This document shows, in pieces, positions 1-64,000 of a stretch of DNA of 64,000 bases (positions within the stretch are counted from its first letter, which is position 1; every line of letters begins with the position of its first letter). A program made the translations under genes and the position numbers. This DNA comes from a virus: positions 1 to 64,000 of IMG/VR virus record IMGVR_UViG_3300025410_000672; one strand, given 5' to 3'. The notes beneath the pieces are model-generated. The model made no database searches and was not told the DNA's origin. It saw nothing but the letters and a program-made list of their open reading frames with translations.

Positions 1-30
1 GGAGCAATTACAATGATGAAGGAGAATAGA

Positions 31-447
31 ATGCGTAAGATACTTTTAACAACTGCTGTTATCGCAGCACTTGCTATTCCTGCTGCAACACCTGCCGATG
101 CTTGGTGGCGAGGTGGTGGTTGGGGTTATGGCGGCGGCTGGGGCGGCTACGGAATGGGTTACGGTGGTTGGGGTTACGGAGGCTATGGAATGGGGATGAT
201 GGGCGCTGCTGCTGGTGGAGCATTACTTGGTGGTATCGTTGGTGGTGCTATTGCTGCTCAAGCTGCTCGTCCAGTTTATGCTGCTCCTGCTCCAGTTTAT
301 GCTGCTCCTGCTCCGGTAGTAGTTGAACAACCTGCAACAGTAGTAGTTGAACAACCTGCCCCTGTAGTTGTTGTAAAACGTAGATGTCAAATTATGCAAG
401 AATGGGATGCATTAGAAGGCTATGTTTACAAAAAGGTATGTCTATGA
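31..447 (+). CDS. Exported glycine/tyrosine-rich protein with Ala-Pro-Val repeats
   Basis: The protein has an N-terminal signal peptide (MRKILL..., cleavage probably near ADA-WW), then a Gly/Tyr/Trp/Met-rich stretch, an Ala/Gly-rich possible membrane helix, and tandem Tyr-Ala-Ala-Pro-Ala-Pro and VVVEQPA repeats. Two Cys lie in the last 20 residues. The repeats are also visible as DNA direct repeats near 270-360. I chose the ATG at 31 because GAAGGAG sits just upstream; an in-frame ATG at 13 has no such site. A shorter relative is at 59104. A periplasmic or outer-surface role is inferred; the function is unknown. Confidence 0.7.
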   Translation: MRKILLTTAVIAALAIPAATPADAWWRGGGWGYGGGWGGYGMGYGGWGYGGYGMGMMGAAAGGALLGGIVGGAIAAQAARPVYAAPAPVYAAPAPVVVEQPATVVVEQPAPVVVVKRRCQIMQEWDALEGYVYKKVCL

Positions 448-545
448 TTACTGATATAATTTATGGAATGATATATCTAGGTGAGATTGTAGCAGTCTTC
501 ACTGTTATAATCTCAATCTACTCAATCTTTAAGGGAAACAAATGA
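444..545 (+). CDS. Small single-span membrane protein (33 aa)
   Basis: This short reading frame starts in an ATGA overlap with the stop of the preceding gene and ends in an ATGA overlap with the next. The product is almost entirely hydrophobic (Ile/Val/Tyr-rich) and ends in a Lys/Asn tail, as expected for a one-helix membrane peptide. The paired stop-start overlaps are the main support for it being translated. Function unknown. Confidence 0.5.
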   Translation: MITDIIYGMIYLGEIVAVFTVIISIYSIFKGNK

Positions 546-685
546 GTGCATGGCTTATAGCAGTAACGGGAACAATCTATGCCGTAGTGGCAATTGAACA
601 ATTTTTAAAAGGCAATATGTCTATGACTATAGTTTATAGTGGATATGCCTTTAGCAATATTGGACTTTATCTTCTGGCTAAGTAG
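542..685 (+). CDS. Small two-helix membrane protein (47 aa)
   Basis: It begins in an ATGA overlap with the preceding mini-gene. Two hydrophobic segments (residues about 3-18 and 28-46) are separated by a short polar turn (EQFLKGN). The TAG stop directly abuts a TTGACA box, so the gene closes the transcription unit before the PNKP-type phosphatase. No family is recognised. Confidence 0.5.
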   Translation: MSAWLIAVTGTIYAVVAIEQFLKGNMSMTIVYSGYAFSNIGLYLLAK

Positions 686-716
686 TTGACACAGTTATTA
701 CAAGTGTTATTATATA
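686..716 (+). promoter_or_regulatory. Sigma70-type promoter
   Basis: A perfect TTGACA (686-691) is followed by the AT-rich run TATTATATATACT (708-718), which gives several acceptable -10 choices (TATTAT at 708 with a 16-nt spacer). It precedes the phosphatase gene at 734 and its AGGAGA ribosome site at 721. Confidence 0.5.
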
Positions 717-733
717 CTACAGGAGACAGACAG

Positions 734-1174
734 ATGACTAAGGTAATTGTGTTCGATATTGACGGAACATTAGCCGATATGGAACACCGTAGACAATGGT
801 TTGACGGTGGAAAAAAGAACTGGAATGCGTTCTTTGCTGCTCAGCATTTGGATCCAACACACGAAGATATTGTTTGGATGCTGAATCAGTTTCACCAGAG
901 TGGTAATACAATTCTTATCTGTACTGGACGTAACGAAGGACACAGAGAAATATCTGAAGAGTGGTTAACAAAGAACAACATCGAGTACGATAAGATGTAT
1001 ATGCGTCCACTTAACGATTTCCGTCAAGATGGCGTTGTTAAAGTTGATCTGTTAGCAAAAATCCGAGAAGAATACGGTGAACCTTGGTTGTGGATTGATG
1101 ATCGCAAACAGGTTGTGGATGCTATTCGTGCTGAAGGAGTTCGTGTTCTTCAAGTTTGTGAGGGCGATTATTAA
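734..1174 (+). CDS. HAD-type polynucleotide 3'-phosphatase domain protein
   Basis: The N-terminus has the HAD nucleophile motif DIDGTLA (D8, D10) followed by HRR. CTGR comes mid-protein, then YMR..ND.R.D..VK and a C-terminal WIDDR, in the order seen in the phosphatase half of T4 polynucleotide kinase/phosphatase. At about 146 aa it lacks the P-loop kinase half. The family removes 3'-phosphates from nucleic acid ends, in T4 during tRNA repair, but the substrate here is inferred. The start at 734 follows AGGAGA; an upstream in-frame TTG at 686 lies inside the promoter and was rejected. Confidence 0.75.
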   Translation: MTKVIVFDIDGTLADMEHRRQWFDGGKKNWNAFFAAQHLDPTHEDIVWMLNQFHQSGNTILICTGRNEGHREISEEWLTKNNIEYDKMYMRPLNDFRQDGVVKVDLLAKIREEYGEPWLWIDDRKQVVDAIRAEGVRVLQVCEGDY

Positions 1175-1207
1175 AGTAGCATATATAGAACTTGTCAGGA
1201 GAAAACT

Positions 1208-1573
1208 ATGAACAAGTTCTTAATTGCTGCCTTAATCGCCTTTACACCATATAATGCCTTTGCTAAATCTGTAGTAGAAAAAGAATTCAAACCAGATCCA
1301 GGATGTGTTACTAAGGAAGTAGCAGATAATGTTATTAATAATGGTGGTTATGAACTTCTTGTTAGAGGTATAGATCCTCAAAAGAAGATTATAGAGTTTT
1401 GGTTCAGTGGTGCTAAACAAATGGTTATGCTCACATACGAACTACCTAAGGATGCTAAACCAGAATCAATAAAGCAAGTCTGCGTTGTAGGTTATGGTGA
1501 AAACATAGTGTTTAATGGAGATACAGTAGATCTTCTAAAGAAGGCCCTAGATAAAGTAAGCCCAAAGACATAA
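1208..1573 (+). CDS. Exported hypothetical protein
   Basis: A clear signal peptide (MNKFLIAALIAFTPYNAFA, cut before KS) precedes a mature part of about 100 aa with two Cys (DPGC and KQVCVV) that could form a disulfide. CAGGAGAAA precedes the ATG. No family recognised; periplasmic location is inferred from the leader. Confidence 0.6.
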   Translation: MNKFLIAALIAFTPYNAFAKSVVEKEFKPDPGCVTKEVADNVINNGGYELLVRGIDPQKKIIEFWFSGAKQMVMLTYELPKDAKPESIKQVCVVGYGENIVFNGDTVDLLKKALDKVSPKT

Positions 1574-1616
1574 GTATATTTGGTTTCCTATTTGGACTTC
1601 TACACATGGAGGAATC

Positions 1617-1841
1617 ATGTTAAATCCTAACGTCGGTGAATACTCATTGGCTACTGATCCAATGAAATATAATTTGAGATTTGCGTTTGTTTACGAAAAT
1701 AATACAATTGGTCTTAGAAAAAATAACTTATCACAAAGACATAACGAACTAACTGAAGAAGAACGAAAAGAACTTTCTAATTTAATAATTATAGAAGATT
1801 ACCTCCAAAAAAGAATAAAAGAATTAAAAGAAATAACATGA
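1617..1841 (+). CDS. Hypothetical protein, 74 aa
   Basis: The ATG follows GGAGGAATC. The N-terminal half is beta-like; the C-terminal half is charged and helical (EEERKELSNL...LQKRIKELKE). It overlaps the next gene by ATGA, indicating translational coupling. Function unknown. Confidence 0.5.
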   Translation: MLNPNVGEYSLATDPMKYNLRFAFVYENNTIGLRKNNLSQRHNELTEEERKELSNLIIIEDYLQKRIKELKEIT

Positions 1842-2059
1842 GTGAAGAATGGTTATATCAGGCAACTAGTACTCAAGCCGAATTAGATATTGCTCGTAGA
1901 AAAATAGAACTCCTCGAGCAATTCTATCGTAATATTGTTGAATTAACAATTAATCATGACTTTATAGAAAGTAAAGACGGACACGACTATGCAAGTGTTA
2001 GTCCTCAAAAATTAGGGGACTTACTTGCAAAGGTTGATCCTGAATGGTTTAAACACTAA
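1838..2059 (+). CDS. Hypothetical protein, 73 aa
   Basis: It starts in an ATGA overlap with the previous gene. The product is acidic and mostly helical, with a heptad-like N-terminus (ELDIARRKIELLEQFY). No family is recognised. Confidence 0.5.
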   Translation: MSEEWLYQATSTQAELDIARRKIELLEQFYRNIVELTINHDFIESKDGHDYASVSPQKLGDLLAKVDPEWFKH

Positions 2060-2097
2060 TATAATTTGCTTCATTGCGCCGGTTAAATATCCTTACC

Positions 2098-2679
2098 ATG
2101 AATACACACATACTTGCAATCCACGGTGCTTATAGTTCACCATTTATTTTTAACTACTTACAAAAGCAGTTACCAAAGTCTTACAAGTGGCAATTCTTTG
2201 ATTACAGAGATAATCCAGAAGGACATATGGGTCCACTTATTGATCAACTACAAAAGTGTATGGTCAACGAGTGCCACGTAATTGGACATTCGATGGGAGG
2301 ACTACTTTCTCTTTGGTTAGGTGAAAATCTAGCAGTAAAATCAATAACAACAATAGCAACACCACTAGATGGATTAGATGTAAATTTATTACAATCAATG
2401 ATGACCCGCAGTCCATTTATTAAAGAAATGGCACATGGTAGCAAGTTTATAAAATTCATACACAATCAATCATTCCTAATGCCAGTTCAACATATAGTTT
2501 CAACTAAAGGTTATAATCCATATATCTATGAAGAAAGCGATGGCGTTGTAACTATGCGTTCACAGCGTGGATGGAATATTGGCGAGATTCACGACATTCC
2601 TGCTAACCATGCCGAAATTATGATGCATGAAGATACTGTAAAGTTGGTAAAGACCTTTATTGACACAAACAACGAATAA
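2098..2679 (+). CDS. Alpha/beta hydrolase (lipase/PGAP1-like)
   Basis: An early beta strand ends in AIHGAYSSP (oxyanion region). The nucleophile elbow GHSMGG places Ser65, with a likely acid Asp148 (EESDGVV) and base His171 (NHAEIM), in the right order for an alpha/beta hydrolase of about 193 aa. The family cleaves esters or amides; the substrate is not predictable. I prefer the ATG at 2098 because the protein then begins directly with strand 1; a TTG at 2074 would add eight residues. No signal peptide, so probably cytoplasmic. Confidence 0.75.
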   Translation: MNTHILAIHGAYSSPFIFNYLQKQLPKSYKWQFFDYRDNPEGHMGPLIDQLQKCMVNECHVIGHSMGGLLSLWLGENLAVKSITTIATPLDGLDVNLLQSMMTRSPFIKEMAHGSKFIKFIHNQSFLMPVQHIVSTKGYNPYIYEESDGVVTMRSQRGWNIGEIHDIPANHAEIMMHEDTVKLVKTFIDTNNE

Positions 2680-2693
2680 TACTATAATGTATT

Positions 2694-3254
2694 ATGATCA
2701 TTAAAGAACGTGATGTAATGGTGGACATCGAAACACTTGCCACCGGTCCAAACGCTGTCATCCTTACAATTGGTGCTTTAAGATTTGACCCATATGGAGA
2801 TGATCGTGATCGCAATGTTAAAAACATGCCTCATTTTTATTGTCGGGTTGATCCTGAAAGTTTTGATTATCCAGAGGCTGAAATCAACAATGAAACCTTA
2901 GCATGGTGGAGTAAACAACCTCCTGAAATACAACACGAAGCATTTGGTGAAGGTGTTGAACGTTTACCTATCAAAGAAGCATTAACACAATTCTTTGATT
3001 TTTGTAGACCACTAGATAGAATTTGGGCAAATGGTCCTGCCTTTGATATTATTATTTTAGAAACTGCTGCTAAACATGCCGGAGTGCCTGTACCTTGGAA
3101 TTTCTGGCAGGCTCGAGATTGTAGAACCGTATTTCGCTTAAATCCACAAAGAGATCAAAAATCAAATAACCATAATGCCTTAGACGATTGCTGGGTACAG
3201 ACCTATAAATTACAGCAATGTTTAAAGGCATTAAATGTAACAAAGATGGACTAA
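2694..3254 (+). CDS. dexA: 3'-5' exonuclease, DnaQ-like, DexA type
   Basis: The DnaQ/DEDD signature motifs are in order: MVDIETL (Exo I, Asp and Glu), NGPAFD (Exo II) and HNALDD (Exo III, H-x3-D giving the DEDDh type). Length (186 aa) and spacing resemble phage exonuclease A (DexA) of T4, which degrades single strands and RNA ends. A role in nucleic acid turnover is expected. It lies alone between small hypothetical genes. Confidence 0.8.
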   Translation: MIIKERDVMVDIETLATGPNAVILTIGALRFDPYGDDRDRNVKNMPHFYCRVDPESFDYPEAEINNETLAWWSKQPPEIQHEAFGEGVERLPIKEALTQFFDFCRPLDRIWANGPAFDIIILETAAKHAGVPVPWNFWQARDCRTVFRLNPQRDQKSNNHNALDDCWVQTYKLQQCLKALNVTKMD

Positions 3255-3271
3255 ATATCTAAGAGGAGCCT

Positions 3272-3454
3272 ATGGAAACCTTTGAATTAAATGAGAATCA
3301 CCAATTAGTAATATGTTTAATAATGCTTTGTAAAATGACAAAACATACTGACCCAGCGGCATATGCACAATACAAAGCACATTTAAAACTATTAGAAGAA
3401 GCAATGATGAAGGAATTTGACGATGAGAATGTGGGAAATACACGCTGCCATTAA
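3272..3454 (+). CDS. Hypothetical protein, 60 aa
   Basis: A CTAAATA box (3251-3257) and AAGAGGAG precede the ATG. The product is helical and acidic with one Cys near the middle. Its end overlaps the next gene by about 32 bases. Function unknown. Confidence 0.5.
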   Translation: METFELNENHQLVICLIMLCKMTKHTDPAAYAQYKAHLKLLEEAMMKEFDDENVGNTRCH

Positions 3455-3632
3455 GCAAGCAGGAAACCAAAGAATCGTCAATATTCAAGTTCAAGCACCA
3501 AATCAAATTGTGGCTAAAGAATTAGCCAAGGCCCAATACGCCGGCTCAGATGTAGTTTTAAGAGGTACTCCTAGAGAAGTTAAACCTCTTAAAACAAATC
3601 AAAAAAACGATCCTCGACAATTTAAAAAATAA
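3423..3632 (+). CDS. Hypothetical protein, 69 aa
   Basis: The ATG at 3423 is 9 bases after GAAGGA inside the preceding gene; an upstream TTG at 3417 is less well placed. The small basic protein (MRMWEIHAAIK... to a Lys/Gln-rich tail) alternates beta and helical segments. No family is recognised. Confidence 0.5.
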   Translation: MRMWEIHAAIKQAGNQRIVNIQVQAPNQIVAKELAKAQYAGSDVVLRGTPREVKPLKTNQKNDPRQFKK

Positions 3633-3640
3633 ATTAATAT

Positions 3641-4030
3641 ATGATTGGTTGGATTATTCTCTCATTTGCTATCGGCATGGCTGTTGGCATGTATCTATTA
3701 ATATCAGACTATTGGTTGAACGTTGTCTTAGTTCTTGACTACGTGTATGAAAAGATAGTATTATTTTCTAAGAGATGGAGAAAGAGTATGTCTTTTAAAC
3801 AAATCTATGGTGACGATCAAATTTATGTTTCTACAAATGATATATATGGTGGACAAGAATTAAGAATTACTATGAATTCCATATCTAAAGAAAATCTAAA
3901 TTGGTTACAGAATTTTAGAATGGAACACGAAAAAGAAAAGAAACTTCGTGAAGAAAATATCGCAGTAAAGAATGCCTGGGAACAATATCAAGTTGTTAAA
4001 ACATTAGCACAAAAGGAAACAGTGGGATGA
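3641..4030 (+). CDS. Membrane-anchored hypothetical protein
   Basis: Residues about 2-37 are hydrophobic and form one or two membrane helices. A basic stretch (KRWRKS) and a 90-residue soluble part ending in a charged helix (MEHEKEKKLREENI) follow. It overlaps the next gene by ATGA. Function unknown. Confidence 0.55.
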   Translation: MIGWIILSFAIGMAVGMYLLISDYWLNVVLVLDYVYEKIVLFSKRWRKSMSFKQIYGDDQIYVSTNDIYGGQELRITMNSISKENLNWLQNFRMEHEKEKKLREENIAVKNAWEQYQVVKTLAQKETVG

Positions 4031-4266
4031 GTGAAAGACTCTTTGATAAGTTTATCGAATCTCTAGAAGAACTTATTGATACACAAGACGATATGTGGGA
4101 AGAAGAGAAACATGAGAATGTTCATGCTCGCCGTAAAATATATGAGGAAAGATTTATTCCAGCAAGAGACAAATTAAAAAGAACACTAGATGATTATATC
4201 GATGAAAGAATATTAAAAGGTCTTCAGAAACACGGAGTAAGAAGAACTTATACCAATCCTGAATAA
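4027..4266 (+). CDS. Hypothetical charged helical protein, 79 aa
   Basis: It starts in an ATGA overlap with the upstream membrane protein. The sequence is rich in Glu, Asp, Arg and Lys and looks entirely helical. The tight coupling suggests a partner of the membrane protein; function unknown. Confidence 0.5.
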   Translation: MSERLFDKFIESLEELIDTQDDMWEEEKHENVHARRKIYEERFIPARDKLKRTLDDYIDERILKGLQKHGVRRTYTNPE

Positions 4267-4315
4267 CCTTTTTTATAATCTGGATATATAATGATGTCAA
4301 CATTAGGATCCAGAC

Positions 4316-4714
4316 ATGAAGAAGATTTTAATAGCAATAGCACTTTTAATTTCAACTCCAGTATACGCAACACAGATTGTAGTAGATAAAAGAACACAAA
4401 CAATGTATGTAGATAGTCCAGAAGGAACATTTACATGGAAAGTATCGACAGCAAGGAAAGGTTATAGGACACCAAGTGGAACTTTTTATCCTTATTCGCT
4501 CCAGCCTATGCATTATAGTAAAAAGTATGATAATGCTCCCATGCCTCACAGTATCTTTTTTAATGGCGGTTATGCTATACATGCTACTCCTCATGTGGGT
4601 GCTTTGGGTCGGCCTGCTAGTCATGGTTGCGTACGTCTATCACCTGCTAATGCCCGGACGCTATACGGAATAGTAAAGCGTGATATAGGTTACACAACAA
4701 TCCATATACAATAG
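4316..4714 (+). CDS. Exported L,D-transpeptidase (YkuD family)
   Basis: A signal peptide (to about residue 18, VYA-TQ) is followed by a YkuD domain that fills the protein. The catalytic motif SHGCVRLS supplies His103, Cys105 and Arg107, with an upstream conserved His (AIHATP). The family forms or edits 3-3 peptide crosslinks in peptidoglycan in the periplasm. In a phage it may remodel the wall of the infected cell. One of several exported wall enzymes in this window. Confidence 0.85.
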   Translation: MKKILIAIALLISTPVYATQIVVDKRTQTMYVDSPEGTFTWKVSTARKGYRTPSGTFYPYSLQPMHYSKKYDNAPMPHSIFFNGGYAIHATPHVGALGRPASHGCVRLSPANARTLYGIVKRDIGYTTIHIQ

Positions 4715-4715
4715 G

Positions 4716-4744
4716 TTGACACTGTTCATTAAGTAAAGTAATAT
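4716..4744 (+). promoter_or_regulatory. Sigma70-type promoter for tRNA-Ala/tRNA-Pro
   Basis: TTGACA (4716-4721), a 17-base spacer and TAATAT (4739-4744). Transcription would start around 4751, just ahead of the tRNA-Ala gene. Confidence 0.75.
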
Positions 4745-4755
4745 AAGAACATGAT

Positions 4756-4831
4756 GGGGGATTAGCTCAGTTGGGAGAGCGACTGATTTGCATTCAGTAG
4801 GTCATCGGTTCGATCCCGGTATCCTCCACCA
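4756..4831 (+). tRNA. tRNA-Ala(TGC)
   Basis: The acceptor stem GGGGGAT/ATCCTCC, D arm, an anticodon loop carrying TGC, T loop TTCGATC and an encoded CCA are all present. It sits 11 bases after a strong promoter. Confidence 0.95.
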
Positions 4832-4834
4832 TAT

Positions 4835-4913
4835 CGGAGTATAGCGCAGCCTGGTTTAGCGCATCTGCTTTGGGAGCAGAGGGTCGCAAGTTCGAATCTT
4901 GCTACTCCGACCA
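4835..4913 (+). tRNA. tRNA-Pro(TGG)
   Basis: The acceptor stem CGGAGTA pairs with TACTCCG, and the anticodon loop carries TGG. T loop TTCGAAT and an encoded CCA are present. Only three bases separate it from tRNA-Ala, so both come from one transcript. Confidence 0.95.
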
Positions 4914-4929
4914 ACATAAAGGAAAGAAA

Positions 4930-5190
4930 ATGAGAGCAAGTCATATATTAGTTGATTCATTAGAACAGGCACAAGCAATTCTTGCAGAAGCAAATGCTTT
5001 GAATTTTGGATCACTAGCACAGCAACATAGTAAGTGTCCAAGTAAGGCTCAAGGCGGCGACTTAGGTGATTTTGGTCCCGGTATGATGGTTAAACCATTT
5101 GAAGATGCTACAGTAGCAACTCCTGTTGGATCTATCAGCGAACCAGTACAAACACAGTTTGGATATCATTTAATTCATCGTACAGGTTAA
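4930..5190 (+). CDS. Parvulin-type peptidyl-prolyl isomerase
   Basis: An 86-aa stand-alone parvulin (PpiC) domain with the family signature: ASHILV at the start, a helical FGSLAQQHS.CPS segment, then GGDLGDFGPG and the terminal FGYHLIHR. It catalyses proline isomerisation during folding. No leader, so cytoplasmic. The ATG at 4930 follows AAAGGAAAG and lies 16 bases after tRNA-Pro. It adds to the chaperone/protease set of this window. Confidence 0.9.
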   Translation: MRASHILVDSLEQAQAILAEANALNFGSLAQQHSKCPSKAQGGDLGDFGPGMMVKPFEDATVATPVGSISEPVQTQFGYHLIHRTG

Positions 5191-5195
5191 TTATT

Positions 5196-5327
5196 ATGAA
5201 TAAAGATGAATTAAAAGGACCACATTGGACTGTATTACTTGTTATTCTTTGTGTTATGGCAATAGCAAGTTATTTTGCCTTTGCTACAGGACTTATAGGT
5301 AATATAACAATAGTACCTAGCGAATAA
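5196..5327 (+). CDS. Small single-span membrane protein (43 aa)
   Basis: Five bases after the parvulin stop, an ATG opens a 43-aa frame with a polar N-terminus (MNKDELKGPHW) and a hydrophobic helix of about 25 residues. Its end overlaps the convergent GIY-YIG gene by 11 bases. Translation is supported only by composition and spacing. Confidence 0.45.
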   Translation: MNKDELKGPHWTVLLVILCVMAIASYFAFATGLIGNITIVPSE

Positions 5328-5637
5328 GTTTTTCTCTTACAAGGTGTTCTAATAATGGATCATCTTCATATCTTATGAGAGCAAAGTCGACATGATTAAT
5401 TGCTTTCTCTAAAGGAATGTCAAACCATTCACCGTTTAATCTATATCTATCAAGGTGTTTATGAATGACAGATTCTAATAGTTTTGTTTTTTTAGAATCT
5501 GTTTTTCGAAGTTCTATTATTTTTAATTTGTGAGGATGTCCAGTTTGTAGATTCTTTAATCTACGTTCTGGATTCTTGCTTATTCCAATTTTGTATGGAG
5601 GATTTTCTGATCCAATTATATAGATATAACTTGACAT
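5317..5637 (-). CDS. GIY-YIG-like nuclease domain (T5orf172/MUG113 type)
   Basis: The product begins SSYIYIIGSENPPYKIG and continues with a PERRLKNLQTGHP-like segment, the arrangement of T5orf172/MUG113 proteins in the GIY-YIG superfamily. A conserved late Glu (ESVIHKHL) and EWF follow. Such small phage proteins are probable nucleases or mobile-gene relics. I chose the Met at 5637, which begins the domain; an upstream start at 5685 would run into the divergent kdsB gene. Confidence 0.65.
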   Translation of the reverse strand: MSSYIYIIGSENPPYKIGISKNPERRLKNLQTGHPHKLKIIELRKTDSKKTKLLESVIHKHLDRYRLNGEWFDIPLEKAINHVDFALIRYEDDPLLEHLVREKLIR

Positions 5638-5665
5638 TCGAATACTTATAAGGATATAATACAAC

Positions 5666-6376
5666 ATGCCTACAATGCGAATCATAATACCTGCAAGAAT
5701 GAAAAGTATAAGACTTCCTAATAAACCTCTAGCAATGATTGGAGATATAACACTTATCGAAAGAGTTCATCAAAAGGCTTGTGCTACAGATTATCTTGTT
5801 ACTGTTTTAACCGATAGTCAAGAACTTAAAGATCAATTTCCTAATTGGGACATAAGATTAACACCAGAAGACTGTGCTACAGGAACAGACAGAATTGCTA
5901 GTGTTGCAGATCAATTTCAAGAAGATATTCTTGTAAACTGTCAAGGTGATTTGCCATTTATTGATTCTTATCAAATTGTAGATACTGCTATAACTTTGGA
6001 AAGAACTAAAGCAGATGTTGCTACATTAGTTCATGATATGGATCTTAATAAATTAGAAGATCCTAATACTGTAAAGGCAATATGCTGTCAAGTTGCTCCA
6101 GACTTAGATCCAAAAATTATGAGAGCACATTGGTTCCTCAGAAGTTCTCTAAAATATGGATATCAACATGTTGGTGTGTATGCTTATCGTCGAGAATTCT
6201 TACAAGTACTTTCTTCTGAAAGAACTCCGCATGAAGTAGCAGAAAATCTTGAACAGTTGAGATTCTTAGAACTTGGATATAAAATTGCTGCTCTACATAC
6301 CGATCCGGTGCCGTTAGAGGTTAATACTCCAGAAGATCTCGAAGCAGCAAATAAATATTTGTATGAGATTTTATGA
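5666..6376 (+). CDS. kdsB: KdsB-like CMP-Kdo cytidylyltransferase
   Basis: The 236-aa protein carries the KdsB order: IIPARMKSIRLPNKPL (nucleotide-binding loop), TDSQEL, ATGTDRIA, VNCQGDLPFI, then HVGVYAYRREFL and LEQLRFLE. The enzyme activates Kdo (3-deoxy-manno-octulosonate) with CTP for lipopolysaccharide or capsule synthesis. Residues YAST in the usual loop are MKSI here, so a related keto-sugar acid cannot be excluded. A matching Kdo-8-phosphate phosphatase (kdsC) lies at 62020, about 56 kb away. Confidence 0.85.
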   Translation: MPTMRIIIPARMKSIRLPNKPLAMIGDITLIERVHQKACATDYLVTVLTDSQELKDQFPNWDIRLTPEDCATGTDRIASVADQFQEDILVNCQGDLPFIDSYQIVDTAITLERTKADVATLVHDMDLNKLEDPNTVKAICCQVAPDLDPKIMRAHWFLRSSLKYGYQHVGVYAYRREFLQVLSSERTPHEVAENLEQLRFLELGYKIAALHTDPVPLEVNTPEDLEAANKYLYEIL

Positions 6377-6605
6377 ATTTGATATTAAGACAAAGGAATC
6401 GGGCCCAGCATCAAGATCCCTTTGTCTAAGTAAAAAACGTCTAGGAGCAAGTGATCAGTCATCTTGTGTAAGCCAAGGACTTCGTCCACATAAGGGCGAA
6501 AAAAGTCATCTTATGGGTACAACAAGAGTTAAAGTTGCTGGTAAAAAGATTAAAGGTAAGAAGTATGGTGGTCCACTTCCTGATTGGGGTAGCCACAAAA
6601 AATAA
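6363..6605 (+). CDS. Small basic protein with MRFYEF N-terminus
   Basis: It overlaps the end of kdsB by 14 bases. The 80-aa protein starts MRFYEFDIKTKES and ends in a Lys/Gly-rich tail (KVAGKKIKGKKYGG, then PLPDWGS). The N-terminus resembles that of other proteins in this window (12069, 35770), possibly a capsid-targeting peptide of T4 internal-protein type. A DNA-binding or packaged role is a guess. Confidence 0.5.
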   Translation: MRFYEFDIKTKESGPASRSLCLSKKRLGASDQSSCVSQGLRPHKGEKSHLMGTTRVKVAGKKIKGKKYGGPLPDWGSHKK

Positions 6606-7502
6606 TCATTCTTTTCTTGCTTTTCTATCAAGGCCGTTTTTACAGATTTCTTTAGAACAAATAACAGGATCTTTAGGCCACTCAATAGGCATATTATAAA
6701 TGTTACCTATTACTCCTCCTTCATGACACCACCCTCTAGAAACATTTCCTCTGGGATCAATTACTAAAGTATCAATTCCTGCATAACAGGTCATATTAGT
6801 ATAAGAAGATTGTTCTGATGTTTTAATAACTATACCAGTTGGATCAATTGATATATCCTCATTGAATGAATTTTCGATTGATTCTTTCATTTTATTAAAT
6901 TTATACCATTGTCGATGAGTGTAGGGGAGATATGTATTATTTCCTTTTCCAAAATCACTGTAAAGAAGTTGTAAATTACCTAAACCGTATTTTCTTCTAA
7001 AATATTTTACATACTTAATACCTCTATCAAAAACTTCATCGTGATTTGTAACTGGAAATAAAATTTCCATTTCTACAGGATGATATTTGTCATTCTCTCT
7101 TAATAAAGAAATAACATTTTCTATATGAGATATATCACAAAATTCTTGATGAACAGAAATAATTACTTTTGATAAAAATTGTCGAGATTTCTTCCACCAA
7201 TCTAAACTTGCACTTCCATTTGTTCTAAGAATTAAATTTGTGGGATAGTTGTGTAGACGATTTCCTATATTGGGAATTTTTTCATAAAGAGTAGGTTCAC
7301 CACCTATAAATTCAAATATCACATCTCTTCCTAGAGAATCATAATGTGCAAAAATATCTGTACAAACATTAATGATAGTTTCGTCATTAGGATAAGGATT
7401 ATCTCCTCTTTTGAGAAGATCTAAGCAGTAACTACAATTGTAATTACAACTATTACTTAAAACCCATTCTACTATAGTCTTAGGTCGTTCAAAGTCATCC
7501 AT
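6606..7502 (-). CDS. Radical SAM enzyme with C-terminal Cys-rich (SPASM/twitch-like) region
   Basis: CNYNCSYC near residue 19 is the canonical CxxxCxxC [4Fe-4S]/SAM site, followed by FIGGEPTLY (GGEP motif) and the rest of a partial TIM barrel. After about residue 235 more cysteines appear (TCYAG, GWCHEG, CSKEIC), as in SPASM/twitch domains that bind auxiliary clusters. Such enzymes modify peptides or proteins by radical chemistry. No obvious peptide substrate lies beside it. It overlaps the upstream HNH gene by 8 bases, so both are probably one transcript. Confidence 0.85.
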   Translation of the reverse strand: MDDFERPKTIVEWVLSNSCNYNCSYCLDLLKRGDNPYPNDETIINVCTDIFAHYDSLGRDVIFEFIGGEPTLYEKIPNIGNRLHNYPTNLILRTNGSASLDWWKKSRQFLSKVIISVHQEFCDISHIENVISLLRENDKYHPVEMEILFPVTNHDEVFDRGIKYVKYFRRKYGLGNLQLLYSDFGKGNNTYLPYTHRQWYKFNKMKESIENSFNEDISIDPTGIVIKTSEQSSYTNMTCYAGIDTLVIDPRGNVSRGWCHEGGVIGNIYNMPIEWPKDPVICSKEICKNGLDRKARKE

Positions 7503-8007
7503 CTAAATAATTTAGCCAACTTTCGTGAGGAACTTGCCATTCCTTCTTTTTACGATTGTTAGCCAGCATCCAGTAATTTGGCATTTCTGGATCTATCTTT
7601 GGACGAATTTTAGCATTATTGCCTTTGCTATTATTACAAGGATAACATGCTGTAACAACATTATGCCAAGTTGTTTTACCACCCTTAGATACAGGAACAA
7701 CGTGGTCAATTGTACATTGTTTAACTGTTAAATTGTCTCCACAATATTGACAAGTGTAGTTGTCGCGTAGAAAAACCCATCTACGATTAAATCTTACACG
7801 GGACTTTGGTTGCCAATATTCATTGAGCATAATAACTGCGGGTACTTTAATAGTATGATTGGGAGAATGTATCTCCCAATTATCATATTCGTGTAGTACC
7901 TTAACTTTATCTAACCAAATATATCGTATTGCACTTTGCCAATCTATTGCCGACAATGGAACTAAATTCATAGGTTGTGCGTCAGCATTTAACAATAATG
8001 TATTCAC
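7495..8007 (-). CDS. HNH endonuclease
   Basis: A typical phage/bacterial HNH protein of 170 aa: an N-terminal beta region (LLLNADAQPMN), then CQYCG, DHVVPVSKGG and CYPCNNSKG, giving paired zinc Cys around the HNH core. It could be a homing nuclease or a packaging-associated nuclease. It is transcribed ahead of, and overlaps, the radical SAM gene. Confidence 0.85.
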   Translation of the reverse strand: MNTLLLNADAQPMNLVPLSAIDWQSAIRYIWLDKVKVLHEYDNWEIHSPNHTIKVPAVIMLNEYWQPKSRVRFNRRWVFLRDNYTCQYCGDNLTVKQCTIDHVVPVSKGGKTTWHNVVTACYPCNNSKGNNAKIRPKIDPEMPNYWMLANNRKKKEWQVPHESWLNYLDG

Positions 8008-8052
8008 ATCAAACCTCTATACTAAATAGTATGTCAACCATAGGAGACTCTG

Positions 8053-8724
8053 GTGTATTTACAGAACAAATATACCACTTGGTATTATTTAATAATAGCA
8101 CAGGCCCAGAAAAGAATCAACCTGCCTATTTTCGTTGAGAAACATCATATCATTCCAAAATCATTAGGTGGTAATAATAGTGATGACAATTTGGTTAGAT
8201 TAACACCGAGAGAGCACTTTGTTTGTCATCTTCTCTTAACGAAAATGGTTACAGGTGATGCCCAAAGAAAAATGTGGTTTGCTTCTTATTTAATGATGCG
8301 AGGAACAAAAAGATATAAACCTTCTGGAAGATTATATGAGATTCTTAAACAGAAAATGATACAATCACTTAAAGAAAGACCTGGACCAAATTTAGGAAAA
8401 AAACTTTCTGAAGAACATAAGAAGAAACTTAGTTTAGCACAAAAGGGAATTCCTAAAGGACCAATGTCTGAAGAGCATAGAGAGAAACTAAGAAAACCTA
8501 AAACAGAAGAGCATAAGAAGAAACTATCAGAAGTAAGATTAGGTAAATCTTGGGGACATAAACATTCGGAAGAAACTAAACAAAAAATGTCTAATTGGCA
8601 AAGGGGTATTCCTAAACCTAAAGTAACATGTGAGCATTGTGGGAAAGAATTGTCACTAATGAATTATAAAAAATGGCATGGAGATAAATGTGTCAACTGC
8701 GGCGGTAAGAGTCATGTAAAATGA
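8053..8724 (+). CDS. HNH homing endonuclease with NUMOD3 repeats
   Basis: The GTG start follows TAGGAG. An HNH core (EKHHIIPKSLGG, DNLVRLT, REHFVCHLLL) is followed by several NUMOD3-like DNA-binding repeats (SEEHKKKLSLAQKG and variants) and a C-terminal Cys4 zinc finger (CEHCG, CVNCG). This is the free-standing homing endonuclease layout of T4-like phages. A paralogue is at 9637. Its 3' end overlaps the convergent gene by 32 bases. Confidence 0.85.
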   Translation: MYLQNKYTTWYYLIIAQAQKRINLPIFVEKHHIIPKSLGGNNSDDNLVRLTPREHFVCHLLLTKMVTGDAQRKMWFASYLMMRGTKRYKPSGRLYEILKQKMIQSLKERPGPNLGKKLSEEHKKKLSLAQKGIPKGPMSEEHREKLRKPKTEEHKKKLSEVRLGKSWGHKHSEETKQKMSNWQRGIPKPKVTCEHCGKELSLMNYKKWHGDKCVNCGGKSHVK

Positions 8725-9214
8725 TCATGCCTTCGGGCAATTGTCTTCGGGCTGTGTAGGATCCATTTTCTGCTAGCCAAATTATTTCTGAAAGTTGTTT
8801 AGGACGAGAATTTAATGCTTCTTCTACAAAGTCTCGGAGAAATTCAAAAGTATCTCCGATTCTTCTAAAAAGATTATCATTAATCGCATCGCTATAATCA
8901 TAATAACTGTGACTTCCCATAGAAGTATAATATCTTAAACTAATACCTTTTCTACGAGCATACATTGGACAAAAACTTGTGAGGAATAAGCAATCCTCAG
9001 CAAGCCATCTTGAACGGTGAACAGATTCACCTGTTTTCTTTATTTCGTCTAAAGTAAGGATAAATGATTTTTCTGGAGGAAAGCCCTTTTTCTCCACATA
9101 GTCTGCTAAAAAGTAAACCAAGTATGCTTCTATGTCGCCTTCGAGTTCATACCCATGTTTTTCACTGGTATATTTTACAACATCATAGAAGGCCGAAACA
9201 TAGGCTCTTTCCAT
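8693..9214 (-). CDS. Hypothetical protein, 173 aa
   Basis: Helical protein without a recognised family (ERAYVSAFYDVVKYT...LPEGMIILHDSYRRS). I chose the Met at 9214 because a start at 9292 would place a perfect intrinsic-terminator hairpin (9228-9254) inside the coding region. Its 3' end overlaps the homing endonuclease gene. Function unknown. Confidence 0.55.
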   Translation of the reverse strand: MERAYVSAFYDVVKYTSEKHGYELEGDIEAYLVYFLADYVEKKGFPPEKSFILTLDEIKKTGESVHRSRWLAEDCLFLTSFCPMYARRKGISLRYYTSMGSHSYYDYSDAINDNLFRRIGDTFEFLRDFVEEALNSRPKQLSEIIWLAENGSYTARRQLPEGMIILHDSYRRS

Positions 9215-9227
9215 ATTGTATTTAATA

Positions 9228-9254
9228 GAAAAGCCAGAACAAGTCTGGCTTTTC
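9228..9254 (-). terminator. Perfect 11-bp hairpin, probable terminator
   Basis: GAAAAGCCAGA and TCTGGCTTTTC flank a 5-base loop. The A/T ends allow function in either direction. It lies between two minus-strand genes, so it would end transcription of the 9311-9589 gene. Confidence 0.7.
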
Positions 9255-9310
9255 ACTGGTTTTCTAAAAATTATTTGCGCTATGCGCTTCAATATAATTG
9301 TTTGATAAAT

Positions 9311-9589
9311 TTACTTTTTCATGTTCACAAAATCGTAGAACATTTGTGCTGTTTTAAGGATTTGATCGGCTCCTGGAATCTGTGGAGCTTCAACAGTAGT
9401 AACGACTTGGTCGCCATCTTTCTTAACAGTTAATTCAAACTGTCCCCACTTAGCCTGGTAGTCATTCCAGAGCTGAGTCTGTGCCATTTCTAATAGTTGA
9501 GTTCTTATCTCGTAGCCATTTTTCGAAAATTTAACTTCTGGGATATACTTGTTCATCTCTGTGGTCTTTTCTTCGGTATATTTAAACAT
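9311..9589 (-). CDS. Hypothetical protein, 92 aa
   Basis: AGGAGAAAACAAA precedes the ATG on the minus strand. The protein is mixed alpha/beta with a hydrophobic C-terminal helix (ADQILKTAQMFYDFVNMKK). No family is recognised. It has its own terminator downstream. Confidence 0.6.
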   Translation of the reverse strand: MFKYTEEKTTEMNKYIPEVKFSKNGYEIRTQLLEMAQTQLWNDYQAKWGQFELTVKKDGDQVVTTVEAPQIPGADQILKTAQMFYDFVNMKK

Positions 9590-9636
9590 TTTGTTTTCTC
9601 CTGTGTGTGTATGATGTTTATTTATAACAGATAAAA

Positions 9637-10227
9637 CTATGCTTGTAAATCTTTTTTTCTATTCTTTGCTGCCAAACTTAATTTTTCTCGGTGTTCATCA
9701 CTAAAAGTTATTCCTTTTCTTGATTCTGATATTTTCTTCTTTGTTTCTTCAGACCTTTTACTTCCTTTAACTGCTCCGCCTACTATATTAGTCTTAGATG
9801 CTAGACTCATTTTCTGCTTTGTTTCTTTTGATACTATTTTTCCTTTATGGGCTCTACTTATAGCCTCTCTATGTTGATCAGTTCTTCCAATAAGTTTATG
9901 TGCTTCAGAAAGTTGTATTCGTAGAATTTCAAACATTCTTGAGCACGGAACATATCTATCCATTGATTTAGTTTTTCTGTTCATCATAGAATTTAAGGCA
10001 AATATCATCTTACTTTTATTTTTATCAGATGTTATTCTAACTAATAACAAATGGCATATAAAGTGTTCTCTTGCGGTTAAGACAGCAAGATTATCTGCGT
10101 CATTTGTTCCGCCTAATGATCTTGGAATGATATGATGTTTTTCTTTATACCCTTCTAACTTTCGGGTCTTTGCTCTATTACAAATGTCTTGATAAATTTT
10201 GAGATATTTGTTATCAATAAATATCAT
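9637..10227 (-). CDS. HNH homing endonuclease with NUMOD3 repeats (paralogue)
   Basis: It shares the HNH core of the 8053 gene (EKHHIIPRSLGG, DADNLAVLT, REHFICHLLL) and NUMOD3-like repeats such as SKETKQKMSLASK and SDEHREKLSLAAK. It lacks the C-terminal zinc finger. Opposite orientation and partial divergence suggest an old duplication or independent arrival. The 123 bases upstream (10228-10350) hold no clear gene. Confidence 0.85.
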   Translation of the reverse strand: MIFIDNKYLKIYQDICNRAKTRKLEGYKEKHHIIPRSLGGTNDADNLAVLTAREHFICHLLLVRITSDKNKSKMIFALNSMMNRKTKSMDRYVPCSRMFEILRIQLSEAHKLIGRTDQHREAISRAHKGKIVSKETKQKMSLASKTNIVGGAVKGSKRSEETKKKISESRKGITFSDEHREKLSLAAKNRKKDLQA

Positions 10228-10350
10228 TGCTGTTGCCCCTTGTAAGCAATAGAGTAGTTGGGAATTGGCGTTCCGTGAACTACACTCATATTTATACCAG
10301 AGGAGTAATAGCTTTAGTTTTCTTTCGGATCAGTATATGTTAAATACTTA

Positions 10351-10647
10351 ATGAAAAGACAAACAAGATCAATACTACAGGAACTAAACTCTTATGCTAC
10401 TAAAAAAGATGTCGAGTTAATTGTAGAAAGCAGAGCATTACATGTTATCAATGGTGCTATTAATATCCTAGATATGGTTAGAGAAAACTTTCCAGAAGAA
10501 GTTGCTCTTGATCTTGAACGCCGCTTAATCAATAGTATACGCGGCAGTGATCCTGATAAATTCCGTCGAGGTATTCGTAAAATACAAGAATCAAAGAGAG
10601 CAGGAACACGCCTTGCTCGACTAGATGACCCCAATTCTGACTCTTAA
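10351..10647 (+). CDS. Hypothetical protein, 98 aa
   Basis: Highly charged helical protein (MKRQTRSILQELNSYATKK...). A TTAAATA box lies 12 bases before the ATG, with no good ribosome site. The protein style resembles small conserved proteins of T4-like phages; function unknown. Confidence 0.55.
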   Translation: MKRQTRSILQELNSYATKKDVELIVESRALHVINGAINILDMVRENFPEEVALDLERRLINSIRGSDPDKFRRGIRKIQESKRAGTRLARLDDPNSDS

Positions 10648-10669
10648 CAATTGAATATTTTTTCAAATG

Positions 10670-10676
10670 ATAAATA
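10670..10676 (+). promoter_or_regulatory. T4-type late promoter box
   Basis: GATAAATA, about 48 bases before the virion-protein-like gene at 10725. T4-like phages use TATAAATA (T4) or (N)ATAAATA/CTAAATA (cyanophages) as the only late promoter element. Confidence 0.5.
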
Positions 10677-10724
10677 ATTGTAACGAGGTCTAGATAGTCC
10701 TCGACATTTTTTAGGAGAAATAAT

Positions 10725-11240
10725 ATGGCCGATCTATACGGTACAACAGTTGCAGCTAATGCTGCTAAGATTACAACAGGCGTTACAGTAACAGGTCCTG
10801 CTCTTTATATGTACGAAGTAGACTTCAAAATTGCAGTCAATCAGGCTGACGGTTCACGTGAAGTAACTTGGTTACTTTACAACATCAGTGAGCAACTTGG
10901 ATATACTCCAGTTGTACTCGGAACACTTGGTGCAGTTGCTTACAATCAAAGCGGTGGTGCTGGTACTGCAAATGGTACAATCCGTTTTGCTATCGAAGCA
11001 AAAGGTTCAGAAGTTCTTTCAGTAGACTCTGCTACTAATCACAGTTATGTATGGTCAGGTGCAACAACTGAGCCAACTGTAAATTACTTATTACCAAATG
11101 GTACTGCTGGTTCAGCAGTTTTCTCAACTGCTCTTCAGACATACCTAAGAACTTTTACTGCTTGGGCTTACACTGATGATTCAGGTGCAGCACAGACAGC
11201 TAATCTTTCAAGTGCAACTGTTACAGCATTCACTTTCTAA
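10725..11240 (+). CDS. Probable virion structural protein
   Basis: A 171-aa Thr/Ala/Gly/Ser-rich beta protein (MADLYGTTVAANAAKITTGVTVTG...) with few charges and many short strands, like phage decoration or tail proteins. A late-type box, AGGAG and a strong terminator immediately after the stop suggest a highly expressed single gene. No specific family is recognised; 28690 has a similar style. Confidence 0.5.
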   Translation: MADLYGTTVAANAAKITTGVTVTGPALYMYEVDFKIAVNQADGSREVTWLLYNISEQLGYTPVVLGTLGAVAYNQSGGAGTANGTIRFAIEAKGSEVLSVDSATNHSYVWSGATTEPTVNYLLPNGTAGSAVFSTALQTYLRTFTAWAYTDDSGAAQTANLSSATVTAFTF

Positions 11241-11262
11241 TTAAAAGAGAATATTAATTAAG

Positions 11263-11290
11263 AAGGGTGGTTTTTATACCACCCTTTTTT
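11263..11290 (+). terminator. Intrinsic terminator
   Basis: AAGGGTGGT and ACCACCCTT pair around a 6-base loop, followed by a T run. It ends the transcript of the preceding virion-like gene. Confidence 0.9.
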
Positions 11291-11308
11291 ATTGACATAA
11301 TTATAATA

Positions 11309-11689
11309 ATGCAACGGTTTCGAATTACTACTCTTGTTGATATCACACGAACATTAGTATTCAATGAATATTTAGACCCACTAAAGAAAAAACAACAAGA
11401 TAACTTTAATACTCTTCATCAAACACTTGAAATGAGAGCAAATATTTTTACGGAGAAAAATCCTGAAAGAAAGATAATTAATTGGAATGGTAAAAAACAA
11501 TTAACTTGGGTGTGGGAATTTTATATTGAACGTGATGATATTTTTTTAAAAGATAATGATCCTGCTGGATTGATGAAACAAGACATAGAATATGTACCTT
11601 TTATAAATGATTGTGAAGAAACTGCGAAATTTAAAAATTGTTTTTTCTCAATTAATAAAAATATTAGGGTTGAATTTATTAGTACTTAA
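11309..11689 (+). CDS. Conserved phage hypothetical protein, 126 aa
   Basis: It starts MQRFRITTLVDITRT and contains KKKQQDNFNTLHQTLEMRAN, a pattern I associate with a recurrent T4-like phage family of unknown function. Several Phe/Trp pairs follow (WVWEFYIERDD). No ribosome site is visible; the ATG at 11309 begins the conserved part. Confidence 0.55.
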   Translation: MQRFRITTLVDITRTLVFNEYLDPLKKKQQDNFNTLHQTLEMRANIFTEKNPERKIINWNGKKQLTWVWEFYIERDDIFLKDNDPAGLMKQDIEYVPFINDCEETAKFKNCFFSINKNIRVEFIST

Positions 11690-11811
11690 CTTATAGTCAA
11701 CCTACCACTAAATATTGTTGTAAGAAGGCAAACACCAGGCATATATATTCCGAGGCCCATTAAGGCAGCAACACGAGAATCGTTGCTCGAGAAAGAAAAG
11801 GAATTAAGCCG
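11690..11811. other. Intergenic region with a weak hairpin
   Basis: No gene seen. AGCAAC/GTTGCT can form a small hairpin near 11770, and AAGGAATTAAG supplies the ribosome site of the next gene. Confidence 0.3.
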
Positions 11812-12048
11812 ATGGCACCTAGACCAGCTGCTCAAATTGAAAAAGAATCCTTAGAAGCTCATGTTGAGTTATGTCAACAGAGATATGAAACCTTGGAAAA
11901 CAGACTTTCGATCATCGAAAGAAAGGTAGACGAGATCAGTAAAGATATTACTGACGGAAATCAAACAATGGTTAAGGTTCTTATTGGATCAGCAGGAACT
12001 ATTGTAGCAGGATTATTATCAACCATAGTCGTATTATTAATGAAGTAA
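11812..12048 (+). CDS. XhlA-like coiled-coil membrane protein (candidate holin accessory)
   Basis: The 78-aa protein has a helical coiled-coil N-terminal half (ETLENRLSIIERKVDEISKD) and one C-terminal membrane helix (LIGSAGTIVAGLLSTIVVLL-MK), the layout of XhlA/haemolysin-type phage lysis proteins. The lysis role is inferred from layout only; the main lysis cassette is at 37-39 kb. Confidence 0.5.
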   Translation: MAPRPAAQIEKESLEAHVELCQQRYETLENRLSIIERKVDEISKDITDGNQTMVKVLIGSAGTIVAGLLSTIVVLLMK

Positions 12049-12054
12049 CATATA

Positions 12055-12061
12055 CTAAATA
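12055..12061 (+). promoter_or_regulatory. T4/cyanophage-type late promoter box
   Basis: CTAAATA, 8 bases before the ATG at 12069. The short distance would give an almost leaderless transcript, so its use for this gene is uncertain. Confidence 0.35.
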
Positions 12062-12068
12062 TGTTACT

Positions 12069-12518
12069 ATGAGATTTAGAGAATTTAAACCCCAACAGCA
12101 AATAGACGAATTAATGCCAGCTATCGGTCAAGCACTAAAAGGTGTTGGTGGAGCAGCTATTCAAGCAACCCGTAATGCTGCTACTATGGGGGCAAAAGCA
12201 GTTACTGGTGCTGCCAAAGGTGTTAAAACTGTAGGATCTACTGCAAAAGCAGTTGCTCAATCTAATTTGGGAAAATCTAGTTCTAATCCAATAACTATTC
12301 CAGCAGTTGGATCAGAGATTGTTCTTCCGGATAAAGATACTAAAAAACCTGCATCATATACTATTAAATCTATGAGAGGTAATGATGTTGAATTATCTCC
12401 AGTTACTAAAGCCTCTCAAAGTAATGATCCAAAACTATCTCTTAAAGTAAATCGTAGAGATTTAGAAAACACACTTAAGGCAGTAAGCCCAGAAACACAA
12501 GGTAAGACAACATTATGA
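12069..12518 (+). CDS. Hypothetical protein with possible capsid-targeting N-terminus
   Basis: It begins MRFREFKPQQQIDELM, like T4 internal proteins (short basic/aromatic start, then an x-x-E site cut by the prohead protease). A long Ala/Gly/Lys-rich low-complexity middle and a small beta-rich C-terminal region (VGSEIVLPDKDTKKPASY) follow. It may be packaged in the head; this is inference. It overlaps the next gene by ATGA. Confidence 0.5.
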   Translation: MRFREFKPQQQIDELMPAIGQALKGVGGAAIQATRNAATMGAKAVTGAAKGVKTVGSTAKAVAQSNLGKSSSNPITIPAVGSEIVLPDKDTKKPASYTIKSMRGNDVELSPVTKASQSNDPKLSLKVNRRDLENTLKAVSPETQGKTTL

Positions 12519-12748
12519 GAATTAGAGAGCTAGTTAATCCAAACTTATTAATTGCTCTCACAAATGAGGAAGCAGCCTTCCTTCGCAAGAATAAAGGTCA
12601 AGAAAGAATTAACCTCCATTCACTATCTGAACGCGAAATACGAGTCGCAGAAAACTTGATTATTAAAGACGTTTTATGTAAACTAACTGATACTCAACTA
12701 ATGGTGAATGATTATGTCGGATCTAAAACACAAAGAAATAGCCAGTAA
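12515..12748 (+). CDS. Hypothetical protein, 77 aa
   Basis: It starts MRIRELVNPNLL in an ATGA overlap. The product is helical and charged with a SEREIRVAENLI segment. Short phage proteins with this N-terminus recur in this cluster. Function unknown. Confidence 0.5.
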   Translation: MRIRELVNPNLLIALTNEEAAFLRKNKGQERINLHSLSEREIRVAENLIIKDVLCKLTDTQLMVNDYVGSKTQRNSQ

Positions 12749-13157
12749 GTTAGAAAGCATAAGCGAAGATGTTATTCGCAGCGGAGCAATACCTATTGTT
12801 ACCAAGAATGGCATATTAATCGGCACATATATGATCCAGCCTAAAAATGGACAATTTTACATAAAGAATGGTTCTCAAGTATTACATGTTACATATTCAA
12901 AAAGTGCGGCTATGATAGTTGCTCGTATGCTTCTTAAAAGAATTAATGGTGATCGAGTTAAAGAAGTATTAGATGCAGATCGTATTGCTTTTAGCTGTCG
13001 TAATGATTTAGAATTTTATAAGCATCAGATAAAAGTTGCTGAAAAGAAGAATAACTTCCTCAAAGAAGAACTATATACAACAAGATTTGAGGTTACTGAT
13101 GCAAAGTATCAGTATGCTAAAGATATACTACAGAAAAGTTATTCTTTGTTATTCTAA
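12708..13157 (+). CDS. Hypothetical protein, about 149 aa
   Basis: The start is either ATG 12708 or ATG 12714 (MSDLKHKE...), both inside the previous gene. A compact beta-rich part (IPIVTKNGILIGTYMI) is followed by a long helix (YKHQIKVAEKKNNFLKEELY). No family is recognised. Confidence 0.55.
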   Translation: MIMSDLKHKEIASKLESISEDVIRSGAIPIVTKNGILIGTYMIQPKNGQFYIKNGSQVLHVTYSKSAAMIVARMLLKRINGDRVKEVLDADRIAFSCRNDLEFYKHQIKVAEKKNNFLKEELYTTRFEVTDAKYQYAKDILQKSYSLLF

Positions 13158-13164
13158 ACGAGTG

Positions 13165-13171
13165 ATAAATA
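13165..13171 (+). promoter_or_regulatory. T4-type late promoter box
   Basis: GATAAATA 28 bases before the prohead-type gene at 13199, a good leader length. Confidence 0.5.
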
Positions 13172-13198
13172 ATATAACATCCAAAACAGGAAAACAAC

Positions 13199-14206
13199 AT
13201 GAGAACCAGTGACTTTACAACTAAACCAAGTTCAAAAGTAATGAACGAGACCCTTAGCAAGAAGTTTGGCGAGAAGCTAGACCTTGAGAATTACAGCGAC
13301 GAACAACTCAATAAGGCTGCTGGCTTAATTGAAAGCAGAATTGCTGTTCTTAAAAAGGGCAGGTTTAATGAGACACTGGAAAGTGAAGAGTTCTATCGTT
13401 TAAAACTTATGCACGATATTGTTAGAACTGCTATCACTGAAAGAGCAAAGAATCCATATGCGATTGGAATGGCTGCTGCTAAAAAACAAGCAGGTATTAC
13501 AGCAAAACATGCACACGATCTTCCAAAGAAGGTTGTAAAGAAAGGCCATGAGATTGCTAAGAAAATTAAAGAAGAAAAGAAAGTCGATGAAGAGCCAAAT
13601 GAAGGAAATGCATTTGGTAAAGCTGTAAGAGATGCTAAAAAAGATGGCATTCAAAAGGGTGAAAAGATTAAAGTTGGCAGTAAGACTTATCCAGTTAAAG
13701 AAACATCTAAAAAGAAGAACACAATGAAAGAATCATACGATCGTTATATTGCAGAAGGTGAAGAAGGTAAGGCTGAGATTATCATGGCTGTTAAGGACAT
13801 GGTTGACAAGTTTACTACTTGGTCAGAGAATATTGCTCAGATGCAGGCACAGACTGCTATGGAAATGGCTGACAGCATTCGTAACGAGATGGGTAATGAT
13901 CAAGCAGAACAATTTATTTCTTCAGTTCAACCTGCACTAGACGCTGCATTCCAGGCAGTTAAATCAGCACGTGAAGCACTTAATAATACTGTTGGAACAC
14001 TAACAGGTGAGGCTCCTGCTCCAATGGGTGCTGAACCAGGAATGGGCAGTGACGATATGGATACAAGCGTAGGACCAGACATAGATATAGATGCAGAAGT
14101 TCCAGGAGATGATGCAGAAGTTGATGTTGCTGCTCCAGTAGATCGTATGAAGCGTGAAAGTATTGAGAGTCGTCTACGTCTTGCAAAAATTTTGGTTGGA
14201 AAATGA
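13199..14206 (+). CDS. Acidic prohead/scaffold-like protein
   Basis: A 335-aa, highly charged protein starting MRTSDFTTKPSSKVMNETL. It contains KNPYAIGMAAAKKQAGI followed by AHDLPKKVVKKGHEIAKKI, a motif I recall from T4-like phage virion proteins, then helical coiled segments and a very acidic Asp/Ala/Pro tail. Charged helical proteins of this size often form prohead cores. A late box precedes it and it overlaps the next gene by ATGA. The structural role is inferred. Confidence 0.5.
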   Translation: MRTSDFTTKPSSKVMNETLSKKFGEKLDLENYSDEQLNKAAGLIESRIAVLKKGRFNETLESEEFYRLKLMHDIVRTAITERAKNPYAIGMAAAKKQAGITAKHAHDLPKKVVKKGHEIAKKIKEEKKVDEEPNEGNAFGKAVRDAKKDGIQKGEKIKVGSKTYPVKETSKKKNTMKESYDRYIAEGEEGKAEIIMAVKDMVDKFTTWSENIAQMQAQTAMEMADSIRNEMGNDQAEQFISSVQPALDAAFQAVKSAREALNNTVGTLTGEAPAPMGAEPGMGSDDMDTSVGPDIDIDAEVPGDDAEVDVAAPVDRMKRESIESRLRLAKILVGK

Positions 14207-14538
14207 AATTAAATGAACTCGATAGCACAAGCGATAATCTTGTGCTATTAATGAGAAACTTAGTATCACAAGCAAATAGTAAACAACAGCCCAGTTATCT
14301 ATCCTGGGCTGCTCTTAATTCATTACTACAAAATGTAGGTGATGAACAATTTGATTACGACAGTTTTAAACAAGTTTACGATACTAATCCTATGTTAAAA
14401 AAATTAGTTTATAAGTTTGACGGTCGTGGTGTTGAACTTAAAACATATGGAACTGATCCTAAAAAATCAAAAGGTGGCGAAAAAGAAACTAGCATTTCTA
14501 AAATGGCTAAAAGTGCTGCTAAACGTCGTTTAGGTTGA
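14203..14538 (+). CDS. Hypothetical basic protein, 111 aa
   Basis: It starts MKLNELDSTSDNL, coupled by ATGA to the scaffold-like gene. The folded middle ends in a Lys/Gly/Ser-rich basic tail (SKMAKSAAKRRLG). It may travel with the scaffold-like protein. Function unknown. Confidence 0.5.
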   Translation: MKLNELDSTSDNLVLLMRNLVSQANSKQQPSYLSWAALNSLLQNVGDEQFDYDSFKQVYDTNPMLKKLVYKFDGRGVELKTYGTDPKKSKGGEKETSISKMAKSAAKRRLG

Positions 14539-14570
14539 TAATTTGCAAACTAGAAGTTAAAATGTAAACA

Positions 14571-15248
14571 ATGACATTATTACAACCAAAGTTTGATTAT
14601 GCTCCAATTAATCGTAAATCAGAAGATGGTAAAAGACTTTATCAATGCCCAGATGGAAACTCTGTTCCAAGCGTAACTACTATCCTTGATAAGACTAAAG
14701 ACAAAACTCACCTAATCGAGTGGCGTAAACGTGTTGGCGAAAAGAAAGCACAAGAGATAGTAACTGAAGCAGCAGGTGTTGGTACTAGAATGCACACTTT
14801 CTTAGAAAAGTATATCGAAACAGCAGAGTGGCCAGATCCTGGAACTAATCCCTATTCTCAACAAGCATGGAAAATGGCTGAAAGAATACGTGACGAAGCT
14901 TTGATAGATATTGATCAAATATGGGGTAGTGAAGTTAATTTATATTTTCCTCAGATTTATGCAGGAACAACAGATCTGCTCGGAGTCTATAAGGGCAATG
15001 AAGCAATTATGGATTTTAAGCAAACTAATAAACCCAAGAAAGAAGAGTGGGTTGAAGATTATTATCTACAACTAGTAGCGTATGCTGAAGCACATAACGA
15101 AGTGTATGGAACTAAGATTAATCAAGGTCATGTTTTTATGTGTAGTCGTGAATTAGTATATCAGCAGTTTGATTTAACACCCGATAAGTACGATTACTGG
15201 CGAGATAAATGGTGGCGCCGGGTGGAGCAGTATTACTTGAGCAACTAA
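14571..15248 (+). CDS. PD-(D/E)XK exonuclease, MGME1-like
   Basis: VPSVTTIL near the N-terminus, GTRMHTFLE, YAGTTDLLG (metal-binding Asp), IMDFKQT (D-x-K) and YYLQLVAYA (Q-x3-Y) appear in the exact order of the MGME1/RecB-type phage nucleases. The family trims single-stranded DNA ends. At 225 aa it looks complete. It may serve DNA processing or degradation during replication. Confidence 0.85.
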   Translation: MTLLQPKFDYAPINRKSEDGKRLYQCPDGNSVPSVTTILDKTKDKTHLIEWRKRVGEKKAQEIVTEAAGVGTRMHTFLEKYIETAEWPDPGTNPYSQQAWKMAERIRDEALIDIDQIWGSEVNLYFPQIYAGTTDLLGVYKGNEAIMDFKQTNKPKKEEWVEDYYLQLVAYAEAHNEVYGTKINQGHVFMCSRELVYQQFDLTPDKYDYWRDKWWRRVEQYYLSN

Positions 15249-15251
15249 ATA
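15245..15251 (+). promoter_or_regulatory. T4/cyanophage-type late promoter box
   Basis: CTAAATA 30 bases before the tailspike gene. It overlaps the stop codon of the preceding nuclease gene. Confidence 0.45.
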
Positions 15252-15280
15252 TATATGAAACACTTTGTGGAGTAATATAG

Positions 15281-16927
15281 ATGGCAGTGGTCCAAATCTC
15301 GAGAATTCAGCAACGTAGAGGTAAAAAGAACTCATCTACAGGATTTCCTCAGTTAGCAAGCGGTGAAATAGGCTGGGCGATTGATACACAAGAACTTTAT
15401 ATAGGAAACGGTGCTGTATCTGAAGGTTCTCCATATGTTGGTAATACACAGATTTTGACAGAACATGTTAATATTCTAGATTTTATTGGATCATACCAAT
15501 ATCAAAGACATAATCCAATTATTCAAACAGGACCTGTCGCAACTAATCCTATACAAAGAACTCTACAAGAAAAATTAGATGATATAGTTAATGTTAGAGA
15601 CTTTGGTGCAATCGGCGACGGTATCACTGACGATACTGCTGCTATTCAAAGAGCTATCGATCAATTATTTTTAAATGATTCAACTAAAAACAATGTAACT
15701 TCTAGATTTATTTTATACTTTGAACCAGGAATTTATATTATTTCAGATGAAATTAGAATTCCTCCTCATACATATCTTCAAGGATCAGGAATAAACTCTA
15801 CAGTTATTGAACTTATAGATACATCTATGAGTAATTCTTTGATGCGCACAGTAGACAGTAATAGTATTCCTGGTACCTATACTCCCTTTGACAGTATGGG
15901 ATATCCACAAAGACCTAGAAATATCGTCATACAAGATATGACTCTTAAAACTGATTTAGCAAATACTATTCTTCTTTTAGATAATGCAGATACTTGCTCC
16001 TTTAATAGAATTGCATTCATGGGAACATTTGTTAATGGACTTACTCCTACAGGTGATGATCTTGCAAATCAACCAGTAAGACAAACAGGTGTGTGGATGC
16101 GAAGTGCTAGTGGTATATTCCGTCCTGATAACGTAAATTTTACAGATTGTGTTTTTAATAAAACTGGGTTTGGGGTATTTTCTTTAGGAGATTCTAATAA
16201 TATAGGATTCATCAAATGCCAATTCTATCAATTATTTGATGGTATTAATCTCGGAGGTGGGGTATTTGGATCTGTTAATCTTAAAGTAGATCTTTCTTAT
16301 TTTGATCTTGTTGATCGTTATGGAATTTGGATTAAATTAGGATACGGAAATACTTCATCTAACAACAAATATATGCTTGTTGGTAACGATAATCAAGATT
16401 ATGCTAACGCATCTTACGCTATTTTAAGATTTGATCACGATAACAATCAAAGCTTAAACGATTATTTTGAAAGAAATACAAAGTTAAAAGATCAATCCAC
16501 ATTTGGACTAGTTCCATTTTATCCAAATGTTCAATCAGGTGGATTAATAGTTGATCCTACTAACTTTGTTAAAACATTAGAAGAAACTCCTGTATTGGCA
16601 ATTGAATTTTTTCGTTTTCCACTTATCTCTTCATCAAGATACATTATCGATTATGTGATAAACAAAAGAACTCTTGGTGGCGCTATAAGAACTGGTAGAA
16701 TATACATAACTGTTAACATGAATACAGGAACTTGTGCAATAGATGACGAATTTGACTACATAGGTGATACAACTGTTGAGAATGTAGTTTTTTCAACAGC
16801 GTTAGAAGATTATAACGGAGATGGCACTAAAGAAACGTTAGTTTTAAAAATGTATAATCCATCTGGTAACGGAACGGGATATGTAAATTATACATATCGT
16901 ACAATGTCATATTTTAATAGTCCATGA
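15281..16927 (+). CDS. Tailspike/tail fibre with beta-helix (pectate-lyase-like) domain
   Basis: The first 45 residues (ISRIQQRRG, LASGEIGWAIDTQELYIGNG) match the Mtd-type N-terminal module of phage tail fibres. VNVRDFGAIGDGITDDTAAI near residue 105 is the hallmark start of a pectate-lyase-like beta-helix, which fills most of the rest. Such proteins bind or cleave surface polysaccharides. At 548 aa it looks complete. It overlaps the next gene by ATGA. Confidence 0.85.
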   Translation: MAVVQISRIQQRRGKKNSSTGFPQLASGEIGWAIDTQELYIGNGAVSEGSPYVGNTQILTEHVNILDFIGSYQYQRHNPIIQTGPVATNPIQRTLQEKLDDIVNVRDFGAIGDGITDDTAAIQRAIDQLFLNDSTKNNVTSRFILYFEPGIYIISDEIRIPPHTYLQGSGINSTVIELIDTSMSNSLMRTVDSNSIPGTYTPFDSMGYPQRPRNIVIQDMTLKTDLANTILLLDNADTCSFNRIAFMGTFVNGLTPTGDDLANQPVRQTGVWMRSASGIFRPDNVNFTDCVFNKTGFGVFSLGDSNNIGFIKCQFYQLFDGINLGGGVFGSVNLKVDLSYFDLVDRYGIWIKLGYGNTSSNNKYMLVGNDNQDYANASYAILRFDHDNNQSLNDYFERNTKLKDQSTFGLVPFYPNVQSGGLIVDPTNFVKTLEETPVLAIEFFRFPLISSSRYIIDYVINKRTLGGAIRTGRIYITVNMNTGTCAIDDEFDYIGDTTVENVVFSTALEDYNGDGTKETLVLKMYNPSGNGTGYVNYTYRTMSYFNSP

Positions 16928-17361
16928 TATTTTTTGAAAAATTTGAAGATAGAATTGCTTCCTGGGTTGCTTTTAGACAAAGCCTCGAAAAACATGTTGA
17001 TCCGTTAACTGAAACTATTAACTTTTGGAATCAAGCACCTATTAGTTCTCGTACATGTGATCCATTTGATCCCTCAACTTGGCTTAAAGCATGGGATCTA
17101 ATCGAAGACAATCACTATTGTGAATTTTCTAAGATTTTAGCCATTTATTATACCCTTGTTCTTACAGATAGATTCAGAGACAGTTATTTTGAAATACAAA
17201 TAGTAAATGATCATGAAGCACATGAAATGAAATATCTTTTAATCGTTGACGATTACGTTATAGGATACTATTATAACAGAGTAATAACTTATGACGAGAT
17301 TCCAAATGACCTAAATATCCAAGCATCTTATCCAATGTTGAACGACAACTTTACCTCTTAA
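16924..17361 (+). CDS. Conserved phage hypothetical protein, 145 aa
   Basis: Coupled to the tailspike gene by an ATGA overlap. It is Trp/Asp-rich (FRQSLEKHVDPL, CDPFDPSTWLKAWDLI, YTLVLTDRFRDSYFEIQIV), a pattern that recurs in T4-like phages next to tail genes. Function unknown; the position suggests a tail-fibre accessory role. Confidence 0.55.
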   Translation: MIFFEKFEDRIASWVAFRQSLEKHVDPLTETINFWNQAPISSRTCDPFDPSTWLKAWDLIEDNHYCEFSKILAIYYTLVLTDRFRDSYFEIQIVNDHEAHEMKYLLIVDDYVIGYYYNRVITYDEIPNDLNIQASYPMLNDNFTS

Positions 17362-17409
17362 GGTTAATTAATACTATACATTTTAACGGTTAAGCAGTAT
17401 AATAGCATT

Positions 17410-17538
17410 ATGATTAGACAATTTATCCATTTGAGATCGAGAAATATACTACTAGAATATCCCGCTCAACCATTTCATAAATATTCGACTTGTTTCAACA
17501 AGCAGTTCATAATATCTAAAACACACATTTCTGAATAA
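17410..17538 (+). CDS. Possible 42-aa leader peptide before nrdA
   Basis: An ATG-started frame (MIRQFIHLRSRNILLEY...) lies just after a TATAAT-like box (17398-17403) and ends 10 bases before the nrdA ATG. There is no clear ribosome site and no family, so it could be chance. Confidence 0.25.
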   Translation: MIRQFIHLRSRNILLEYPAQPFHKYSTCFNKQFIISKTHISE

Positions 17539-17548
17539 GGATACCACC

Positions 17549-19861
17549 ATGAGTTCACGTATAACAATCATTAAAAGAGACGGGAGAAAAGAAGATCTAA
17601 ACTTAGACAAAATACACCGTGTTGTTTTCTGGGCCACTGAAGGTCTTACTGGTGTTAGTGCTAGTGAGTTAGAAATTCGTAGTCAATTACAATTTTATAA
17701 TAATATAAAAACATCCGATATTCAAGAAACTCTTATTAAGGCTGCGGCTGACCTTATTTCAGAAGAATCACCAAACTATCAATATGTTGCTGGTAGACTT
17801 ATCAACTATTCCTTACGTAAAGAAGTTTATAATAATTATAAACCTTGTCATCTTTTAGAACTTGTTAAAAGAAATGTTGGATTAGGATATTATACTCCCG
17901 AACTATTAGAATGGTATGACGAACACGAATGGAATAGATTAGATTCATATGTTAAACATGATCGTGATATGGATCTTACATATGTTGCTATGGAACAAAT
18001 GCGTGGAAAATATCTTGTACAAAATCGTGTAACAGGAGAAATATTAGAAACTCCACAGGCATCATATATTCTTATTGCTGCGACCCTTTTTTCATCTTAT
18101 CCAAAAGAAACTCGTATGTCTTGGATACGTGAATACTATGAAGCAATTTCTACACATGACATTTCATTACCTACACCAGTTATGGCAGGTGTTCGTACAC
18201 CACAACGTCAATTCAGTTCATGTGTTCTTATTGAGACTGCTGACAGTTTAGATAGCATTAATGCTACAACTTCTGCTATAGTAAAATATGTTTCACAGAA
18301 GGCAGGTATCGGCTTAGGTGCTGGTCGTATTAGAGCATTAGGTTCTCCAATACGTAACGGTGACGCAAGTCACACAGGCGTTGTACCTTTCTTTAAAATG
18401 TTCCAAGCGGCAGTTAGATCCTGTTCGCAAGGAGGAGTTCGTAATGGTGCGGCCACATTGTATTATCCAATATGGCATTACGAAGTCGAAGATCTCCTTG
18501 TCCTTAAAAATAGTAAGGGCATTGAGGACAATAGGGTTCGTCATATGGACTATGGGGTACAGTTTAGTAGACTGTTCTATCAACGTTTGATTCAAGGAGG
18601 TGATATTTCTCTTTTTAGTCCTAATGACGTTCCCGACATGTTCGAAGCATTCTTTAGTGATCAAGATAAATTTGCTGAACTTTATGAAAAGGCCGAAGCC
18701 AATCCTAAATTAAGAAAGAAAAAAGTTAAGGCAATTGATTTGTTCTCTGCATTTATGAGAGAACGTAAAGACACAGGCCGCATATATCTACAAAACGTAG
18801 ACAATGCTAACACACATGGATCATTTGATGAGAAAGTTGCTCCAATTAAACAAAGCAATCTTTGCTGTGAAATTGATCTACCCACAAAGCCACTTACACA
18901 CATTTTTGACGAAGAAGGACGTATTGCTCTTTGTACTCTAAGTGCTATTAATTGGGGTAATATAAGAGAACCTAAAGATTTCGAAAAGCCTTGTGCTTTA
19001 GCAGTCCGCGGACTTGATGCATTATTAAGTTATCAAAGTTATCCAGTAAAGGCTGCTGAGATCGCAACTAAAGAATATCGTCCTCTTGGTGTAGGAATTA
19101 TTAATCTTGCTTATTGGCTTGCTAGAAATGACCTAAGTTATTCTAATCCAGCAGCATTAGCAAAGATTGATGAATACGCAGAAGCATGGAGTTACTATCT
19201 AATTAAAGCCAGTGTCGATCTTGCCAAAGAGCAAGGAGCATGTGGTAAGCCAGAAGATACAAAGTATGCAAAGGGCATTGTACCAATCGATACTCGTAAA
19301 AAAGATCTTGACGAAGTTGTTCCTCACGTTGAACGTATGCCTTGGAATTCTCTAAGAGAAGACCTTAAGACATATGGAATTCGTAATGCTACACTGATGA
19401 GTTTAATGCCGGCTGAGACTAGTGCTCAGATAGCAAATGCTACAAACGGCATTGAACCGCCTCGTTCATACATTTCAATTAAACAAAGTAAACATGGTGT
19501 TCTAAAACAAGTTGTTCCAGAATATCGTCGTCTTAAGAATAAGTATGAATTACTTTGGGATCAACAAAGTCCAGAAGGTTACTTAATGATTTGTGCTGTA
19601 CTACAGAAGTACATTGATCAAGGTATTTCTGTTAATACAAGTTATAATCCACAGTTCTATGAAGAAGAAAAGATCCCAATGAGTGAAATGTTAAAACATG
19701 TTCTTATGTTTTACAAGTATGGAGGTAAACAGCTCTATTATTTTAATTCATATGACGGCCAAGGTGAGATAAATGTTAATAAACTAGTAAATGAAGAATT
19801 ACCAGAATCACAAGAGGCAGAATTTGTCGACGATGCCGACTGTGAATCATGTAAAATTTAA
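17549..19861 (+). CDS. nrdA: Class Ia ribonucleotide reductase, large subunit
   Basis: The 770-aa protein has an N-terminal ATP-cone (ITIIKRDGRKEDLNLDKI) and all catalytic residues at the same numbers as in E. coli NrdA: Cys225 (SSCVL), Asn437/Cys439/Glu441 (NLCCEI) and Cys462. The C-terminal CESC is the redox tail that takes electrons from glutaredoxin. It reduces ribonucleotides to deoxyribonucleotides for phage DNA synthesis. It is followed closely by nrdB and a glutaredoxin gene, making a complete operon. Confidence 0.97.
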   Translation: MSSRITIIKRDGRKEDLNLDKIHRVVFWATEGLTGVSASELEIRSQLQFYNNIKTSDIQETLIKAAADLISEESPNYQYVAGRLINYSLRKEVYNNYKPCHLLELVKRNVGLGYYTPELLEWYDEHEWNRLDSYVKHDRDMDLTYVAMEQMRGKYLVQNRVTGEILETPQASYILIAATLFSSYPKETRMSWIREYYEAISTHDISLPTPVMAGVRTPQRQFSSCVLIETADSLDSINATTSAIVKYVSQKAGIGLGAGRIRALGSPIRNGDASHTGVVPFFKMFQAAVRSCSQGGVRNGAATLYYPIWHYEVEDLLVLKNSKGIEDNRVRHMDYGVQFSRLFYQRLIQGGDISLFSPNDVPDMFEAFFSDQDKFAELYEKAEANPKLRKKKVKAIDLFSAFMRERKDTGRIYLQNVDNANTHGSFDEKVAPIKQSNLCCEIDLPTKPLTHIFDEEGRIALCTLSAINWGNIREPKDFEKPCALAVRGLDALLSYQSYPVKAAEIATKEYRPLGVGIINLAYWLARNDLSYSNPAALAKIDEYAEAWSYYLIKASVDLAKEQGACGKPEDTKYAKGIVPIDTRKKDLDEVVPHVERMPWNSLREDLKTYGIRNATLMSLMPAETSAQIANATNGIEPPRSYISIKQSKHGVLKQVVPEYRRLKNKYELLWDQQSPEGYLMICAVLQKYIDQGISVNTSYNPQFYEEEKIPMSEMLKHVLMFYKYGGKQLYYFNSYDGQGEINVNKLVNEELPESQEAEFVDDADCESCKI

Positions 19862-19870
19862 GAGGAAACA

Positions 19871-20983
19871 ATGACTTCAGTTTTTAATAGTAATAATCGT
19901 TCCGACCACACTAAGTCATTAGCGTTTCTCGACTCTAATGGCGGTGTTACTGTACAGCGTTATGATACTATGAAGTATCGTCAGTTTGAGAAACTTACTG
20001 AAAAGCAGTTATCATTCTTTTGGTTACCACACGAAGTAGATATTCTACGTGATGCGAAAGACTTCAAAGATCTAAACGATCATGAGCAACATATTTTCAC
20101 TAGTAATCTAAAAAGACAAATACTGTTAGATAGTGTTCAAGGTCGTGCTCCAACATTAGCATTTGGTCCTATCTGTAGTTTACCAGAATTAGAAACTTGG
20201 ATTAATACTTGGACATTCTTTGAGACTATTCACAGTCGCAGTTATACACATATTATTAGAAACATTTATCCTAATCCAAGTAAAGTGTTTGATGATATGT
20301 TAGACGTTAAAGAGATTGTAGATTGTGCTACAGATATTAGCAAGTACTATGATCAATTAATAATGCTTAATAATATGAGTCAAAGAGAAAGAGATAATTG
20401 CTTTGACGAACCAACTAACAAGAGTCACAAGAAAGCACTTTGGATGGCTCTTATGTCAGTTAACATCCTAGAAGGCATTCGTTTCTATGTTTCATTTGCT
20501 TGTTCTTGGGCATTCGCCGAAGTTAAGAAGATGGAAGGCAATGCTAAGATTATTAAGTTCATTGCTCGTGATGAGAATTTACATCTTGCTGGAACACAAG
20601 CATTATTAAAGATACTTCCGAAGGATGATCCAGACTACGCCATAATTGCTAAAGAGTGTGAATCAGAATCTATTAAACTATTTGAAGATGCTGTTGAACA
20701 AGAAAAGACATGGGCAAATTATTTGTTCAAAGATGGCAGTATGATTGGACTTAACAATCAATTACTTTGTGATTATGTTGAATGGATTGCCAATAAGCGT
20801 ATGACTGCTGTTGGTTTACATACAAAGTTCAAAGGAGGAACTAATCCCTTACCGTGGACACAAAAATGGATTTCTGGAGCAGAGGTACAAGTTGCTCCAC
20901 AAGAAACAGAGATAACTAGTTACATCGTTGGCGGAGTTAAACAGGACGTCGATGATCAGAGTTTCAAAGGTTTTTCATTATAG
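19871..20983 (+). CDS. nrdB: Class Ia ribonucleotide reductase, small subunit
   Basis: Iron ligands Asp87, Glu118 and His121 and the radical Tyr125 (in ETIHSRSY) match E. coli NrdB (offset 3). Later metal ligands lie in ARDENLH. The 370-aa length is normal. It carries the tyrosyl radical needed by NrdA. The gene follows nrdA by 9 bases, with AAGAGGAAACA as ribosome site. Confidence 0.97.
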   Translation: MTSVFNSNNRSDHTKSLAFLDSNGGVTVQRYDTMKYRQFEKLTEKQLSFFWLPHEVDILRDAKDFKDLNDHEQHIFTSNLKRQILLDSVQGRAPTLAFGPICSLPELETWINTWTFFETIHSRSYTHIIRNIYPNPSKVFDDMLDVKEIVDCATDISKYYDQLIMLNNMSQRERDNCFDEPTNKSHKKALWMALMSVNILEGIRFYVSFACSWAFAEVKKMEGNAKIIKFIARDENLHLAGTQALLKILPKDDPDYAIIAKECESESIKLFEDAVEQEKTWANYLFKDGSMIGLNNQLLCDYVEWIANKRMTAVGLHTKFKGGTNPLPWTQKWISGAEVQVAPQETEITSYIVGGVKQDVDDQSFKGFSL

Positions 20984-20991
20984 GAGTCGAA

Positions 20992-21261
20992 ATGTTAACT
21001 GTATATTCAAAACCGAACTGCCCCCATTGTGAACTTGCTAAAAGTTGGCTTGATTCAAATAAAATAGATTATGAGTCTGTTAATATAACAGAAGATTTTG
21101 ATGCATTGGAAATGATAAAAGAACATGGACATAAGTCTGTTCCTCAAATCTATCTTAATGGTGAAGTACTTGTTCCAGGAGGATGGGACGGATTAAAACA
21201 TCAAGACCCAGCAGTATTAAAAGAACAAATTGAATTAAACGACTTAAGAGGATTTGCCTAA
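20992..21261 (+). CDS. Glutaredoxin
   Basis: An 89-aa glutaredoxin with the active site Cys10-Pro-His-Cys13, the cis-Pro segment SVPQIY and the GGWDGL glutathione-binding region. It most likely reduces the NrdA CESC tail, given that it is the third gene of the nrdA-nrdB operon. CPHC instead of CPYC is a mild variation. Confidence 0.93.
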   Translation: MLTVYSKPNCPHCELAKSWLDSNKIDYESVNITEDFDALEMIKEHGHKSVPQIYLNGEVLVPGGWDGLKHQDPAVLKEQIELNDLRGFA

Positions 21262-21575
21262 TGCTAATAAAAACATTTAAACCTAACGATATAGTAAGTA
21301 TGAAATTAATAACTGGTGAAGAAATTATTACTAAGTTAGTAGAAGTTAATGAGTCGGGGTATACAGTTAGTAAACCATTAGTTTTATCAATAACTCAGAA
21401 AGGTCCAGCGATGACTCCTTTCTTATTAACTGCTGAAATTAATGATAACATCATACTTTCAAAGAATGTTGTTGTCGCTACAGCAAATACAGATAAGTTT
21501 ACATCTGATCAATATATTTCTGGCACTACAGGTATACAACCTGCCACTTCTGGTGATATAGGAAAATTAATTTAA
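21261..21575 (+). CDS. Small Sm-like fold protein (tentative)
   Basis: It starts on the last base of the glutaredoxin stop codon. The first 60 residues (FKPNDIVSMKLITGEEIITKLVEV...YTVSKPLVLSI) form a five-strand pattern like Sm/Lsm-type folds; the tail is flexible. Binding to RNA or another protein is a guess. It ends 4 bases into the convergent PAAR gene. Confidence 0.45.
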   Translation: MLIKTFKPNDIVSMKLITGEEIITKLVEVNESGYTVSKPLVLSITQKGPAMTPFLLTAEINDNIILSKNVVVATANTDKFTSDQYISGTTGIQPATSGDIGKLI

Positions 21576-21850
21576 CCTGATTTTACTGTAGATTGTCCTT
21601 GAACAATTGTTTGTGCGCCGCAATTTCGTGTATCGTTATTGCGGTGTATTTTTATACCATAACAAAGAACTGTACCACTAGTACCTTGGGCTGCTGGATC
21701 ACTATGTCCAGCATTGTCTGGATTTGCATGGTCACCTTTAACAATTACATTCTTACCACCAATCTTAACGGTTGTATTTGACGGTGTTTTAAAAGATCCT
21801 TCACCGTGACTATCTTTGTCGCCTTCTACTGCCCAGAGTTCTAAACCCAT
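21572..21850 (-). CDS. PAAR-repeat tail spike tip protein
   Basis: The 92-aa protein shows the PAAR pattern: DSHGEGSF, KIGGKNVIVKGDHANP, HSDPAAQG and a terminal IVQGQSTVKSG, with His and Cys residues that can bind metal at the tip. In T4-like phages a PAAR protein (gp5.4) caps the central spike and aids membrane piercing. It sits divergently beside the two tail-lysin genes, which supports this role. Confidence 0.85.
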   Translation of the reverse strand: MGLELWAVEGDKDSHGEGSFKTPSNTTVKIGGKNVIVKGDHANPDNAGHSDPAAQGTSGTVLCYGIKIHRNNDTRNCGAQTIVQGQSTVKSG

Positions 21851-21873
21851 GTTAATCTCCCTACTATTTACCG

Positions 21874-21880
21874 ATAAATA
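21874..21880 (+). promoter_or_regulatory. T4-type late promoter box
   Basis: GATAAATA, 22 bases before the tail protein ATG at 21903, with AGGA in between. Confidence 0.5.
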
Positions 21881-21902
21881 TTTTCATAACTAGGAATTTA
21901 TT

Positions 21903-23720
21903 ATGGCAGATCAACCAGATCCGGATACAAAGGGACCTCCTAACGCTCCTAAACCAAATGATAAACCTCCAGATCAATCATACGACCCATCAAGTGATGG
22001 TGGTAGATTTGAAATCCAGCCAAATACCTATGACAAAACAGGAGCACTTCCTAGCGATATATTAGCAAAAAGAAGTTCGGCTAGAAAGAAAGTAGTAAAA
22101 AAGAAATCACCTTCTGGTCAAACAAATTCATCTGATTCTTTGAGTAATCAAGCAAATCAAAATACTGCTGATACTGCTGGTCCTACTCAAACAAAACCAG
22201 CACAAGATCAATATCCTACAGGGCCTGGTGGCTCAACTAATGGTGCTAATGGACCCCCTACATCTACACCAAGTTTTACTCCTACTTCTACACCGACACC
22301 AACACCAACTACCCAACCTTCTGTTCCGCCAAACAGTGGAACTAACAAATCAACTCAACCAAACAATGCACCACCAAATCCTGATCCAACAAGAGGAACA
22401 CCAACAGGACTAACTGTAAAAAGTGGAGCAATCAGAGGACCAGCAGCAGCAGGAACTTATGCATTAGGTCATGCTATTCAAGATTCAATTCCAGGATTTA
22501 ATCGATTTACAGCATTTAACGATGAATATCATCAAGGAACTAATTCATTTCACGCTAAAGGATTAGCACTTGATTTTACAGTTAATTCAGGCGCTGCTGG
22601 TAGTCAAGCAGCAGCAAATGCAGTTTCTCGATTATTAAGTCAAAACGGTATTCGTGGAACAATAATAAATGAATACTTGCATCCATCAGCAAGAGCCACC
22701 GGAGGGCATATTCACGTTAATTATGCATCTTATGCTGATGCAGCAAAAGGAGCGCAAGTATTTGGAGCCGCTGGTTCTAACAATAATCTTATAGCTGGTA
22801 GTGGCCCATTTGATCCCAAAGGAGTTCAATCAGGAGCAGTATCTATGTCAGATAGAGTGTCTTTAGCATTAGCTGCTGGATTTACAAGTGCTGAAGCAGC
22901 AACAATGGGTGCTATATCACAGGCAGAATCATCTGGTAATTCTAATGCACATAATACAAATGCCAGTACTGGAGATAACTCCTATGGACTTTGGCAAATT
23001 AATATGATTGGAAATCTAGGGCCAGCAAGAGATGCGTTATTTAGACAGAACATTCCAGGATATACAGGATATGAATCTTTAAAAAATCCGTGGATTAATG
23101 CTCAAGCGGCTAGACTAATTTATAATCAACAAGGTTTTCGCGCTTGGTCTACATATACAAACGGATCGTACGGAAAATATACCAACGATGCTTTAAATGG
23201 TATAGGAGCAGGATCTGAAACAGCAGGAACAGGAAATGCTACAGGATCTGGTCAATATCCTTCGTCTTCAAGTGGATTAAATGTTAATGGAACTACAGGA
23301 AGTGGTGGAAGCAATAATCCATATGCAGGTGGTCAACCACAACTTGGAATTTTTTCTTTAGCACAATTTCTTCAACAAAATGTTGGAGGTTTCCAGTCTG
23401 TTTCTTCATTTACTAATCCGCCATCTAATTCTTCAAATCCTTCTGCATATTCTAATGGATTAGCATTAGATTTTAAAATAAACAATCCAACTACAAATTT
23501 AGCTGAACAAGATACTCAATATATTAAAAATTTCTTAAATGCAAATAATATCTCCGGAACTGTAACTGACTTTTATCTCACATCGTCACCTATTACAGCA
23601 GGATATATTCATATAGAACTTGCTAACAAAAGTGCAGCAGACCAATTGTCTGTTTACCTTGCTAATTTATCAGATTTTAACGCAACAGTTGCTAATACTA
23701 CTGTTGTAAATGGAAATTAA
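21903..23720 (+). CDS. Multidomain tail-associated lysin (M15-like, lysozyme-like, M15-like)
   Basis: After a Pro/Ser/Thr-rich linker region (to about residue 170) come three modules. An M15-peptidase-like domain has HAKGLALDF and GGHIHVNY. A lysozyme/transglycosylase-like domain has AISQAESSGNSNAH and YGLWQIN, Glu being the likely acid. A second M15-like module (SNGLALDFKIN, GYIHIEL) has some zinc ligands missing. A role in cutting the wall during DNA injection fits its place between the PAAR and the next tail gene. Confidence 0.75.
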   Translation: MADQPDPDTKGPPNAPKPNDKPPDQSYDPSSDGGRFEIQPNTYDKTGALPSDILAKRSSARKKVVKKKSPSGQTNSSDSLSNQANQNTADTAGPTQTKPAQDQYPTGPGGSTNGANGPPTSTPSFTPTSTPTPTPTTQPSVPPNSGTNKSTQPNNAPPNPDPTRGTPTGLTVKSGAIRGPAAAGTYALGHAIQDSIPGFNRFTAFNDEYHQGTNSFHAKGLALDFTVNSGAAGSQAAANAVSRLLSQNGIRGTIINEYLHPSARATGGHIHVNYASYADAAKGAQVFGAAGSNNNLIAGSGPFDPKGVQSGAVSMSDRVSLALAAGFTSAEAATMGAISQAESSGNSNAHNTNASTGDNSYGLWQINMIGNLGPARDALFRQNIPGYTGYESLKNPWINAQAARLIYNQQGFRAWSTYTNGSYGKYTNDALNGIGAGSETAGTGNATGSGQYPSSSSGLNVNGTTGSGGSNNPYAGGQPQLGIFSLAQFLQQNVGGFQSVSSFTNPPSNSSNPSAYSNGLALDFKINNPTTNLAEQDTQYIKNFLNANNISGTVTDFYLTSSPITAGYIHIELANKSAADQLSVYLANLSDFNATVANTTVVNGN

Positions 23721-23727
23721 TACATAA

Positions 23728-23733
23728 TAAATA
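23728..23733 (+). promoter_or_regulatory. T4-type late promoter box
   Basis: AATAAATA shortly before the 23750 gene; AAGGAG follows at once. Confidence 0.4.
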
Positions 23734-23749
23734 TTATAAGGAGTAAACT

Positions 23750-25297
23750 ATGACAGGACTGGTAGGTATAAGAGCAGCATCAAGTTCAGCAGGACCCGGA
23801 GATGCTTTTTCAGGATCTCCTATTCTTTCTGGATCATCTTTTGCTTCTGGATCGTCGTTACCACCTACAAGTGATTCATTTTCTTCTATAGGTGGATTAG
23901 GAAACTATTCAACAGCAAATGTTAGTCCTTCTCAATATCAAGGAGGTTTTGGTTCAAGCGGACAAAATGCAGGTCAGGCAGCAGCAGATTCAACTGCTAG
24001 TCAATCAAGTTCTAGTAGCAGTAGTGACAATACTGGAAAAAATCCTCAAAGAGGTTCTAGTACTAGAAAAAGAATGAGACGTGTTGATAATAAAGATTCT
24101 AGTTTAAGAGAACCACAACCAGCAGATGATAGAGTTAAATCTGCAACTAGTGATGATGCTGATATGTTCTTGGGTTTAAAAAGTTTAACACAAGAAGGAA
24201 GTAGTGGAAATAATGATGGTAGTTCTTTTTTAATTGATAGTATTCCTCCTAACTTAAACGGTGTAATACAAAGTTTTGTTCCTCAAGTAGCAGGAATGCA
24301 ATCATTATTAGGACAAATACCTAGTGCATCTTTAGGACAATTTTTAAATAATATACCATCAAGTTTACAAAGTTTATTACCAGCAGGAATGTTACCGGGA
24401 GTAACAAGCGGTTCTAATGTAAATTTAAGTACTATACAAAATTTAGCAAGCCAAGCAGGATTATCACAAAGTGCATTGTCAGGGTTATTAGGATCTAATG
24501 TAGGTAGTTCTGGAGGCAGTGGGTCTTTGCCAAGTCTTGCAAATGGTTTACAAAGTTCAGCGATATCGGGACTTTCACAAGCAATTCCTTCCAATATTGC
24601 TCAATCATTGTTCAATCCTAGTCAATTAACCAGTATGCTTCCTGCTAATTTACAAAACTTAATTCCTCAAGTTCCTCCAATATTCTCAGAAGGTGCAGAA
24701 AATCTTACATCAGCAGTAGCAAATGCTGCTCCTCAGATGGCTCCAAATAGCGACCAACCTAGTGGTGGTCAGGGAAGTAATGGATGTAACCATGTTGATC
24801 CTTCCAACGATGGAAAAAATAATACTAATACTCGTTATATTGATTATACACAAATGTTGTCACAAAATTTCTCCCTAGGTCAATTAACACTCTTGTCTGG
24901 TGTTGCTCCTGGTAGATTCCCACTAAGCGGAAAAGATTTAGATAAAGTTACTAAAAGTCTTTCTGGCGTTGCAGAAAATGTTTTAGAACCTTTAAAAACT
25001 GCTTATGGAGCATTTACTATTGTAGGTGGACTAAGAGATGATGGCGAACATAAGGATGGAAAATGTATAGATCTTTCATGGGCATGTAGTCAAACCAAAT
25101 TAATGGAAATTGCTCAATATGTACAAAACAGTCTTCCTGTATCCGAAGTTCAAATGCATCAAGGAAAAGGAAATGTAGGTTGGTTGCATATTAAATACGA
25201 CAATGGATCTTGTGGTGCTAGTGCCCAAACAAATAGTCCAGCAGGTGGACAAACTTCTGGATTAGTTGATTGGTCAACAATTCCATATACATTTTGA
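23750..25297 (+). CDS. Large Ser/Gly-rich tail protein with C-terminal M15-like domain
   Basis: The first 370 residues are low-complexity Ser/Gly/Gln/Leu-rich. The last 140 contain GGLRDDGEHKDGKCIDLSW and GWLHIKYD, the His..Asp..His zinc pattern of M15-type peptidases, and resemble the modules in the preceding gene. Probably a baseplate or tail-spike component that meets peptidoglycan. The TGA stop is part of the TTGACA box of the tmRNA promoter. Confidence 0.6.
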   Translation: MTGLVGIRAASSSAGPGDAFSGSPILSGSSFASGSSLPPTSDSFSSIGGLGNYSTANVSPSQYQGGFGSSGQNAGQAAADSTASQSSSSSSSDNTGKNPQRGSSTRKRMRRVDNKDSSLREPQPADDRVKSATSDDADMFLGLKSLTQEGSSGNNDGSSFLIDSIPPNLNGVIQSFVPQVAGMQSLLGQIPSASLGQFLNNIPSSLQSLLPAGMLPGVTSGSNVNLSTIQNLASQAGLSQSALSGLLGSNVGSSGGSGSLPSLANGLQSSAISGLSQAIPSNIAQSLFNPSQLTSMLPANLQNLIPQVPPIFSEGAENLTSAVANAAPQMAPNSDQPSGGQGSNGCNHVDPSNDGKNNTNTRYIDYTQMLSQNFSLGQLTLLSGVAPGRFPLSGKDLDKVTKSLSGVAENVLEPLKTAYGAFTIVGGLRDDGEHKDGKCIDLSWACSQTKLMEIAQYVQNSLPVSEVQMHQGKGNVGWLHIKYDNGSCGASAQTNSPAGGQTSGLVDWSTIPYTF

Positions 25298-25322
25298 CAC
25301 AATCTAAATCCTATGCTATAAA
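25294..25322 (+). promoter_or_regulatory. Sigma70-type promoter for tmRNA
   Basis: TTGACA (25294-25299), a 17-base spacer and TATAAA (25317-25322). The -10 continues as TATAAATA, which also matches a T4 late box. The -35 includes the stop codon of the upstream gene. Confidence 0.75.
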
Positions 25323-25328
25323 TAGTTC

Positions 25329-25640
25329 ATCATTGTTGATATCAATGTAATAAAACGAACTGGACGCCGGGGCGGTACCGGCCGCCTCCACCATAGTAGC
25401 ATTGTTTCCTAGGCCTGGCCCATGAAATCGCCCTTTGCGGTTGACAGTGCTACTTTGATGGGGGCGACAAAGGATTGACAGGCGAATAAAGATTGAAGTA
25501 GATGGTCCGGCGAAAGCTCGGTTAACGCAATAAAACTAATAAATGCAGCAAACGATAACTTTGCTCCATCTAAGGTTTCTGCTCTAGTAGCTTGACCTTA
25601 ATGAGCCCGCCGGAGCTCGGAAACAGAATCCGGCACTTAA
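25329..25640 (+). ncRNA. ssrA: Circularly permuted (two-piece) tmRNA
   Basis: The acceptor piece comes first: T-arm stem GCCGG/CCGGC (25366-25382), CGCCTCC, discriminator A and CCA ending at 25393. The coding piece begins GGGGGCG (25460), which pairs with CGCCTCC, and continues with the tmRNA signature GGATTGACAGG. Between them, AGTAGCATTGT and ACAGTGCTACT pair, as expected of a loop removed during processing. The tag frame (25545-25595) reads AANDNFAPSKVSALVA then TGA, close to alphaproteobacterial ANDN-type tags. tmRNA rescues stalled ribosomes and tags products for Clp/FtsH proteolysis. The outer ends are approximate. Confidence 0.9.
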
Positions 25641-25690
25641 TTCAAAAAAATATTTGCTTAATCATAGTATTATGTGCTATGATTATAAAT

Positions 25691-25876
25691 ATGAGCACCA
25701 AAAAGAAAACTTGTGAAACTTGTGTTTTTTGGCATGTTCCAAAAGGTTCAAGTATCGACGTCGAAAATGAGTGTCGCCGATACCCACCCCGAAGGATCAT
25801 TAATTCAGAATCTGAATTCCCCGAAACTTATCATAATGATTGGTGCGGGGAATATAAGAAAGATGAAAAGAAATAA
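25691..25876 (+). CDS. Small Cys4 protein (zinc-ribbon-like)
   Basis: CETCVFW, NECRRYPPR and a terminal DWCGEY give four Cys spaced like a small zinc or cluster site. This pattern (C-x2-C...CRR.PP...FP.T...DWCGE) is widespread in short phage and bacterial proteins of unknown function. The start at ATG 25691 is chosen because an upstream TTG at 25592 lies inside the tmRNA. Confidence 0.65.
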   Translation: MSTKKKTCETCVFWHVPKGSSIDVENECRRYPPRRIINSESEFPETYHNDWCGEYKKDEKK

Positions 25877-25947
25877 CCCGCTACTGGTCTGTGCCGCCAA
25901 GCCCATAGGGGACGGACAGCCAAAGAGGGCCAAAATTGCCCACTTAT

Positions 25948-25979
25948 AAGAAGAGTCCTAAGGGGCTCTTCTTTTCTAT
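25948..25979 (+). terminator. Intrinsic terminator
   Basis: AAGAAGAGTCC and the facing GGGCTCTTCTT form a long stem with a short loop, followed by TTTT. The 70 bases before it (25877-25947) are relatively GC-rich and non-coding. Confidence 0.8.
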
Positions 25980-26026
25980 TGATTAGTTTCGAATTTGATT
26001 ATATACTTTTGTTATAGGAGAATTCT

Positions 26027-26302
26027 ATGAGCAGAGTGTTGAAACGAACTTTGTGGAAATTATCCCAATTCTTTGGAGTAATCTTTGGTGCCTTCGTATA
26101 TGTTGTCGGTAGTGCTTATCTCGGATATCTTCTTTTTGGAAAACCTGAAGCAGGATTATTTACATTCCTTGGTAGCGGAGTGTTAGCAACAATAATTAAA
26201 TGGACCTACGATGACGCAAAGCGTGAGATTGAACGTGAAAACGAAGAACTCTTGCGTAAACTTCAAGTAGAAGATATTAAAAAAAAGTGTAATATAAAAT
26301 GA
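26027..26302 (+). CDS. Two-helix membrane protein
   Basis: TAGGAGAATTCT precedes the ATG. Two hydrophobic segments (residues about 14-36 and 41-60) are followed by a charged helix (DDAKREIERENEELLRKL). It overlaps the next gene by ATGA. Function unknown. Confidence 0.6.
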   Translation: MSRVLKRTLWKLSQFFGVIFGAFVYVVGSAYLGYLLFGKPEAGLFTFLGSGVLATIIKWTYDDAKREIERENEELLRKLQVEDIKKKCNIK

Positions 26303-26568
26303 TACAGAAAATTACCGCAGATCTCACCCATCTTCCGGATCAAGTATTAACGGGTCCACTTCAAATCAACGACGATTATCCTGGATTTTTTCTTCGAGGT
26401 GATGCTACCCTTTATTATGCTATATGTTTGGAAAATGTCCTAGAAGCCCTAAAAAGAGACATAAATCCGGACCCAGTTTATGAAGAATCTCTCCATAAGT
26501 TGTTGCGTTCCTTGCGAGGAAATCGTATAAGTAGTATAGAAGATGACGACAACGACGTAGGATGTTAA
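26299..26568 (+). CDS. Hypothetical protein, 89 aa
   Basis: Coupled to its neighbours: ATGA overlap upstream, and its stop TAA abuts the ClpP-like ATG. The middle (LTGPLQINDDYPGFFLRGDATLYYA) is followed by a long acidic tail. No family recognised; operon partner of the ClpP-like protein. Confidence 0.5.
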   Translation: MIQKITADLTHLPDQVLTGPLQINDDYPGFFLRGDATLYYAICLENVLEALKRDINPDPVYEESLHKLLRSLRGNRISSIEDDDNDVGC

Positions 26569-27153
26569 ATGGCAAGAACTAAAGAACTCGATTTACCAGA
26601 CTTATCATCAACATTATCTCTAGAAGATCATGGGATTTTCTTACTTTATGACGAAATCACTAGTGCCAATACTAGTGATGCTATTGAGTTCATTTTAAAA
26701 AAATGTCTAATGCCCGTAAAAAATCGTCCAAAGAATTTAACTATTATAATCAATAGTATGGGAGGAGACGTAACTTCCGCTTTCGCACTCATTGATATAA
26801 TGCTAGGCAGCAAAATACCAGTACATACACTAGGACTTGGACAAATTAGTTCTGCTGGATTGCTTATTTTTATGGCTGGTGCTAAAGGAAGTAGAACACT
26901 TACTCCAAATACTAGTATATTAAGCCATCAATTTAGTTGGGGAACTGAAGGTAAAGAACACGAACTTCTAGCCGCAGTTAAAGAATATAATTTAACAAGT
27001 AAGCGTATGCTTAATCATTATAAAGCATGTACTGGACTAACAGATGCTAAAATCAAAAAAATCCTAATGCCTAGTTCAGACGTTTATCTAGATTCACAAG
27101 AAGCAATAGAATATAATATCGCAGATAAAGTAGTTTCCACATATCTTCCATGA
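26569..27153 (+). CDS. ClpP-like serine protease (divergent)
   Basis: The 194-aa crotonase-fold protein shows the ClpP pattern: INSMGGDVTSAFAL, active serine in GQISSAGLLIF, histidine in ILSHQFS and an aspartate near VYLDSQEA. Divergence from canonical ClpP is clear, and a second, more typical ClpP is at 41360. It could form mixed rings or cleave a phage structural target. No leader. Confidence 0.85.
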   Translation: MARTKELDLPDLSSTLSLEDHGIFLLYDEITSANTSDAIEFILKKCLMPVKNRPKNLTIIINSMGGDVTSAFALIDIMLGSKIPVHTLGLGQISSAGLLIFMAGAKGSRTLTPNTSILSHQFSWGTEGKEHELLAAVKEYNLTSKRMLNHYKACTGLTDAKIKKILMPSSDVYLDSQEAIEYNIADKVVSTYLP

Positions 27154-27177
27154 TAAGTAGTTGCCAAGGAGGTTCCT

Positions 27178-27975
27178 ATGGCAAGTATTCTATCATATAC
27201 ACTACCTATATTCGCAAAAATATTACCAAATCCACATCAGGTCTTTAAGGATGAACCATATGGTGACAAGCCCGGGCAGACTGCTGATTGTTATTTTCTT
27301 AAGAAGAATAATGGATCTAATCCTACAATAATTTTCATACACGGCGGAGGATGGGGAGCAGGTGATAAATCTGCTTACGAAGGAAGAGCAAAGAAATATG
27401 GACTTGCTGGATTTAATGTTATATCATTAAACTATACTTTAGCAACACCAGACACTTCTACACATTGGGATGCTCAATTACAAGATGTACGAGCAGCATT
27501 AAATTGGGTTAAGAGTAATGCTCAAAAATGGGGCATTGATCCGTACAAGATTGCTGTAGGCGGTGATTCAGCGGGTGGACATCTTGCTCTTTGGCTCGGG
27601 TTAGAACCAGGCGTTAAAGCAGTTCTTAACATGTTTGGACCTTGCGATTTAACACAACCACAAATGGCACAGGTTATGGCTGGACTAGATGTATTTGGAC
27701 ATCAGACTTATGAACAGAATCCACAACTCTATATAGATGCTAGTCCAATTTTTAAAATGACTGGAGGTTATCCTCCAACATACATTGTCCATTCTACAGA
27801 TGATGCTATTGTTCCATATGTTGAGGCACAGACTTTGGTTAATAAGTTAACACAACTATCAGTCTATAATATACTTCTAACATATGTTGGTGGACATGAT
27901 CTTAGCAAAGTTCCATCTTACAAAGTAACTTGGCTTGAACTTAAAGGATTGTGGTTCCTTCTAGGACAAGTTTAA
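27178..27975 (+). CDS. Alpha/beta hydrolase, HSL-type esterase
   Basis: FIHGGGWG (oxyanion HGGG at 55-58), GGDSAGG with nucleophile Ser131, STDDAIVP with the acid near 208-209 and GGHDLS with His240 give a full hormone-sensitive-lipase-type triad in 265 aa. It hydrolyses small esters; the natural substrate is unknown. AAGGAGG precedes the ATG and a strong terminator follows. Confidence 0.85.
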   Translation: MASILSYTLPIFAKILPNPHQVFKDEPYGDKPGQTADCYFLKKNNGSNPTIIFIHGGGWGAGDKSAYEGRAKKYGLAGFNVISLNYTLATPDTSTHWDAQLQDVRAALNWVKSNAQKWGIDPYKIAVGGDSAGGHLALWLGLEPGVKAVLNMFGPCDLTQPQMAQVMAGLDVFGHQTYEQNPQLYIDASPIFKMTGGYPPTYIVHSTDDAIVPYVEAQTLVNKLTQLSVYNILLTYVGGHDLSKVPSYKVTWLELKGLWFLLGQV

Positions 27976-27984
27976 TCAAGGTTG

Positions 27985-28015
27985 ACTACTATAGCAGTGA
28001 TGCTATAGTAGTTTT
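27985..28015 (+). terminator. Perfect 12-bp hairpin terminator
   Basis: ACTACTATAGCA and TGCTATAGTAGT flank the loop GTGA, followed by TTT. Confidence 0.8.
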
Positions 28016-28252
28016 ATGTTTATAACAGAATCACCTAAAACAAAGTTTGTCAAAATGACAGATAAAGATCCACGATGGATTCAATCTGATGGGTTAGCAT
28101 GGTATGAGCGTGCCTGTTTAGAAGTTAGTCCAGAATGTCCTAGTGAGGTGGTCTTTATACTTCAAAACGCTATGAGTAAAGGATGGATTACTCAATCTGT
28201 TTATGTTCCAGAAAAGACGCTAATGTGGGAAACCCTAGGAGGTTCAAAGTGA
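28016..28252 (+). CDS. Hypothetical protein, 78 aa
   Basis: The ATG at 28016 lies right after the terminator; an internal ATG at 28055 (MTDKDPRW...) may be the true start. Trp-rich (PRWIQ, LAWYERA, KGWITQ). It overlaps the next gene's GTG start. Function unknown. Confidence 0.4.
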   Translation: MFITESPKTKFVKMTDKDPRWIQSDGLAWYERACLEVSPECPSEVVFILQNAMSKGWITQSVYVPEKTLMWETLGGSK

Positions 28253-28659
28253 GTTTTCATTTAGTCGGCCCATATCTTACTACTACCAAATATAACAGCA
28301 AGAAGAAAAAGAGCAATAGTAAGAAACTTGCCCAAGCCACAGCCGAACATGATAAGTGGCTTATGGACCGTGGTCTTCATCCTAGCCAGCGTAACCTACA
28401 GAAAGCCTTTAAGGGCAAATATAAGGCAGCATTACCTGATCTTAAAGTAGAGAGTAACTATCCACTTTCTAATGTTATTGAGGCCAATGGCTTTAGACGC
28501 GGCGTCATGCATAATCTACATAAAGAAAATGCTGCTACTCAGCAGGCTATTTTAGACAAGGCTAAACTAGTTGATCAGGCTTATAACAAGGGTCCATTTA
28601 TGGTTATGAGTAAAAGTGATGACCCCACAAAAAGTGGTAGTAAAAGTCGCCGTGGCTAA
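28249..28659 (+). CDS. Hypothetical basic protein, 136 aa
   Basis: GTG start 6 bases after a perfect AGGAGG. The protein is Lys/Ser-rich at both ends (NSKKKKSNSKK at the start, KSGSKSRRG at the end) with a helical middle. A longer frame from 28183 lacks a ribosome site. A nucleic-acid-binding role is possible. Confidence 0.55.
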   Translation: MSFHLVGPYLTTTKYNSKKKKSNSKKLAQATAEHDKWLMDRGLHPSQRNLQKAFKGKYKAALPDLKVESNYPLSNVIEANGFRRGVMHNLHKENAATQQAILDKAKLVDQAYNKGPFMVMSKSDDPTKSGSKSRRG

Positions 28660-28660
28660 G

Positions 28661-28667
28661 ATAAATA
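28661..28667 (+). promoter_or_regulatory. T4-type late promoter box
   Basis: GATAAATA 22 bases before the ATG at 28690, with GAAGGA between. Confidence 0.5.
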
Positions 28668-28689
28668 ATAGAAAGAAGGATACCGAACC

Positions 28690-29382
28690 ATGGCATCAGG
28701 ATTTTCAAATTCACAAGATCAATTAACACCTACATACTATCGTGTGTATATCAATTTAAGTGGTTACTCATCAACTGCTACTTCTACAGCATCGGGAGCA
28801 GTTGAGCCATTTGATTACGATAGTTTTGCTACACTTAATACTACAACAAATAACTCAATACGTCGTGCTAGAGGAAACATTCGTTGGAATGCTATTCTTA
28901 ACCAACTTCAACTATTTTCAAACTGTGAAATCCTAGACGTTACTGCCACAACGGCTGGTCCAGCGTTTGAAACAGCAGCAGATGATGTTGCTACTGCACT
29001 TGCTTTTACAGTTGGATATTATCAAGAAGAATACATTTACAATGGCTGGTTAAAACTAACTGGTGGTGCTGTTCTAAGTGACGGAGCAACTCCACTAGAT
29101 GGTCGTCCTTGGGAACAACTTTCAAGATCATATCAAGCATCTAATATAGCAGCCGCTATTCAAGAAGCAGTAACAAGAGGTATTACACTTGGTAGTTCAA
29201 GTGGTTATACTCGTCGTTATAGAACACTTGATGTTTTTAGCTCAGGTGGATATGAGCAGAGAGATCTCGATGTTACAATAACACAACCAGATACTCCTGC
29301 TAACATTTGGGCAACTATTACATCATGTAGTGTTATTGAATCAATGACTCAGGAAACAATAGATACTGCGTCAGATACGTAA
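28690..29382 (+). CDS. Probable virion/tail structural protein
   Basis: A 230-aa protein, Thr/Ser/Ala-rich, with few charges and frequent Tyr (TPTYYRVYINLSGY). The C-terminal third is beta-rich (RRYRTLDVFSSGGYEQ). A late-type box precedes it. Style resembles the 10725 product. No specific family is recognised. Confidence 0.5.
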   Translation: MASGFSNSQDQLTPTYYRVYINLSGYSSTATSTASGAVEPFDYDSFATLNTTTNNSIRRARGNIRWNAILNQLQLFSNCEILDVTATTAGPAFETAADDVATALAFTVGYYQEEYIYNGWLKLTGGAVLSDGATPLDGRPWEQLSRSYQASNIAAAIQEAVTRGITLGSSSGYTRRYRTLDVFSSGGYEQRDLDVTITQPDTPANIWATITSCSVIESMTQETIDTASDT

Positions 29383-29396
29383 GGTAGAATAAAGAA

Positions 29397-30740
29397 TTGT
29401 TTTTCGCATTAATAACGCTGCTGACTGCTTTGGTAATCAGCAGCGTCGCTATTTACTACTCAGTTTCTGGACTTGCTGCTATCTTCGCAGCATCAGCAAT
29501 ACCTATTATTATAATGGGTATGAGTTTAGAAATTGGCAAACTTGTAACTGCTGTTTGGTTACATAAGAATTGGAATTCTGCCCCTAAGATATTACGAACA
29601 TATTTTATGATTGCTACATTGGTTCTAATGTTTATTACATCAATGGGTATCTTTGGTTTTTTATCAAGAGCACATATTGAACAATCAGCACCAATTGGAG
29701 ATATTGCTGCTCAGATTGAAATGATTGACGCAAAGATACAAACTAAAAAAGAAGAAATTACTAACGCTCAAACAACTATTAAAGGCTTAGATGAAGTTGT
29801 TAATCAATATCTAACAAAAGGTACAGACGTTAAATCAGTAACAAGTGCTAATAGTGCTCGTAAACAGAATTCAGGTGAGCGTAACAAATTACAAAAACAA
29901 ATTGATCAAGTACAAAAGGATATTGCTAAACTCAACGAAGAGAAGTTTCCGTTAAGTCAAAAGATTCGCAAAGCAGAAGCAGAAGTTGGACCTATCAAGT
30001 ATATTGCTCAAATGATTTATGGAGATAATCCAGATAAGAATCTATTAGAAAAAGCAGTAACATGGATGATATTTGTTATTATCTTTGTATTTGATCCACT
30101 TGCTGTTCTACTGCTTATAGCAAGTCAAATCGGGTTTGAACAAGCAAGCGAACATAAGAAGTTTGTAAAGGCAGAAGCAGAACGTGCTAAACGTGAAGCA
30201 GAGGAAGAAATTGAACGTATTAAACGTGAAAAAGAAGAGAAAGCAGAACGTAAACGTAAAGAAGTTGCTGCTGAAGAAGAACGTCAAAGATTAGAAGAAG
30301 AAGCCGTTGCTGAACGTAAACGTATTGATGCTGAATTAAGAGCAGAACGTAAACGTCAAGAAGCAGAAATAGAAATGAAACGTCTAGAAGCAGAAGCAGA
30401 AGTTTCTCGCTTAAAGATTGCTGCTGAAGAAGCAGAGCGTAGACGTATTGAAGAAGAATCAAATGCTCGTAAGATTTTAGAACAAGAAATAGAACTTGCT
30501 AAAGAGATTGTTGAAAAGCCAGTTAGAAAGCCAAGAGTTAAAAAAGAACCAGTAATAAAAACTCCAGAACAACTTGCAGAAGAAGTTACTAACGATCTTG
30601 ATGCTTGGAATAAAATGATTGAAGAAGCAGAAAAGGCAGTAGCAGAAGAAAAAGTTCTCAAAGAAGTTACCTTGCCTAAAAAAAAAGAAAACTTTATAAA
30701 AAAAGAGGGAAATCGTCAGATCAAAGTAGAGAAGAAGTAA
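29397..30740 (+). CDS. Multi-span membrane protein with long charged coiled coil
   Basis: It starts with TTG (no nearby ATG). Three N-terminal helices (LITLLTALVISSVAIYY, AAIFAASAIPIIIMGM, FMIATLVLMFITSMGIF) are followed by a soluble coiled segment, a fourth helix near residue 225 (WMIFVIIFVFDPLAVLLL), then about 200 residues of Glu/Lys/Arg-rich coiled coil. Similar proteins of unknown function occur in T4-like cyanophages. It may anchor a complex at the host inner membrane. Confidence 0.65.
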   Translation: MFFALITLLTALVISSVAIYYSVSGLAAIFAASAIPIIIMGMSLEIGKLVTAVWLHKNWNSAPKILRTYFMIATLVLMFITSMGIFGFLSRAHIEQSAPIGDIAAQIEMIDAKIQTKKEEITNAQTTIKGLDEVVNQYLTKGTDVKSVTSANSARKQNSGERNKLQKQIDQVQKDIAKLNEEKFPLSQKIRKAEAEVGPIKYIAQMIYGDNPDKNLLEKAVTWMIFVIIFVFDPLAVLLLIASQIGFEQASEHKKFVKAEAERAKREAEEEIERIKREKEEKAERKRKEVAAEEERQRLEEEAVAERKRIDAELRAERKRQEAEIEMKRLEAEAEVSRLKIAAEEAERRRIEEESNARKILEQEIELAKEIVEKPVRKPRVKKEPVIKTPEQLAEEVTNDLDAWNKMIEEAEKAVAEEKVLKEVTLPKKKENFIKKEGNRQIKVEKK

Positions 30741-30790
30741 TTGATAATTTAAAAGATAGAATTTATAGATCAAAAAAATTGTTCAGACCT

Positions 30791-30982
30791 ATGGATTTTC
30801 TTTTTAATGAATATCAATTAAATCGATTTGCTGATATAGATTTAACAAATCAAGATCTATCAAATCCAGAGATGTTAAGACTAATTAAGTATGTTGATTC
30901 TATACAAGCAAAAGAAATACAATTTGAAGATATGCCGGCAAAGTATAGACAAATGTTAGCGGATTTAATTTACAGTGTCTAA
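30791..30982 (+). CDS. Hypothetical protein, 63 aa
   Basis: Chosen start ATG 30791; a TTG at 30779 would add four residues. Acidic helical protein (DIDLTNQDLSNPEMLRLIKYV). It overlaps the next gene, whose GTG lies in its last codons. Confidence 0.45.
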   Translation: MDFLFNEYQLNRFADIDLTNQDLSNPEMLRLIKYVDSIQAKEIQFEDMPAKYRQMLADLIYSV

Positions 30983-31346
30983 AAAATTAATAATAGTTAC
31001 CCCGCCAGATTACTATCATGCAAATGCTACAAGAATATTATTAATCAATCCAACTTCTGAAGAAAAAGAAGAAATTCAAGAATGGCTTAAGAAACATAAT
31101 GAATTTGAAATAATTCTATATCTTTATAACAATAATCATGATATAATTTGGCTTCTCAATAAATTAGAAATATCAGATTCAGTTTATTTTAATGTTGACA
31201 ACAGTGAAGATATTTCATATTATTATAGTAGTTACATAATATCTTTCCCAAAAGTAACTTTCAAAACAAAATTTGATTATTCTATAATCAACAATGACAA
31301 GGTGGAAAAAATCGATGAGTTTATTCAACGACAACATGTGGGTTAA
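30975..31346 (+). CDS. Hypothetical alpha/beta protein, 123 aa
   Basis: GTG start within the previous gene. It begins SKKLIIVTPPDYYHANATRILLI, a beta-alpha pattern, then alternates helices and Tyr-rich strands. No family recognised. Its end overlaps the bS21 gene by 32 bases. Confidence 0.5.
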   Translation: MSKKLIIVTPPDYYHANATRILLINPTSEEKEEIQEWLKKHNEFEIILYLYNNNHDIIWLLNKLEISDSVYFNVDNSEDISYYYSSYIISFPKVTFKTKFDYSIINNDKVEKIDEFIQRQHVG

Positions 31347-31575
31347 CGATAATAACACTGGTCGTCTTTTTAAGGGCACCAAAATATATGTTAAAAACAA
31401 TGACGTAAACAAAGCATTACGTAAATTTAAAAAGAGACTCCAAGATGAGGGTTGGTTTAATGAATTACGTAAAAGAGAACATTATGTCTCTAGAGGCGAG
31501 AAAAAAAGAAAGAAGCTTGCTGCTGCTATGAGTAGAGATCGTAAACGTATTTCTCAATGGTTACGTGATAACTGA
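31315..31575 (+). CDS. rpsU: Ribosomal protein bS21
   Basis: VKNNDVNKALRKFKKRL followed by LRKREHYVSRGEKKRKK is the bS21 core; the helical basic tail is normal and the length is 86 aa. bS21 sits beside the anti-Shine-Dalgarno region of the small subunit, and phage copies are thought to bias initiation toward phage mRNAs. Start ATG 31315 lies 10 bases after AAGGTGG; an ATG at 31294 is less likely. Confidence 0.92.
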   Translation: MSLFNDNMWVNDNNTGRLFKGTKIYVKNNDVNKALRKFKKRLQDEGWFNELRKREHYVSRGEKKRKKLAAAMSRDRKRISQWLRDN

Positions 31576-31594
31576 AAATTAATATTATGAATAT

Positions 31595-31630
31595 AATTAA
31601 ATCATTATCTTGTAATTTAATGATTTAATT
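31595..31630. repeat. Perfect 13-bp inverted repeat before dnaK
   Basis: AATTAAATCATTA and TAATGATTTAATT are separated by 10 bases. The repeat covers the -35 and most of the spacer of the dnaK promoter, so it could be an operator; it could also end the bS21 transcript. Confidence 0.7.
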
Positions 31631-31638
31631 ATTATATA
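31610..31638 (+). promoter_or_regulatory. Sigma70-type promoter for dnaK
   Basis: TTGTAA (31610-31615), 17 bases and TATATA (31633-31638) would start transcription near 31645, just before the leader hairpins. Confidence 0.55.
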
Positions 31639-31647
31639 TAAGTATAT

Positions 31648-31698
31648 CTGCTACGTTGCTCTAGTAGAATGTAGTAGATTTCTTGCTTAACAAAGGAG
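31648..31698 (+). promoter_or_regulatory. ROSE-like RNA thermometer in the dnaK leader
   Basis: Hairpin 1 pairs CTGCTAC (31648) with GTAGTAG (31671). Hairpin 2 pairs CTTGCTT (31682-31688) with AAGGAG (31693-31698) across the loop AACA, leaving a bulged G. This hides the ribosome site 7 bases before the ATG. The TTGCT/AGGAG pairing with a bulged G is the hallmark of ROSE thermometers. The hsp20 leader has the same hairpin. Confidence 0.75.
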
Positions 31699-31705
31699 AA
31701 AACAC

Positions 31706-33607
31706 ATGGCAAAGATAATCGGTATTGACCTCGGAACCACCAATAGCTGCGTTGCAGTTTTAGAAAACGGAACCCCCAAAGTAATTGAAAACGCAGAAGG
31801 TGCTAGAACAACACCAAGTATTGTTGGCTATGCTGACGATGGTGAAGTTCTAATCGGTCAACCAGCAAAGCGTCAAGCAGTAACTAATCCAACTAACACA
31901 ATTTATGCTGCTAAACGTTTCATCGGACGTCGCTTCAAAGAAGATGCTGTCCAAAAAGAAGTAAAGAATGCTCCATATAAAGTTGTGGAAGCAAAAAGTG
32001 GTGATGCGTGGATTAACGCAGGTGGCAAAGACATGGCACCTCAGCAGATATCAGCGGAAGTCCTTCGCAAAATGAAAAAGACTGCTGAAGACTATCTCGG
32101 TTATTCTGTTACAGAAGCAGTTATCACAGTTCCTGCTTACTTTAACGATGCCCAACGTCAAGCAACTAAGGACGCTGGTAAGATCGCAGGGCTTGAGGTA
32201 AAGCGTATCATCAACGAACCAACTGCTGCTGCTCTTGCATTTGGATGTGATAAGAGTGATAAGAAGGATCGTAAGGTAGCAGTATACGATCTCGGTGGTG
32301 GTACATTTGATATTAGTATAATTGATATCGCTGACACCGACGGTGATAAGCAGTTTGAGGTTCTATCCACAAACGGTGATACACATCTCGGTGGTGAAGA
32401 CTTTGACCAAAGAGTCATTGATTACCTTGTAGACGAATTTAAAAAGGAACAAGGCATTGATCTAAAGAAGGACACTATGGCTATTCAGCGTCTTAAAGAG
32501 GCTGCTGAAAAGGCAAAGATTGAGTTATCATCGGCAACTCAAACTGATGTCAATCTTCCTTATATCACTGCTGATGCTTCTGGACCTAAGCATTTGACGG
32601 TCAAAATCACCCGTTCAAAGTTTGAGGCGCTTGTGGAGGATTTGGTTCAGCGCTCTATTGCGCCATGTCAAATCGCCCTTAAAGACGCAGGTCTTAAGGC
32701 TACTGATATCGACGATGTGATATTAGTAGGCGGGCAAACTCGAATGCCAATGGTTCAAGAAGCAGTTGAAAAGTTCTTCGGTAAAGCACCACGTAAGGAT
32801 GTGAATCCAGATGAAGCAGTTGCCGTTGGTGCTGCTATCCAAGGTGCAGTATTAGGAGGTGATAAGAATGACGTATTATTACTTGACGTTACTCCGTTGT
32901 CACTTGGTATTGAGACAATGGGAGGTGTCTTTACAAAACTCATTGACAAAAATACAACTATTCCTACTAAGAAGAGCCAAGTCTTCTCAACTGCTGAAGA
33001 CAATCAGCCTGCCGTTACTATTAAGGTTGGACAGGGTGAAAGAGAACTTTTCGAGTATAATAAGTTACTTGGACTTTTTAATCTCGAAGGTATTGCTCCT
33101 GCTCGTCGTGGTATTCCACAAATTGAAGTTACATTCGATGTGGATGCTAACGGTATTCTTAGTGTTTCTGCAAAAGATAAGGGAACAGGTAAAGAACAAA
33201 AAATCACTATTCAAGCGAATGGTGGTTTAACTGAGGCTGAAATTGACCAAATGGTTAAAGATGCCGAAGCGAATGCCGCAGAGGATCATAAGAGAAGGGA
33301 GCTCATAGATGCTCGCAACAATGCAGATGCTAATGTAGCAAATATTCGCAGAGAACTTGAAGAGCATGGCGACAAAATATCTGCTGATGATAAGCAGAAA
33401 ATCGAAGATGTTCTTAAGGATGCAGAGGAAACTATCAAGGGAGAAGATAAAGAAGCTATTGATAAGGCTACACAGAAAATCTTCGAAGTTGCCGGTCCTC
33501 TATTCGCCGCCGCACAAGCAGCAAAACAAGAAGAACAATCAAGTAATAGCGACCCTGAAGTAAATCCAGATGTTGTTGACGCTGAATTTACCGAAGTAAA
33601 AGAGTAA
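31706..33607 (+). CDS. dnaK: Hsp70 chaperone DnaK
   Basis: Full-length Hsp70 (633 aa): [14 protein letters not shown] at the start, [32 protein letters not shown] and [13 protein letters not shown] in the ATPase domain, then the substrate domain ([14 protein letters not shown]) and a helical lid ending in the acidic DAEFTEVKE tail. It folds proteins in an ATP cycle and normally needs DnaJ and GrpE, which are not in this window. A bacterial-type dnaK in a phage is unusual. Base composition looks somewhat less AT-rich than its neighbours. Confidence 0.97.
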
Positions 33608-33612
33608 AACTC

Positions 33613-33641
33613 TTGACAAATTGTAGTTTAAGTACTACATA
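33613..33641 (+). promoter_or_regulatory. Sigma70-type promoter for hsp20
   Basis: TTGACA (33613-33618), 17 bases and TACATA (33636-33641). It gives hsp20 its own transcript, starting just before leader hairpin 1. Confidence 0.7.
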
Positions 33642-33650
33642 ATAAATAGT

Positions 33651-33721
33651 TGAGCGGGATTGCCAAATGGGGTTCCGCTCAATATACCGAAAGGTAAACA
33701 AAATCTTGCTTAATAAAGGAG
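33651..33721 (+). promoter_or_regulatory. ROSE-like RNA thermometer in the hsp20 leader
   Basis: Hairpin 1 pairs TGAGCGG (33651) with CCGCTCA (33675). Hairpin 2 pairs CTTGCTT (33705-33711) with AAGGAG (33716-33721) across AATA with a bulged G, masking the ribosome site. ROSE elements typically control hsp20-type genes in rhizobia and relatives, fitting an alphaproteobacterial host. Confidence 0.8.
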
Positions 33722-33729
33722 ATAAGAAG

Positions 33730-34155
33730 ATGAATCAGACATTAAATTATGCCCCACTTACACGATTTGCTGTAGGTTTTGAAGATTTATTCAGAGAAAT
33801 GGATAAACTTCACCTTAACAACACAAATGCAGCATATCCTCCATACAATATCGTAAGTATCGATGAGGATCGATTTTTAATCGAAATTGCTGTAGCAGGC
33901 TTTGCAGAAGACGAGTTAGATATTACTCTAGAAAGAGGTCAACTTGTTATAACAGGCAATAAATCAGAAGATGAGGAACCTCGCAATTTTGTTCATCGAG
34001 GCATTGCAACAAGAAATTTCACAAGAAATTTCCGATTAGCAAACTTTATCGAAGTTAATAATGCGAGCCTTAAAAATGGTCTTCTTGTAATAGAATTAAA
34101 AAGACTTATTCCTGAAGAAATGAAGCCTAAGAAAATTGCAATCGCTCATAAGTGA
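33730..34155 (+). CDS. Small heat-shock protein Hsp20
   Basis: The 141-aa protein has the alpha-crystallin domain: FEDLFREMD at the start, PPYNIV, IEIAVAGFAEDELDITLE, then FVHRGIATRNFTRNFRL and NGLLVIELKR. This is the IbpA class. It holds unfolded proteins for DnaK to refold. The start ATG 33730 is 8 bases after AGGAG; a longer frame from 33667 would cover the leader hairpins. Confidence 0.95.
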   Translation: MNQTLNYAPLTRFAVGFEDLFREMDKLHLNNTNAAYPPYNIVSIDEDRFLIEIAVAGFAEDELDITLERGQLVITGNKSEDEEPRNFVHRGIATRNFTRNFRLANFIEVNNASLKNGLLVIELKRLIPEEMKPKKIAIAHK

Positions 34156-34168
34156 TTGTACTATATAA

Positions 34169-34195
34169 GTGTAGGGGCAATACCGTCCCCTACAC
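34169..34195 (+). terminator. Strong 9-bp hairpin between hsp20 and clpS
   Basis: GTGTAGGGG and CCCCTACAC flank a 9-base loop. No T run follows; a GATAAATA late-type box comes next (34197-34204). It may be a terminator of reduced strength or a processing/stability element. Confidence 0.55.
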
Positions 34196-34223
34196 TGATA
34201 AATATAAAATGGTGAAAAATATA

Positions 34224-34523
34224 ATGACTGTTGTTGATCCTGTTGCTGTAGAAAAAACCAAGTTAAAAATTGAAGAACCTGGTTTTTATAAGGTTATTTT
34301 CTTAAATGACAATGTTACTCCTATGGAGTTTGTTGTTGAGATATTACAGAAAATCTTTAAACATGACTTAGAAACTAGCCAGAAGATTATGCTAACTGTA
34401 CACACCGAAGGATCTGCTGTAGCTGGTGTCTATACATATGAAATAGCCGAACAGAAAGGTGTTGAAAGTACTGTTCTTGCTCGAAATAATGGATTTCCTC
34501 TTCAAGTAAAAGTTGAAAAATAA
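34224..34523 (+). CDS. clpS: ClpS adaptor protein
   Basis: YKVIFLNDNVTPMEFVVEIL and the later HTEGSAVAGVYTYEIAEQK are the ClpS core, in 99 aa. ClpS hands N-degron proteins to ClpAP; the window also encodes two ClpP-like proteases. The ATG at 34224 is preferred (GGTGA before it); ATG 34209 is possible. The last base of its stop region overlaps the heme oxygenase ATG, so clpS leads the bilin operon. Confidence 0.93.
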   Translation: MTVVDPVAVEKTKLKIEEPGFYKVIFLNDNVTPMEFVVEILQKIFKHDLETSQKIMLTVHTEGSAVAGVYTYEIAEQKGVESTVLARNNGFPLQVKVEK

Positions 34524-35086
34524 TGAGTTTGAGAGAACTTACATTTGAAAGGCATAAAATTGCCGAAAGGCAAGAATTTGTAAAAGTTCTTTTCTCTGGA
34601 AATATTAATCCATTGTTTTATGCAACATTTCTAAAAAATCAACATCCTATGTATGAGTTTTTAGAAGTTAATGCAGATATAAATCGTGTCACAGAAGGAC
34701 TTTTTGATTATCACAGATCTTTCAAAATTCTAGAAGATTATTTAGAACTTTGGCCAGATGATGAAGATAACAAACCAACTATCCTTCCTGTAGTAAAAGA
34801 TTACCTAGATCATATTAAACATCTTTCTGCTACTGAACCTAGATTATTAATGGCTCATATCTACGTAAGACATATGGGAGACTTAGCAGGTGGACAAATG
34901 ATTGCTAAAAAAGTTCCAGGATCTGGAAAATTTTATCAATTTAAAGATCCTAATGCACTTAAATTAGCAATCAGAGAAAAACTCGACGATTCGTTATCTG
35001 AGGAAGCAAATACTTGTTTTGACTTTGCTATTAGAACGTTTAACGAATTAATGCTCTTAGATATACCAAAATATAACAATGAGTAA
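34523..35086 (+). CDS. Heme oxygenase (HO1 family)
   Basis: FERHKIAERQEFV carries the proximal histidine, and YVRHMGDLAGGQMI is the distal helix with its Gly hinge. At 187 aa it is slightly short but complete. The enzyme opens heme to biliverdin IXalpha, iron and CO using reduced ferredoxin. It overlaps the next gene, a bilin reductase, by 8 bases, so biliverdin is likely passed on. Iron release may be a second benefit. Confidence 0.93.
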   Translation: MSLRELTFERHKIAERQEFVKVLFSGNINPLFYATFLKNQHPMYEFLEVNADINRVTEGLFDYHRSFKILEDYLELWPDDEDNKPTILPVVKDYLDHIKHLSATEPRLLMAHIYVRHMGDLAGGQMIAKKVPGSGKFYQFKDPNALKLAIREKLDDSLSEEANTCFDFAIRTFNELMLLDIPKYNNE

Positions 35087-35759
35087 TGTTTGGCCCCGTC
35101 TTATAGAGATTCAAGATCTCTTCATAGATAAACTTAATAAAACAGGTTTAGAAATATTCGAACCAGGGATGGATCGATTTAATCAACCTGGTTGGGTTAA
35201 TAGAGTTTGGGGTAGTAGAAATTATCGTCGTGCTCATGTTGATGTTGTAGATGCTCGCGAAACTAAAGGGCTGTGGATGATGCATTGCTGTATCTTTCCA
35301 CATGTTGATAATAATGCTCCTATCTTTGGATATGATGTTGTAGCAGGTAAGAATAAGATCACAGGATGTTTCCATGATTTTTCAATTACAGATGATCCTA
35401 GTCATCCCTTAATAGAATGGTTTGGAAATGAAGTTAGTAAACTAACATGGCGTAAAAAAAGAGATCTTCCAGATTGGGCACAGCGCATCTTTAGTGAACA
35501 CATGATTGCTGCTGGTAATGTTTCTAAAGAAGATGAATTAGATCAAATCTTTGCTATGATTGAAAAGAATCTTTCACACTATTTAGAATGTGTAGGAGAA
35601 ACAAGCGGTACTACATTTAATAATGCAGAAGAACAAAACTATTACTGCGAAAATCAGAAGCAAAACCCGCATACTCCTAAGGTTATGTCTAGTTTAGGGC
35701 TAGATGAGGAAGATGTGAGAGTGTTCATACAGGACTGTTTGTTCCCTGAAATAGTATAA
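35079..35759 (+). CDS. pcyX: Ferredoxin-dependent bilin reductase (PcyA/PcyX family)
   Basis: The 226-aa protein follows the FDBR pattern: PGMDRFNQPGWVNRVWGSRNYRRAHVDVV at the start (read in parts), MHCCIFPHVDNNAPIFGYDVV, the loop GCFHDFS with the likely proton-donor Asp, RDLPDWAQRIFS, and the C-terminal FIQDCLFPEI. PcyX, known from phages thought to infect alphaproteobacteria, makes phycoerythrobilin from biliverdin. The exact product here cannot be told from sequence alone; the symbol reflects the operon context with HO1. Confidence 0.85.
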   Translation: MSNVWPRLIEIQDLFIDKLNKTGLEIFEPGMDRFNQPGWVNRVWGSRNYRRAHVDVVDARETKGLWMMHCCIFPHVDNNAPIFGYDVVAGKNKITGCFHDFSITDDPSHPLIEWFGNEVSKLTWRKKRDLPDWAQRIFSEHMIAAGNVSKEDELDQIFAMIEKNLSHYLECVGETSGTTFNNAEEQNYYCENQKQNPHTPKVMSSLGLDEEDVRVFIQDCLFPEIV

Positions 35760-35769
35760 ATATATCATC

Positions 35770-37248
35770 ATGAGATTTAGAGATTTTAACACCACTATTG
35801 TAGAAGAAAATCAAATTACTTCTAATCCTGTAGATCAGCTAAAAAATATATTACTATCAAATGAGCCCGGTAGTGCTCCATATAATTTTGCTCTTAATCT
35901 TTCTAAAAAAATAGCAAATATTATCAAATCTTCATCTTCAAAAAAACCTATTGATACACAAGAACCAGTTAATTCTCCTGAAGAGACTCCAGAAAAACCA
36001 GCATTAGAGGCATTAGGCGATTTTAATATTAGTAAAGAACCTAAATTACCTCCAGAACTCTACCTTCTTTATAAGCATATTCCAGAAGTAATGGAACTTA
36101 TCAATGCTAATCCAGAAGTAGCAAAAAAATTAAATGCGGCAAATAAAAAATATGGTAGAAAAGAATTTACAAGAGGAAAAACTACACAACAATCAATAAC
36201 AACACAATCACAACAAAATATTTTAGAGTTAACAAAAGAAATTGCAAATAGAGTTGGAATGGGTGGTAATGATTTTTGGATTAATACTTTAATTGGCCAA
36301 TTAACTCCACTAACTGACGACGAAAAGAAAACATTCTTATTAGCATGTAAAGGCGGACATGCCCTTAATTGGGCAGGTATGTTACAATCTGAACAAGGAA
36401 TGGTAGAAACTTATCTCGATAATAAAATTAAGCCTTTTTGGAAGAAGATATCTTCTGGAATTTATTCTATGCCTTTAGCAGCATCTGTAGGGGGCGGCCA
36501 ATCTGGAAATGGTGAAGCTATGGTTGCTATAATGGTTGGAGGTCGTAAGCCTGAAAAGGGAGATCTCGAGGTTAATGGGAAAAAATTTGAAGTAAAAGCA
36601 ACTCAAGCAGATATTAAATCAACTGGAAGTGTGCAAATTAACGAAGCTTGGTTAGAAGGTGATTCAACAAAAGCAACTGATGTTAAAAATGCGTTAGTTA
36701 AATGGCTTAAAGAAAATAAACTAGACAGATTAATTACAGAAAAATTAATTGCTGCGGCTGATTTTAGACCTCAAAAAATTAATGGTATGAATTTTATTCT
36801 TAGTAAACTCACTCGCACACAAGCAGTTAAACTCTTATTATCAATACACAGTACTGTATTTCCTGCTATAGCAAGTAAAAGACCGTCGGTATTAAAATAT
36901 TTTACATCAAAAATGTTGAAAAAAGGAAAAGTTCCTCAATTAGATATTGAAGACGTAAAAAAATATCAAGGTGGAATGGCAATCTTTGAATATGCTATGG
37001 GTAAACACGAAGCTAGAAACTTTTTATTTTTAAGTTCTGTAAAAGGTAGAACAGATATCGGATTTGTTATAACAATGGGCGCAAAATCAACTGTTATGAA
37101 AGCAACAACACCAGGAAGTCCTGTACAATTAAGTTCTGGGATCACTTTTCAAGGAAGTGGAATTAAAAAAGCCTCGCCCGGCATCAAATGTTTTATAGAA
37201 AGAACTGATGACGGATTTGATATGAAGATTAAAGAAGTTAATCAATAA
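35770..37248 (+). CDS. Candidate packaged PD-(D/E)XK-type nuclease
   Basis: It starts MRFRDFNTTIVEENQI, like a T4 capsid-targeting peptide. A Pro/Ser/Lys-rich linker precedes a helical region and, near residues 250-280, GNGEAMVAIMVGGRKPEKGDLEV followed by FEVKA. E...D...ExK is a restriction-endonuclease-fold active-site pattern. The rest has no recognised family. A TATAAATA box ends 7 bases before the ATG. Head packaging and nuclease activity are both inferences. Confidence 0.45.
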   Translation: MRFRDFNTTIVEENQITSNPVDQLKNILLSNEPGSAPYNFALNLSKKIANIIKSSSSKKPIDTQEPVNSPEETPEKPALEALGDFNISKEPKLPPELYLLYKHIPEVMELINANPEVAKKLNAANKKYGRKEFTRGKTTQQSITTQSQQNILELTKEIANRVGMGGNDFWINTLIGQLTPLTDDEKKTFLLACKGGHALNWAGMLQSEQGMVETYLDNKIKPFWKKISSGIYSMPLAASVGGGQSGNGEAMVAIMVGGRKPEKGDLEVNGKKFEVKATQADIKSTGSVQINEAWLEGDSTKATDVKNALVKWLKENKLDRLITEKLIAAADFRPQKINGMNFILSKLTRTQAVKLLLSIHSTVFPAIASKRPSVLKYFTSKMLKKGKVPQLDIEDVKKYQGGMAIFEYAMGKHEARNFLFLSSVKGRTDIGFVITMGAKSTVMKATTPGSPVQLSSGITFQGSGIKKASPGIKCFIERTDDGFDMKIKEVNQ

Positions 37249-37267
37249 TAAAATATACATATAATTT

Positions 37268-37275
37268 TATAAATA
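37268..37275 (+). promoter_or_regulatory. T4 late promoter box, perfect
   Basis: TATAAATA, identical to the T4 consensus, 23 bases before the endolysin ATG at 37299. It would drive the lysis cassette late in infection. Confidence 0.65.
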
Positions 37276-37298
37276 GCTGTACATAATTGGAGACAGCT

Positions 37299-37913
37299 AT
37301 GCAGATCACTAAAGATCAACTTGATAAAGCAATACCACTTGCTCGAGATGGCGATATAGAAAAATACTATCAGCCACTAGTTAATGCTATGAATAAATTC
37401 CAAATTAATACTAAATTAAGAATTGCTGCGTTTTTAGCAAACTTAGCACACGAAAGTGGTTCTTTACGTAATGTTGAAGAGAATCTTAATTATAGTTCTA
37501 ATAGATTAATGCAGGTTTTCCCACGTTATTTCAGAGGAAGAAACGTTTGGGCATATAATCATCATCCAGAAATGATTGCTAATGTTGTATATGCTGCTAG
37601 AATGGGAAATGGTGATTCAAGATCCGGAGACGGATGGAAATATAGAGGTCGAGGTTTTATACAATTAACAGGTAAAGCAAATTATGAAGAATTAGGAAAA
37701 GCAGTAGGACAGGATCTAGTTACTAATCCAGATTGGGTAGAAACTCCAGAAGGAGCATCAACAAGTGCTGCTTGGTTCTGGCAGTCACATGGTCTTAACG
37801 AACTTGCTGATCAAAATCGTTTAAGAGATATTACATTAAGAATTAATGGCGGATTGAACGGACAAGACGAACGTATCGCTTTCTTCAATCGCATTGAAAA
37901 AATATTAGGATAA
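37299..37913 (+). CDS. GH19-type endolysin
   Basis: AHESGSLRNVEENLNYS holds the two acidic residues of GH19 (Glu52 and one of Glu60/61), followed by AARMGNGDSRSGDGWKYRGR and FIQLTGKANYE. Length is 204 aa and there is no signal peptide, so a holin is needed. It cleaves the glycan of peptidoglycan for lysis. ATG 37299 is chosen because GGAG lies 7 bases upstream; the TTG at 37287 precedes that site. Confidence 0.93.
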   Translation: MQITKDQLDKAIPLARDGDIEKYYQPLVNAMNKFQINTKLRIAAFLANLAHESGSLRNVEENLNYSSNRLMQVFPRYFRGRNVWAYNHHPEMIANVVYAARMGNGDSRSGDGWKYRGRGFIQLTGKANYEELGKAVGQDLVTNPDWVETPEGASTSAAWFWQSHGLNELADQNRLRDITLRINGGLNGQDERIAFFNRIEKILG

Positions 37914-37924
37914 AGGAGTGTGAA

Positions 37925-38404
37925 ATGTTTGGTTTTCTAAGCGGTATGGGAGCAAGAATAGTAACGATCCTAGTTGTTCTAGTATTACTAATTGCTGCCT
38001 TTTTTTATGTAAAAAGTTTACAATCTAGCCTAGAGGCTGCTAAAGCAGAACAGGCTAGATTAGTTGATGTTGTTAGTTCACAAAAATTAGCAATGGATCA
38101 ACTTAAAATGGATATTACTAGAATGAATAATATTCAAACAGAATATGGTAAAAAAGTCAGCGATTTTGACAACAAAGTTAAAGATATTTCTGACAAGTTC
38201 AATAAAGATAAAAATGGAAAACCTAGAGATTTTGGAAAGGATATTGCTACTCATCCAGATGCAATGGAATTATCAATTAACAGAGCAACAATAGATGCTC
38301 ATCGTTGTAATGAATTAATAACAGGATCACCACTAACAAAAGATGAACTATCAGGTAAAGTTAAAAATTCGATATGCCCAGAACTATTAGGAGGCAAGAG
38401 ATGA
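37925..38404 (+). CDS. Inner-membrane spanin subunit (Rz-like)
   Basis: One N-terminal membrane helix (VTILVVLVLLIAAFFYV) and a long periplasmic coiled coil (LEAAKAEQARLVDVV...) with two late Cys (HRCNEL, NSICPEL) are the i-spanin layout. It follows the endolysin and overlaps the o-spanin gene by ATGA. With its partner it bridges and fuses inner and outer membranes at lysis. Confidence 0.8.
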   Translation: MFGFLSGMGARIVTILVVLVLLIAAFFYVKSLQSSLEAAKAEQARLVDVVSSQKLAMDQLKMDITRMNNIQTEYGKKVSDFDNKVKDISDKFNKDKNGKPRDFGKDIATHPDAMELSINRATIDAHRCNELITGSPLTKDELSGKVKNSICPELLGGKR

Positions 38405-38733
38405 ATAAAGTTTTAATAATAATGTCTGCTCTAGGATTAGCAGCATGTAATAGCACAACAATGATTAAACCAGAAATTCAAAATCGTCCTAATATTGTTC
38501 TTCCACAAGTACGTCCGGTTGAGCAATTACCAGTTAAATGGACTGTACTTACTCGTAAGAACATGGAATCAAAGTTAAAGGCATTAGAAGCAAATGGAGG
38601 TACTGCTACATTCATTGCTACTACTCCTGAAGGATATAAGAATCTAAGTCTTAATGCTGCTGAACTTCGTCGTTATATCGAAGAACAAAATGCTAAAATG
38701 GACGCATTAGAGAAATATTACGAAGGACAATAA
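38401..38733 (+). CDS. Outer-membrane spanin lipoprotein (Rz1-like)
   Basis: A short lipoprotein signal with lipobox LGLAAC (Cys16) leads a Pro-containing segment (NIVLPQVRPVEQLPVKW) and a charged C-terminal helix. Start ATG 38401 lies in the ATGA overlap with the Rz-like gene. The pairing with an i-spanin supports the role. It is longer (110 aa) than classic Rz1. Confidence 0.75.
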   Translation: MNKVLIIMSALGLAACNSTTMIKPEIQNRPNIVLPQVRPVEQLPVKWTVLTRKNMESKLKALEANGGTATFIATTPEGYKNLSLNAAELRRYIEEQNAKMDALEKYYEGQ

Positions 38734-39273
38734 ATGTCAAAAGATGTAACATGCCCTGATCCATCTGCTACTGCTGATACTGTAGCAGATGCTACAAAAG
38801 AAGTTGTTCACAAAGCAACTGAACATCCAATTTGGCAACAATTACTTACAACTATAGCAGCAAAGCCTGAAGACTTTGTTATGTGGTTTTTATTAATTGT
38901 GTTAATGACTATGTTTACGTTTTTAATATGGTCATGGCATAGAAGTAAAACAAACAAATTTGATTTGGAAGATTTAGTTTGTATAGATGGTAAACTTAAC
39001 GAAAGCAAGATGAATCGATTTGTTGCTTTCGTTATTAGTACTTGGGGATTTATATATCTACTTGTTACTAAACAATTTACAGAATGGTTTTTTATGGGAT
39101 ATATGGGTGCTTGGGTAAGTAATGCTTTATTAGCAACATATCTTCGTCAACGTGATAAAGAAATTGATCAGAACTATCAATTACAATTGGCAAAAGCACA
39201 AGCAGATAATCCAAATATAGTTACAGATCCTACTGCCAATTTACCAGCAAATGATCAAGGTAATACAGGTTGA
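38734..39273 (+). CDS. Membrane protein of the lysis cassette (candidate holin)
   Basis: Directly after the o-spanin stop. Hydrophobic segments occur at about 48-67 and 94-135 (VMWFLLIVLMTMFTFLIW; FVAFVISTWGFIYLLV; MGYMGAWVSNALLATYL), with soluble ends. Holin function is inferred from position and topology only. Its TGA stop is part of the TTGACA of the IF-1 promoter. Confidence 0.5.
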   Translation: MSKDVTCPDPSATADTVADATKEVVHKATEHPIWQQLLTTIAAKPEDFVMWFLLIVLMTMFTFLIWSWHRSKTNKFDLEDLVCIDGKLNESKMNRFVAFVISTWGFIYLLVTKQFTEWFFMGYMGAWVSNALLATYLRQRDKEIDQNYQLQLAKAQADNPNIVTDPTANLPANDQGNTG

Positions 39274-39298
39274 CAAATAAATCTTAATACATTATTAT
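39270..39298 (+). promoter_or_regulatory. Sigma70-type promoter for IF-1
   Basis: TTGACA (39270-39275), 17 bases and TATTAT (39293-39298). The -35 contains the upstream stop codon. Confidence 0.7.
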
Positions 39299-39323
39299 TA
39301 ACCTAACTAAGGAGAATATAACA

Positions 39324-39344
39324 GTGAGTCATATAAATGGCTAA
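39324..39344 (+). CDS. Possible 6-codon upstream mini-ORF overlapping the IF-1 start
   Basis: The AAGGAG at 39309-39314 is ideally spaced (9 bases) for GTG 39324 but 22 bases from the IF-1 ATG. The frame reads GTG-AGT-CAT-ATA-AAT-GGC-TAA, and its stop falls just after the IF-1 ATG. This geometry suggests coupled re-initiation; chance is possible. Confidence 0.35.
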
Positions 39345-39555
39345 AGAAGAGTTGATTGAGTTAATGGGTACAGTTACTGAAGTATTACCCAATAGTATGT
39401 ATAGAGTTACCGTTAAAGAAAATGGACATGTAGTTCTTGCTTACGGTAGTGGAAAGATAAGACAAAACAAGATCAAAATACTTGAAGGTGATGTTGTTAC
39501 ATTAGAAATGAGTCCCTATGATTTAGAAAAGGGCAGAATCAAGTATAGACATTAA
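39337..39555 (+). CDS. infA: Translation initiation factor IF-1
   Basis: A complete 72-aa IF-1: [20 protein letters not shown] at the start, [34 protein letters not shown] and the C-terminal [14 protein letters not shown]. It is an S1/OB-fold protein that binds the A site of the 30S subunit. Usual HISGKMR reads YGSGKIR here. With bS21, RimK, tmRNA and tRNAs it points to phage control of translation. It lacks a well-spaced ribosome site of its own. Confidence 0.95.
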
Positions 39556-39562
39556 ATAACTA

Positions 39563-40381
39563 ATGCTACCTTTACCATATCATAACGAAACTGAGGGAAC
39601 TCGTATATTTCAGAGTTTCCAAAAATTCTTTAACAAAGAAGTTACACCTAAGCAGGTGGTTTCTCATCTCAGAAAAATTGTAGGTCCAAATGTTGTAATA
39701 ACAACACAAAAGAGTACAAATGTTGAGAATAATGATTTAAATCTTAATGCTTATTATGATCCTGACGAAGATGAACAAGAAGAAAAACCATTTGAAATAA
39801 TGGTGGTATTCCCAAAAGAAAACCCAAATGTCACTATGGATAAAGAGGGATGGCGTGAATTCGCCACGAAGGTCATAGACTTTCTCGAACACGAGATGAT
39901 ACATCAGGCTCAATATAGATCTCGTGAGTTTCGCCCTGGTAGGCAATATCGAAGCAGGCACACGGATCCAACCATTAAACAGAGTCAAGAATATCTGGGA
40001 AATCCGGACGAGATAGAAGCCTATGCGTATAATCTTAGTCGTGAGCTATTGAGAAAAACTAATAATGACTATGATCGCACAATGCGTCTGCTAAAAAACT
40101 TTAGTCAAACTGCTATGACAAAGGACCAAGCAGGTCGACTGCTTAGTCCTAATCTTTCTGCTTACTTCAAAGATTTTAATTATGATACAACTCATCCAGT
40201 TCTTAAAAATCTTATGAAAAAGACTTATCAATTTGTTCAACAGCAAATGAAACAAAAGCAGAGAGAAGCCCGTGTTGCCGAACGCAACTCACAAATCGAA
40301 CGAGAGACGGAACGAGTAAAAGAGAGTCTTGAACGACTTGACAAAGAGTTTGGATCATCATATACTATTATAGTAGAATAG
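39563..40381 (+). CDS. HExxH metalloprotease-like protein
   Basis: LEHEMIHQAQY near residue 110 is a zinc HExxH motif, with PDEIEAYAY downstream offering a third ligand of the gluzincin sort. The C-terminal 70 residues form a charged coiled coil. There is no leader. A virion or maturation protease role is possible but not shown. Confidence 0.6.
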   Translation: MLPLPYHNETEGTRIFQSFQKFFNKEVTPKQVVSHLRKIVGPNVVITTQKSTNVENNDLNLNAYYDPDEDEQEEKPFEIMVVFPKENPNVTMDKEGWREFATKVIDFLEHEMIHQAQYRSREFRPGRQYRSRHTDPTIKQSQEYLGNPDEIEAYAYNLSRELLRKTNNDYDRTMRLLKNFSQTAMTKDQAGRLLSPNLSAYFKDFNYDTTHPVLKNLMKKTYQFVQQQMKQKQREARVAERNSQIERETERVKESLERLDKEFGSSYTIIVE

Positions 40382-40405
40382 AAATCCAAACATAGGAAAA
40401 TCCGA

Positions 40406-41167
40406 ATGTCCGTTACCGGTGTTGAAATTAGCGAGTTTGAAACTCTTGAAGTTCTTGCGGCTGCTATTGCTGCTTTCGAACACAATAAAGGCTACATCAA
40501 ACATAACGAACCAACATTTATATACGATGACGCACATATTACCAAATATGCTAATAAAGAAATTCTAAGATATCACTTTATGGTTGATTACTACGGTAAT
40601 AATGGTAATAAACCTCCTGTTATTAAAGTCTCTGATGAACATAGAGAAAAAGCAAAAGAAATTCGTGAATATACTAAAAAAGAAATCTTTAATCTCCTAA
40701 ACAATAAACATGGTTATACAACTGACCTATATACTATTCTTAATAACGAGTATGCAGGAGCAAATAAGTTTGGATGGATTGCTTCTGCTCCGCTCTATTT
40801 CCAAAACGGTAAAAATAAAGATTTATATAAAGAAAAATTAAACAGTATTCAAAGTAACTATGTTGGTGCTATAGGTGGCAAGGTATTTTTAAAAGATTTT
40901 GAAATTATTAAAAATAATAAGAGTAATAATTTTCCAGGATGTGTTGTTCAAGGTATTTGTGAAGGAAACTTGTTTCTATTCTTTTCATCACACGATTGGA
41001 GTGGATTTAAGGTTGGTGACAAAGTTAATATCGAAGGCAAAGTAAAAGATCACGTTTTAGAACAAAATACAATCCCTATGACTAAATTAAACAGAGTCTA
41101 CGAAAGGACACAGAATGGCAGTAGAAGGACAATACGGACAGTCAGTGACAGTGACTTGTTCCGATAA
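40406..41167 (+). CDS. Hypothetical protein with OB-like C-terminus
   Basis: The 253-aa protein has a mixed N-terminal region (TFIYDDAHITKYANKEILRYHF) and a C-terminal beta segment (FSSHDWSGFKVGDKVNIEGKV) resembling an OB fold that could bind single strands. AGGAAAA precedes the ATG. It overlaps the next gene by 53 bases. Function unknown. Confidence 0.5.
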   Translation: MSVTGVEISEFETLEVLAAAIAAFEHNKGYIKHNEPTFIYDDAHITKYANKEILRYHFMVDYYGNNGNKPPVIKVSDEHREKAKEIREYTKKEIFNLLNNKHGYTTDLYTILNNEYAGANKFGWIASAPLYFQNGKNKDLYKEKLNSIQSNYVGAIGGKVFLKDFEIIKNNKSNNFPGCVVQGICEGNLFLFFSSHDWSGFKVGDKVNIEGKVKDHVLEQNTIPMTKLNRVYERTQNGSRRTIRTVSDSDLFR

Positions 41168-41360
41168 TGGAAAATCACAAATAGCAGAAGTATTAAAATT
41201 TCAAGAAGGACAAAGACTAATAGTAAGTCTTAATCGAACTATTCGCATGGAAATGGTATACAATCCCCGTAGTAAGTTGTATATTGCTAATCAAAGTGGC
41301 CTAGAATTTGTTTCTAGTGGTCCTAATTTTATTCAACGTGCGGAGGTTAAAAGACGCTAA
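41115..41360 (+). CDS. Hypothetical beta-rich protein, 81 aa
   Basis: It starts inside the previous gene after GAAAGGA and ends on the ClpP ATG (TAATG overlap). Mostly short strands ([38 protein letters not shown]). Probably translated together with ClpP; function unknown. Confidence 0.5.
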
Positions 41361-41959
41361 TGGCATTAGTTCCAGTTGTTATTGAAAAAGAATCAGGCGG
41401 TGAACGCTCTTATGATATCTATAGTCGTTTGCTTAAAGATCGTATCATTATGCTCGAAGGAGAAGTTGGCGATCACATGAGTGGAGTAATTTGTGCTCAA
41501 TTACTCTTCCTCGAAAGTCAAAATAGTAAAGATATCTATATGTACATTAATAGTCCCGGTGGATCAGTTACTTCTGGTATGGCTATCTACGATACAATGC
41601 AATTCATTAAACCAGATGTTGTTACTATTGCTATGGGACAAGCATGTTCGATGGGTTCACTATTAGCACAAGCAGGTGCTCCAGGTAAAAGACTTATACT
41701 TCCACATGCTCGTCACATGATACATCAACCAAGTGGCGGAGCAAGAGGACAGGCAACTGATATCCAAATTCAGGCACGTGAGATACAAAAGATGAAAGAA
41801 TATCTCACAAATATCTACGTTAAACATAATTCGCAAAGTAAACTATATGATGAACTTGCTGCTGATATGGAACGTGATTATTTCATGAGTGCCGCAGAAG
41901 CAGTTGCTTATGGTCTTGCTGATCGTGTTATTGAAAAAAGGGAAGAAGCCGTTGAATAA
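41360..41959 (+). CDS. clpP: ATP-dependent Clp protease proteolytic subunit
   Basis: A near-canonical 199-aa Clp[20 protein letters not shown], active serine in [11 protein letters not shown], histidine in [20 protein letters not shown] and aspartate in MERDYFMS. It forms the protease barrel used by ClpA/ClpX. ClpS and a tmRNA are also phage-encoded, but no Clp ATPase is in the window, so host ClpA/X would be the partner. Confidence 0.95.
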
Positions 41960-42764
41960 ACTTCTAATGTGTCCACCGATGTATTTTAATGTCGATTATG
42001 ACATTAATCCATGGATGAGTGACAATATAAATCAAGTTGACAAAGAATTAGCAGAGAAGCAATGGCGTAAACTTTATAATGCTCTCCGCGATGTTGCTGA
42101 TGTTTATCTAATAGATCCACAACCAGGATTACCAGATATGGTGTTTACTGCTAATGCTGGATTCTATAAGAGAAAACATAATATGGTTTATATTTCTAAT
42201 TTTAGAAATGAACAGCGTAAGGGTGAAGAAGTACACTTTATCGAATGGTTTAAAGAAAATGGATATTCTATTGTTTATACACACTATCCATTTGAAGGTG
42301 AAGGTGATCTCTTAAAAGGTGATATGGACAATCACTGGATCGGATGGGGATTTAGAAGTGACAAGAGAATTCACGACGAATTTCCTTTTACTAACATAGA
42401 CAACTTAAAAAAGTTACATCTTGTTGATCCACGCTTCTATCATCTTGATACTTGCTTTGCTCCCCTAATGAGAGAGAAAGGAGTACTTTGGTATCCGGAT
42501 GCGTTTAGTGAAGAATCACAGAAGAAGATTAGAAAGTATACTGATAGAAAGTTTTCGGTAGAGGTAACAGAGGAAGAAGCATTGACCTTTGCTTGTAATG
42601 CTGTTATTATTAAGAATCATGTGTTCATGCCCGAATGTAACTCAGTCGCAAACAAACTTAGTATGTTAGGATATAAAGTACAACAGTTTGATATGAGTGA
42701 GTTTATGAAATCAGGTGGAGCATGTAAGTGCCTAGTTATGAAGATCGGAAAGAAGGACGATTAA
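41952..42764 (+). CDS. Amidinotransferase/DDAH-like guanidino-modifying enzyme
   Basis: [20 protein letters not shown] at the start, [30 protein letters not shown] (catalytic His) and the C-terminal GGACKCLVM (catalytic Cys) are the amidinotransferase/dimethylargininase signature. Such enzymes act on arginine-type substrates. Start may be TTG 41952 (overlapping the clpP stop) or ATG 41967. About 270 aa, complete. The biological substrate is unknown. Confidence 0.8.
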
Positions 42765-42765
42765 T

Positions 42766-43233
42766 ATGTACAAGGTTAGTACTGTAGAAAAGAAAAACGT
42801 TGTCGAAAAAGAATCTTTCACAAAAGATGGCAAGTTTGCTATCATTAAACAAGGTTATAGATGGGGTTACTTTACTACAGACGAGAAACCTAATCTTGAA
42901 AATTACGATCCAGAAGAAGGCCTTATGATTTATGATTATAATGTTGATGATCATAGTTTTGACGACGGGTGTTGGATTGAATTTGAATACGACGACGAAT
43001 TAACTGAAGATGAACAGGCTGAGTTTGAAGATGCGTTCAACGAAAACTGGTATTCGGGCGTTGAAGATTTAGGCTGGGATCAAGACGAAAGTGAAGTGAT
43101 CTTCTACGGTGAACTCGAAGTTGAAGAAATCAAAGAAGAAAATGATGACTTAGACAATGTTGCTGACGGAACTACTCGATCTCACGTTATTGAAGACGAT
43201 GACGATGATATTGAAGAATACGAACGAGACTAA
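42766..43233 (+). CDS. Very acidic conserved phage hypothetical protein
   Basis: The 155-aa protein has a folded N-terminal half (KFAIIKQGYRWGYFTTDE) and an extremely acidic C-terminal half ending in a run of Asp/Glu. DNA mimicry is conceivable. It ends on the next ATG (TAATG). Confidence 0.5.
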   Translation: MYKVSTVEKKNVVEKESFTKDGKFAIIKQGYRWGYFTTDEKPNLENYDPEEGLMIYDYNVDDHSFDDGCWIEFEYDDELTEDEQAEFEDAFNENWYSGVEDLGWDQDESEVIFYGELEVEEIKEENDDLDNVADGTTRSHVIEDDDDDIEEYERD

Positions 43234-43772
43234 TGAAAGTTCATATTGGACGTTATCCAAGTAACTGGGTTACTAAAAGAAATCCAAATGCTGAACAAAA
43301 AGTTCAAGTAAGGATTGATCCTTGGGATACTTGGAACATGGCAGAAACATTGGCAGATATTATACTGCCAATGCTGAAACAACTACGTGATGAGAAACAC
43401 GGTTCTCCTGGAGGATTAAAACCTTTTAATGAAACTTCTAACTCTCCACAAGGCTGTTTTGATTGGTACAAGGATGATGATAACAAGGCTTGGGAATTAG
43501 GTCATAAACAATGGCATGAGATTATGGATAAAATGATTTGGTCATTTGAACAAATTGTTGATCGTGATAGAGACAGTCAATTTCACAGTGGTACACATGA
43601 TATTAAATGGGTTCCTATTAAAGACGCAGACGGAAACACCACAAGTTATCAAATGGTAAAAGGTCCTAAAGATACACATAAATTTGACCAAAAAGGTTAC
43701 ACAGAGTATTATGAGAAAATACAAGAAGGTTTAGATCTTTTTGGAAAATATTATATGAATTTATGGGACTAA
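43233..43772 (+). CDS. Conserved phage hypothetical protein, 179 aa
   Basis: Starts MKVHIGRYPSNWV and is rich in Trp and Asp (DPWDTWNMAETLADIILPML, DKMIWSFEQIVDRD). Similar proteins of unknown role occur in T4-like phages. Coupled to the acidic protein upstream. AATAAATA-type boxes follow its stop. Confidence 0.5.
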   Translation: MKVHIGRYPSNWVTKRNPNAEQKVQVRIDPWDTWNMAETLADIILPMLKQLRDEKHGSPGGLKPFNETSNSPQGCFDWYKDDDNKAWELGHKQWHEIMDKMIWSFEQIVDRDRDSQFHSGTHDIKWVPIKDADGNTTSYQMVKGPKDTHKFDQKGYTEYYEKIQEGLDLFGKYYMNLWD

Positions 43773-43796
43773 TAAATAAATAGGAGAGTATAGCGA

Positions 43797-43867
43797 GCGG
43801 GATTAGTTTAGGGGTAAAACTAAAGATTTCCAATCTTTCGTCATCGGTTCGATTCCGTTATCCCGCT
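43797..43867 (+). tRNA. tRNA-Gly(TCC)
   Basis: Acceptor GCGGGAT/ATCCCGC with discriminator T, anticodon TCC, T loop TTCGATT. CCA is not encoded, unlike almost all other tRNAs here. An antisense HNH gene runs into it. Confidence 0.93.
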
Positions 43868-44585
43868 CGGTGTACTTTTCTTCCCACAATTTTATTCTTT
43901 CTAATAATTCTTCAAATGTTATGTCACATTTACCAGATTTAACTTTATTTTCTGAGTGTAATATTATTCTACAATTAGCAGGATGAGATATAATTTTCGA
44001 ATCAATATTATTAGCGAATCCATAACTAACTGATATAATATGATCTCTGCTAACTCCTGATATGTTCTTTGGTTGTTTTTTTCTTTTTTTTCCTGGACAA
44101 GTATACCATCCATATTTTTCTATTAGTTCCAAATCAAACTCTTCAGGATAATGATATATATTAAATCTAAACCTTGAGGCAGAATAGTATTTTTCTTTAA
44201 GTGTTTTAATGTATGGCGAACATCGTCGTATAGATCCATCTAAATTTCTATTAGAGTAATATTGATTAGTATGTTTACATAAAATAAATTTTACTTTAGA
44301 ACAAGGATGTTTTTCGATTGGCTGCGGCCCCCTTTTTCGAGGAGTTTTATTTGTTATTTTAGCAGCACAACTCTGAGAACAATATTTGTTTTTTCTTTTA
44401 CTATATTCAAGCGGTGTTTGGCAATAATTACAATTAGTAGGATTTAGTTGATATTTTTTTATCGAGGCTTCTTTATTAACTTTGTTTCTATATTTTGTCC
44501 CGCACGACAATGAACAAAATTTTCCAAAAGATCCGTTACTTAGGATAAATTCTAAATTACATTCTTGACATATCGCTCGTTTCAT
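43803..44585 (-). CDS. HNH endonuclease with zinc-finger N-terminus
   Basis: The product starts MKRAICQECNLEF. It has two Cys-rich fingers (CQEC..FCSLSC, CNYC..YCSQSC) followed by an HNH-like core (GVSRDHIISVSYGF, HPANCRIILH). Its last 20 codons are read antisense through tRNA-Gly(TCC), so the 3' end and the tRNA share DNA. The start at 44585 is chosen; the frame extends upstream to 44822 but over the divergent gene. Confidence 0.75.
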   Translation of the reverse strand: MKRAICQECNLEFILSNGSFGKFCSLSCGTKYRNKVNKEASIKKYQLNPTNCNYCQTPLEYSKRKNKYCSQSCAAKITNKTPRKRGPQPIEKHPCSKVKFILCKHTNQYYSNRNLDGSIRRCSPYIKTLKEKYYSASRFRFNIYHYPEEFDLELIEKYGWYTCPGKKRKKQPKNISGVSRDHIISVSYGFANNIDSKIISHPANCRIILHSENKVKSGKCDITFEELLERIKLWEEKYTERDNGIEPMTKDWKSLVLPLN

Positions 44586-44648
44586 TGTAGTATTTAGCAT
44601 AAGATATATAAATAAGTTCAGAGTGGTAAACCCGCTCCAAGGACACAA

Positions 44649-45236
44649 ATGATTCCAATACTGGATCAAAATAATATCTATAGAAAATTTAATTTCTCCA
44701 GTCTTTTTACAGATAAAGAAGATAAGGAGATTTGTAGAATTGTTAAAGAAATTATCGATTCTGGAAATTATTATACCAACAGTCCAAAATATCAAACAAA
44801 AGAAAATGTATTCGGACGACAAGAAGAAATTTGGATGAAACTTCGTATGACTTTTGTTTTATCTGTTTTTTTATATCTAGGTCGAGAAGTTAAAATATCT
44901 AATGTCTTAGCGTGGAGCTTTATGACTAATCATGATACAGCAGAAAATAGAGATAATCTCTGGCACAATCATCTTTCAGATCCAAATAAAACAAAATTAA
45001 GCGGAATTTATTATGCTTACATACCGGATGATGTGAGAGATTATGATACCTGCGGAACAGAATTTGCTCCAAACGGAGTAGATGCTCCAGAAAGATTCTT
45101 TGTACGTCCTGCTCCTAAAACTTGGCTAATATATCCCAGTAAAATATGGCATCGTCCTGGAATAATTCAAAGTCACAAAAATAGATTTGTAGTAGCGTGT
45201 GATGTAGAATTAAACGATGTACAATTAAAAATATGA
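44649..45236 (+). CDS. 2OG-Fe(II) oxygenase-like protein
   Basis: LWHNHLSDP, LSGIYYAYIP, then WLIYPSKIWHRPG and NRFVVACDVEL follow the jelly-roll order of phage 2-oxoglutarate/iron oxygenases (iron ligands in the first and last motifs, Arg for 2OG). The usual HxD reads HNH here, so activity is not certain. ACAAATG precedes without a clear ribosome site. Confidence 0.6.
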   Translation: MIPILDQNNIYRKFNFSSLFTDKEDKEICRIVKEIIDSGNYYTNSPKYQTKENVFGRQEEIWMKLRMTFVLSVFLYLGREVKISNVLAWSFMTNHDTAENRDNLWHNHLSDPNKTKLSGIYYAYIPDDVRDYDTCGTEFAPNGVDAPERFFVRPAPKTWLIYPSKIWHRPGIIQSHKNRFVVACDVELNDVQLKI

Positions 45237-45410
45237 TAAAATAATATCTTGACGCAATCCAAACGATATAGTAAAAATCAATACAGTTATAAGACAAGAT
45301 TATAAATACTTGTCAGAGTAATAAGATACTTTAACCAGGGAGGTGTTGAGTAAACTACTCATATAACTTGTGTAAAATATGCCAAACTTTAACTTTAAGG
45401 AGAATAAGAC
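45237..45410 (+). promoter_or_regulatory. Leader region of pmoC
   Basis: A 174-base gap. GAGTA-AAC-TACTC (45348-45360) forms a small hairpin. TTGACG (45249) and TTGTCA (45310) are candidate -35 boxes, but neither has a convincing -10 at the right distance. TATAAATA occurs at 45301. AAGGAG lies ideally before the pmoC ATG. Confidence 0.4.
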
Positions 45411-46178
45411 ATGGCAATATTAACTAAGACTGCCGCAGTTTCAGACACAGACGCACAAGTAGTCGATTTACGTGGTATGTGGATCGGACTAGTAACACTC
45501 AATGTTTTTTACCTAATTGTACGTATATATGAACAAATCTTTGGCTGGAGAGCTGGCCTTGATTCGTTCGCTCCAGAGTTCCAGACATATTGGATGTCAA
45601 TCCTATGGACTGAAATTCCTCTAGAACTAGTTTCGGGTTTAGGCCTCGCAGGTTATCTTTGGAAGACTCGCGATCGTAACCTTGCAGCAGTTTCTCCACG
45701 TGAGGAAATGCGCAGACTAGTTGTTCTTGTACAGTGGCTCGTAGTTTACGGCATTGCCATTTATTGGGGTGCTTCGTTCTTTACAGAGCAGGACGGTACT
45801 TGGCACATGACAGTTATTCGTGATACAGACTTTACTCCAAGTCACATCATTGAGTTCTATATGTCATATCCAATCTACAGCGTTATTGCTGTTGGTGCTT
45901 TCTTCTATGCAAGAACACGTATTCCATACTTCGCTCAAGGCTATTCATTAGCATTCTTGATCGTTGCTATTGGACCATTTATGATTATTCCAAACGTTGG
46001 TCTCAACGAGTGGGGTCATACTTTCTGGTTCATGGAAGAACTCTTTGTAGCACCGCTACATTGGGGCTTTGTGTTCTTTGGTTGGATGGCACTAGGCGTA
46101 TTTGGTGTTGTTCTACAGATTCTAGGTCGTGTTCACGCTCTAGTTGGCAAAGAAGGTGTTGCTCTACTAACAGAGTAA
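45411..46178 (+). CDS. pmoC: Particulate methane monooxygenase subunit C
   Basis: A complete 255-aa PmoC: VDLRGMWIGLV, GWRAGLDSFAPEFQTYWMS, WTEIPLELVSGLGLAGYLWK, then multiple membrane helices to the KEGVALLTE end. Copper ligands fit Asp128, His132 and His145 (DGTWH and PSH), equal to Asp156/His160/His173 of Methylococcus. The sequence reads like Methylocystis PmoC; only the first 20 residues look strongly different. PmoC is a membrane subunit of the enzyme that oxidises methane to methanol. pmoA and pmoB are absent. Codons are AT-shifted but the gene looks richer in GC than its neighbours. Confidence 0.97.
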   Translation: MAILTKTAAVSDTDAQVVDLRGMWIGLVTLNVFYLIVRIYEQIFGWRAGLDSFAPEFQTYWMSILWTEIPLELVSGLGLAGYLWKTRDRNLAAVSPREEMRRLVVLVQWLVVYGIAIYWGASFFTEQDGTWHMTVIRDTDFTPSHIIEFYMSYPIYSVIAVGAFFYARTRIPYFAQGYSLAFLIVAIGPFMIIPNVGLNEWGHTFWFMEELFVAPLHWGFVFFGWMALGVFGVVLQILGRVHALVGKEGVALLTE

Positions 46179-46203
46179 ACCCTGTTAAAAACCCTCCCAA
46201 GAG

Positions 46204-46233
46204 CCGCTCGCGCAATGCGGGCGGTTTCTTTTT
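46204..46233 (+). terminator. GC-rich terminator after pmoC
   Basis: CCGCTCGC and GCGGGCGG pair around GCAAT, followed by TTTCTTTTT. It is markedly GC-richer than other terminators here. Confidence 0.85.
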
Positions 46234-46234
46234 G

Positions 46235-46241
46235 ATAAATA
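46235..46241 (+). promoter_or_regulatory. T4-type late box
   Basis: GATAAATA only 4 bases before ATG 46246; position too close for a normal leader. Confidence 0.25.
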
Positions 46242-46245
46242 CACC

Positions 46246-47142
46246 ATGTGTATTGTTATTGGAAAATACTTTGAAGGAACTGGTTGGGTTGCTGTAAAGA
46301 ACCGTGATCGTAACTATATCCCCGAAATTAGTTTTAAGAAGAAAATTGGTGATGGTGTAGAAATACTTTACTTCTGGGATGACATTACACAGTATTGCGA
46401 AGGAATGAATTCCGCAGGTGTAGGTGTACTAAGTGCTAGTCTTATGGTTATGGACGACGAGAAAGAAATAGAGAAGCGTTCAAAGACTCCAAGTAAAGAC
46501 GGTGCAAAAATTAAAAAAGCATTAACATTTCCAAATATTAAAGCAGTTGCTATGAGTCTTATTAAACAAAAACTTACAGGCAATACACTTATATTCAATC
46601 AAGAAACTATGTATCTACTCGAAGGTGCCTGGAAGCCAGGAGAATATAAATCAAAGGGATATGATTATATTATTAAAGAAATTCCAAAGGATCAAACAGT
46701 TGTAAGAACTAACTACGGTATTTGGATACCTTGGGCAGGATATCAGCGTGGAGTTGACGACAATCAAACAATGAGTCGTATTAGTGCCGAATCACGTAGA
46801 CTTATAGGCGAAGATGTTGTTAAAAAAGCAGAAGACCCCGAAGATATTCTAGATGGCTTAACATTAGATTATACACACGACGGACAACTTAATGCTTTAC
46901 GCACAACTACTAAAAAGAAAAAAATGCGTACTACAAGTCAGATAATGATTATTCCAAAAGAAAAAACTATGTATGTTCGTCCTGTACAAAGTAATATGAA
47001 GTTCAACTTCTGGGAATTAAATGATCCAAAACAACAGACATGGATCGAGATTCTAAGTAATCGTGTATTGTATATGAATCTTAAAGACAGTGATCCAGGA
47101 AACGATCCACCGTTTGATCATAAGTTAGATCATAATTCTTGA
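46246..47142 (+). CDS. Ntn-type amidohydrolase (Cys nucleophile after Met1)
   Basis: MCIVIG puts a Cys directly after the start Met, followed by VKNRDRNY (NRD-type loop) and EGMNSAGVGVLSAS, the pattern of N-terminal-nucleophile hydrolases of the C45/NRDE type. Met removal would expose the catalytic Cys2. Length 298 aa. These enzymes cleave amide bonds or act in membrane trafficking; the substrate here is unknown. Confidence 0.7.
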   Translation: MCIVIGKYFEGTGWVAVKNRDRNYIPEISFKKKIGDGVEILYFWDDITQYCEGMNSAGVGVLSASLMVMDDEKEIEKRSKTPSKDGAKIKKALTFPNIKAVAMSLIKQKLTGNTLIFNQETMYLLEGAWKPGEYKSKGYDYIIKEIPKDQTVVRTNYGIWIPWAGYQRGVDDNQTMSRISAESRRLIGEDVVKKAEDPEDILDGLTLDYTHDGQLNALRTTTKKKKMRTTSQIMIIPKEKTMYVRPVQSNMKFNFWELNDPKQQTWIEILSNRVLYMNLKDSDPGNDPPFDHKLDHNS

Positions 47143-47167
47143 CATAATCCAAATAAACATATATATT
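47139..47167 (+). promoter_or_regulatory. Sigma70-type promoter for tRNA-Ser(GCT)
   Basis: TTGACA (47139-47144) overlapping the upstream TGA stop, 17 bases, TATATT (47162-47167). Confidence 0.65.
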
Positions 47168-47179
47168 AATACTATGAAC

Positions 47180-47269
47180 GGTGGGGTGCCTGAGAGGTCG
47201 AAAGGAGCGGTTTGCTAAACCGTCGTACCGGAAACGGTACCCAGGGTTCGAATCCCTGTCCCACCGCCA
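47180..47269 (+). tRNA. tRNA-Ser(GCT)
   Basis: Type II tRNA with a long variable arm (TACCGGAAACGGTA), anticodon GCT, acceptor GGTGGGG/TCCCACC, G discriminator and encoded CCA. Confidence 0.95.
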
Positions 47270-47346
47270 TTATATGCAGTTTTATGTGCGATAAAACTGG
47301 CTAAATACAAAACGAGCTTTTTATCGTAAACCAAAGGATTAATATT

Positions 47347-47463
47347 ATGCGTAAGTCCAAAGCAAAAGCAATCGCTATAGCACAGACAGAAAAGCAGAAT
47401 GCTATGTTTGTTATAACTTCAATGCTTGCTCTTGCTGTTATGCTAGTTTTTTACATAGCATAA
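47347..47463 (+). CDS. Small tail-anchored membrane protein (38 aa)
   Basis: Basic N-terminus (MRKSKAKAIAIAQTEKQN) and one hydrophobic helix ending in the stop (FVITSMLALAVMLVFYIA). Typical of very small phage membrane proteins. AAAGGATTAAT precedes the ATG. Confidence 0.5.
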   Translation: MRKSKAKAIAIAQTEKQNAMFVITSMLALAVMLVFYIA

Positions 47464-47494
47464 CTTAAAGACTTAAATTTCTAAAAATTTAGAG

Positions 47495-47580
47495 TTTCCC
47501 ATAACTTGGGAAAGGCAAGTTGAACGTTCTCATATTTCGTTCAACACTTACTATGTTCGTCTGGCATTGTGCTAACGAAC
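47495..47580 (+). promoter_or_regulatory. Three-hairpin 5' leader of the RlpA gene
   Basis: TTTCCC/GGGAAA (47495-47513), GTTGAACG/CGTTCAAC (47519-47545) and GTTCGT/ACGAAC (47555-47580) lie in a row in a 138-base gap. All stems are perfect. Nothing here looks coding. Confidence 0.55.
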
Positions 47581-47601
47581 TTAACAAGAAAGGTAAAAAT
47601 T

Positions 47602-48090
47602 ATGTTTAATATGAAAAATATTGTGATGGCTGCTATTGTGGCTATTTGCTTTGCTACACCGGCATCAGCAGATCCTGTTACAGACCTTTTTGATGGAATG
47701 TTTGGACAGCCTCACACTCAGACTGCTGTAAAGCAGAGCCGTCATTCTCGACACACACAGCCTGCTCAAGAACAGGCAGATAACGGCGGACTATTCGGTG
47801 GCATTATTTCCGCTGGTCAGCGTATGGTTGCTTCTTTTTACGGACACGGTGAGAAGTTGAGCAAATATACTGCTAGTGGACAGCGTTTTAATCCACATGC
47901 TATGACAGCAGCACATAAGACACTTCCATTTGGTACACAACTTCATGTTTGTCACCGTGGATGTGTAACTGTAACTGTTAATGATCGCGGTCCATTTGTT
48001 CGCGGACGTCAATTAGATCTTTCATATGGCGCTGCTAGAGCAATTGGAATGACTAGTACAGCATCAGTGCATGTTGCTAGATTAAACTAA
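47602..48090 (+). CDS. rlpA: Exported RlpA-like protein (DPBB fold)
   Basis: Signal peptide (to about ASA-DP), a His/Gln-rich linker, then the RlpA double-psi barrel: ASFYGHGEKLSKYTASGQRF, HKTLPFGTQLHV, VNDRGPFVRGRQLDLS and the terminal VHVARLN. RlpA cleaves naked glycan strands in the periplasm. ATG 47602 follows AAGAAAGG. It is followed by a terminator, so it is a single-gene unit with a structured leader. Confidence 0.88.
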   Translation: MFNMKNIVMAAIVAICFATPASADPVTDLFDGMFGQPHTQTAVKQSRHSRHTQPAQEQADNGGLFGGIISAGQRMVASFYGHGEKLSKYTASGQRFNPHAMTAAHKTLPFGTQLHVCHRGCVTVTVNDRGPFVRGRQLDLSYGAARAIGMTSTASVHVARLN

Positions 48091-48096
48091 TATTTT

Positions 48097-48125
48097 AGAG
48101 GCTGCTCCTGAAGCAGCCTCTTTTT
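48097..48125 (+). terminator. Intrinsic terminator
   Basis: AGAGGCTGCT and AGCAGCCTCT (perfect 10 bp) around CCTGA, then TTTT. Confidence 0.95.
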
Positions 48126-48161
48126 ACGACTCGAGGCTAATTAATGTTATAGGAGCCTCAA

Positions 48162-48365
48162 ATGACTGTTGTAGATTTTGTTGTTTTTCAAGAAAAACAA
48201 AAACTTGTTAGAGAACTTAAAGAATGGCGTGAGAGACTTAATTTGGCTTATGAATTTGATTGGAAAGATCCCAGTAAACAAATATGTCATAGTGAAGTAG
48301 AAAGATTAAGAAAACTAGTCGAAATCGATGAAACAATTATTGACAAAATTTCTAAACATGTATAA
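48162..48365 (+). CDS. Hypothetical helical protein, 67 aa
   Basis: TAGGAG precedes the ATG. Charged and helical throughout (FQEKQKLVRELKEWRERLNLAY). It resembles small conserved phage proteins; function unknown. Confidence 0.5.
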   Translation: MTVVDFVVFQEKQKLVRELKEWRERLNLAYEFDWKDPSKQICHSEVERLRKLVEIDETIIDKISKHV

Positions 48366-48375
48366 AGTAAGTAAT

Positions 48376-48597
48376 ATGTTTCGACTTAAAAACTATATAG
48401 ATTTTAATCATCTAAAAGAAATTAATTCGGGTTATTTCAAACATCTTTTTATAGCACTCTATTTTGTGTTTATAACTATTATTAGCGCCGTTACTGGATT
48501 AATACATGCTTTCATTCCTTTCCTATTTCCATTCACTCCTTACCTTCTTGTTAAAAAAGTAGTAGATGGAACTGAAAAATATTTCATGAAAAAATAA
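48376..48597 (+). CDS. Small membrane protein, DUF6356-like
   Basis: MFRLKNYIDFNHLKEINSGY is followed by one or two hydrophobic helices with HAFIPFLFPFTP, a pattern I recall from DUF6356 capsule/membrane proteins. Start may be ATG 48358 or 48376. Function unknown. Confidence 0.5.
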   Translation: MFRLKNYIDFNHLKEINSGYFKHLFIALYFVFITIISAVTGLIHAFIPFLFPFTPYLLVKKVVDGTEKYFMKK

Positions 48598-48598
48598 A

Positions 48599-49327
48599 AT
48601 GGAATTTCAAAAGATTTTAGAAGAAGGTATTACAATTCATAGTTCGGGTTCTTCCGGACCTTCAAAACCATTCTTCCAACCACCTAAAAAAATTAGAGCA
48701 GCAAATAGAATTTCTAGGATTGTTAACGGACTTACTGGAACTAGTAGAATCTATACTGTTATGAAAATGGATCATGCTGGTGGATTATTTGGACAAACTC
48801 TTCCTGGTTATGAAATTGGAGCAATGACTATAATTGAAAAATTTAGTCCATATACGTTTATTAAAAATATAAAAAGATTTTCTCATTCACATATTACTCC
48901 ATTACATGCTAAAGCAATAATGAAAACAAAAGGATTTAAAGATATTGATTTATCAAATATTACTATTATGTGTGGGGCAGAACCTGTTACTTGGGATATT
49001 ATAGAAGCATTTGTATCTAAAGGATGTATATTTATTACTAATTGGGGAATGAGTGAAATAGGTCCTACAGCAATTAATTATAAATTTAAATCAATAGAAG
49101 AAGTTAATTATGTTAAAAGTATTTGTCCAAAAGATGCTACAATATTAGGAAATAAAAAGTATTGTGAATATAAAATAGATAATGAAGAATTAGTGGTAAA
49201 AGGTGATATTTGTATTTTCGATAATTGGTATTATACTAAAGACAAAGTTGTAGAGATAGATGATATATTATTTTATTCTGGAAGAATAAATTTGGACGTA
49301 GACTTTAATAATCCAAAAAAAGGTTGA
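48599..49327 (+). CDS. Minimal adenylate-forming (ANL superfamily) enzyme
   Basis: HSSGSSGPSKPF matches the phosphate-binding SGTTGxPK motif and WGMSEIGPTA the A5 motif (YGxTE) of acyl-CoA synthetases and NRPS adenylation domains. At 242 aa it is less than half the usual length; the N-terminal subdomain before the P-loop and the C-terminal lid are missing. It may still activate a carboxylate or may be a binding protein. Its stop overlaps the next promoter. Confidence 0.6.
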   Translation: MEFQKILEEGITIHSSGSSGPSKPFFQPPKKIRAANRISRIVNGLTGTSRIYTVMKMDHAGGLFGQTLPGYEIGAMTIIEKFSPYTFIKNIKRFSHSHITPLHAKAIMKTKGFKDIDLSNITIMCGAEPVTWDIIEAFVSKGCIFITNWGMSEIGPTAINYKFKSIEEVNYVKSICPKDATILGNKKYCEYKIDNEELVVKGDICIFDNWYYTKDKVVEIDDILFYSGRINLDVDFNNPKKG

Positions 49328-49352
49328 CATGTTTCTAATCTTCGTGTATAAA
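49324..49352 (+). promoter_or_regulatory. Sigma70-type promoter for ncRNA candidate
   Basis: TTGACA (49324-49329), 17 bases and TATAAA (49347-49352), the same strong arrangement as for tmRNA. The -10 extends to TATAAATA. Confidence 0.75.
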
Positions 49353-49358
49353 TAAAAG

Positions 49359-49511
49359 ACAATAAGGAAACGTGAGTTCAAAAATGAATCAACGCAATAA
49401 TCAAATTAGTATGGTATGCTGGTATGAAAATACCAGTCGGGGTCTTGCGTGGTGATTTAAGAATCACATATACGTTTACAAGACCCTGGAAGTAAAATTC
49501 CGGGGTTTTTT
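49359..49511 (+). ncRNA. Candidate structured small RNA or attenuator
   Basis: After a strong promoter come hairpin A CTGGTAT-GAAA-ATACCAG (49419-49436), then hairpin B GGGTCTTG/CAAGACCC (49440-49486) enclosing GTGATT-TAAG-AATCAC. An intrinsic terminator CCCTGGAA/TTCCGGGG with TTTTTT (49484-49511) ends it. Hairpin B and the terminator share CCC, so they may compete. A 27-codon frame lies in the 5' part. No known RNA family is recognised. Confidence 0.6.
49372..49455 (+). CDS. Possible 27-aa leader peptide
   Basis: GTG start after AAGGAAA; the frame reads VSSKMNQRNNQISMVCWYEN (with fMet first) and ends TSRGLAW. It overlaps hairpin A of the candidate RNA. It could be a leader ORF or chance. 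Confidence 0.3.
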   Translation: MSSKMNQRNNQISMVCWYENTSRGLAW

Positions 49512-49529
49512 ATTGAGAGGAGAACGAAT

Positions 49530-49685
49530 ATGAAGTGGCCTAAACTAATACAAAAGATGTATAAAGCAATTATAGAACGTGATGAAGATAAAGAAAAAGA
49601 GTTATACTTCAAAGCCATGAAGAAAAACTTCAAGGACAAGAAGGAAGAAAAGAAGATTACTGCTAAAAAGACTATTATAAAGTAG
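49530..49685 (+). CDS. Small basic helical protein, 51 aa
   Basis: GAGAGGAGAA precedes the ATG. Very Lys/Glu-rich (IIERDEDKEKELYFKAMKKN). It is the first gene after the candidate attenuator. Function unknown. Confidence 0.5.
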   Translation: MKWPKLIQKMYKAIIERDEDKEKELYFKAMKKNFKDKKEEKKITAKKTIIK

Positions 49686-49697
49686 TAATCTTGTTGT

Positions 49698-49724
49698 TTG
49701 ACAGTGTGAATAAGAATTTAGCAT
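49698..49724 (+). promoter_or_regulatory. Probable promoter for tRNA-Glu/tRNA-Met
   Basis: TTGACA (49698-49703) with a weak TAGCAT at 49719 (15-base spacer), close to tRNA-Glu. Confidence 0.4.
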
Positions 49725-49728
49725 TTTT

Positions 49729-49803
49729 GCTCCCTTCGTCTAGCGGTTAGGACGTCGCCCTTTCACGGCGAAAACAGGGATTCGAATTCCCTAGGGAGCA
49801 CCA
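49729..49803 (+). tRNA. tRNA-Glu(TTC)
   Basis: Acceptor GCTCCCT/AGGGAGC, anticodon loop CTTTCAC, T loop TTCGAAT, encoded CCA. Confidence 0.95.
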
Positions 49804-49807
49804 ATAT

Positions 49808-49882
49808 GCTAGTGGGTCGGTATGGCATCGAAAGACTCTCATAAGATCTTCAAAATTGGTTCAATTCCAATCATTAGCACCA
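49808..49882 (+). tRNA. tRNA-Met(CAT)
   Basis: Acceptor GCTAGTG/CATTAGC, anticodon loop CTCATAA, T loop TTCAATT, encoded CCA. The anticodon stem has a C-A mismatch. A CAT tRNA could also be an Ile2 type read after lysidine modification. Confidence 0.88.
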
Positions 49883-49893
49883 ATAAATAATAT

Positions 49894-50577
49894 ATGCGTT
49901 TAATAATTTTAGGTGATAGTGGAGCAGCTGGAGATCATTCTTGGCCTAAGAAATTATCAAATAAACTAAATTGTGAATTAATAAATTTTGCCAAGCCTGC
50001 TGCACAAATTCTTTTACAAATACAATTAATGCAAGATTGGCTAATTGATAATGATTTAAATAAAAATGATATTATTATTTGGCAAATAGGATGGTCTCTA
50101 CATTCTGTTGTACATATAGGACACGAACATTTAGATTCCGTTCAAAAAGCAGATAGATTTGTAAAAAATAAATTGTTTATTTCTCATTATCATATAAGAG
50201 ACAATAAAATCGATAATAAAAAAAGAATATCTTTATTACCTATTAGTCCAATTCTTCATAAATTTTCTAATAGAAAAAAACCAAATGATGATGCAGAAGT
50301 ACTTCATCAATTACTTTTTATGCTTGTAATATTAAAGAAATTATGTCCTCACATATTAGTTACTCAATCACAAGAAGAATTTGTTAAGGACGAACATTGG
50401 AAAAACTTTAAAAAAATATTAATAGAAAAAGATATTGACTTTATCGAAGAAGGTATGTATAATTGGTGTATAAGTAATAACTTAGATACAGAATTTTTTC
50501 ATCCAACTAACGAATCTTATGGTATATATGTAGAACAAAAAATATATCCTAAATTAAAAAGTTTAGGTTGGATATAG
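49894..50577 (+). CDS. SGNH/GDSL-type hydrolase-like protein
   Basis: RLIILGDSGAAGDHSW gives the block I GDS motif, IIIWQIGWS resembles block III, and DTEFFHPTNESYG places a late Asp and His like block V. About 227 aa, no leader. The family includes esterases and acetyl hydrolases of surface sugars. Acyl or acetyl transfer to phage or host glycans is a guess. Confidence 0.65.
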   Translation: MRLIILGDSGAAGDHSWPKKLSNKLNCELINFAKPAAQILLQIQLMQDWLIDNDLNKNDIIIWQIGWSLHSVVHIGHEHLDSVQKADRFVKNKLFISHYHIRDNKIDNKKRISLLPISPILHKFSNRKKPNDDAEVLHQLLFMLVILKKLCPHILVTQSQEEFVKDEHWKNFKKILIEKDIDFIEEGMYNWCISNNLDTEFFHPTNESYGIYVEQKIYPKLKSLGWI

Positions 50578-50610
50578 GTAGACCTGATAAATAATTATAG
50601 GAGGTCTACC
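50577..50610 (+). promoter_or_regulatory. Hairpin overlapping the ribosome site of a homing endonuclease
   Basis: GGTAGACC (50577-50584) and GGTCTACC (50603-50610) pair perfectly. The AGGAGG (50599-50604) lies at the base of the 3' strand, and a GATAAATA late box (50586-50593) lies in the loop. T4 uses the same trick to limit homing-endonuclease translation to late transcripts. Confidence 0.55.
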
Positions 50611-50613
50611 AAT

Positions 50614-51042
50614 ATGCCTAGAGGAATTAAAGGAATACCAAAAACTTATCTTTGCTTACATTGTGGAAAAGAGAATAAATTCAGCTTTAGTAGTACAAAT
50701 AAGTTTTGCGATAATAAATGTCAAAAAGAATTTGAAGGTAAAGAAAAAGTTAAACTATGGTTAAAGGGAGATAAAGAACCAACTAAAAGTATCATAGTTA
50801 GATATCTAAAAGAAACTAAAGGATATAAATGTGATGTTTGTGGTTTATCTGAATGGAACGGATCATCTATAACATTAGAAATTGATCATATAGATGGCGA
50901 CTCAACAAACAATCATCCTTCCAATTTTAGATACATGTGTCCAAACTGCCATTCGCAAACACCTACATATAAAGGTGGAAATAAAGGTAATGGCAGACCA
51001 AGACATCAAAAGGATTATACAATAATACGCTCTCTTAGTTAA
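50614..51042 (+). CDS. HNH endonuclease
   Basis: N-terminal finger (CLHCGKENKFSF, KFCDNKCQKEF), then CDVCGLSEWNG, LEIDHIDGDSTNN and RYMCPNCHSQTPTYKGG, a standard phage HNH. The last five codons run into tRNA-Thr. Upstream hairpin may delay translation. Confidence 0.88.
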   Translation: MPRGIKGIPKTYLCLHCGKENKFSFSSTNKFCDNKCQKEFEGKEKVKLWLKGDKEPTKSIIVRYLKETKGYKCDVCGLSEWNGSSITLEIDHIDGDSTNNHPSNFRYMCPNCHSQTPTYKGGNKGNGRPRHQKDYTIIRSLS

Positions 51043-51102
51043 ATGGTATAACAGCTGATTAGTAATCAGTTATTGGCAGTTCGATTCTGTCAGAGAGCAC
51101 CA
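51029..51102 (+). tRNA. tRNA-Thr(AGT)
   Basis: Acceptor GCTCTCT/AGAGAGC, anticodon stem GCTGA/TCAGT with loop TTAGTAA, T stem GGCAG/CTGTC, encoded CCA. The A34 anticodon is unusual in bacteria. Overlaps the end of the HNH gene by 14 bases. Confidence 0.88.
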
Positions 51103-51107
51103 TTTAA

Positions 51108-51181
51108 GCCGACATAGTGTAGTGGTAGCACGAGAGATTGTGGATCTTTTAGTCCAGGATCGTTACCCGGTGTCGGTACCA
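51108..51181 (+). tRNA. tRNA-His(GTG)
   Basis: Acceptor GCCGACA/TGTCGGT, anticodon GTG in loop TTGTGGA, encoded CCA. Only five bases after tRNA-Thr. The normal extra G at position -1 is not obvious. Confidence 0.9.
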
Positions 51182-51186
51182 TTTAT

Positions 51187-51263
51187 TGGCGTGTAGCTCA
51201 GTTGGTTAGAGCATTCGACTGATAATCGAAAGGTCGGTGGTTCAAATCTACCCATGCCAACCA
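51187..51263 (+). tRNA. tRNA-Ile(GAT)
   Basis: Acceptor TGGCGTG/CATGCCA, anticodon loop CTGATAA, T arm GGTGG/CTACC, encoded CCA. Confidence 0.93.
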
Positions 51264-51268
51264 GTTAT

Positions 51269-51353
51269 GGGGGAATGTCCCGAGCGGCAAAGGGGGCGGA
51301 CTGTAAATCCGCTGGCTAAGCCTTCGTAGGTTCGAGTCCTACTTCCCCCACCA
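51269..51353 (+). tRNA. tRNA-Tyr(GTA)
   Basis: Type II tRNA with long variable arm, acceptor GGGGGAA/TTCCCCC, anticodon loop CTGTAAA, encoded CCA. Confidence 0.95.
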
Positions 51354-51354
51354 T

Positions 51355-51428
51355 AGAGGTAAAGTGTTACGATAGCACATCGGTCTCCAAAACCGAGGGC
51401 GTGGGTTTGACTCCTACTACCTCTGCCA
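51355..51428 (+). tRNA. tRNA-Trp(CCA)
   Basis: Acceptor AGAGGTA/TACCTCT, anticodon loop CTCCAAA, G discriminator, encoded CCA. One base after tRNA-Tyr. Confidence 0.94.
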
Positions 51429-51434
51429 AAATTT

Positions 51435-51552
51435 GTCGCGCTTGACCCGTCGCGGCAGACTTCCATACAATGCTTGGGAGTCAAATAAGTCCTACATCAA
51501 CTGTGTAGGGGTATAATAGTCCGCATTCCAAAGCGTACTCGCTAACGGGTTG
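51435..51552 (+). ncRNA. Candidate structured RNA inside the tRNA array
   Basis: Stem 1 GTCGCG/CGCGGC (51435-51456) has the loop CTTGACCCGT. Stem 2 is GACTTCC/GGGAGTC (51458-51482), stem 3 CCTACA/TGTAGG (51491-51509) and stem 4 AGCG/CGCT (51532-51543). ACGGGT at 51545-51550 is exactly complementary to ACCCGT in loop 1, giving a possible pseudoknot. It is GC-richer than the surrounding spacer DNA. No known family recognised. Confidence 0.5.
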
Positions 51553-51559
51553 CCAAATT

Positions 51560-51634
51560 GGGGAGGTGCCAGAACGGTTATGGGAAGGTCTGCAAAACCT
51601 TTATATGTGGGTTCGATTCCCATCCTCCCCTCCA
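51560..51634 (+). tRNA. tRNA-Cys(GCA)
   Basis: Acceptor GGGGAGG/CCTCCCC, anticodon loop CTGCAAA, T discriminator, encoded CCA. Last tRNA of this array. Confidence 0.94.
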
Positions 51635-51637
51635 ATT

Positions 51638-52525
51638 TTAGATTTTTAATCTTGCTTCTATATATTCAGCAATTTGTTCTGCGACATTTACTTTAACATA
51701 AGTTTCAAAACCTTCAAAACCTGGAGCAGAATTTGCTTCACATACTTTGAACCCGTCGTTGTCAAATAATAAGTCGATGCCGGCTATATCTAATCCTAAG
51801 GCTCTTGCTGTTTTAATACAAAGTGTTTCTATTTCTTCTGTTACTTCAAATGCTTCACCAGTGCCGCCACCTGTGATATTAGCACGAAAGTCACCTTGTG
51901 GTCCTGTTCTTTTCATTGCACCAATAACTCTGTTACCTAAAACCCAAACACGAAGATCTGTGCCTTTGCTATTATCTATAAACTCTTGAACTATCATAAT
52001 TTTCTTAAGACCTAGTCCGTCTATTAGTCCCATAAGGTCTTCAAATAATTTTTTATTCTCACAAAGATAAACACCTCTACCATAACTCCCTTGTAGAACT
52101 TTTACTACACAAGGAAATCCAATTTCTCCTTCTACTAAAGAACTAGAAACTGGAAACTTAACTAACATAGTTTTTGGAGTTGGAATATTGTTTTGAGATA
52201 AAATTTGATGTGCTAATAATTTGTCTTTAACATTATTAATACCATCTATACTGTTAACTGTTGTTACAGATAATTTTTCAAGTTGTCTAATAACTGCTGA
52301 AGTAAAATAATTTGTTCCCGAACCTGTTCTATTTAGAACTATCTTAGGAAGAGTGATTTGTGTATTATTATATCTAACACTTTTTCTGTTATGTCTATTA
52401 ACAATAATATCAAATTGATCAGGATTCATTAACTTAGCATTTAACTTTAGGTTACTAAATGCTTTCAAAAGTCTATCGTTTTCATAGTGTTCTATACTAT
52501 GTTGACTCAAAATCCATATAGACAT
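51638..52525 (-). CDS. rimK: RimK-type ATP-grasp glutamate ligase
   Basis: The 295-aa ATP-grasp protein has KIVLNRTGSGTNYF, KDKLLAHQIL, FPCVVKVLQGSYGRGVYLC, DLRVWVLGNRVIGAMKR and the Mg site CEANSAPGFEGFE, the RimK order. RimK adds glutamates to the tail of ribosomal protein S6 in bacteria. A phage copy could modify host ribosomes; other acceptors are possible. Start 52525 follows GAGAGGAT; six residues more are possible. Confidence 0.9.
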   Translation of the reverse strand: MSIWILSQHSIEHYENDRLLKAFSNLKLNAKLMNPDQFDIIVNRHNRKSVRYNNTQITLPKIVLNRTGSGTNYFTSAVIRQLEKLSVTTVNSIDGINNVKDKLLAHQILSQNNIPTPKTMLVKFPVSSSLVEGEIGFPCVVKVLQGSYGRGVYLCENKKLFEDLMGLIDGLGLKKIMIVQEFIDNSKGTDLRVWVLGNRVIGAMKRTGPQGDFRANITGGGTGEAFEVTEEIETLCIKTARALGLDIAGIDLLFDNDGFKVCEANSAPGFEGFETYVKVNVAEQIAEYIEARLKI

Positions 52526-52634
52526 GCAGGGATCCTCTCGCATTGTATTTATTGCTATTAGTTTAGTAAAAACGTGTTATTATTCTCCTTTATTTTTCCG
52601 GTAAATATATAACCAACCAAATTTGGTGGTATTA

Positions 52635-52741
52635 CTGATCGCATACGGACAGCCGATCAGCAGACGCAACTAAGGAGCAACATATCTATGGCTCATAAGG
52701 ATAATAATTAATCACCCCGCTCAAGAAGGGTAGTTAGTTGC
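52635..52741 (+). promoter_or_regulatory. Structured leader of the M15-like peptidase gene
   Basis: CTGATCG/CGATCAG (52635-52660) and a long-range GCAACTAA/TTAGTTGC (52666-52741) pair perfectly. The second encloses AAGGAG and a 7-codon frame (52688-52711, MAHKDNN). The rest of the 220-base gap holds no gene. Confidence 0.5.
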
Positions 52742-52762
52742 GCTTATCATGAAAGGAAAAAT

Positions 52763-53251
52763 ATGAAGAAGATTATACTATTAGTAGCCATGTCTATTGC
52801 TTTGTCTGCGACATGCGATAGAGCATTAGCACGTAGTTATTATAAGAGTACTCAGTATTCATCACACGAACAGACATTTGACAATCCATTAGATGCTATC
52901 TTTGGAGGTCAAAATTGGCATATGAACCCACAAATGGGTGAAGTTAAATTAAGACATGCTGGTCACTCTTCACAAAGTATTGTATCATATGGCCGCATGT
53001 TACAACATCAGGGCATCCGCGTTTCGGAGCATCCTGCTTTCGGTGGTGTTCATCATGTTCACCACGGTCGCGGTCACTACGGTGGTCGTGCTATTGACAT
53101 TAACGTTGGACGTGGAGTAGTCGAAGCAAGCAATCCTCGCACACGTCATTGGTTTGATGGTGTTGCTGCTAGAGCAAGAGCAGCAGGTTATATGGTTCTT
53201 TGGAAAGTAAAAGGCCACTTTAATCATATGCATATCGAAGCAAGAAGATAA
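52763..53251 (+). CDS. Exported M15-like DD-peptidase
   Basis: Signal peptide (to about ALA-RS), then HHGRGHYGGRAIDINVG and the terminal GHFNHMHIEARR: His..Asp..His zinc ligands of M15/Hedgehog-type peptidases. The family cuts peptidoglycan stem peptides in the periplasm. GAAAGGA precedes the ATG; terminator follows. Confidence 0.78.
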   Translation: MKKIILLVAMSIALSATCDRALARSYYKSTQYSSHEQTFDNPLDAIFGGQNWHMNPQMGEVKLRHAGHSSQSIVSYGRMLQHQGIRVSEHPAFGGVHHVHHGRGHYGGRAIDINVGRGVVEASNPRTRHWFDGVAARARAAGYMVLWKVKGHFNHMHIEARR

Positions 53252-53256
53252 TCAAG

Positions 53257-53285
53257 AAGGGCGGTATGTCCGTTGCCGCCCTTTT
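53257..53285 (+). terminator. Intrinsic terminator
   Basis: AAGGGCGG and CCGCCCTT around an 11-base loop, ending in TTT. Confidence 0.88.
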
Positions 53286-53294
53286 AAATACTCT

Positions 53295-53738
53295 ATGATT
53301 AAGATCTTAATTATGGGGTTACCCGGGGCAGGTAAGACTACATTTGCTCATAAGTTAATTGACCGATTTCAAAAAGAAAATAAATCTTTTTCTTGGTACA
53401 ATGGTGATCATATACGCAAGATGTATAACGATTGGGATTTTTCCGAAAAGGGAAGATTGAGACAAACAAAAAGAATAACCAAAAAAGCAAATATATGTAA
53501 GGAAAATAAGATTATCGCTATTTGTGATTATGTCTGTCCAACTGAAGAATTACGTAAAATATTTGATGCTGATATAACTGTGTGGATTGATACTATTAAC
53601 AAAGGAAGATTTGAAGATACAAATAAACTATTTGAACCCCCCACTAAATACGACATTAAAGTAACAGATTATAATATAGAAAAATGGATTGAAGATCTTA
53701 TATTAAGGATTAATAATGAAGACAATAACAAAGAATGA
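53295..53738 (+). CDS. APS-kinase-like P-loop kinase
   Basis: IMGLPGAGKTTFA (Walker A), WYNGDHIRKMYNDWDFSEKG (like LDGDNVR...L.FS of APS kinase), RQTKRITKKA and later WIDTINKGRFEDTNKLFEPP follow the CysC order in 147 aa. APS kinase makes PAPS, the sulfate donor. The adjoining sulfotransferase gene overlaps by 23 bases, supporting that role. Other small-molecule kinases are possible. Confidence 0.75.
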   Translation: MIKILIMGLPGAGKTTFAHKLIDRFQKENKSFSWYNGDHIRKMYNDWDFSEKGRLRQTKRITKKANICKENKIIAICDYVCPTEELRKIFDADITVWIDTINKGRFEDTNKLFEPPTKYDIKVTDYNIEKWIEDLILRINNEDNNKE

Positions 53739-54369
53739 TCGATGGTTAGTATTAAGTCCAGGAAGAACAGGTAGCGTAGTGTTATCTAATACTATATTAG
53801 AAGTTTATAGGGCAAATAATTTAAGTTTAAAGTTTTTGTGGACTGATCTTGATAAAATAAAAGAAGCACCAAATGGATCATTAGTACATTGTCATGCAGA
53901 ACCTTTTCCTTTTTCAACAGATATGTATTGTATTCTTAATGTTCGAGATCCAATCGATATTACATTTAGCCAACTTATTAGACCTTATATAGGAAGATGG
54001 CATTTACATAAAAGACATTTAAATGATGTTAAGATTACACCATTTCATTTAAATCCTTTAGATTTTTTCAATCAATATACAGAAACACTAAGATGGTATA
54101 GAAATATTCCTAAAGATTTTTTACAAGTTGCACAAATAATAAATTATGAAAATTATTCAAAAGATCCTCTTCGTTTAGTACCTAAGTTATTAGAAATACC
54201 AGAATTAGATGAAGAAAATTTTAAAAGAGCAGATGAAATCAATTTGGTTAAAAATCCTGGACCACATAAATCTTGGATTTCAAATTGGGATTTAATAGAT
54301 CAAATAATTAAAAGTATTGAAAAAGAAAACAAAGAATTTTTCCAATCTTTATTGACAAAAACTTTGTAA
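53716..54369 (+). CDS. Sulfotransferase-like protein
   Basis: LSPGRTGSVVLSNTI resembles the 5'-phosphosulfate-binding loop, and LNVRDPIDITFSQL the 3'-phosphate site of PAPS-dependent sulfotransferases. A C-terminal WISNWD region follows. 217 aa. The substrate (glycan, lipid or small molecule) is unknown. Confidence 0.7.
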   Translation: MKTITKNDRWLVLSPGRTGSVVLSNTILEVYRANNLSLKFLWTDLDKIKEAPNGSLVHCHAEPFPFSTDMYCILNVRDPIDITFSQLIRPYIGRWHLHKRHLNDVKITPFHLNPLDFFNQYTETLRWYRNIPKDFLQVAQIINYENYSKDPLRLVPKLLEIPELDEENFKRADEINLVKNPGPHKSWISNWDLIDQIIKSIEKENKEFFQSLLTKTL

Positions 54370-54380
54370 TACTTTACTAT
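54352..54380 (+). promoter_or_regulatory. Sigma70-type promoter for tRNA-Asn
   Basis: TTGACA (54352-54357), 17 bases, TACTAT (54375-54380), inside the end of the sulfotransferase gene. Confidence 0.7.
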
Positions 54381-54392
54381 ATATAAAGTTGT

Positions 54393-54468
54393 TTCCCGAT
54401 AGCTCAGCTGGTAGAGCAAGCGACTGTTAATCGCTGGGTCCCTGGTTCGAGTCCAGGTCGGGGAGCCA
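54393..54468 (+). tRNA. tRNA-Asn(GTT)
   Basis: Acceptor TTCCCGA/TCGGGGA, anticodon loop CTGTTAA, T loop TTCGAGT, G discriminator, encoded CCA. Confidence 0.95.
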
Positions 54469-54482
54469 CCCTAGGAAATATA

Positions 54483-55331
54483 ATGACTGTTACATTTACC
54501 TTAGAGAATTTAGATAATAGTAAAATCGATATAAACTATGAACCTCTTCCTTATGAACATTCACAATTGTGGTTGCAAGGAATTAAAGATTTTTTAGATA
54601 CCGGAAATCCTTTAATTGATAACGAGAGGCTTTTTAATTTTGGTTCACATCAAAATGTAATAGATTATTTAGATAAAACTAATAAACTTATCGACGAAAT
54701 AAATTCTTATCTTCAAGGCATTGTAATGCCTAATATTAGATATGAAAATATACAGCAAGATGTAAATTTTGTTCATATTAATTTTGCAGAAACTGATAGA
54801 GGTGCCGAATATACTAAATTCTGTAGACAAGAATTATGGAATGATCTAAATTCACGTTTACACGGATTAGAAACTATTATGAGACATAATAATTCATATC
54901 CTCAAGGACAGATATTCGTTGAGTTAAATTGTCAAAGATATGTGTTACCCGAAAACGCATACAAGCATTTTACAGTAAAAGATACATTCGGTATTTGCTA
55001 TGCCAACTATGCTCATATTGGACGTCATATACAAGAAGTAGTTTATGCAGAAGATGAATTAGCATATGATACTCACATTTTGCCTATGAGTAAAATATCA
55101 GGAAGTAGCAGACTATGGTTTGGAGACACTCTTCCAGCAGTTGTAGAACGATATCAAATGTTTCGAATAAAAAGATGGTTTGACAAACATAATATATCTA
55201 ACATAGTTAATATGGAATGGGGTGACCCTCATCTAGCTATAGGATGGCTACCTGTAGCAAAAATGACAAATAATATTACTAAAGAAGATTTGCGAAATGT
55301 TGTAAAGATAAAGGAAATATCTTTACAATGA
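54483..55331 (+). CDS. Hypothetical protein, 282 aa
   Basis: No family recognised. It has many aromatic residues and conserved-looking blocks (NFVHINFAETDRG, GICYANYAHIGRHIQEVVYA, MEWGDPHLAIGWLPV). No leader or membrane helix. It overlaps the LnmK-like gene by ATGA, so both probably act together, perhaps in the same biosynthetic step set as the sulfotransferase. Confidence 0.55.
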   Translation: MTVTFTLENLDNSKIDINYEPLPYEHSQLWLQGIKDFLDTGNPLIDNERLFNFGSHQNVIDYLDKTNKLIDEINSYLQGIVMPNIRYENIQQDVNFVHINFAETDRGAEYTKFCRQELWNDLNSRLHGLETIMRHNNSYPQGQIFVELNCQRYVLPENAYKHFTVKDTFGICYANYAHIGRHIQEVVYAEDELAYDTHILPMSKISGSSRLWFGDTLPAVVERYQMFRIKRWFDKHNISNIVNMEWGDPHLAIGWLPVAKMTNNITKEDLRNVVKIKEISLQ

Positions 55332-56050
55332 AATTCGAAATAGGAATGCCTCATTTAAATTATAATGGCTTAGATCCTGTTTGGTTAGCAAAAACACTAG
55401 CAGAAATCCATTGGAATTTTTTAAAACATATCTCATCTATCAACGAAAATAATCAACGATTATATGCTAGTGTTTTTGCTTTCGAAATTGATTTTAATAA
55501 AGGACAGGATTCTTTTAAAGAATTCGACGAAGCAGAGATTGTTAGTAAAATCTACAAATTTAACAATCAAATTTATAGATCTAAACATTCAATAATATGT
55601 ACTGGAAATGTTGCTAGTGCAATTGTGGATACTATTTTTGTTAAAAAAGATTTAACATCTGGTTCTTTAATCAGAGATAATCCTATAGGATTTTCTAAAG
55701 GATTTGAAACAACTGATACTGTTTTTTTAAAAGAACATAAAGAATTAAAAAGAGAATTTTCTGTTATTAAAAACAAAGAAGATTATAAAGAATTACCATT
55801 TAGTTCTGAAGCATATTTTAATGGAGTTAAATTATTATACTTTGCTAATTTTTTAAATTTAGTTTATCTAAGTGAATCACTGACATTTAATAAAATTTTA
55901 AATCCCATCAAAAAAATTAAAACCTATTATTTTGGTAATATAACACCCGAAGAAAAAGTATACGGATTAACTACAAAAATAGAAGAAAAATATCAAACAA
56001 TATTACGATCAGATGATAGAATTATAGCATTCTGTGAAATAATAAGATAA
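55328..56050 (+). CDS. LnmK/Pnap_2097-like hotdog acyltransferase (tentative)
   Basis: GMPHLNYNGLDPVWLAKTLAEIHW and NQRLYASVFAFEIDF resemble the double-hotdog LnmK/Pnap_2097 family, known from polyketide pathways, where it transfers or decarboxylates acyl groups on carrier proteins. 240 aa. No carrier protein is seen here. The call rests on recall of the N-terminal pattern. Confidence 0.5.
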   Translation: MKFEIGMPHLNYNGLDPVWLAKTLAEIHWNFLKHISSINENNQRLYASVFAFEIDFNKGQDSFKEFDEAEIVSKIYKFNNQIYRSKHSIICTGNVASAIVDTIFVKKDLTSGSLIRDNPIGFSKGFETTDTVFLKEHKELKREFSVIKNKEDYKELPFSSEAYFNGVKLLYFANFLNLVYLSESLTFNKILNPIKKIKTYYFGNITPEEKVYGLTTKIEEKYQTILRSDDRIIAFCEIIR

Positions 56051-56092
56051 ATTATTAAAAGTGCGGAAAAAAACGTTCATAAGGAACATATC

Positions 56093-57907
56093 ATGAAAAA
56101 ATGGAAAAGATATATACCATGGATTACTTTTGCTGTAGTTGCAGGTTTACTATTTGCAATGTGGCAAAACCAAGAAAAACACCCAGATATTAGAGAAATT
56201 AATTTTAGTGATTTCTTAGTTCAAATCGATGAAGGGCGTGTACACGATGTCACAATTGAAGGAAATGAAGTTACAGGTCATTTTACTGACAATCGTACAT
56301 TTGAAACATATCTACCAAGCGGACACACAATTATACCTAAACTAGAAGCAAAGAAAGTTCAAATTACAGCAAAACCTATAGGTGGAGAAAGTATATGGAC
56401 TACTCTAGCATCTAACATTTTACCTTTAATTATTTTTATGTTTGTTTGGTTCTGGCTAGCAAGATCAATGACTGGTCGAGGAGGCGGCGGCGCTATGGGA
56501 TTTGGAAAATCTAAAGCGAAATTACTCGAAACACAAGGAACAGTTAAATTTGACGATGTTGCTGGTGTTGATGAAGCAAAAGAAGATTTACAAGAAGTTG
56601 TTGAATTTCTTCGTGAACCTAATAAATTCCAATTAGTTGGTGGAAAAATACCGAGAGGCGTTCTGCTAGTCGGACCACCTGGTACAGGTAAAACATTACT
56701 TGCTAGAGCAGTAGCAGGTGAAGCAGGTGTACCATTCTTTAGTATTTCTGGTTCAGACTTTGTAGAAATGTTTGTTGGTGTTGGTGCTAGTCGTGTTCGT
56801 GACATGTTTGAACAAGCAAAGAAAAATGCTCCATGCATTATCTTTGTTGACGAAGTTGATGCTGTTGGTAGACATCGCGGCGCGGGATTAGGCGGAGGAA
56901 ACGACGAACGTGAACAAACACTTAATCAATTACTTGTTGAGATGGATGGCTTTAATGAAAATGAAGGAATTATTATTATTGCAGCAACAAACAGAGTTGA
57001 CGTATTAGATCCTGCCCTACTTCGTCCAGGTCGCTTTGATCGTCAAATTACTGTTCCTAATCCAGACTTTATCGGACGTGAAAAGATCTTAAAGGTTCAT
57101 ACACGTAAAGTTCCTTTGTCTCCAGATGTTGATCTTAAAGTTGTAGCAAGAGGAACACCTGGATTTAGTGGTGCTGACTTAATGAATCTTGTTAATGAGG
57201 CTGCATTACTTGCTGCTCGTCGTGGTAAAAGAATTGTTATGAAGAAAGAGTTTGAAGATGCTCGAGATAAGATTCTTATGGGAGCAGAACGTCGTACACT
57301 ATTAATGACTGAAGAAGAAAAGAAAATGACTGCTTATCACGAAGGTGGACATGCTCTTGTTAGTCTTAACATGCCAGGTTCTACGCCAATTCATAAAGCA
57401 ACGATCATTCCACGTGGTCGTGCTTTAGGTATGGTCCAGTCATTACCTGAACGTGATGAGATTAGTCAAACATATGAACAATTTATTGCTATGTTAGCAA
57501 TGGCAATGGGAGGGCGTGTTGCTGAAGAATTAATTTTTGGACACGATAAGGTAAGTTCAGGTGCTGCTGGTGATATCCAACAAGCAACCAAGATTGCTCG
57601 TGCTATGGTTACACAACTTGGATTTAGTGACAAACTTGGAACAGTTGCTTATAGTGAACCACAACACGAACAGTTCCTTGGATACTCAATGGGTCGTGAA
57701 CAATCTGTATCACAAGAAACCCAAAAGACTATCGATCATGAAGTTCGTCGCTTTATTCAAGAAGGATATGAAACAGCAAAGAAGATCTTAACTGAGAAGA
57801 GAGATCAACTTGACAAACTTGCAGAAGCTCTTATAATGTATGAGACACTAAGCGGTCAAGAGATAATCGATCTTTTGGACGGTAAGGAACCAGTCAGGGA
57901 GTCTTAA
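56093..57907 (+). CDS. ftsH: Membrane AAA+ metalloprotease FtsH
   Basis: Complete 604-aa FtsH: two N-terminal membrane helices (about 8-24 and 103-120), [17 protein letters not shown] (Walker A), [16 protein letters not shown] (Walker B), the SRH region [14 protein letters not shown] and the zinc site HEGGH, then a helical C-terminus. It extracts and degrades membrane proteins and tmRNA-tagged proteins. AAGGAAC precedes the ATG. It is one of the few phage ftsH genes I know of, and it sits 10 kb from pmoC. Confidence 0.97.
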
Positions 57908-58401
57908 TGACTATCTTTGTAATTTCGGACACACACTTTGGACATGCTAACATTCTGAAATTTACAAGACAGGATGGCAGTCCAATGCGTGTCTTTGAAT
58001 CAGTGGAGCATATGAATGAAACAATGGTTGAAAACTGGAATCGAGTTGTCACCGACAGCGATATTGTCTATCATCTTGGCGATGTTTATTTTGGGAAGGG
58101 TCACGAGATACTTGGTCGGCTAAAAGGTCGTAAGCGTCTTATCCTCGGAAATCATGATAACGGCAAGTGCCAGAATTTACACAAACATTTCCAGAAGATT
58201 ATGATGTGGAGAATGTTTCCAGAATTTAATTGTCTGCTAACTCATGTACCTGTTCATGCAAGTGTACTTTATAAGACAAAGTATAACCTACACGGACATG
58301 TACATCATAATAGTCTTCCTGAAGAAAACTACATTAATTGTTGTGTAGAACCCTTAAACTTTACTCCTACTCCTTTGGAATCTTTAATTCCAAAGGAATA
58401 A
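57907..58401 (+). CDS. Calcineurin-like metallophosphoesterase
   Basis: FVISDTHFGHANI (D-x-H), HLGDVYFG (GD), LILGNHDNGK (GNHD), LLTHVPVH and NLHGHVHH (GHxH) are all five metallophosphoesterase blocks in 164 aa. Substrate unknown; phages often carry such small phosphoesterases. It starts on the last base of the ftsH stop. Confidence 0.92.
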   Translation: MTIFVISDTHFGHANILKFTRQDGSPMRVFESVEHMNETMVENWNRVVTDSDIVYHLGDVYFGKGHEILGRLKGRKRLILGNHDNGKCQNLHKHFQKIMMWRMFPEFNCLLTHVPVHASVLYKTKYNLHGHVHHNSLPEENYINCCVEPLNFTPTPLESLIPKE

Positions 58402-58408
58402 ATACCAT

Positions 58409-58534
58409 ATGAAAAGATTAATTTTAGTTACATCAATATTATCGTTCGGAGCAGGTCTTATTGTTGGGTGGAATCTTCTACCTCAACCACAATGGCTATT
58501 TGATGCTTACGGATATTTGATATTATTCAAATAA
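58409..58534 (+). CDS. Small membrane or exported protein (41 aa)
   Basis: MKRLILVTSILSFGAGLIVG is one hydrophobic helix or uncleaved signal, followed by an aromatic tail (WNLLPQPQWLFDAYGYLILF). Eight bases after the phosphoesterase. Function unknown. Confidence 0.45.
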   Translation: MKRLILVTSILSFGAGLIVGWNLLPQPQWLFDAYGYLILFK

Positions 58535-58542
58535 ATAAAAGT

Positions 58543-58986
58543 ATGAAAAAACTACTACTTTTATTCTTTCTATTCACTTCTTCTGCATTTGCTGTAGACT
58601 TACCTATTTTACCAAATCCCAAACTTACTCCTGGTGATATAGATCATAATGCTTCAACTAAAGAATTTTGTACTCCTGGGTATACTCGTAAAGTTAGAAA
58701 TGTTCCACTGTCTGTAAAAAGACAGGTTTTTGTTCTTTATGGAATTGATCCAACATCTAGCGATTTCGAAGTAGATCATCTTATTAGTTTAGAATTAGGC
58801 GGATCTAATGATATTAAGAATTTATGGCCACAAAGTTATGATACACAACCATGGAATGCTTATAAGAAAGATGGTTTAGAGCATAGATTACATGCTTTAG
58901 TTTGTAATGGCAAAATAGACGTAAGAGAAGCACAAAAAGCCATTGCATCTGATTGGATTTCAGCGTATAACAAATATATGAATTAA
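58543..58986 (+). CDS. Exported HNH-like nuclease
   Basis: Signal peptide (to AFA-VD), then CTPGYTRKVRNVPLSVKRQV and VDHLISLELGGSNDIKNLWP, the HNH core of a widespread secreted nuclease-like family. It could degrade DNA in the periplasm, for example of competing phages. 147 aa, complete. Confidence 0.8.
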   Translation: MKKLLLLFFLFTSSAFAVDLPILPNPKLTPGDIDHNASTKEFCTPGYTRKVRNVPLSVKRQVFVLYGIDPTSSDFEVDHLISLELGGSNDIKNLWPQSYDTQPWNAYKKDGLEHRLHALVCNGKIDVREAQKAIASDWISAYNKYMN

Positions 58987-58992
58987 TAGAAA

Positions 58993-59069
58993 GGCTTGGT
59001 ATCTCAGTTGGTTAGAGTGCTGCCCTGTCACGGCAGAGGTCGCCGGTTCGAGCCCGGTCCAGGTCGCCA
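58993..59069 (+). tRNA. tRNA-Asp(GTC)
   Basis: Acceptor GGCTTGG/CCAGGTC, anticodon loop CTGTCAC, T loop TTCGAGC, encoded CCA. Confidence 0.95.
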
Positions 59070-59103
59070 GTTTGTTAAATAGTTGTAGTTAACGGAGACT
59101 ACA

Positions 59104-59379
59104 ATGAAAAAGAAACTTCTTACACTATTAACGGTGCTTGGACTTACTATTGCTACAGTTGCTCCTGCTAATGCTTGGTACCGTGGATATTATGGCGGAT
59201 ATTATGGCGGATGGGGTTACGGTGGTGCAATGGCTGGGGCTGCTATTGCAGGTGCTCTTGCTGGGGCTGCTATTGCTAATTCATATGCTTATCCATATGG
59301 AGGATATTATTATGTACCACAATATTATTATCCTGCGCCAACATACTACTATTACCCAAATTATTACTATGGATGGTAA
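59104..59379 (+). CDS. Exported Tyr/Gly-rich protein
   Basis: Signal peptide (ANA-WY), then YYGG repeats, an Ala/Gly-rich hydrophobic segment and a Tyr/Pro-rich tail. It is a shorter relative of the protein at 31-447. Its role on the cell surface or in the periplasm is unknown. Confidence 0.65.
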   Translation: MKKKLLTLLTVLGLTIATVAPANAWYRGYYGGYYGGWGYGGAMAGAAIAGALAGAAIANSYAYPYGGYYYVPQYYYPAPTYYYYPNYYYGW

Positions 59380-59814
59380 ATGTTACACATAATAAATGAT
59401 ATTTCAGATCCTTTATTAGAATTAGTAAAGGATGATCCTGTTCGATCAGATATCTATCCTATAGAAAGAATTATGGGTAATAAAGAAATTATGGTTTTGT
59501 TGGATCCTATTAGTAAAGAACCACAATCGGTAATTTGTGTATCTTATCAAGATCATATACCTGCAGATATAAGAGATTTAATATCTTCTGATTCTCCTAT
59601 ATTTGCTGTATTCTATACTATCTGGAGTTACAAAACAGGTTCAGGAAGAAGATTGCTCTTTAAGGCAAAAGATTATATAAAAGAACATAGACCAGAAATT
59701 AAACGTTTCATAACTCTTAGTCCAAAAACATTTACTGCTAGTAGATTTCATACTGACAATGGTGCTAAAATATTAAGAGTTAACACAGACAGCGTCAATT
59801 ATGAATACCAATAA
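59380..59814 (+). CDS. GNAT-fold acetyltransferase-like protein
   Basis: FAVFYTIWSYKTGSGRRLLFKAKDYI and FITLSPKTFTASRFH resemble GNAT-type proteins, with TGSGRRL at the acetyl-CoA loop position. 144 aa. It follows the Tyr-rich gene without spacing. Substrate unknown. Confidence 0.55.
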   Translation: MLHIINDISDPLLELVKDDPVRSDIYPIERIMGNKEIMVLLDPISKEPQSVICVSYQDHIPADIRDLISSDSPIFAVFYTIWSYKTGSGRRLLFKAKDYIKEHRPEIKRFITLSPKTFTASRFHTDNGAKILRVNTDSVNYEYQ

Positions 59815-59815
59815 C

Positions 59816-59905
59816 GGAGAGGTGGCCGAGTGGTTTAAGGCAGCGGTCTTGAAAACCGCCGTAGGTGAAAGCCTACCGTGAGTTCGAATCTCACCCTCTC
59901 CGCCA
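59816..59905 (+). tRNA. tRNA-Ser(TGA)
   Basis: Type II tRNA, acceptor GGAGAGG/CCTCTCC, anticodon loop CTTGAAA, long variable arm, encoded CCA. Confidence 0.95.
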
Positions 59906-59935
59906 TACGATATATAATATATTAGGAGAATTAAT

Positions 59936-60106
59936 ATGCGTATAATTTTATCTTTACTAACTATTATGGCTTTAGGAAATTCCGCTTTTGCTGGTCCTAT
60001 TCCAAGAGTTGATCATTCATCGAAATCAAAATCAACACAAGAATGGAAACCACCACTAGAGATTCAGAAAAAAGAAAGTATTGTTGTTGCTCCTACAAAG
60101 AAATAA
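59936..60106 (+). CDS. Small exported protein (56 aa)
   Basis: TTAGGAG precedes the ATG. Signal peptide (SAFA-GP) and a short Ser/Lys/Pro-rich mature part. Function unknown. Confidence 0.5.
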   Translation: MRIILSLLTIMALGNSAFAGPIPRVDHSSKSKSTQEWKPPLEIQKKESIVVAPTKK

Positions 60107-60107
60107 T

Positions 60108-60449
60108 ATGAGATATATTTTTCTTGCAATGTTTGCAGGAGTAATAATCTATAGTATAGTCAACACTAAACTAAGCGTTGACTATCAATGTTATAGTAAA
60201 GAAGGCCTTAATAAATTAATCGACGAGAAAAAATATCAAACTCTAATTCAAACTTTTACCGATGATGGTAAAATAAATGAAACAATGTTTACACCTTACT
60301 ATGATAAAGAAACAATTATTGTTGAATATAAAAAACCAAATACAGAAAAATATTGTATTAAATCAATAACACACGGTACAATGGTAAATGAATATTCTGT
60401 TGAAATGCTTTATGAGGCTCTTGAAAAATATAAAGGAAAACGAGCATGA
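60108..60449 (+). CDS. Membrane-anchored hypothetical protein
   Basis: One N-terminal helix (YIFLAMFAGVIIYSIV) and about 90 soluble residues with Cys26 and a later Cys (EKYCIKS). ATG 60108 is one base after the previous stop. It overlaps the lipoprotein gene by ATGA. Confidence 0.5.
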   Translation: MRYIFLAMFAGVIIYSIVNTKLSVDYQCYSKEGLNKLIDEKKYQTLIQTFTDDGKINETMFTPYYDKETIIVEYKKPNTEKYCIKSITHGTMVNEYSVEMLYEALEKYKGKRA

Positions 60450-60652
60450 GATACATAATTCTTTTATCACTATTTCTAGCAGGATGTAATTCGTTAGCCC
60501 CAGTTAACGCTGGATTAGATATTGTCGACGTTGCGGGCAAATTAGGTCTTGACGCAGATACTAATGGTGTCTATTATAAACATAGAGGACCAATAGAACA
60601 TGTATGTGAATATAAGGTTAAACAGAATTTTACAGCATTTCGTCCTTGCTAA
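60446..60652 (+). CDS. Small lipoprotein (68 aa)
   Basis: Lipobox LFLAGC near residue 14 indicates lipid attachment. The mature part has two more Cys (HVCEYK and the C-terminal FRPC). Function unknown. Confidence 0.6.
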   Translation: MRYIILLSLFLAGCNSLAPVNAGLDIVDVAGKLGLDADTNGVYYKHRGPIEHVCEYKVKQNFTAFRPC

Positions 60653-60666
60653 TAATGGAGATTTAA

Positions 60667-60807
60667 ATGTTTAATATTTCAGACGAAACTAAAGCAGAAG
60701 CAGTTGCACAGATGAAGGAAATTCTTGGACATGACATTCCAGAAGAAAAACTACAAGAAGCATTTGATGCTGCTGTTAAAGTAGTTGCTAGAAGTTTTGG
60801 AATGTAA
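60667..60807 (+). CDS. Hypothetical helical protein, 46 aa
   Basis: GGAG precedes the ATG. MFNISDETKAEAVAQMKEIL followed by a second helix; a helix-turn-helix-like small fold. Function unknown. Confidence 0.45.
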   Translation: MFNISDETKAEAVAQMKEILGHDIPEEKLQEAFDAAVKVVARSFGM

Positions 60808-60809
60808 TT

Positions 60810-60971
60810 ATGGATAAGTGGGACGAATTGAAACTATTATTAGAGGCAGATTTGTCTCACACCGTCCATTATTCTCATGATAAAAATTATGAACATGGGC
60901 AATTATTACGTGTCAAGGAATGGATGGAGTATCTTGAGAAGAAAGAATTAACTAAAGAAAATTCATCATAA
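60810..60971 (+). CDS. Hypothetical protein, 53 aa
   Basis: Starts two bases after the previous stop; charged helical protein (MDKWDELKLLLEADLSHTVH). Function unknown. Confidence 0.4.
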   Translation: MDKWDELKLLLEADLSHTVHYSHDKNYEHGQLLRVKEWMEYLEKKELTKENSS

Positions 60972-60977
60972 TTTACG

Positions 60978-60984
60978 ATAAATA
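60978..60984 (+). promoter_or_regulatory. T4-type late box
   Basis: GATAAATA 22 bases before ATG 61007, with TTAGGAG between. Confidence 0.4.
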
Positions 60985-61006
60985 CTATCTTTGTTAGGAG
61001 TATAGT

Positions 61007-61177
61007 ATGAAAACATTCGTTATGGCCACACTTTTAATGTGCCTAAATAGTGGCCCATGTGAACAAAAACAAGTTCAGATTGAAAGTAGAGCCTGCACAA
61101 TAGGAACACTAGATGCAAAAGTTCCTATGAACGGTGAATATGAAGATGCAAAAATTCATGTGAAGTGCCACAAATAA
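61007..61177 (+). CDS. Small Cys-rich exported-type protein (copy 1)
   Basis: MKTFVMATLLMCLNSGPCEQ with four Cys in 56 aa. It shares the MKT..ATL..CLN.SG..C pattern and Cys spacing with the gene at 61248, so the two are paralogues. Export is likely but the leader is short. Confidence 0.5.
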   Translation: MKTFVMATLLMCLNSGPCEQKQVQIESRACTIGTLDAKVPMNGEYEDAKIHVKCHK

Positions 61178-61247
61178 CACTAAATATATTTGGCTTTTGC
61201 CAAAAATGATTGTAGTATACAATTATACACACACAAGGAGAGACACA

Positions 61248-61427
61248 ATGAAGACCCTAATCGCAGCCACTCTATACACATGTCTTAATATCAGCGGAAC
61301 AAATGTTTGTCAATACAAAGATGTTCAGTTAGAAAAAGATACTTGTAAGACTGGTGTTATTGAACAGACCCTTCCAAGAGGTACTGAACTTACTAAGATT
61401 AAAGTCGCTACTATATGTAAGGGTTAA
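61248..61427 (+). CDS. Small Cys-rich exported-type protein (copy 2)
   Basis: AAGGAGAGACACA precedes the ATG. MKTLIAATLYTCLNISGTNV, then CQYKDVQLEKDTCKTG and a final ICKG: the same Cys arrangement as the 61007 protein. A tandem duplication is likely. Confidence 0.55.
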   Translation: MKTLIAATLYTCLNISGTNVCQYKDVQLEKDTCKTGVIEQTLPRGTELTKIKVATICKG

Positions 61428-61429
61428 TA

Positions 61430-61657
61430 TTGATAAAATATATTCCAATAATTTTGATTTGTCATGTTAGCGTTCCTTCGTATGACTGTAAATCAGAACA
61501 TAAAAATGTAACAACTGCTATTGGGGAATTTCAGAATACCCCGATGGCTTGTTTAGTTGAGGGGCAAACTAGACTTGCGAGTCTAGCATTTGCTCCAAAA
61601 CTAGGAGATCCTTACTATGCTAAAATTAAATGTGTTCCAAAGATGTTTATCGATTAA
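61430..61657 (+). CDS. Small Cys-rich protein (related, copy 3)
   Basis: TTG start three bases after copy 2. Four Cys with similar order (LICHVS, YDCKSE, MACLVE, IKCVPK) in 75 aa, longer and more divergent. Probably the same family and operon. Confidence 0.5.
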   Translation: MIKYIPIILICHVSVPSYDCKSEHKNVTTAIGEFQNTPMACLVEGQTRLASLAFAPKLGDPYYAKIKCVPKMFID

Positions 61658-61667
61658 AGGACAAAAA

Positions 61668-61880
61668 ATGAACTTGTTTGAACTGTCGACTGGCGAAACT
61701 ATAGTTGTAGAAAAAATTGAATCTATCACTAATGTTGATCACAAAAATGGATATAAAGGTTCTTTATATGAATTTACCATCTTTATGGATTCTGGACGAA
61801 CAATTCATGTATCTAACGAAGATAATAAACCACTCATCAAAGAACAAGAAAAACTACTATACATAATCAAGAGAACTTGA
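61668..61880 (+). CDS. Hypothetical beta-rich protein, 70 aa
   Basis: AAAGGACA precedes the ATG. MNLFELSTGETIVVEKIESI then YEFTIFMDSGRTIHVS; a small beta-barrel-like pattern. The TGA stop is part of the next promoter's TTGACA. Confidence 0.5.
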   Translation: MNLFELSTGETIVVEKIESITNVDHKNGYKGSLYEFTIFMDSGRTIHVSNEDNKPLIKEQEKLLYIIKRT

Positions 61881-61905
61881 CAAGTATCACTTAACCTGTT
61901 AAATT
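61877..61905 (+). promoter_or_regulatory. Sigma70-type promoter for tRNA-Leu
   Basis: TTGACA (61877-61882), 17 bases, TAAATT (61900-61905). Confidence 0.6.
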
Positions 61906-61913
61906 AATATCAT

Positions 61914-61998
61914 GCGCTTGTGGTGGAATTGGTAGACACGGCAGACTTAGAATCTGTTGCTTCACGGCGTGGGAGTTCAAGTCTCTCCAGGCGCACCA
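61914..61998 (+). tRNA. tRNA-Leu(TAG)
   Basis: Type II tRNA, acceptor GCGCTTG/CAGGCGC, anticodon loop CTTAGAA, long variable arm, encoded CCA. Confidence 0.95.
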
Positions 61999-62019
61999 AA
62001 ATATTGAAGGTTTAATAAA

Positions 62020-62529
62020 ATGCCGTTCAAATCAAAATTATCTAAATGTAAATTAGTTATTACCGATGTAGATGGGGTACTTACAGATGGTAGAATCTAT
62101 TATACAGAGCATGGTGAAACAATGAAGGAGTTTCATGCTCGAGATGGTTTTGGTGTTATAATGTTACAAAAGATGGAAATTAAAACGGCAGTTATAAGTG
62201 GACTCGGTTCTGAGGCTTTACAAAAACGAGTTTCCGATTTAGGTATTGAATATAGTTTTTATCATGTAAAAGATAAATCTGCGATATGTAAAACACTTAT
62301 GGAAAATTTATCTCTTCATCCAAATGAGGTAATTTGTATTGGTGATGAAATAATAGATCTTCCAATGTTTGAAGTTTGTGGAACATCTTTTGCTGTAAAT
62401 GATGCTCCAATATACATAAAAGAAAAAGCCGAAAGAGTTCTTTTTTCGAATGGTGGAAGAGGAGCGTTTCGAGAAGTAGTAGATGAGATAGTAAAAGCAA
62501 AAGGGTTGCCTTTCGAACACTTTGTTTAA
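62020..62529 (+). CDS. kdsC: Kdo-8-phosphate phosphatase (KdsC-like HAD)
   Basis: LVITDVDGVLTDGRIYY (HAD nucleophile), FHARDGFGVIMLQK, TAVISGLGSEALQKR, HVKDKS and CIGDEIIDLPMF follow KdsC in order; 169 aa is normal. It dephosphorylates Kdo-8-P, the step before KdsB, which is also phage-encoded (5666). SG(L/R) variants exist in related sugar-acid phosphatases. Confidence 0.88.
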   Translation: MPFKSKLSKCKLVITDVDGVLTDGRIYYTEHGETMKEFHARDGFGVIMLQKMEIKTAVISGLGSEALQKRVSDLGIEYSFYHVKDKSAICKTLMENLSLHPNEVICIGDEIIDLPMFEVCGTSFAVNDAPIYIKEKAERVLFSNGGRGAFREVVDEIVKAKGLPFEHFV

Positions 62530-62540
62530 GGGACCTTTTG

Positions 62541-62616
62541 GATCCCTTAGCTCAGTAGGTAGAGCACTCGACTTTTAATCGAGTTGTCCTGGGTTCGAAT
62601 CCCAGAGGGATCACCA
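62541..62616 (+). tRNA. tRNA-Lys(TTT)
   Basis: Acceptor GATCCCT/AGGGATC, anticodon loop CTTTTAA, T loop TTCGAAT, encoded CCA. Confidence 0.95.
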
Positions 62617-62619
62617 TTT

Positions 62620-62645
62620 TGGGGTATCGTCTAATGGTAGGACAG
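62620..62645 (+). pseudogene. Truncated tRNA (5' half, tRNA-Gln-like)
   Basis: TGGGGTATCGTCTAATGGTA continuing GGACAG is a perfect 5' acceptor strand plus D arm. It stops where the anticodon stem should start, and an HNH gene follows. The TGGGG start and D-loop resemble the intact tRNA-Gln at 63198. No matching 3' half is seen downstream. Confidence 0.7.
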
Positions 62646-62657
62646 TATAAATACTAT

Positions 62658-63197
62658 ATGTTATCCAAAAATATTGATGAAAATTTAATTAAAGAATTAT
62701 TAGATAGCGGAAAGACTAATAAAGAGATTTCTTTTATTCTAGATATTTCGGCACCAACTGTTACATATTGGAGAAAGAAACTTAAAAAAGGATTATCAAT
62801 AAAAAGATACAATTGGAAAGAAATACAAGAAGCACACAATAATGGATCTTCTTATTCAAATTTAAGAAAAGAATTTGGTGTAACTAAACGGTCAATCGAA
62901 ATGGCTAAGAAGAGGGGAGATTTTAGTACAAGAAAAATTCCTTGTATGGATCCGGAACAAGCAAAATTAAGAAAAAGAAATAGAAGAGAAGCATGGATGA
63001 GATATCATAGCCGAAAGAAATATCAGACTCCCGCCGACGAAGATATAAAAAAACTACAAGAATTTTATGCTAACTGTCCACCTGGATACGAAGTCGATCA
63101 TATTATACCAATTTCTAAGGGAGGATTACATTCAATATCTAATTTACAATATTTAACAAAATCTGAAAATCGTGCTAAAAGTAATAAAATAATTTAA
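62658..63197 (+). CDS. HNH homing-type endonuclease inserted at a tRNA
   Basis: The N-terminal region is HTH-like (NKEISFILDISAPTVTYWRKK, SYSNLRKEFGVTKRSIEMAKK); the C-terminal HNH core is YEVDHIIPISKGG and HSISNLQYLT. Start ATG 62658 follows the broken tRNA; the frame ends on the base before tRNA-Gln. The setting suggests tRNA genes are its target. Confidence 0.85.
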   Translation: MLSKNIDENLIKELLDSGKTNKEISFILDISAPTVTYWRKKLKKGLSIKRYNWKEIQEAHNNGSSYSNLRKEFGVTKRSIEMAKKRGDFSTRKIPCMDPEQAKLRKRNRREAWMRYHSRKKYQTPADEDIKKLQEFYANCPPGYEVDHIIPISKGGLHSISNLQYLTKSENRAKSNKII

Positions 63198-63272
63198 TGG
63201 GGAGTGGTGCAATGGTAGTCACGTCGGACTTTGACTCCGAAAATGATCGTTCGAGTCGATCCTCCCCAGCCA
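63198..63272 (+). tRNA. tRNA-Gln(TTG)
   Basis: Acceptor TGGGGAG/CTCCCCA, anticodon loop CTTTGAC, T loop TTCGAGT, G discriminator, encoded CCA. It abuts the HNH stop codon. Confidence 0.94.
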
Positions 63273-63288
63273 AATATAAATACCTCAT

Positions 63289-63387
63289 GCGGGTGTAACT
63301 CAGAGGTAGAGTTCTTGCTTGCCTGAAGACATTAAGGTGTCTTGAATAAGCAAGATGTCGAGGGTTCGAATCCCTTCGCCCGCTCCA
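63289..63387 (+). tRNA. tRNA-Gly(GCC) with a 24-nt insertion in the anticodon loop
   Basis: Acceptor GCGGGTG/CGCCCGC, D arm ACTC/GAGT, anticodon stem CTTGC/GCAAG, T stem GAGGG/CCCTT and CCA are all intact. The anticodon loop reads TTGCC, then 24 extra bases (63324-63347), then AA. Without them the loop is a normal TTGCCAA. The insert contains the hairpin AAGACA-TTAAGG-TGTCTT. It could be a small intron-like element, a decoy, or a broken gene. Confidence 0.85.
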
Positions 63388-63398
63388 AAATCTCCAGG

Positions 63399-63426
63399 TT
63401 GACATATCTATAATAGACTGTATAGT
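63399..63426 (+). promoter_or_regulatory. Sigma70-type promoter
   Basis: TTGACA (63399-63404), 16 bases, TATAGT (63421-63426), upstream of the ParB-like gene. Confidence 0.55.
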
Positions 63427-63471
63427 TATAATTGTAAGGTGAGTGAAAGACTTACTATTATGGAGATTGAG

Positions 63472-64000
63472 ATGAGCAAGTCTAAAGACATAACGAAGAC
63501 TCCGTTTGACCCTAGTGAAGGTTGGAAAAGTCGCAAAGTGCCTTTGGTTCAGGTTGCTAGAAATATTAATAAAAGATTAAAAATTAAAAAGCCAAATACT
63601 TCTTTTAATTATAAAGATGTGTTAAAATTTGATTGGGTACCTGTTAAGAAATGTATTCTTAATTATGACCGGCAGAGATATCCAGAGCCAACTCACATTG
63701 AAAAATTGTTGATTAAATGGAATATTATTTGTGCTACCCCTTTACAGGCTAGATATAGTAAAGAAGAAGATTTGTATTATATTGCAGACGGGCAACAACA
63801 CGGTATTGGTTGGGTTTTGCAATATGGTGAAGATAGTCTTGTTCCAGTTTGTTATGTTGAGAGTGAAGATGAAAATATTGAATCTATTCAACTTCTTGCT
63901 CTCAATACTGATTCTGAACCTATGGCAAAGTATTTTATCCATAAGCAGAAATGTATAATGGGAGATGCTGAGTCTATTGCTCTCGAGAATACAGTCGTTA
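63472..64000 (+). CDS. ParB/Srx-fold nuclease-like protein, partial
   Basis: The frame is open to the window end (about 176 codons). VPVKKCILNYDRQRYPEPTH and YYIADGQQHGIGWVLQYG resemble the ParB N-terminal domain (DGQHR-type motif), found in chromosome partition and many phage modification proteins. ATG 63472 follows GGAG; ATG 63460 is possible. The rest lies outside the window. Confidence 0.65.
   Translation, partial: MSKSKDITKTPFDPSEGWKSRKVPLVQVARNINKRLKIKKPNTSFNYKDVLKFDWVPVKKCILNYDRQRYPEPTHIEKLLIKWNIICATPLQARYSKEEDLYYIADGQQHGIGWVLQYGEDSLVPVCYVESEDENIESIQLLALNTDSEPMAKYFIHKQKCIMGDAESIALENTVV

Follow-up and report, generated by a model that had tools for sequence, protein, structure and literature searches.

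The tRNA-Gly(GCC) gene described here raises a simple question: why does a phage tRNA gene in which every arm is intact carry 24 extra bases in its anticodon loop, and do these bases leave the RNA? The window, that is, the whole stretch of DNA analyzed, comprises 64,000 nt of virus DNA (positions 1 to 64,000 of IMG/VR record IMGVR_UViG_3300025410_000672). The interrupted gene lies on its plus strand at 63289..63387 and measures 99 nt, or 75 nt without the insert. The 5′ tRNA part (63289..63323, plus strand) comprises the acceptor, the D arm and the 5′ half of the anticodon arm, and ends in ...TTGCC at base 36; the insert (63324..63347, plus strand; TGAAGACATTAAGGTGTCTTGAAT) is placed between bases 36 and 37; and the 3′ tRNA part (63348..63387, plus strand) contributes A37 and A38, the 3′ half of the anticodon arm, the variable loop, the T arm, the acceptor and TCCA. 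A first-pass annotation had reported an insert of this size at this place in a gene with intact arms, and had stated that its removal restores TTGCCAA. Both statements hold: the acceptor, D, anticodon and T stems are each completely paired, and excision at 36/37, the sole junction that does so throughout the family described below, yields TTGCCAA, the canonical glycine loop, in every member. Other splice junctions were rejected because they yield GAU, GAC, GGG or GCU anticodons, which misfit a glycine tRNA body.

The body of the interrupted tRNA is of alphaproteobacterial type. Against Rfam RF00005 (gathering threshold 29) the gene scores 54.9 bits, a value inside the span covered by the window's 18 ordinary tRNAs, and ARAGORN detects it only when introns are allowed. 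A hidden tRNA-Val proposed by ARAGORN in intron mode was rejected, since it calls for a different cut within the loop and a tRNA-Val(UAC) gene is present at another place. The features recognized by GlyRS, U73 and C2-G71, are both retained, with U73 as the discriminator, and CCA is encoded in the gene. The closest match to the window exons is an uninterrupted tRNA-Gly(GCC) of 75 nt on another phage contig (L003), identical at 68 of the 75 positions (91%). A tRNA-Gln(TTG) identified by ARAGORN (63198..63272, plus strand) ends 16 nt upstream, and the two genes probably share one common transcript. The codons GGU and GGC make up 57% of the glycine codons of the phage, and no second tRNA-Gly(GCC) was found in the sequenced part of its incomplete genome.

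As judged by two family alignments, the 24-nt form of the insert consists of a single U, an 8-bp stem (9 bp if the basal U.A pair is counted), a YAMG loop and a tail. In the window, the 5′ arm of the hairpin (63324..63332, plus strand) has nine positions, with U.A at the base and A-U and U.G beside the loop; it leads into a UAAG tetraloop (63333..63336, plus strand), which is followed by the 3′ arm (63337..63345, plus strand), as delimited by the covariation counts, and by a 3′ tail of A and then Y (63346..63347, plus strand; covariation count, pair 33-59). The AU and GU that close the loop are constant, so that the hairpin tip, AU-YAMG-GU, is invariant across the family. The last tail base, Y, can pair with G34, as G.U in the window and as G-C in L006. 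The tRNA folds with its insert at -38.5 kcal/mol, 3.7 sd more stable than shuffled sequences. By itself, the hairpin of a single insert (7-bp stem) is unremarkable, being matched by 1167 of 20000 shuffles; because a lone hairpin is not significant, the case beyond chance is a comparative one, built on five further sequences and their covarying stems.

To find relatives, we scanned IMG/VR for tRNA-Gly(GCC) genes with 18-48 extra bases behind TTGCC; the pattern scans prescribe some D-arm and T-arm sequence and therefore miss members with divergent arms. The scan matched L002, L006, L129, L130, L132 and the group L005/L007/L131, mostly fragments of 15-87 kb, and so answered the suggestion of the first-pass annotation that related phages be checked for the same insert. 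L002 carries the window insert unchanged, while those of L006 (TGAAGACATCACGGTGTCTTGAAC), L129 (TCAGGACATCAAGGTGTCTTGAAT), L130 (TAAGCATATTAAGGTATGCTTAAT) and L132 (TAAGCATATTAAGGTATGTTTAAT) differ in sequence. All five of these distinct inserts are 24 nt long, and a sixth form, found in L005, L007 and L131, has 44 nt, made up of an intact 24-nt core with 20 nt added in the loop. Each of the six forms occupies position 36/37 of a tRNA-Gly(GCC). When the insert-tip pattern was left open to any isotype, Gly(GCC) alone was returned. Scanned strictly for a second interrupted tRNA, the family phages gave only a tRNA-Ala in L006's phage, with an insert of 87 nt, and the searches made of isolated phage records and plasmids returned no interrupted relatives. 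The window insert and its kin are a small structured RNA element present in at least six phage sequences, with all tRNA bodies intact.

The family also carries the marks of selection. Both sides have changed at 4 of the 10 pairs of the insert helix; the paired share of cells is 96% for the five sequences of 24 nt and 91% when all seven are counted, and the seven hold 9 cells changed on both sides against 0-1 in slid controls. With a small sample of five to seven sequences, this covariation lies above nearly every shuffle. In the tRNA arms, 105 of 105 cells are paired across the family and both sides have changed at 10 of 21 pairs, which shows that selection acts on the form of the tRNA body in its interrupted state. 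The histories of insert and exons do not run in parallel. The window and L006 agree at 68% of exon positions and at 21 of 24 insert positions, while for L129 and L130 the figures are 96% and 16 of 24, the differences being mostly compensated. On these comparisons, inserts have probably been swapped between tRNA-Gly genes, or the stem is drifting fast under a constraint on structure alone; the conflict would suit an exchange of the insert or unequal rates better than plain descent.

Since site and shape are kept as the letters change, the insert is probably a small intron-like element. We propose, with somewhat more confidence than doubt, that it is an intron-like phage element confined to tRNA-Gly(GCC) and removed by cut-and-ligate processing. 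Its structure and site can be read directly from the alignments; its removal by cutting and joining is what we infer. Decoding would require that the insert be taken out, and cleavage at two junctions followed by ligation is the simplest route. In the transcript, the anticodon arm would be lengthened by the hairpin through the pairs 32-38, 33-37 and G34-Y24, followed by a bulge of C35 and C36 and then by the 9-bp helix with its YAMG loop, such that this bulge would separate the lengthened stem from the hairpin and have a junction on either side. A host or phage nuclease would cut at C36|U1 and Y24|A37, the ends would be healed where needed, and a ligase would join the halves into a TTGCCAA loop, giving a tRNA expected to decode GGU and GGC. 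The processing enzyme could equally well be the host's or an uncharacterized phage protein.

Several phage genes bear on such a pathway. The first-pass annotation had pointed to a PNKP-type phosphatase encoded at 734, and this gene is real: a stand-alone PNKP-type 3′ phosphatase domain (HAD_PNKP) is encoded at 725..1174 on the plus strand (PF25109, E 4.7e-29). It is a possible end-healing enzyme, as predicted from its domain; in the related phage G010, a phosphatase with which it shares 52% identity is encoded beside RNA ligase 1. A calcineurin-like phosphoesterase (57907..58401, plus strand; PF00149) is 63% identical to a G010 relative that adjoins RNA ligase 1, by which a tie to tRNA processing is only suggested. 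G010, the phage of L132, encodes RNA ligase 1, an AAA_33 kinase and the PNKP phosphatase within 3 kb; its RNA-repair cassette (L190 15649-19607) consists of separate adjacent genes for the phosphoesterase, RNA ligase 1, the AAA_33 kinase and the PNKP phosphatase. Another related phage, G008, is without the cassette at the corresponding place. Of the set of ligase 1, 5′ kinase and 3′ phosphatase, the phosphatase alone was found in the window phage, whose genome is not closed, and the recommended search for ligases in its two contigs (~157 kb) returned no RtcB, PF09414 or PF09511 ligase. Of the earlier suggestion that the insert may need endonucleolytic removal and repair, the phosphatase is confirmed, and we infer that this route is still the likeliest. 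Among ~6 family lineages, most of them represented by short fragments, one has RNA ligase 1, as compared to 5 of 27 other large unselected contigs. These counts do not support an association of this ligase with the insert: it is not commoner than background, and its presence in one lineage is therefore no evidence of linkage.

We evaluated four other explanations for the insert. That it stems from an assembly or sequencing error, the former named by the first-pass annotation as a refuting outcome, has nothing beyond the strangeness of the insert in its favor and is of negligible probability, given that the overlapping contig (L002/L128) is identical and that homologous inserts are present in seven other metagenomes; the family contigs come from eight metagenome accessions, including that of L002. 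An archaeal/eukaryal-type intron cut by a bulge-helix-bulge (BHB) splicing endonuclease is also very improbable. The first-pass annotation had placed the insert closer to archaeal/eukaryal introns, and in size this is borne out, archaeal introns measuring 11-129 nt (PMC4090602), as is the location in the anticodon loop; the BHB motif and the 37/38 position are not. In a scan of 84,980 prokaryotic species genomes, which gave 39 matches for interrupted tRNA-Gly(GCC), those passing the tRNA-arm checks were all archaeal (five genes). The bacterial chromosomal candidates failed the checks and were rejected as tandem-gene or chance matches. At 37/38, four of the five archaeal genes form a central helix of 4 perfect base pairs (TTGC/GYAA), whereas the best for all phage members is 3 of 4 pairs, and no cut that leaves a 7-nt loop gives them the 4-bp helix. 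No gene for the splicing endonuclease PF01974 was matched in the incomplete records G000, G001, G002, G003 and G006, and the alphaproteobacterial type of the window tRNA body likewise argues against an archaeal-type intron.

The remaining two explanations leave the insert in place. One holds that it is never removed and that the RNA, rather than decoding, is a decoy or bait for an anticodon nuclease, GlyRS or a tRNA-binding defence protein, or else a stable regulatory RNA. The unspliced fold is very stable and buries the anticodon in an internal loop beside a strong hairpin, the invariant tip resembles a recognition site, and the ligase searches of the window phage are in line with an insert that stays. 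Ribotoxins usually attack the anticodon loop (review, PMC4090602), and changes in the anticodon loops of phage tRNAs are described as allowing escape from tRNA-cutting defences (PMC10264068). A decoy, however, would need neither the GCC anticodon nor the exact restoration of TTGCCAA that are kept in every member; it would leave phages with near-complete tRNA sets without a tRNA that reads GGY; and the 20-nt loop extension of L005 argues against strict recognition of the tip. We therefore regard the decoy as unlikely, if the most serious competitor. Still less likely is a mobile hairpin or insertion scar in tRNA genes that are inactivated, dead or dying, because the tRNA arms are intact. The conflicting phylogenies of insert and exons would suit a transferable unit, homing HNH genes are plentiful nearby, and other phage tRNAs hold unrelated anticodon-loop inserts, whole tRNAs among them. 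Against this, the decay in relatives that the first-pass annotation had considered is absent from all six diverged members, compensatory changes are found both in the tRNA arms and in the insert helix, length and position are fixed, and Gly(GCC) alone is affected.

The matches listed by a general scan for anticodon-loop inserts in phages include many false ones. Interrupted tRNAs of other kinds do occur in phage contigs. A tRNA-Gly(TCC) with CCA is nested in the anticodon loop of a tRNA-Asn (L064, 2123 onward; CTGT[...]TAA), and a tRNA-Phe in that of a tRNA-Arg(TCT) (L015, 4972 onward; CTT[...]CTAA). Unrelated inserts of 36-87 nt are present in L092 (4841; probably tRNA-Thr), L008 (probably Asn), L123 (probably Thr), L180 (5393; probably Ala) and L052. 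They lie at varying positions (34/35, 35/36 and near 37/38), and some can pair with the anticodon.

The window is part of a 77.7-kb contig that overlaps a second contig (L002/L128) over 13.7 kb at 100% identity, and the two jointly cover ~157 kb. It encodes a PmoC/AmoC protein (45411-46178; PF04896, E 5.5e-108), and the phage further has genes for FtsH, HSP70 and a T4-like structural protein, by which it resembles the pmoC-phages described from freshwater methanotrophs (PMC7674155). A permuted tmRNA of alphaproteobacterial type lies at 25290-25637 (RF01849, 112 bits; RF04321, 98.6 bits). An HNH endonuclease gene (62619-63197) is preceded by an apparent 5′ tRNA fragment (TGGGGTATCGTCTAATGGTAGGACA) and has a complete, different tRNA-Gln directly behind it, a layout suggestive of homing into a tRNA gene. 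For a ParB/HNH-like gene downstream, the relatives scan returned the same phage alone. Three genes (window 5666-6376 and 62020-62529; L127 7390-8229) resemble CMP-KDO synthetase (as judged by eye), a KdsC-like HAD phosphatase and DAHP/KDO-8-P synthase (PF00793), and perhaps form a phage-borne KDO pathway.

Small tRNA introns that are processed by proteins are not known from bacteria or their viruses. With its constant site and length and its covarying structure, the insert family is a defined substrate with clear predicted products, so that splicing of tRNAs in infected bacteria, and its enzyme, become directly testable. If the RNA is instead a decoy, it represents a new anti-defence design for phage tRNAs.

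Among known systems, a BHB tRNA intron has a 4-bp central helix and two 3-nt bulges that hold the cut sites, with 37/38 as its canonical position. The phage insert matches the archaeal introns in size range and in anticodon-loop location, but is found at 36/37, without a BHB, in a bacterial virus. Group I introns, which in bacterial tRNAs likewise reside in the anticodon loop, need a self-splicing core of at least about 200 nt; an insert of 24 nt has no such core and no Rfam intron family was matched in the window, so a group I intron was rejected, in keeping with the first-pass annotation, which had set the insert apart from the large self-splicing elements of bacteria. In the PrrC system, T4 RNA ligase 1 and Pnkp mend a nick in an uninterrupted tRNA and remove no insert. 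Repair of this type would supply the joining, and G010 clusters ligase 1, kinase and phosphatase, whereas the unclosed genome of the window phage shows the phosphatase alone. The nearest precedent is found in the Lak megaphages of Prevotella, for which introns in tRNA-Thr, tRNA-Tyr and others are described (Devoto et al. 2019, PMC6784885). As in the Gly(GCC) family, the Lak inserts are short, interrupt otherwise intact phage tRNAs and are common to related phages. The main text of that report gives no known mechanism for their removal, mentions one insert that nests a tRNA, and calls the introns an enigma (PMC6784885), and they are mentioned again in PMC8346664; phage tRNA introns were thus left as an unexplained oddity. 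That main text describes no common structure for the Lak inserts (PMC6784885), whereas the Gly(GCC) family is a single coherent and covarying 24-nt type at 36/37 in unrelated phages. Our literature searches found no paper on this family or its mechanism. While interrupted phage tRNAs are already known from Lak megaphages, the coherent Gly(GCC) insert family appears to be new, and the processing that acts on it may well be new too. Minimal 24-nt Gly(GCC) introns that are removed by neither a BHB endonuclease nor a ribozyme would amount to a third kind of tRNA splicing in infected bacteria, a proposal that we make tentatively.
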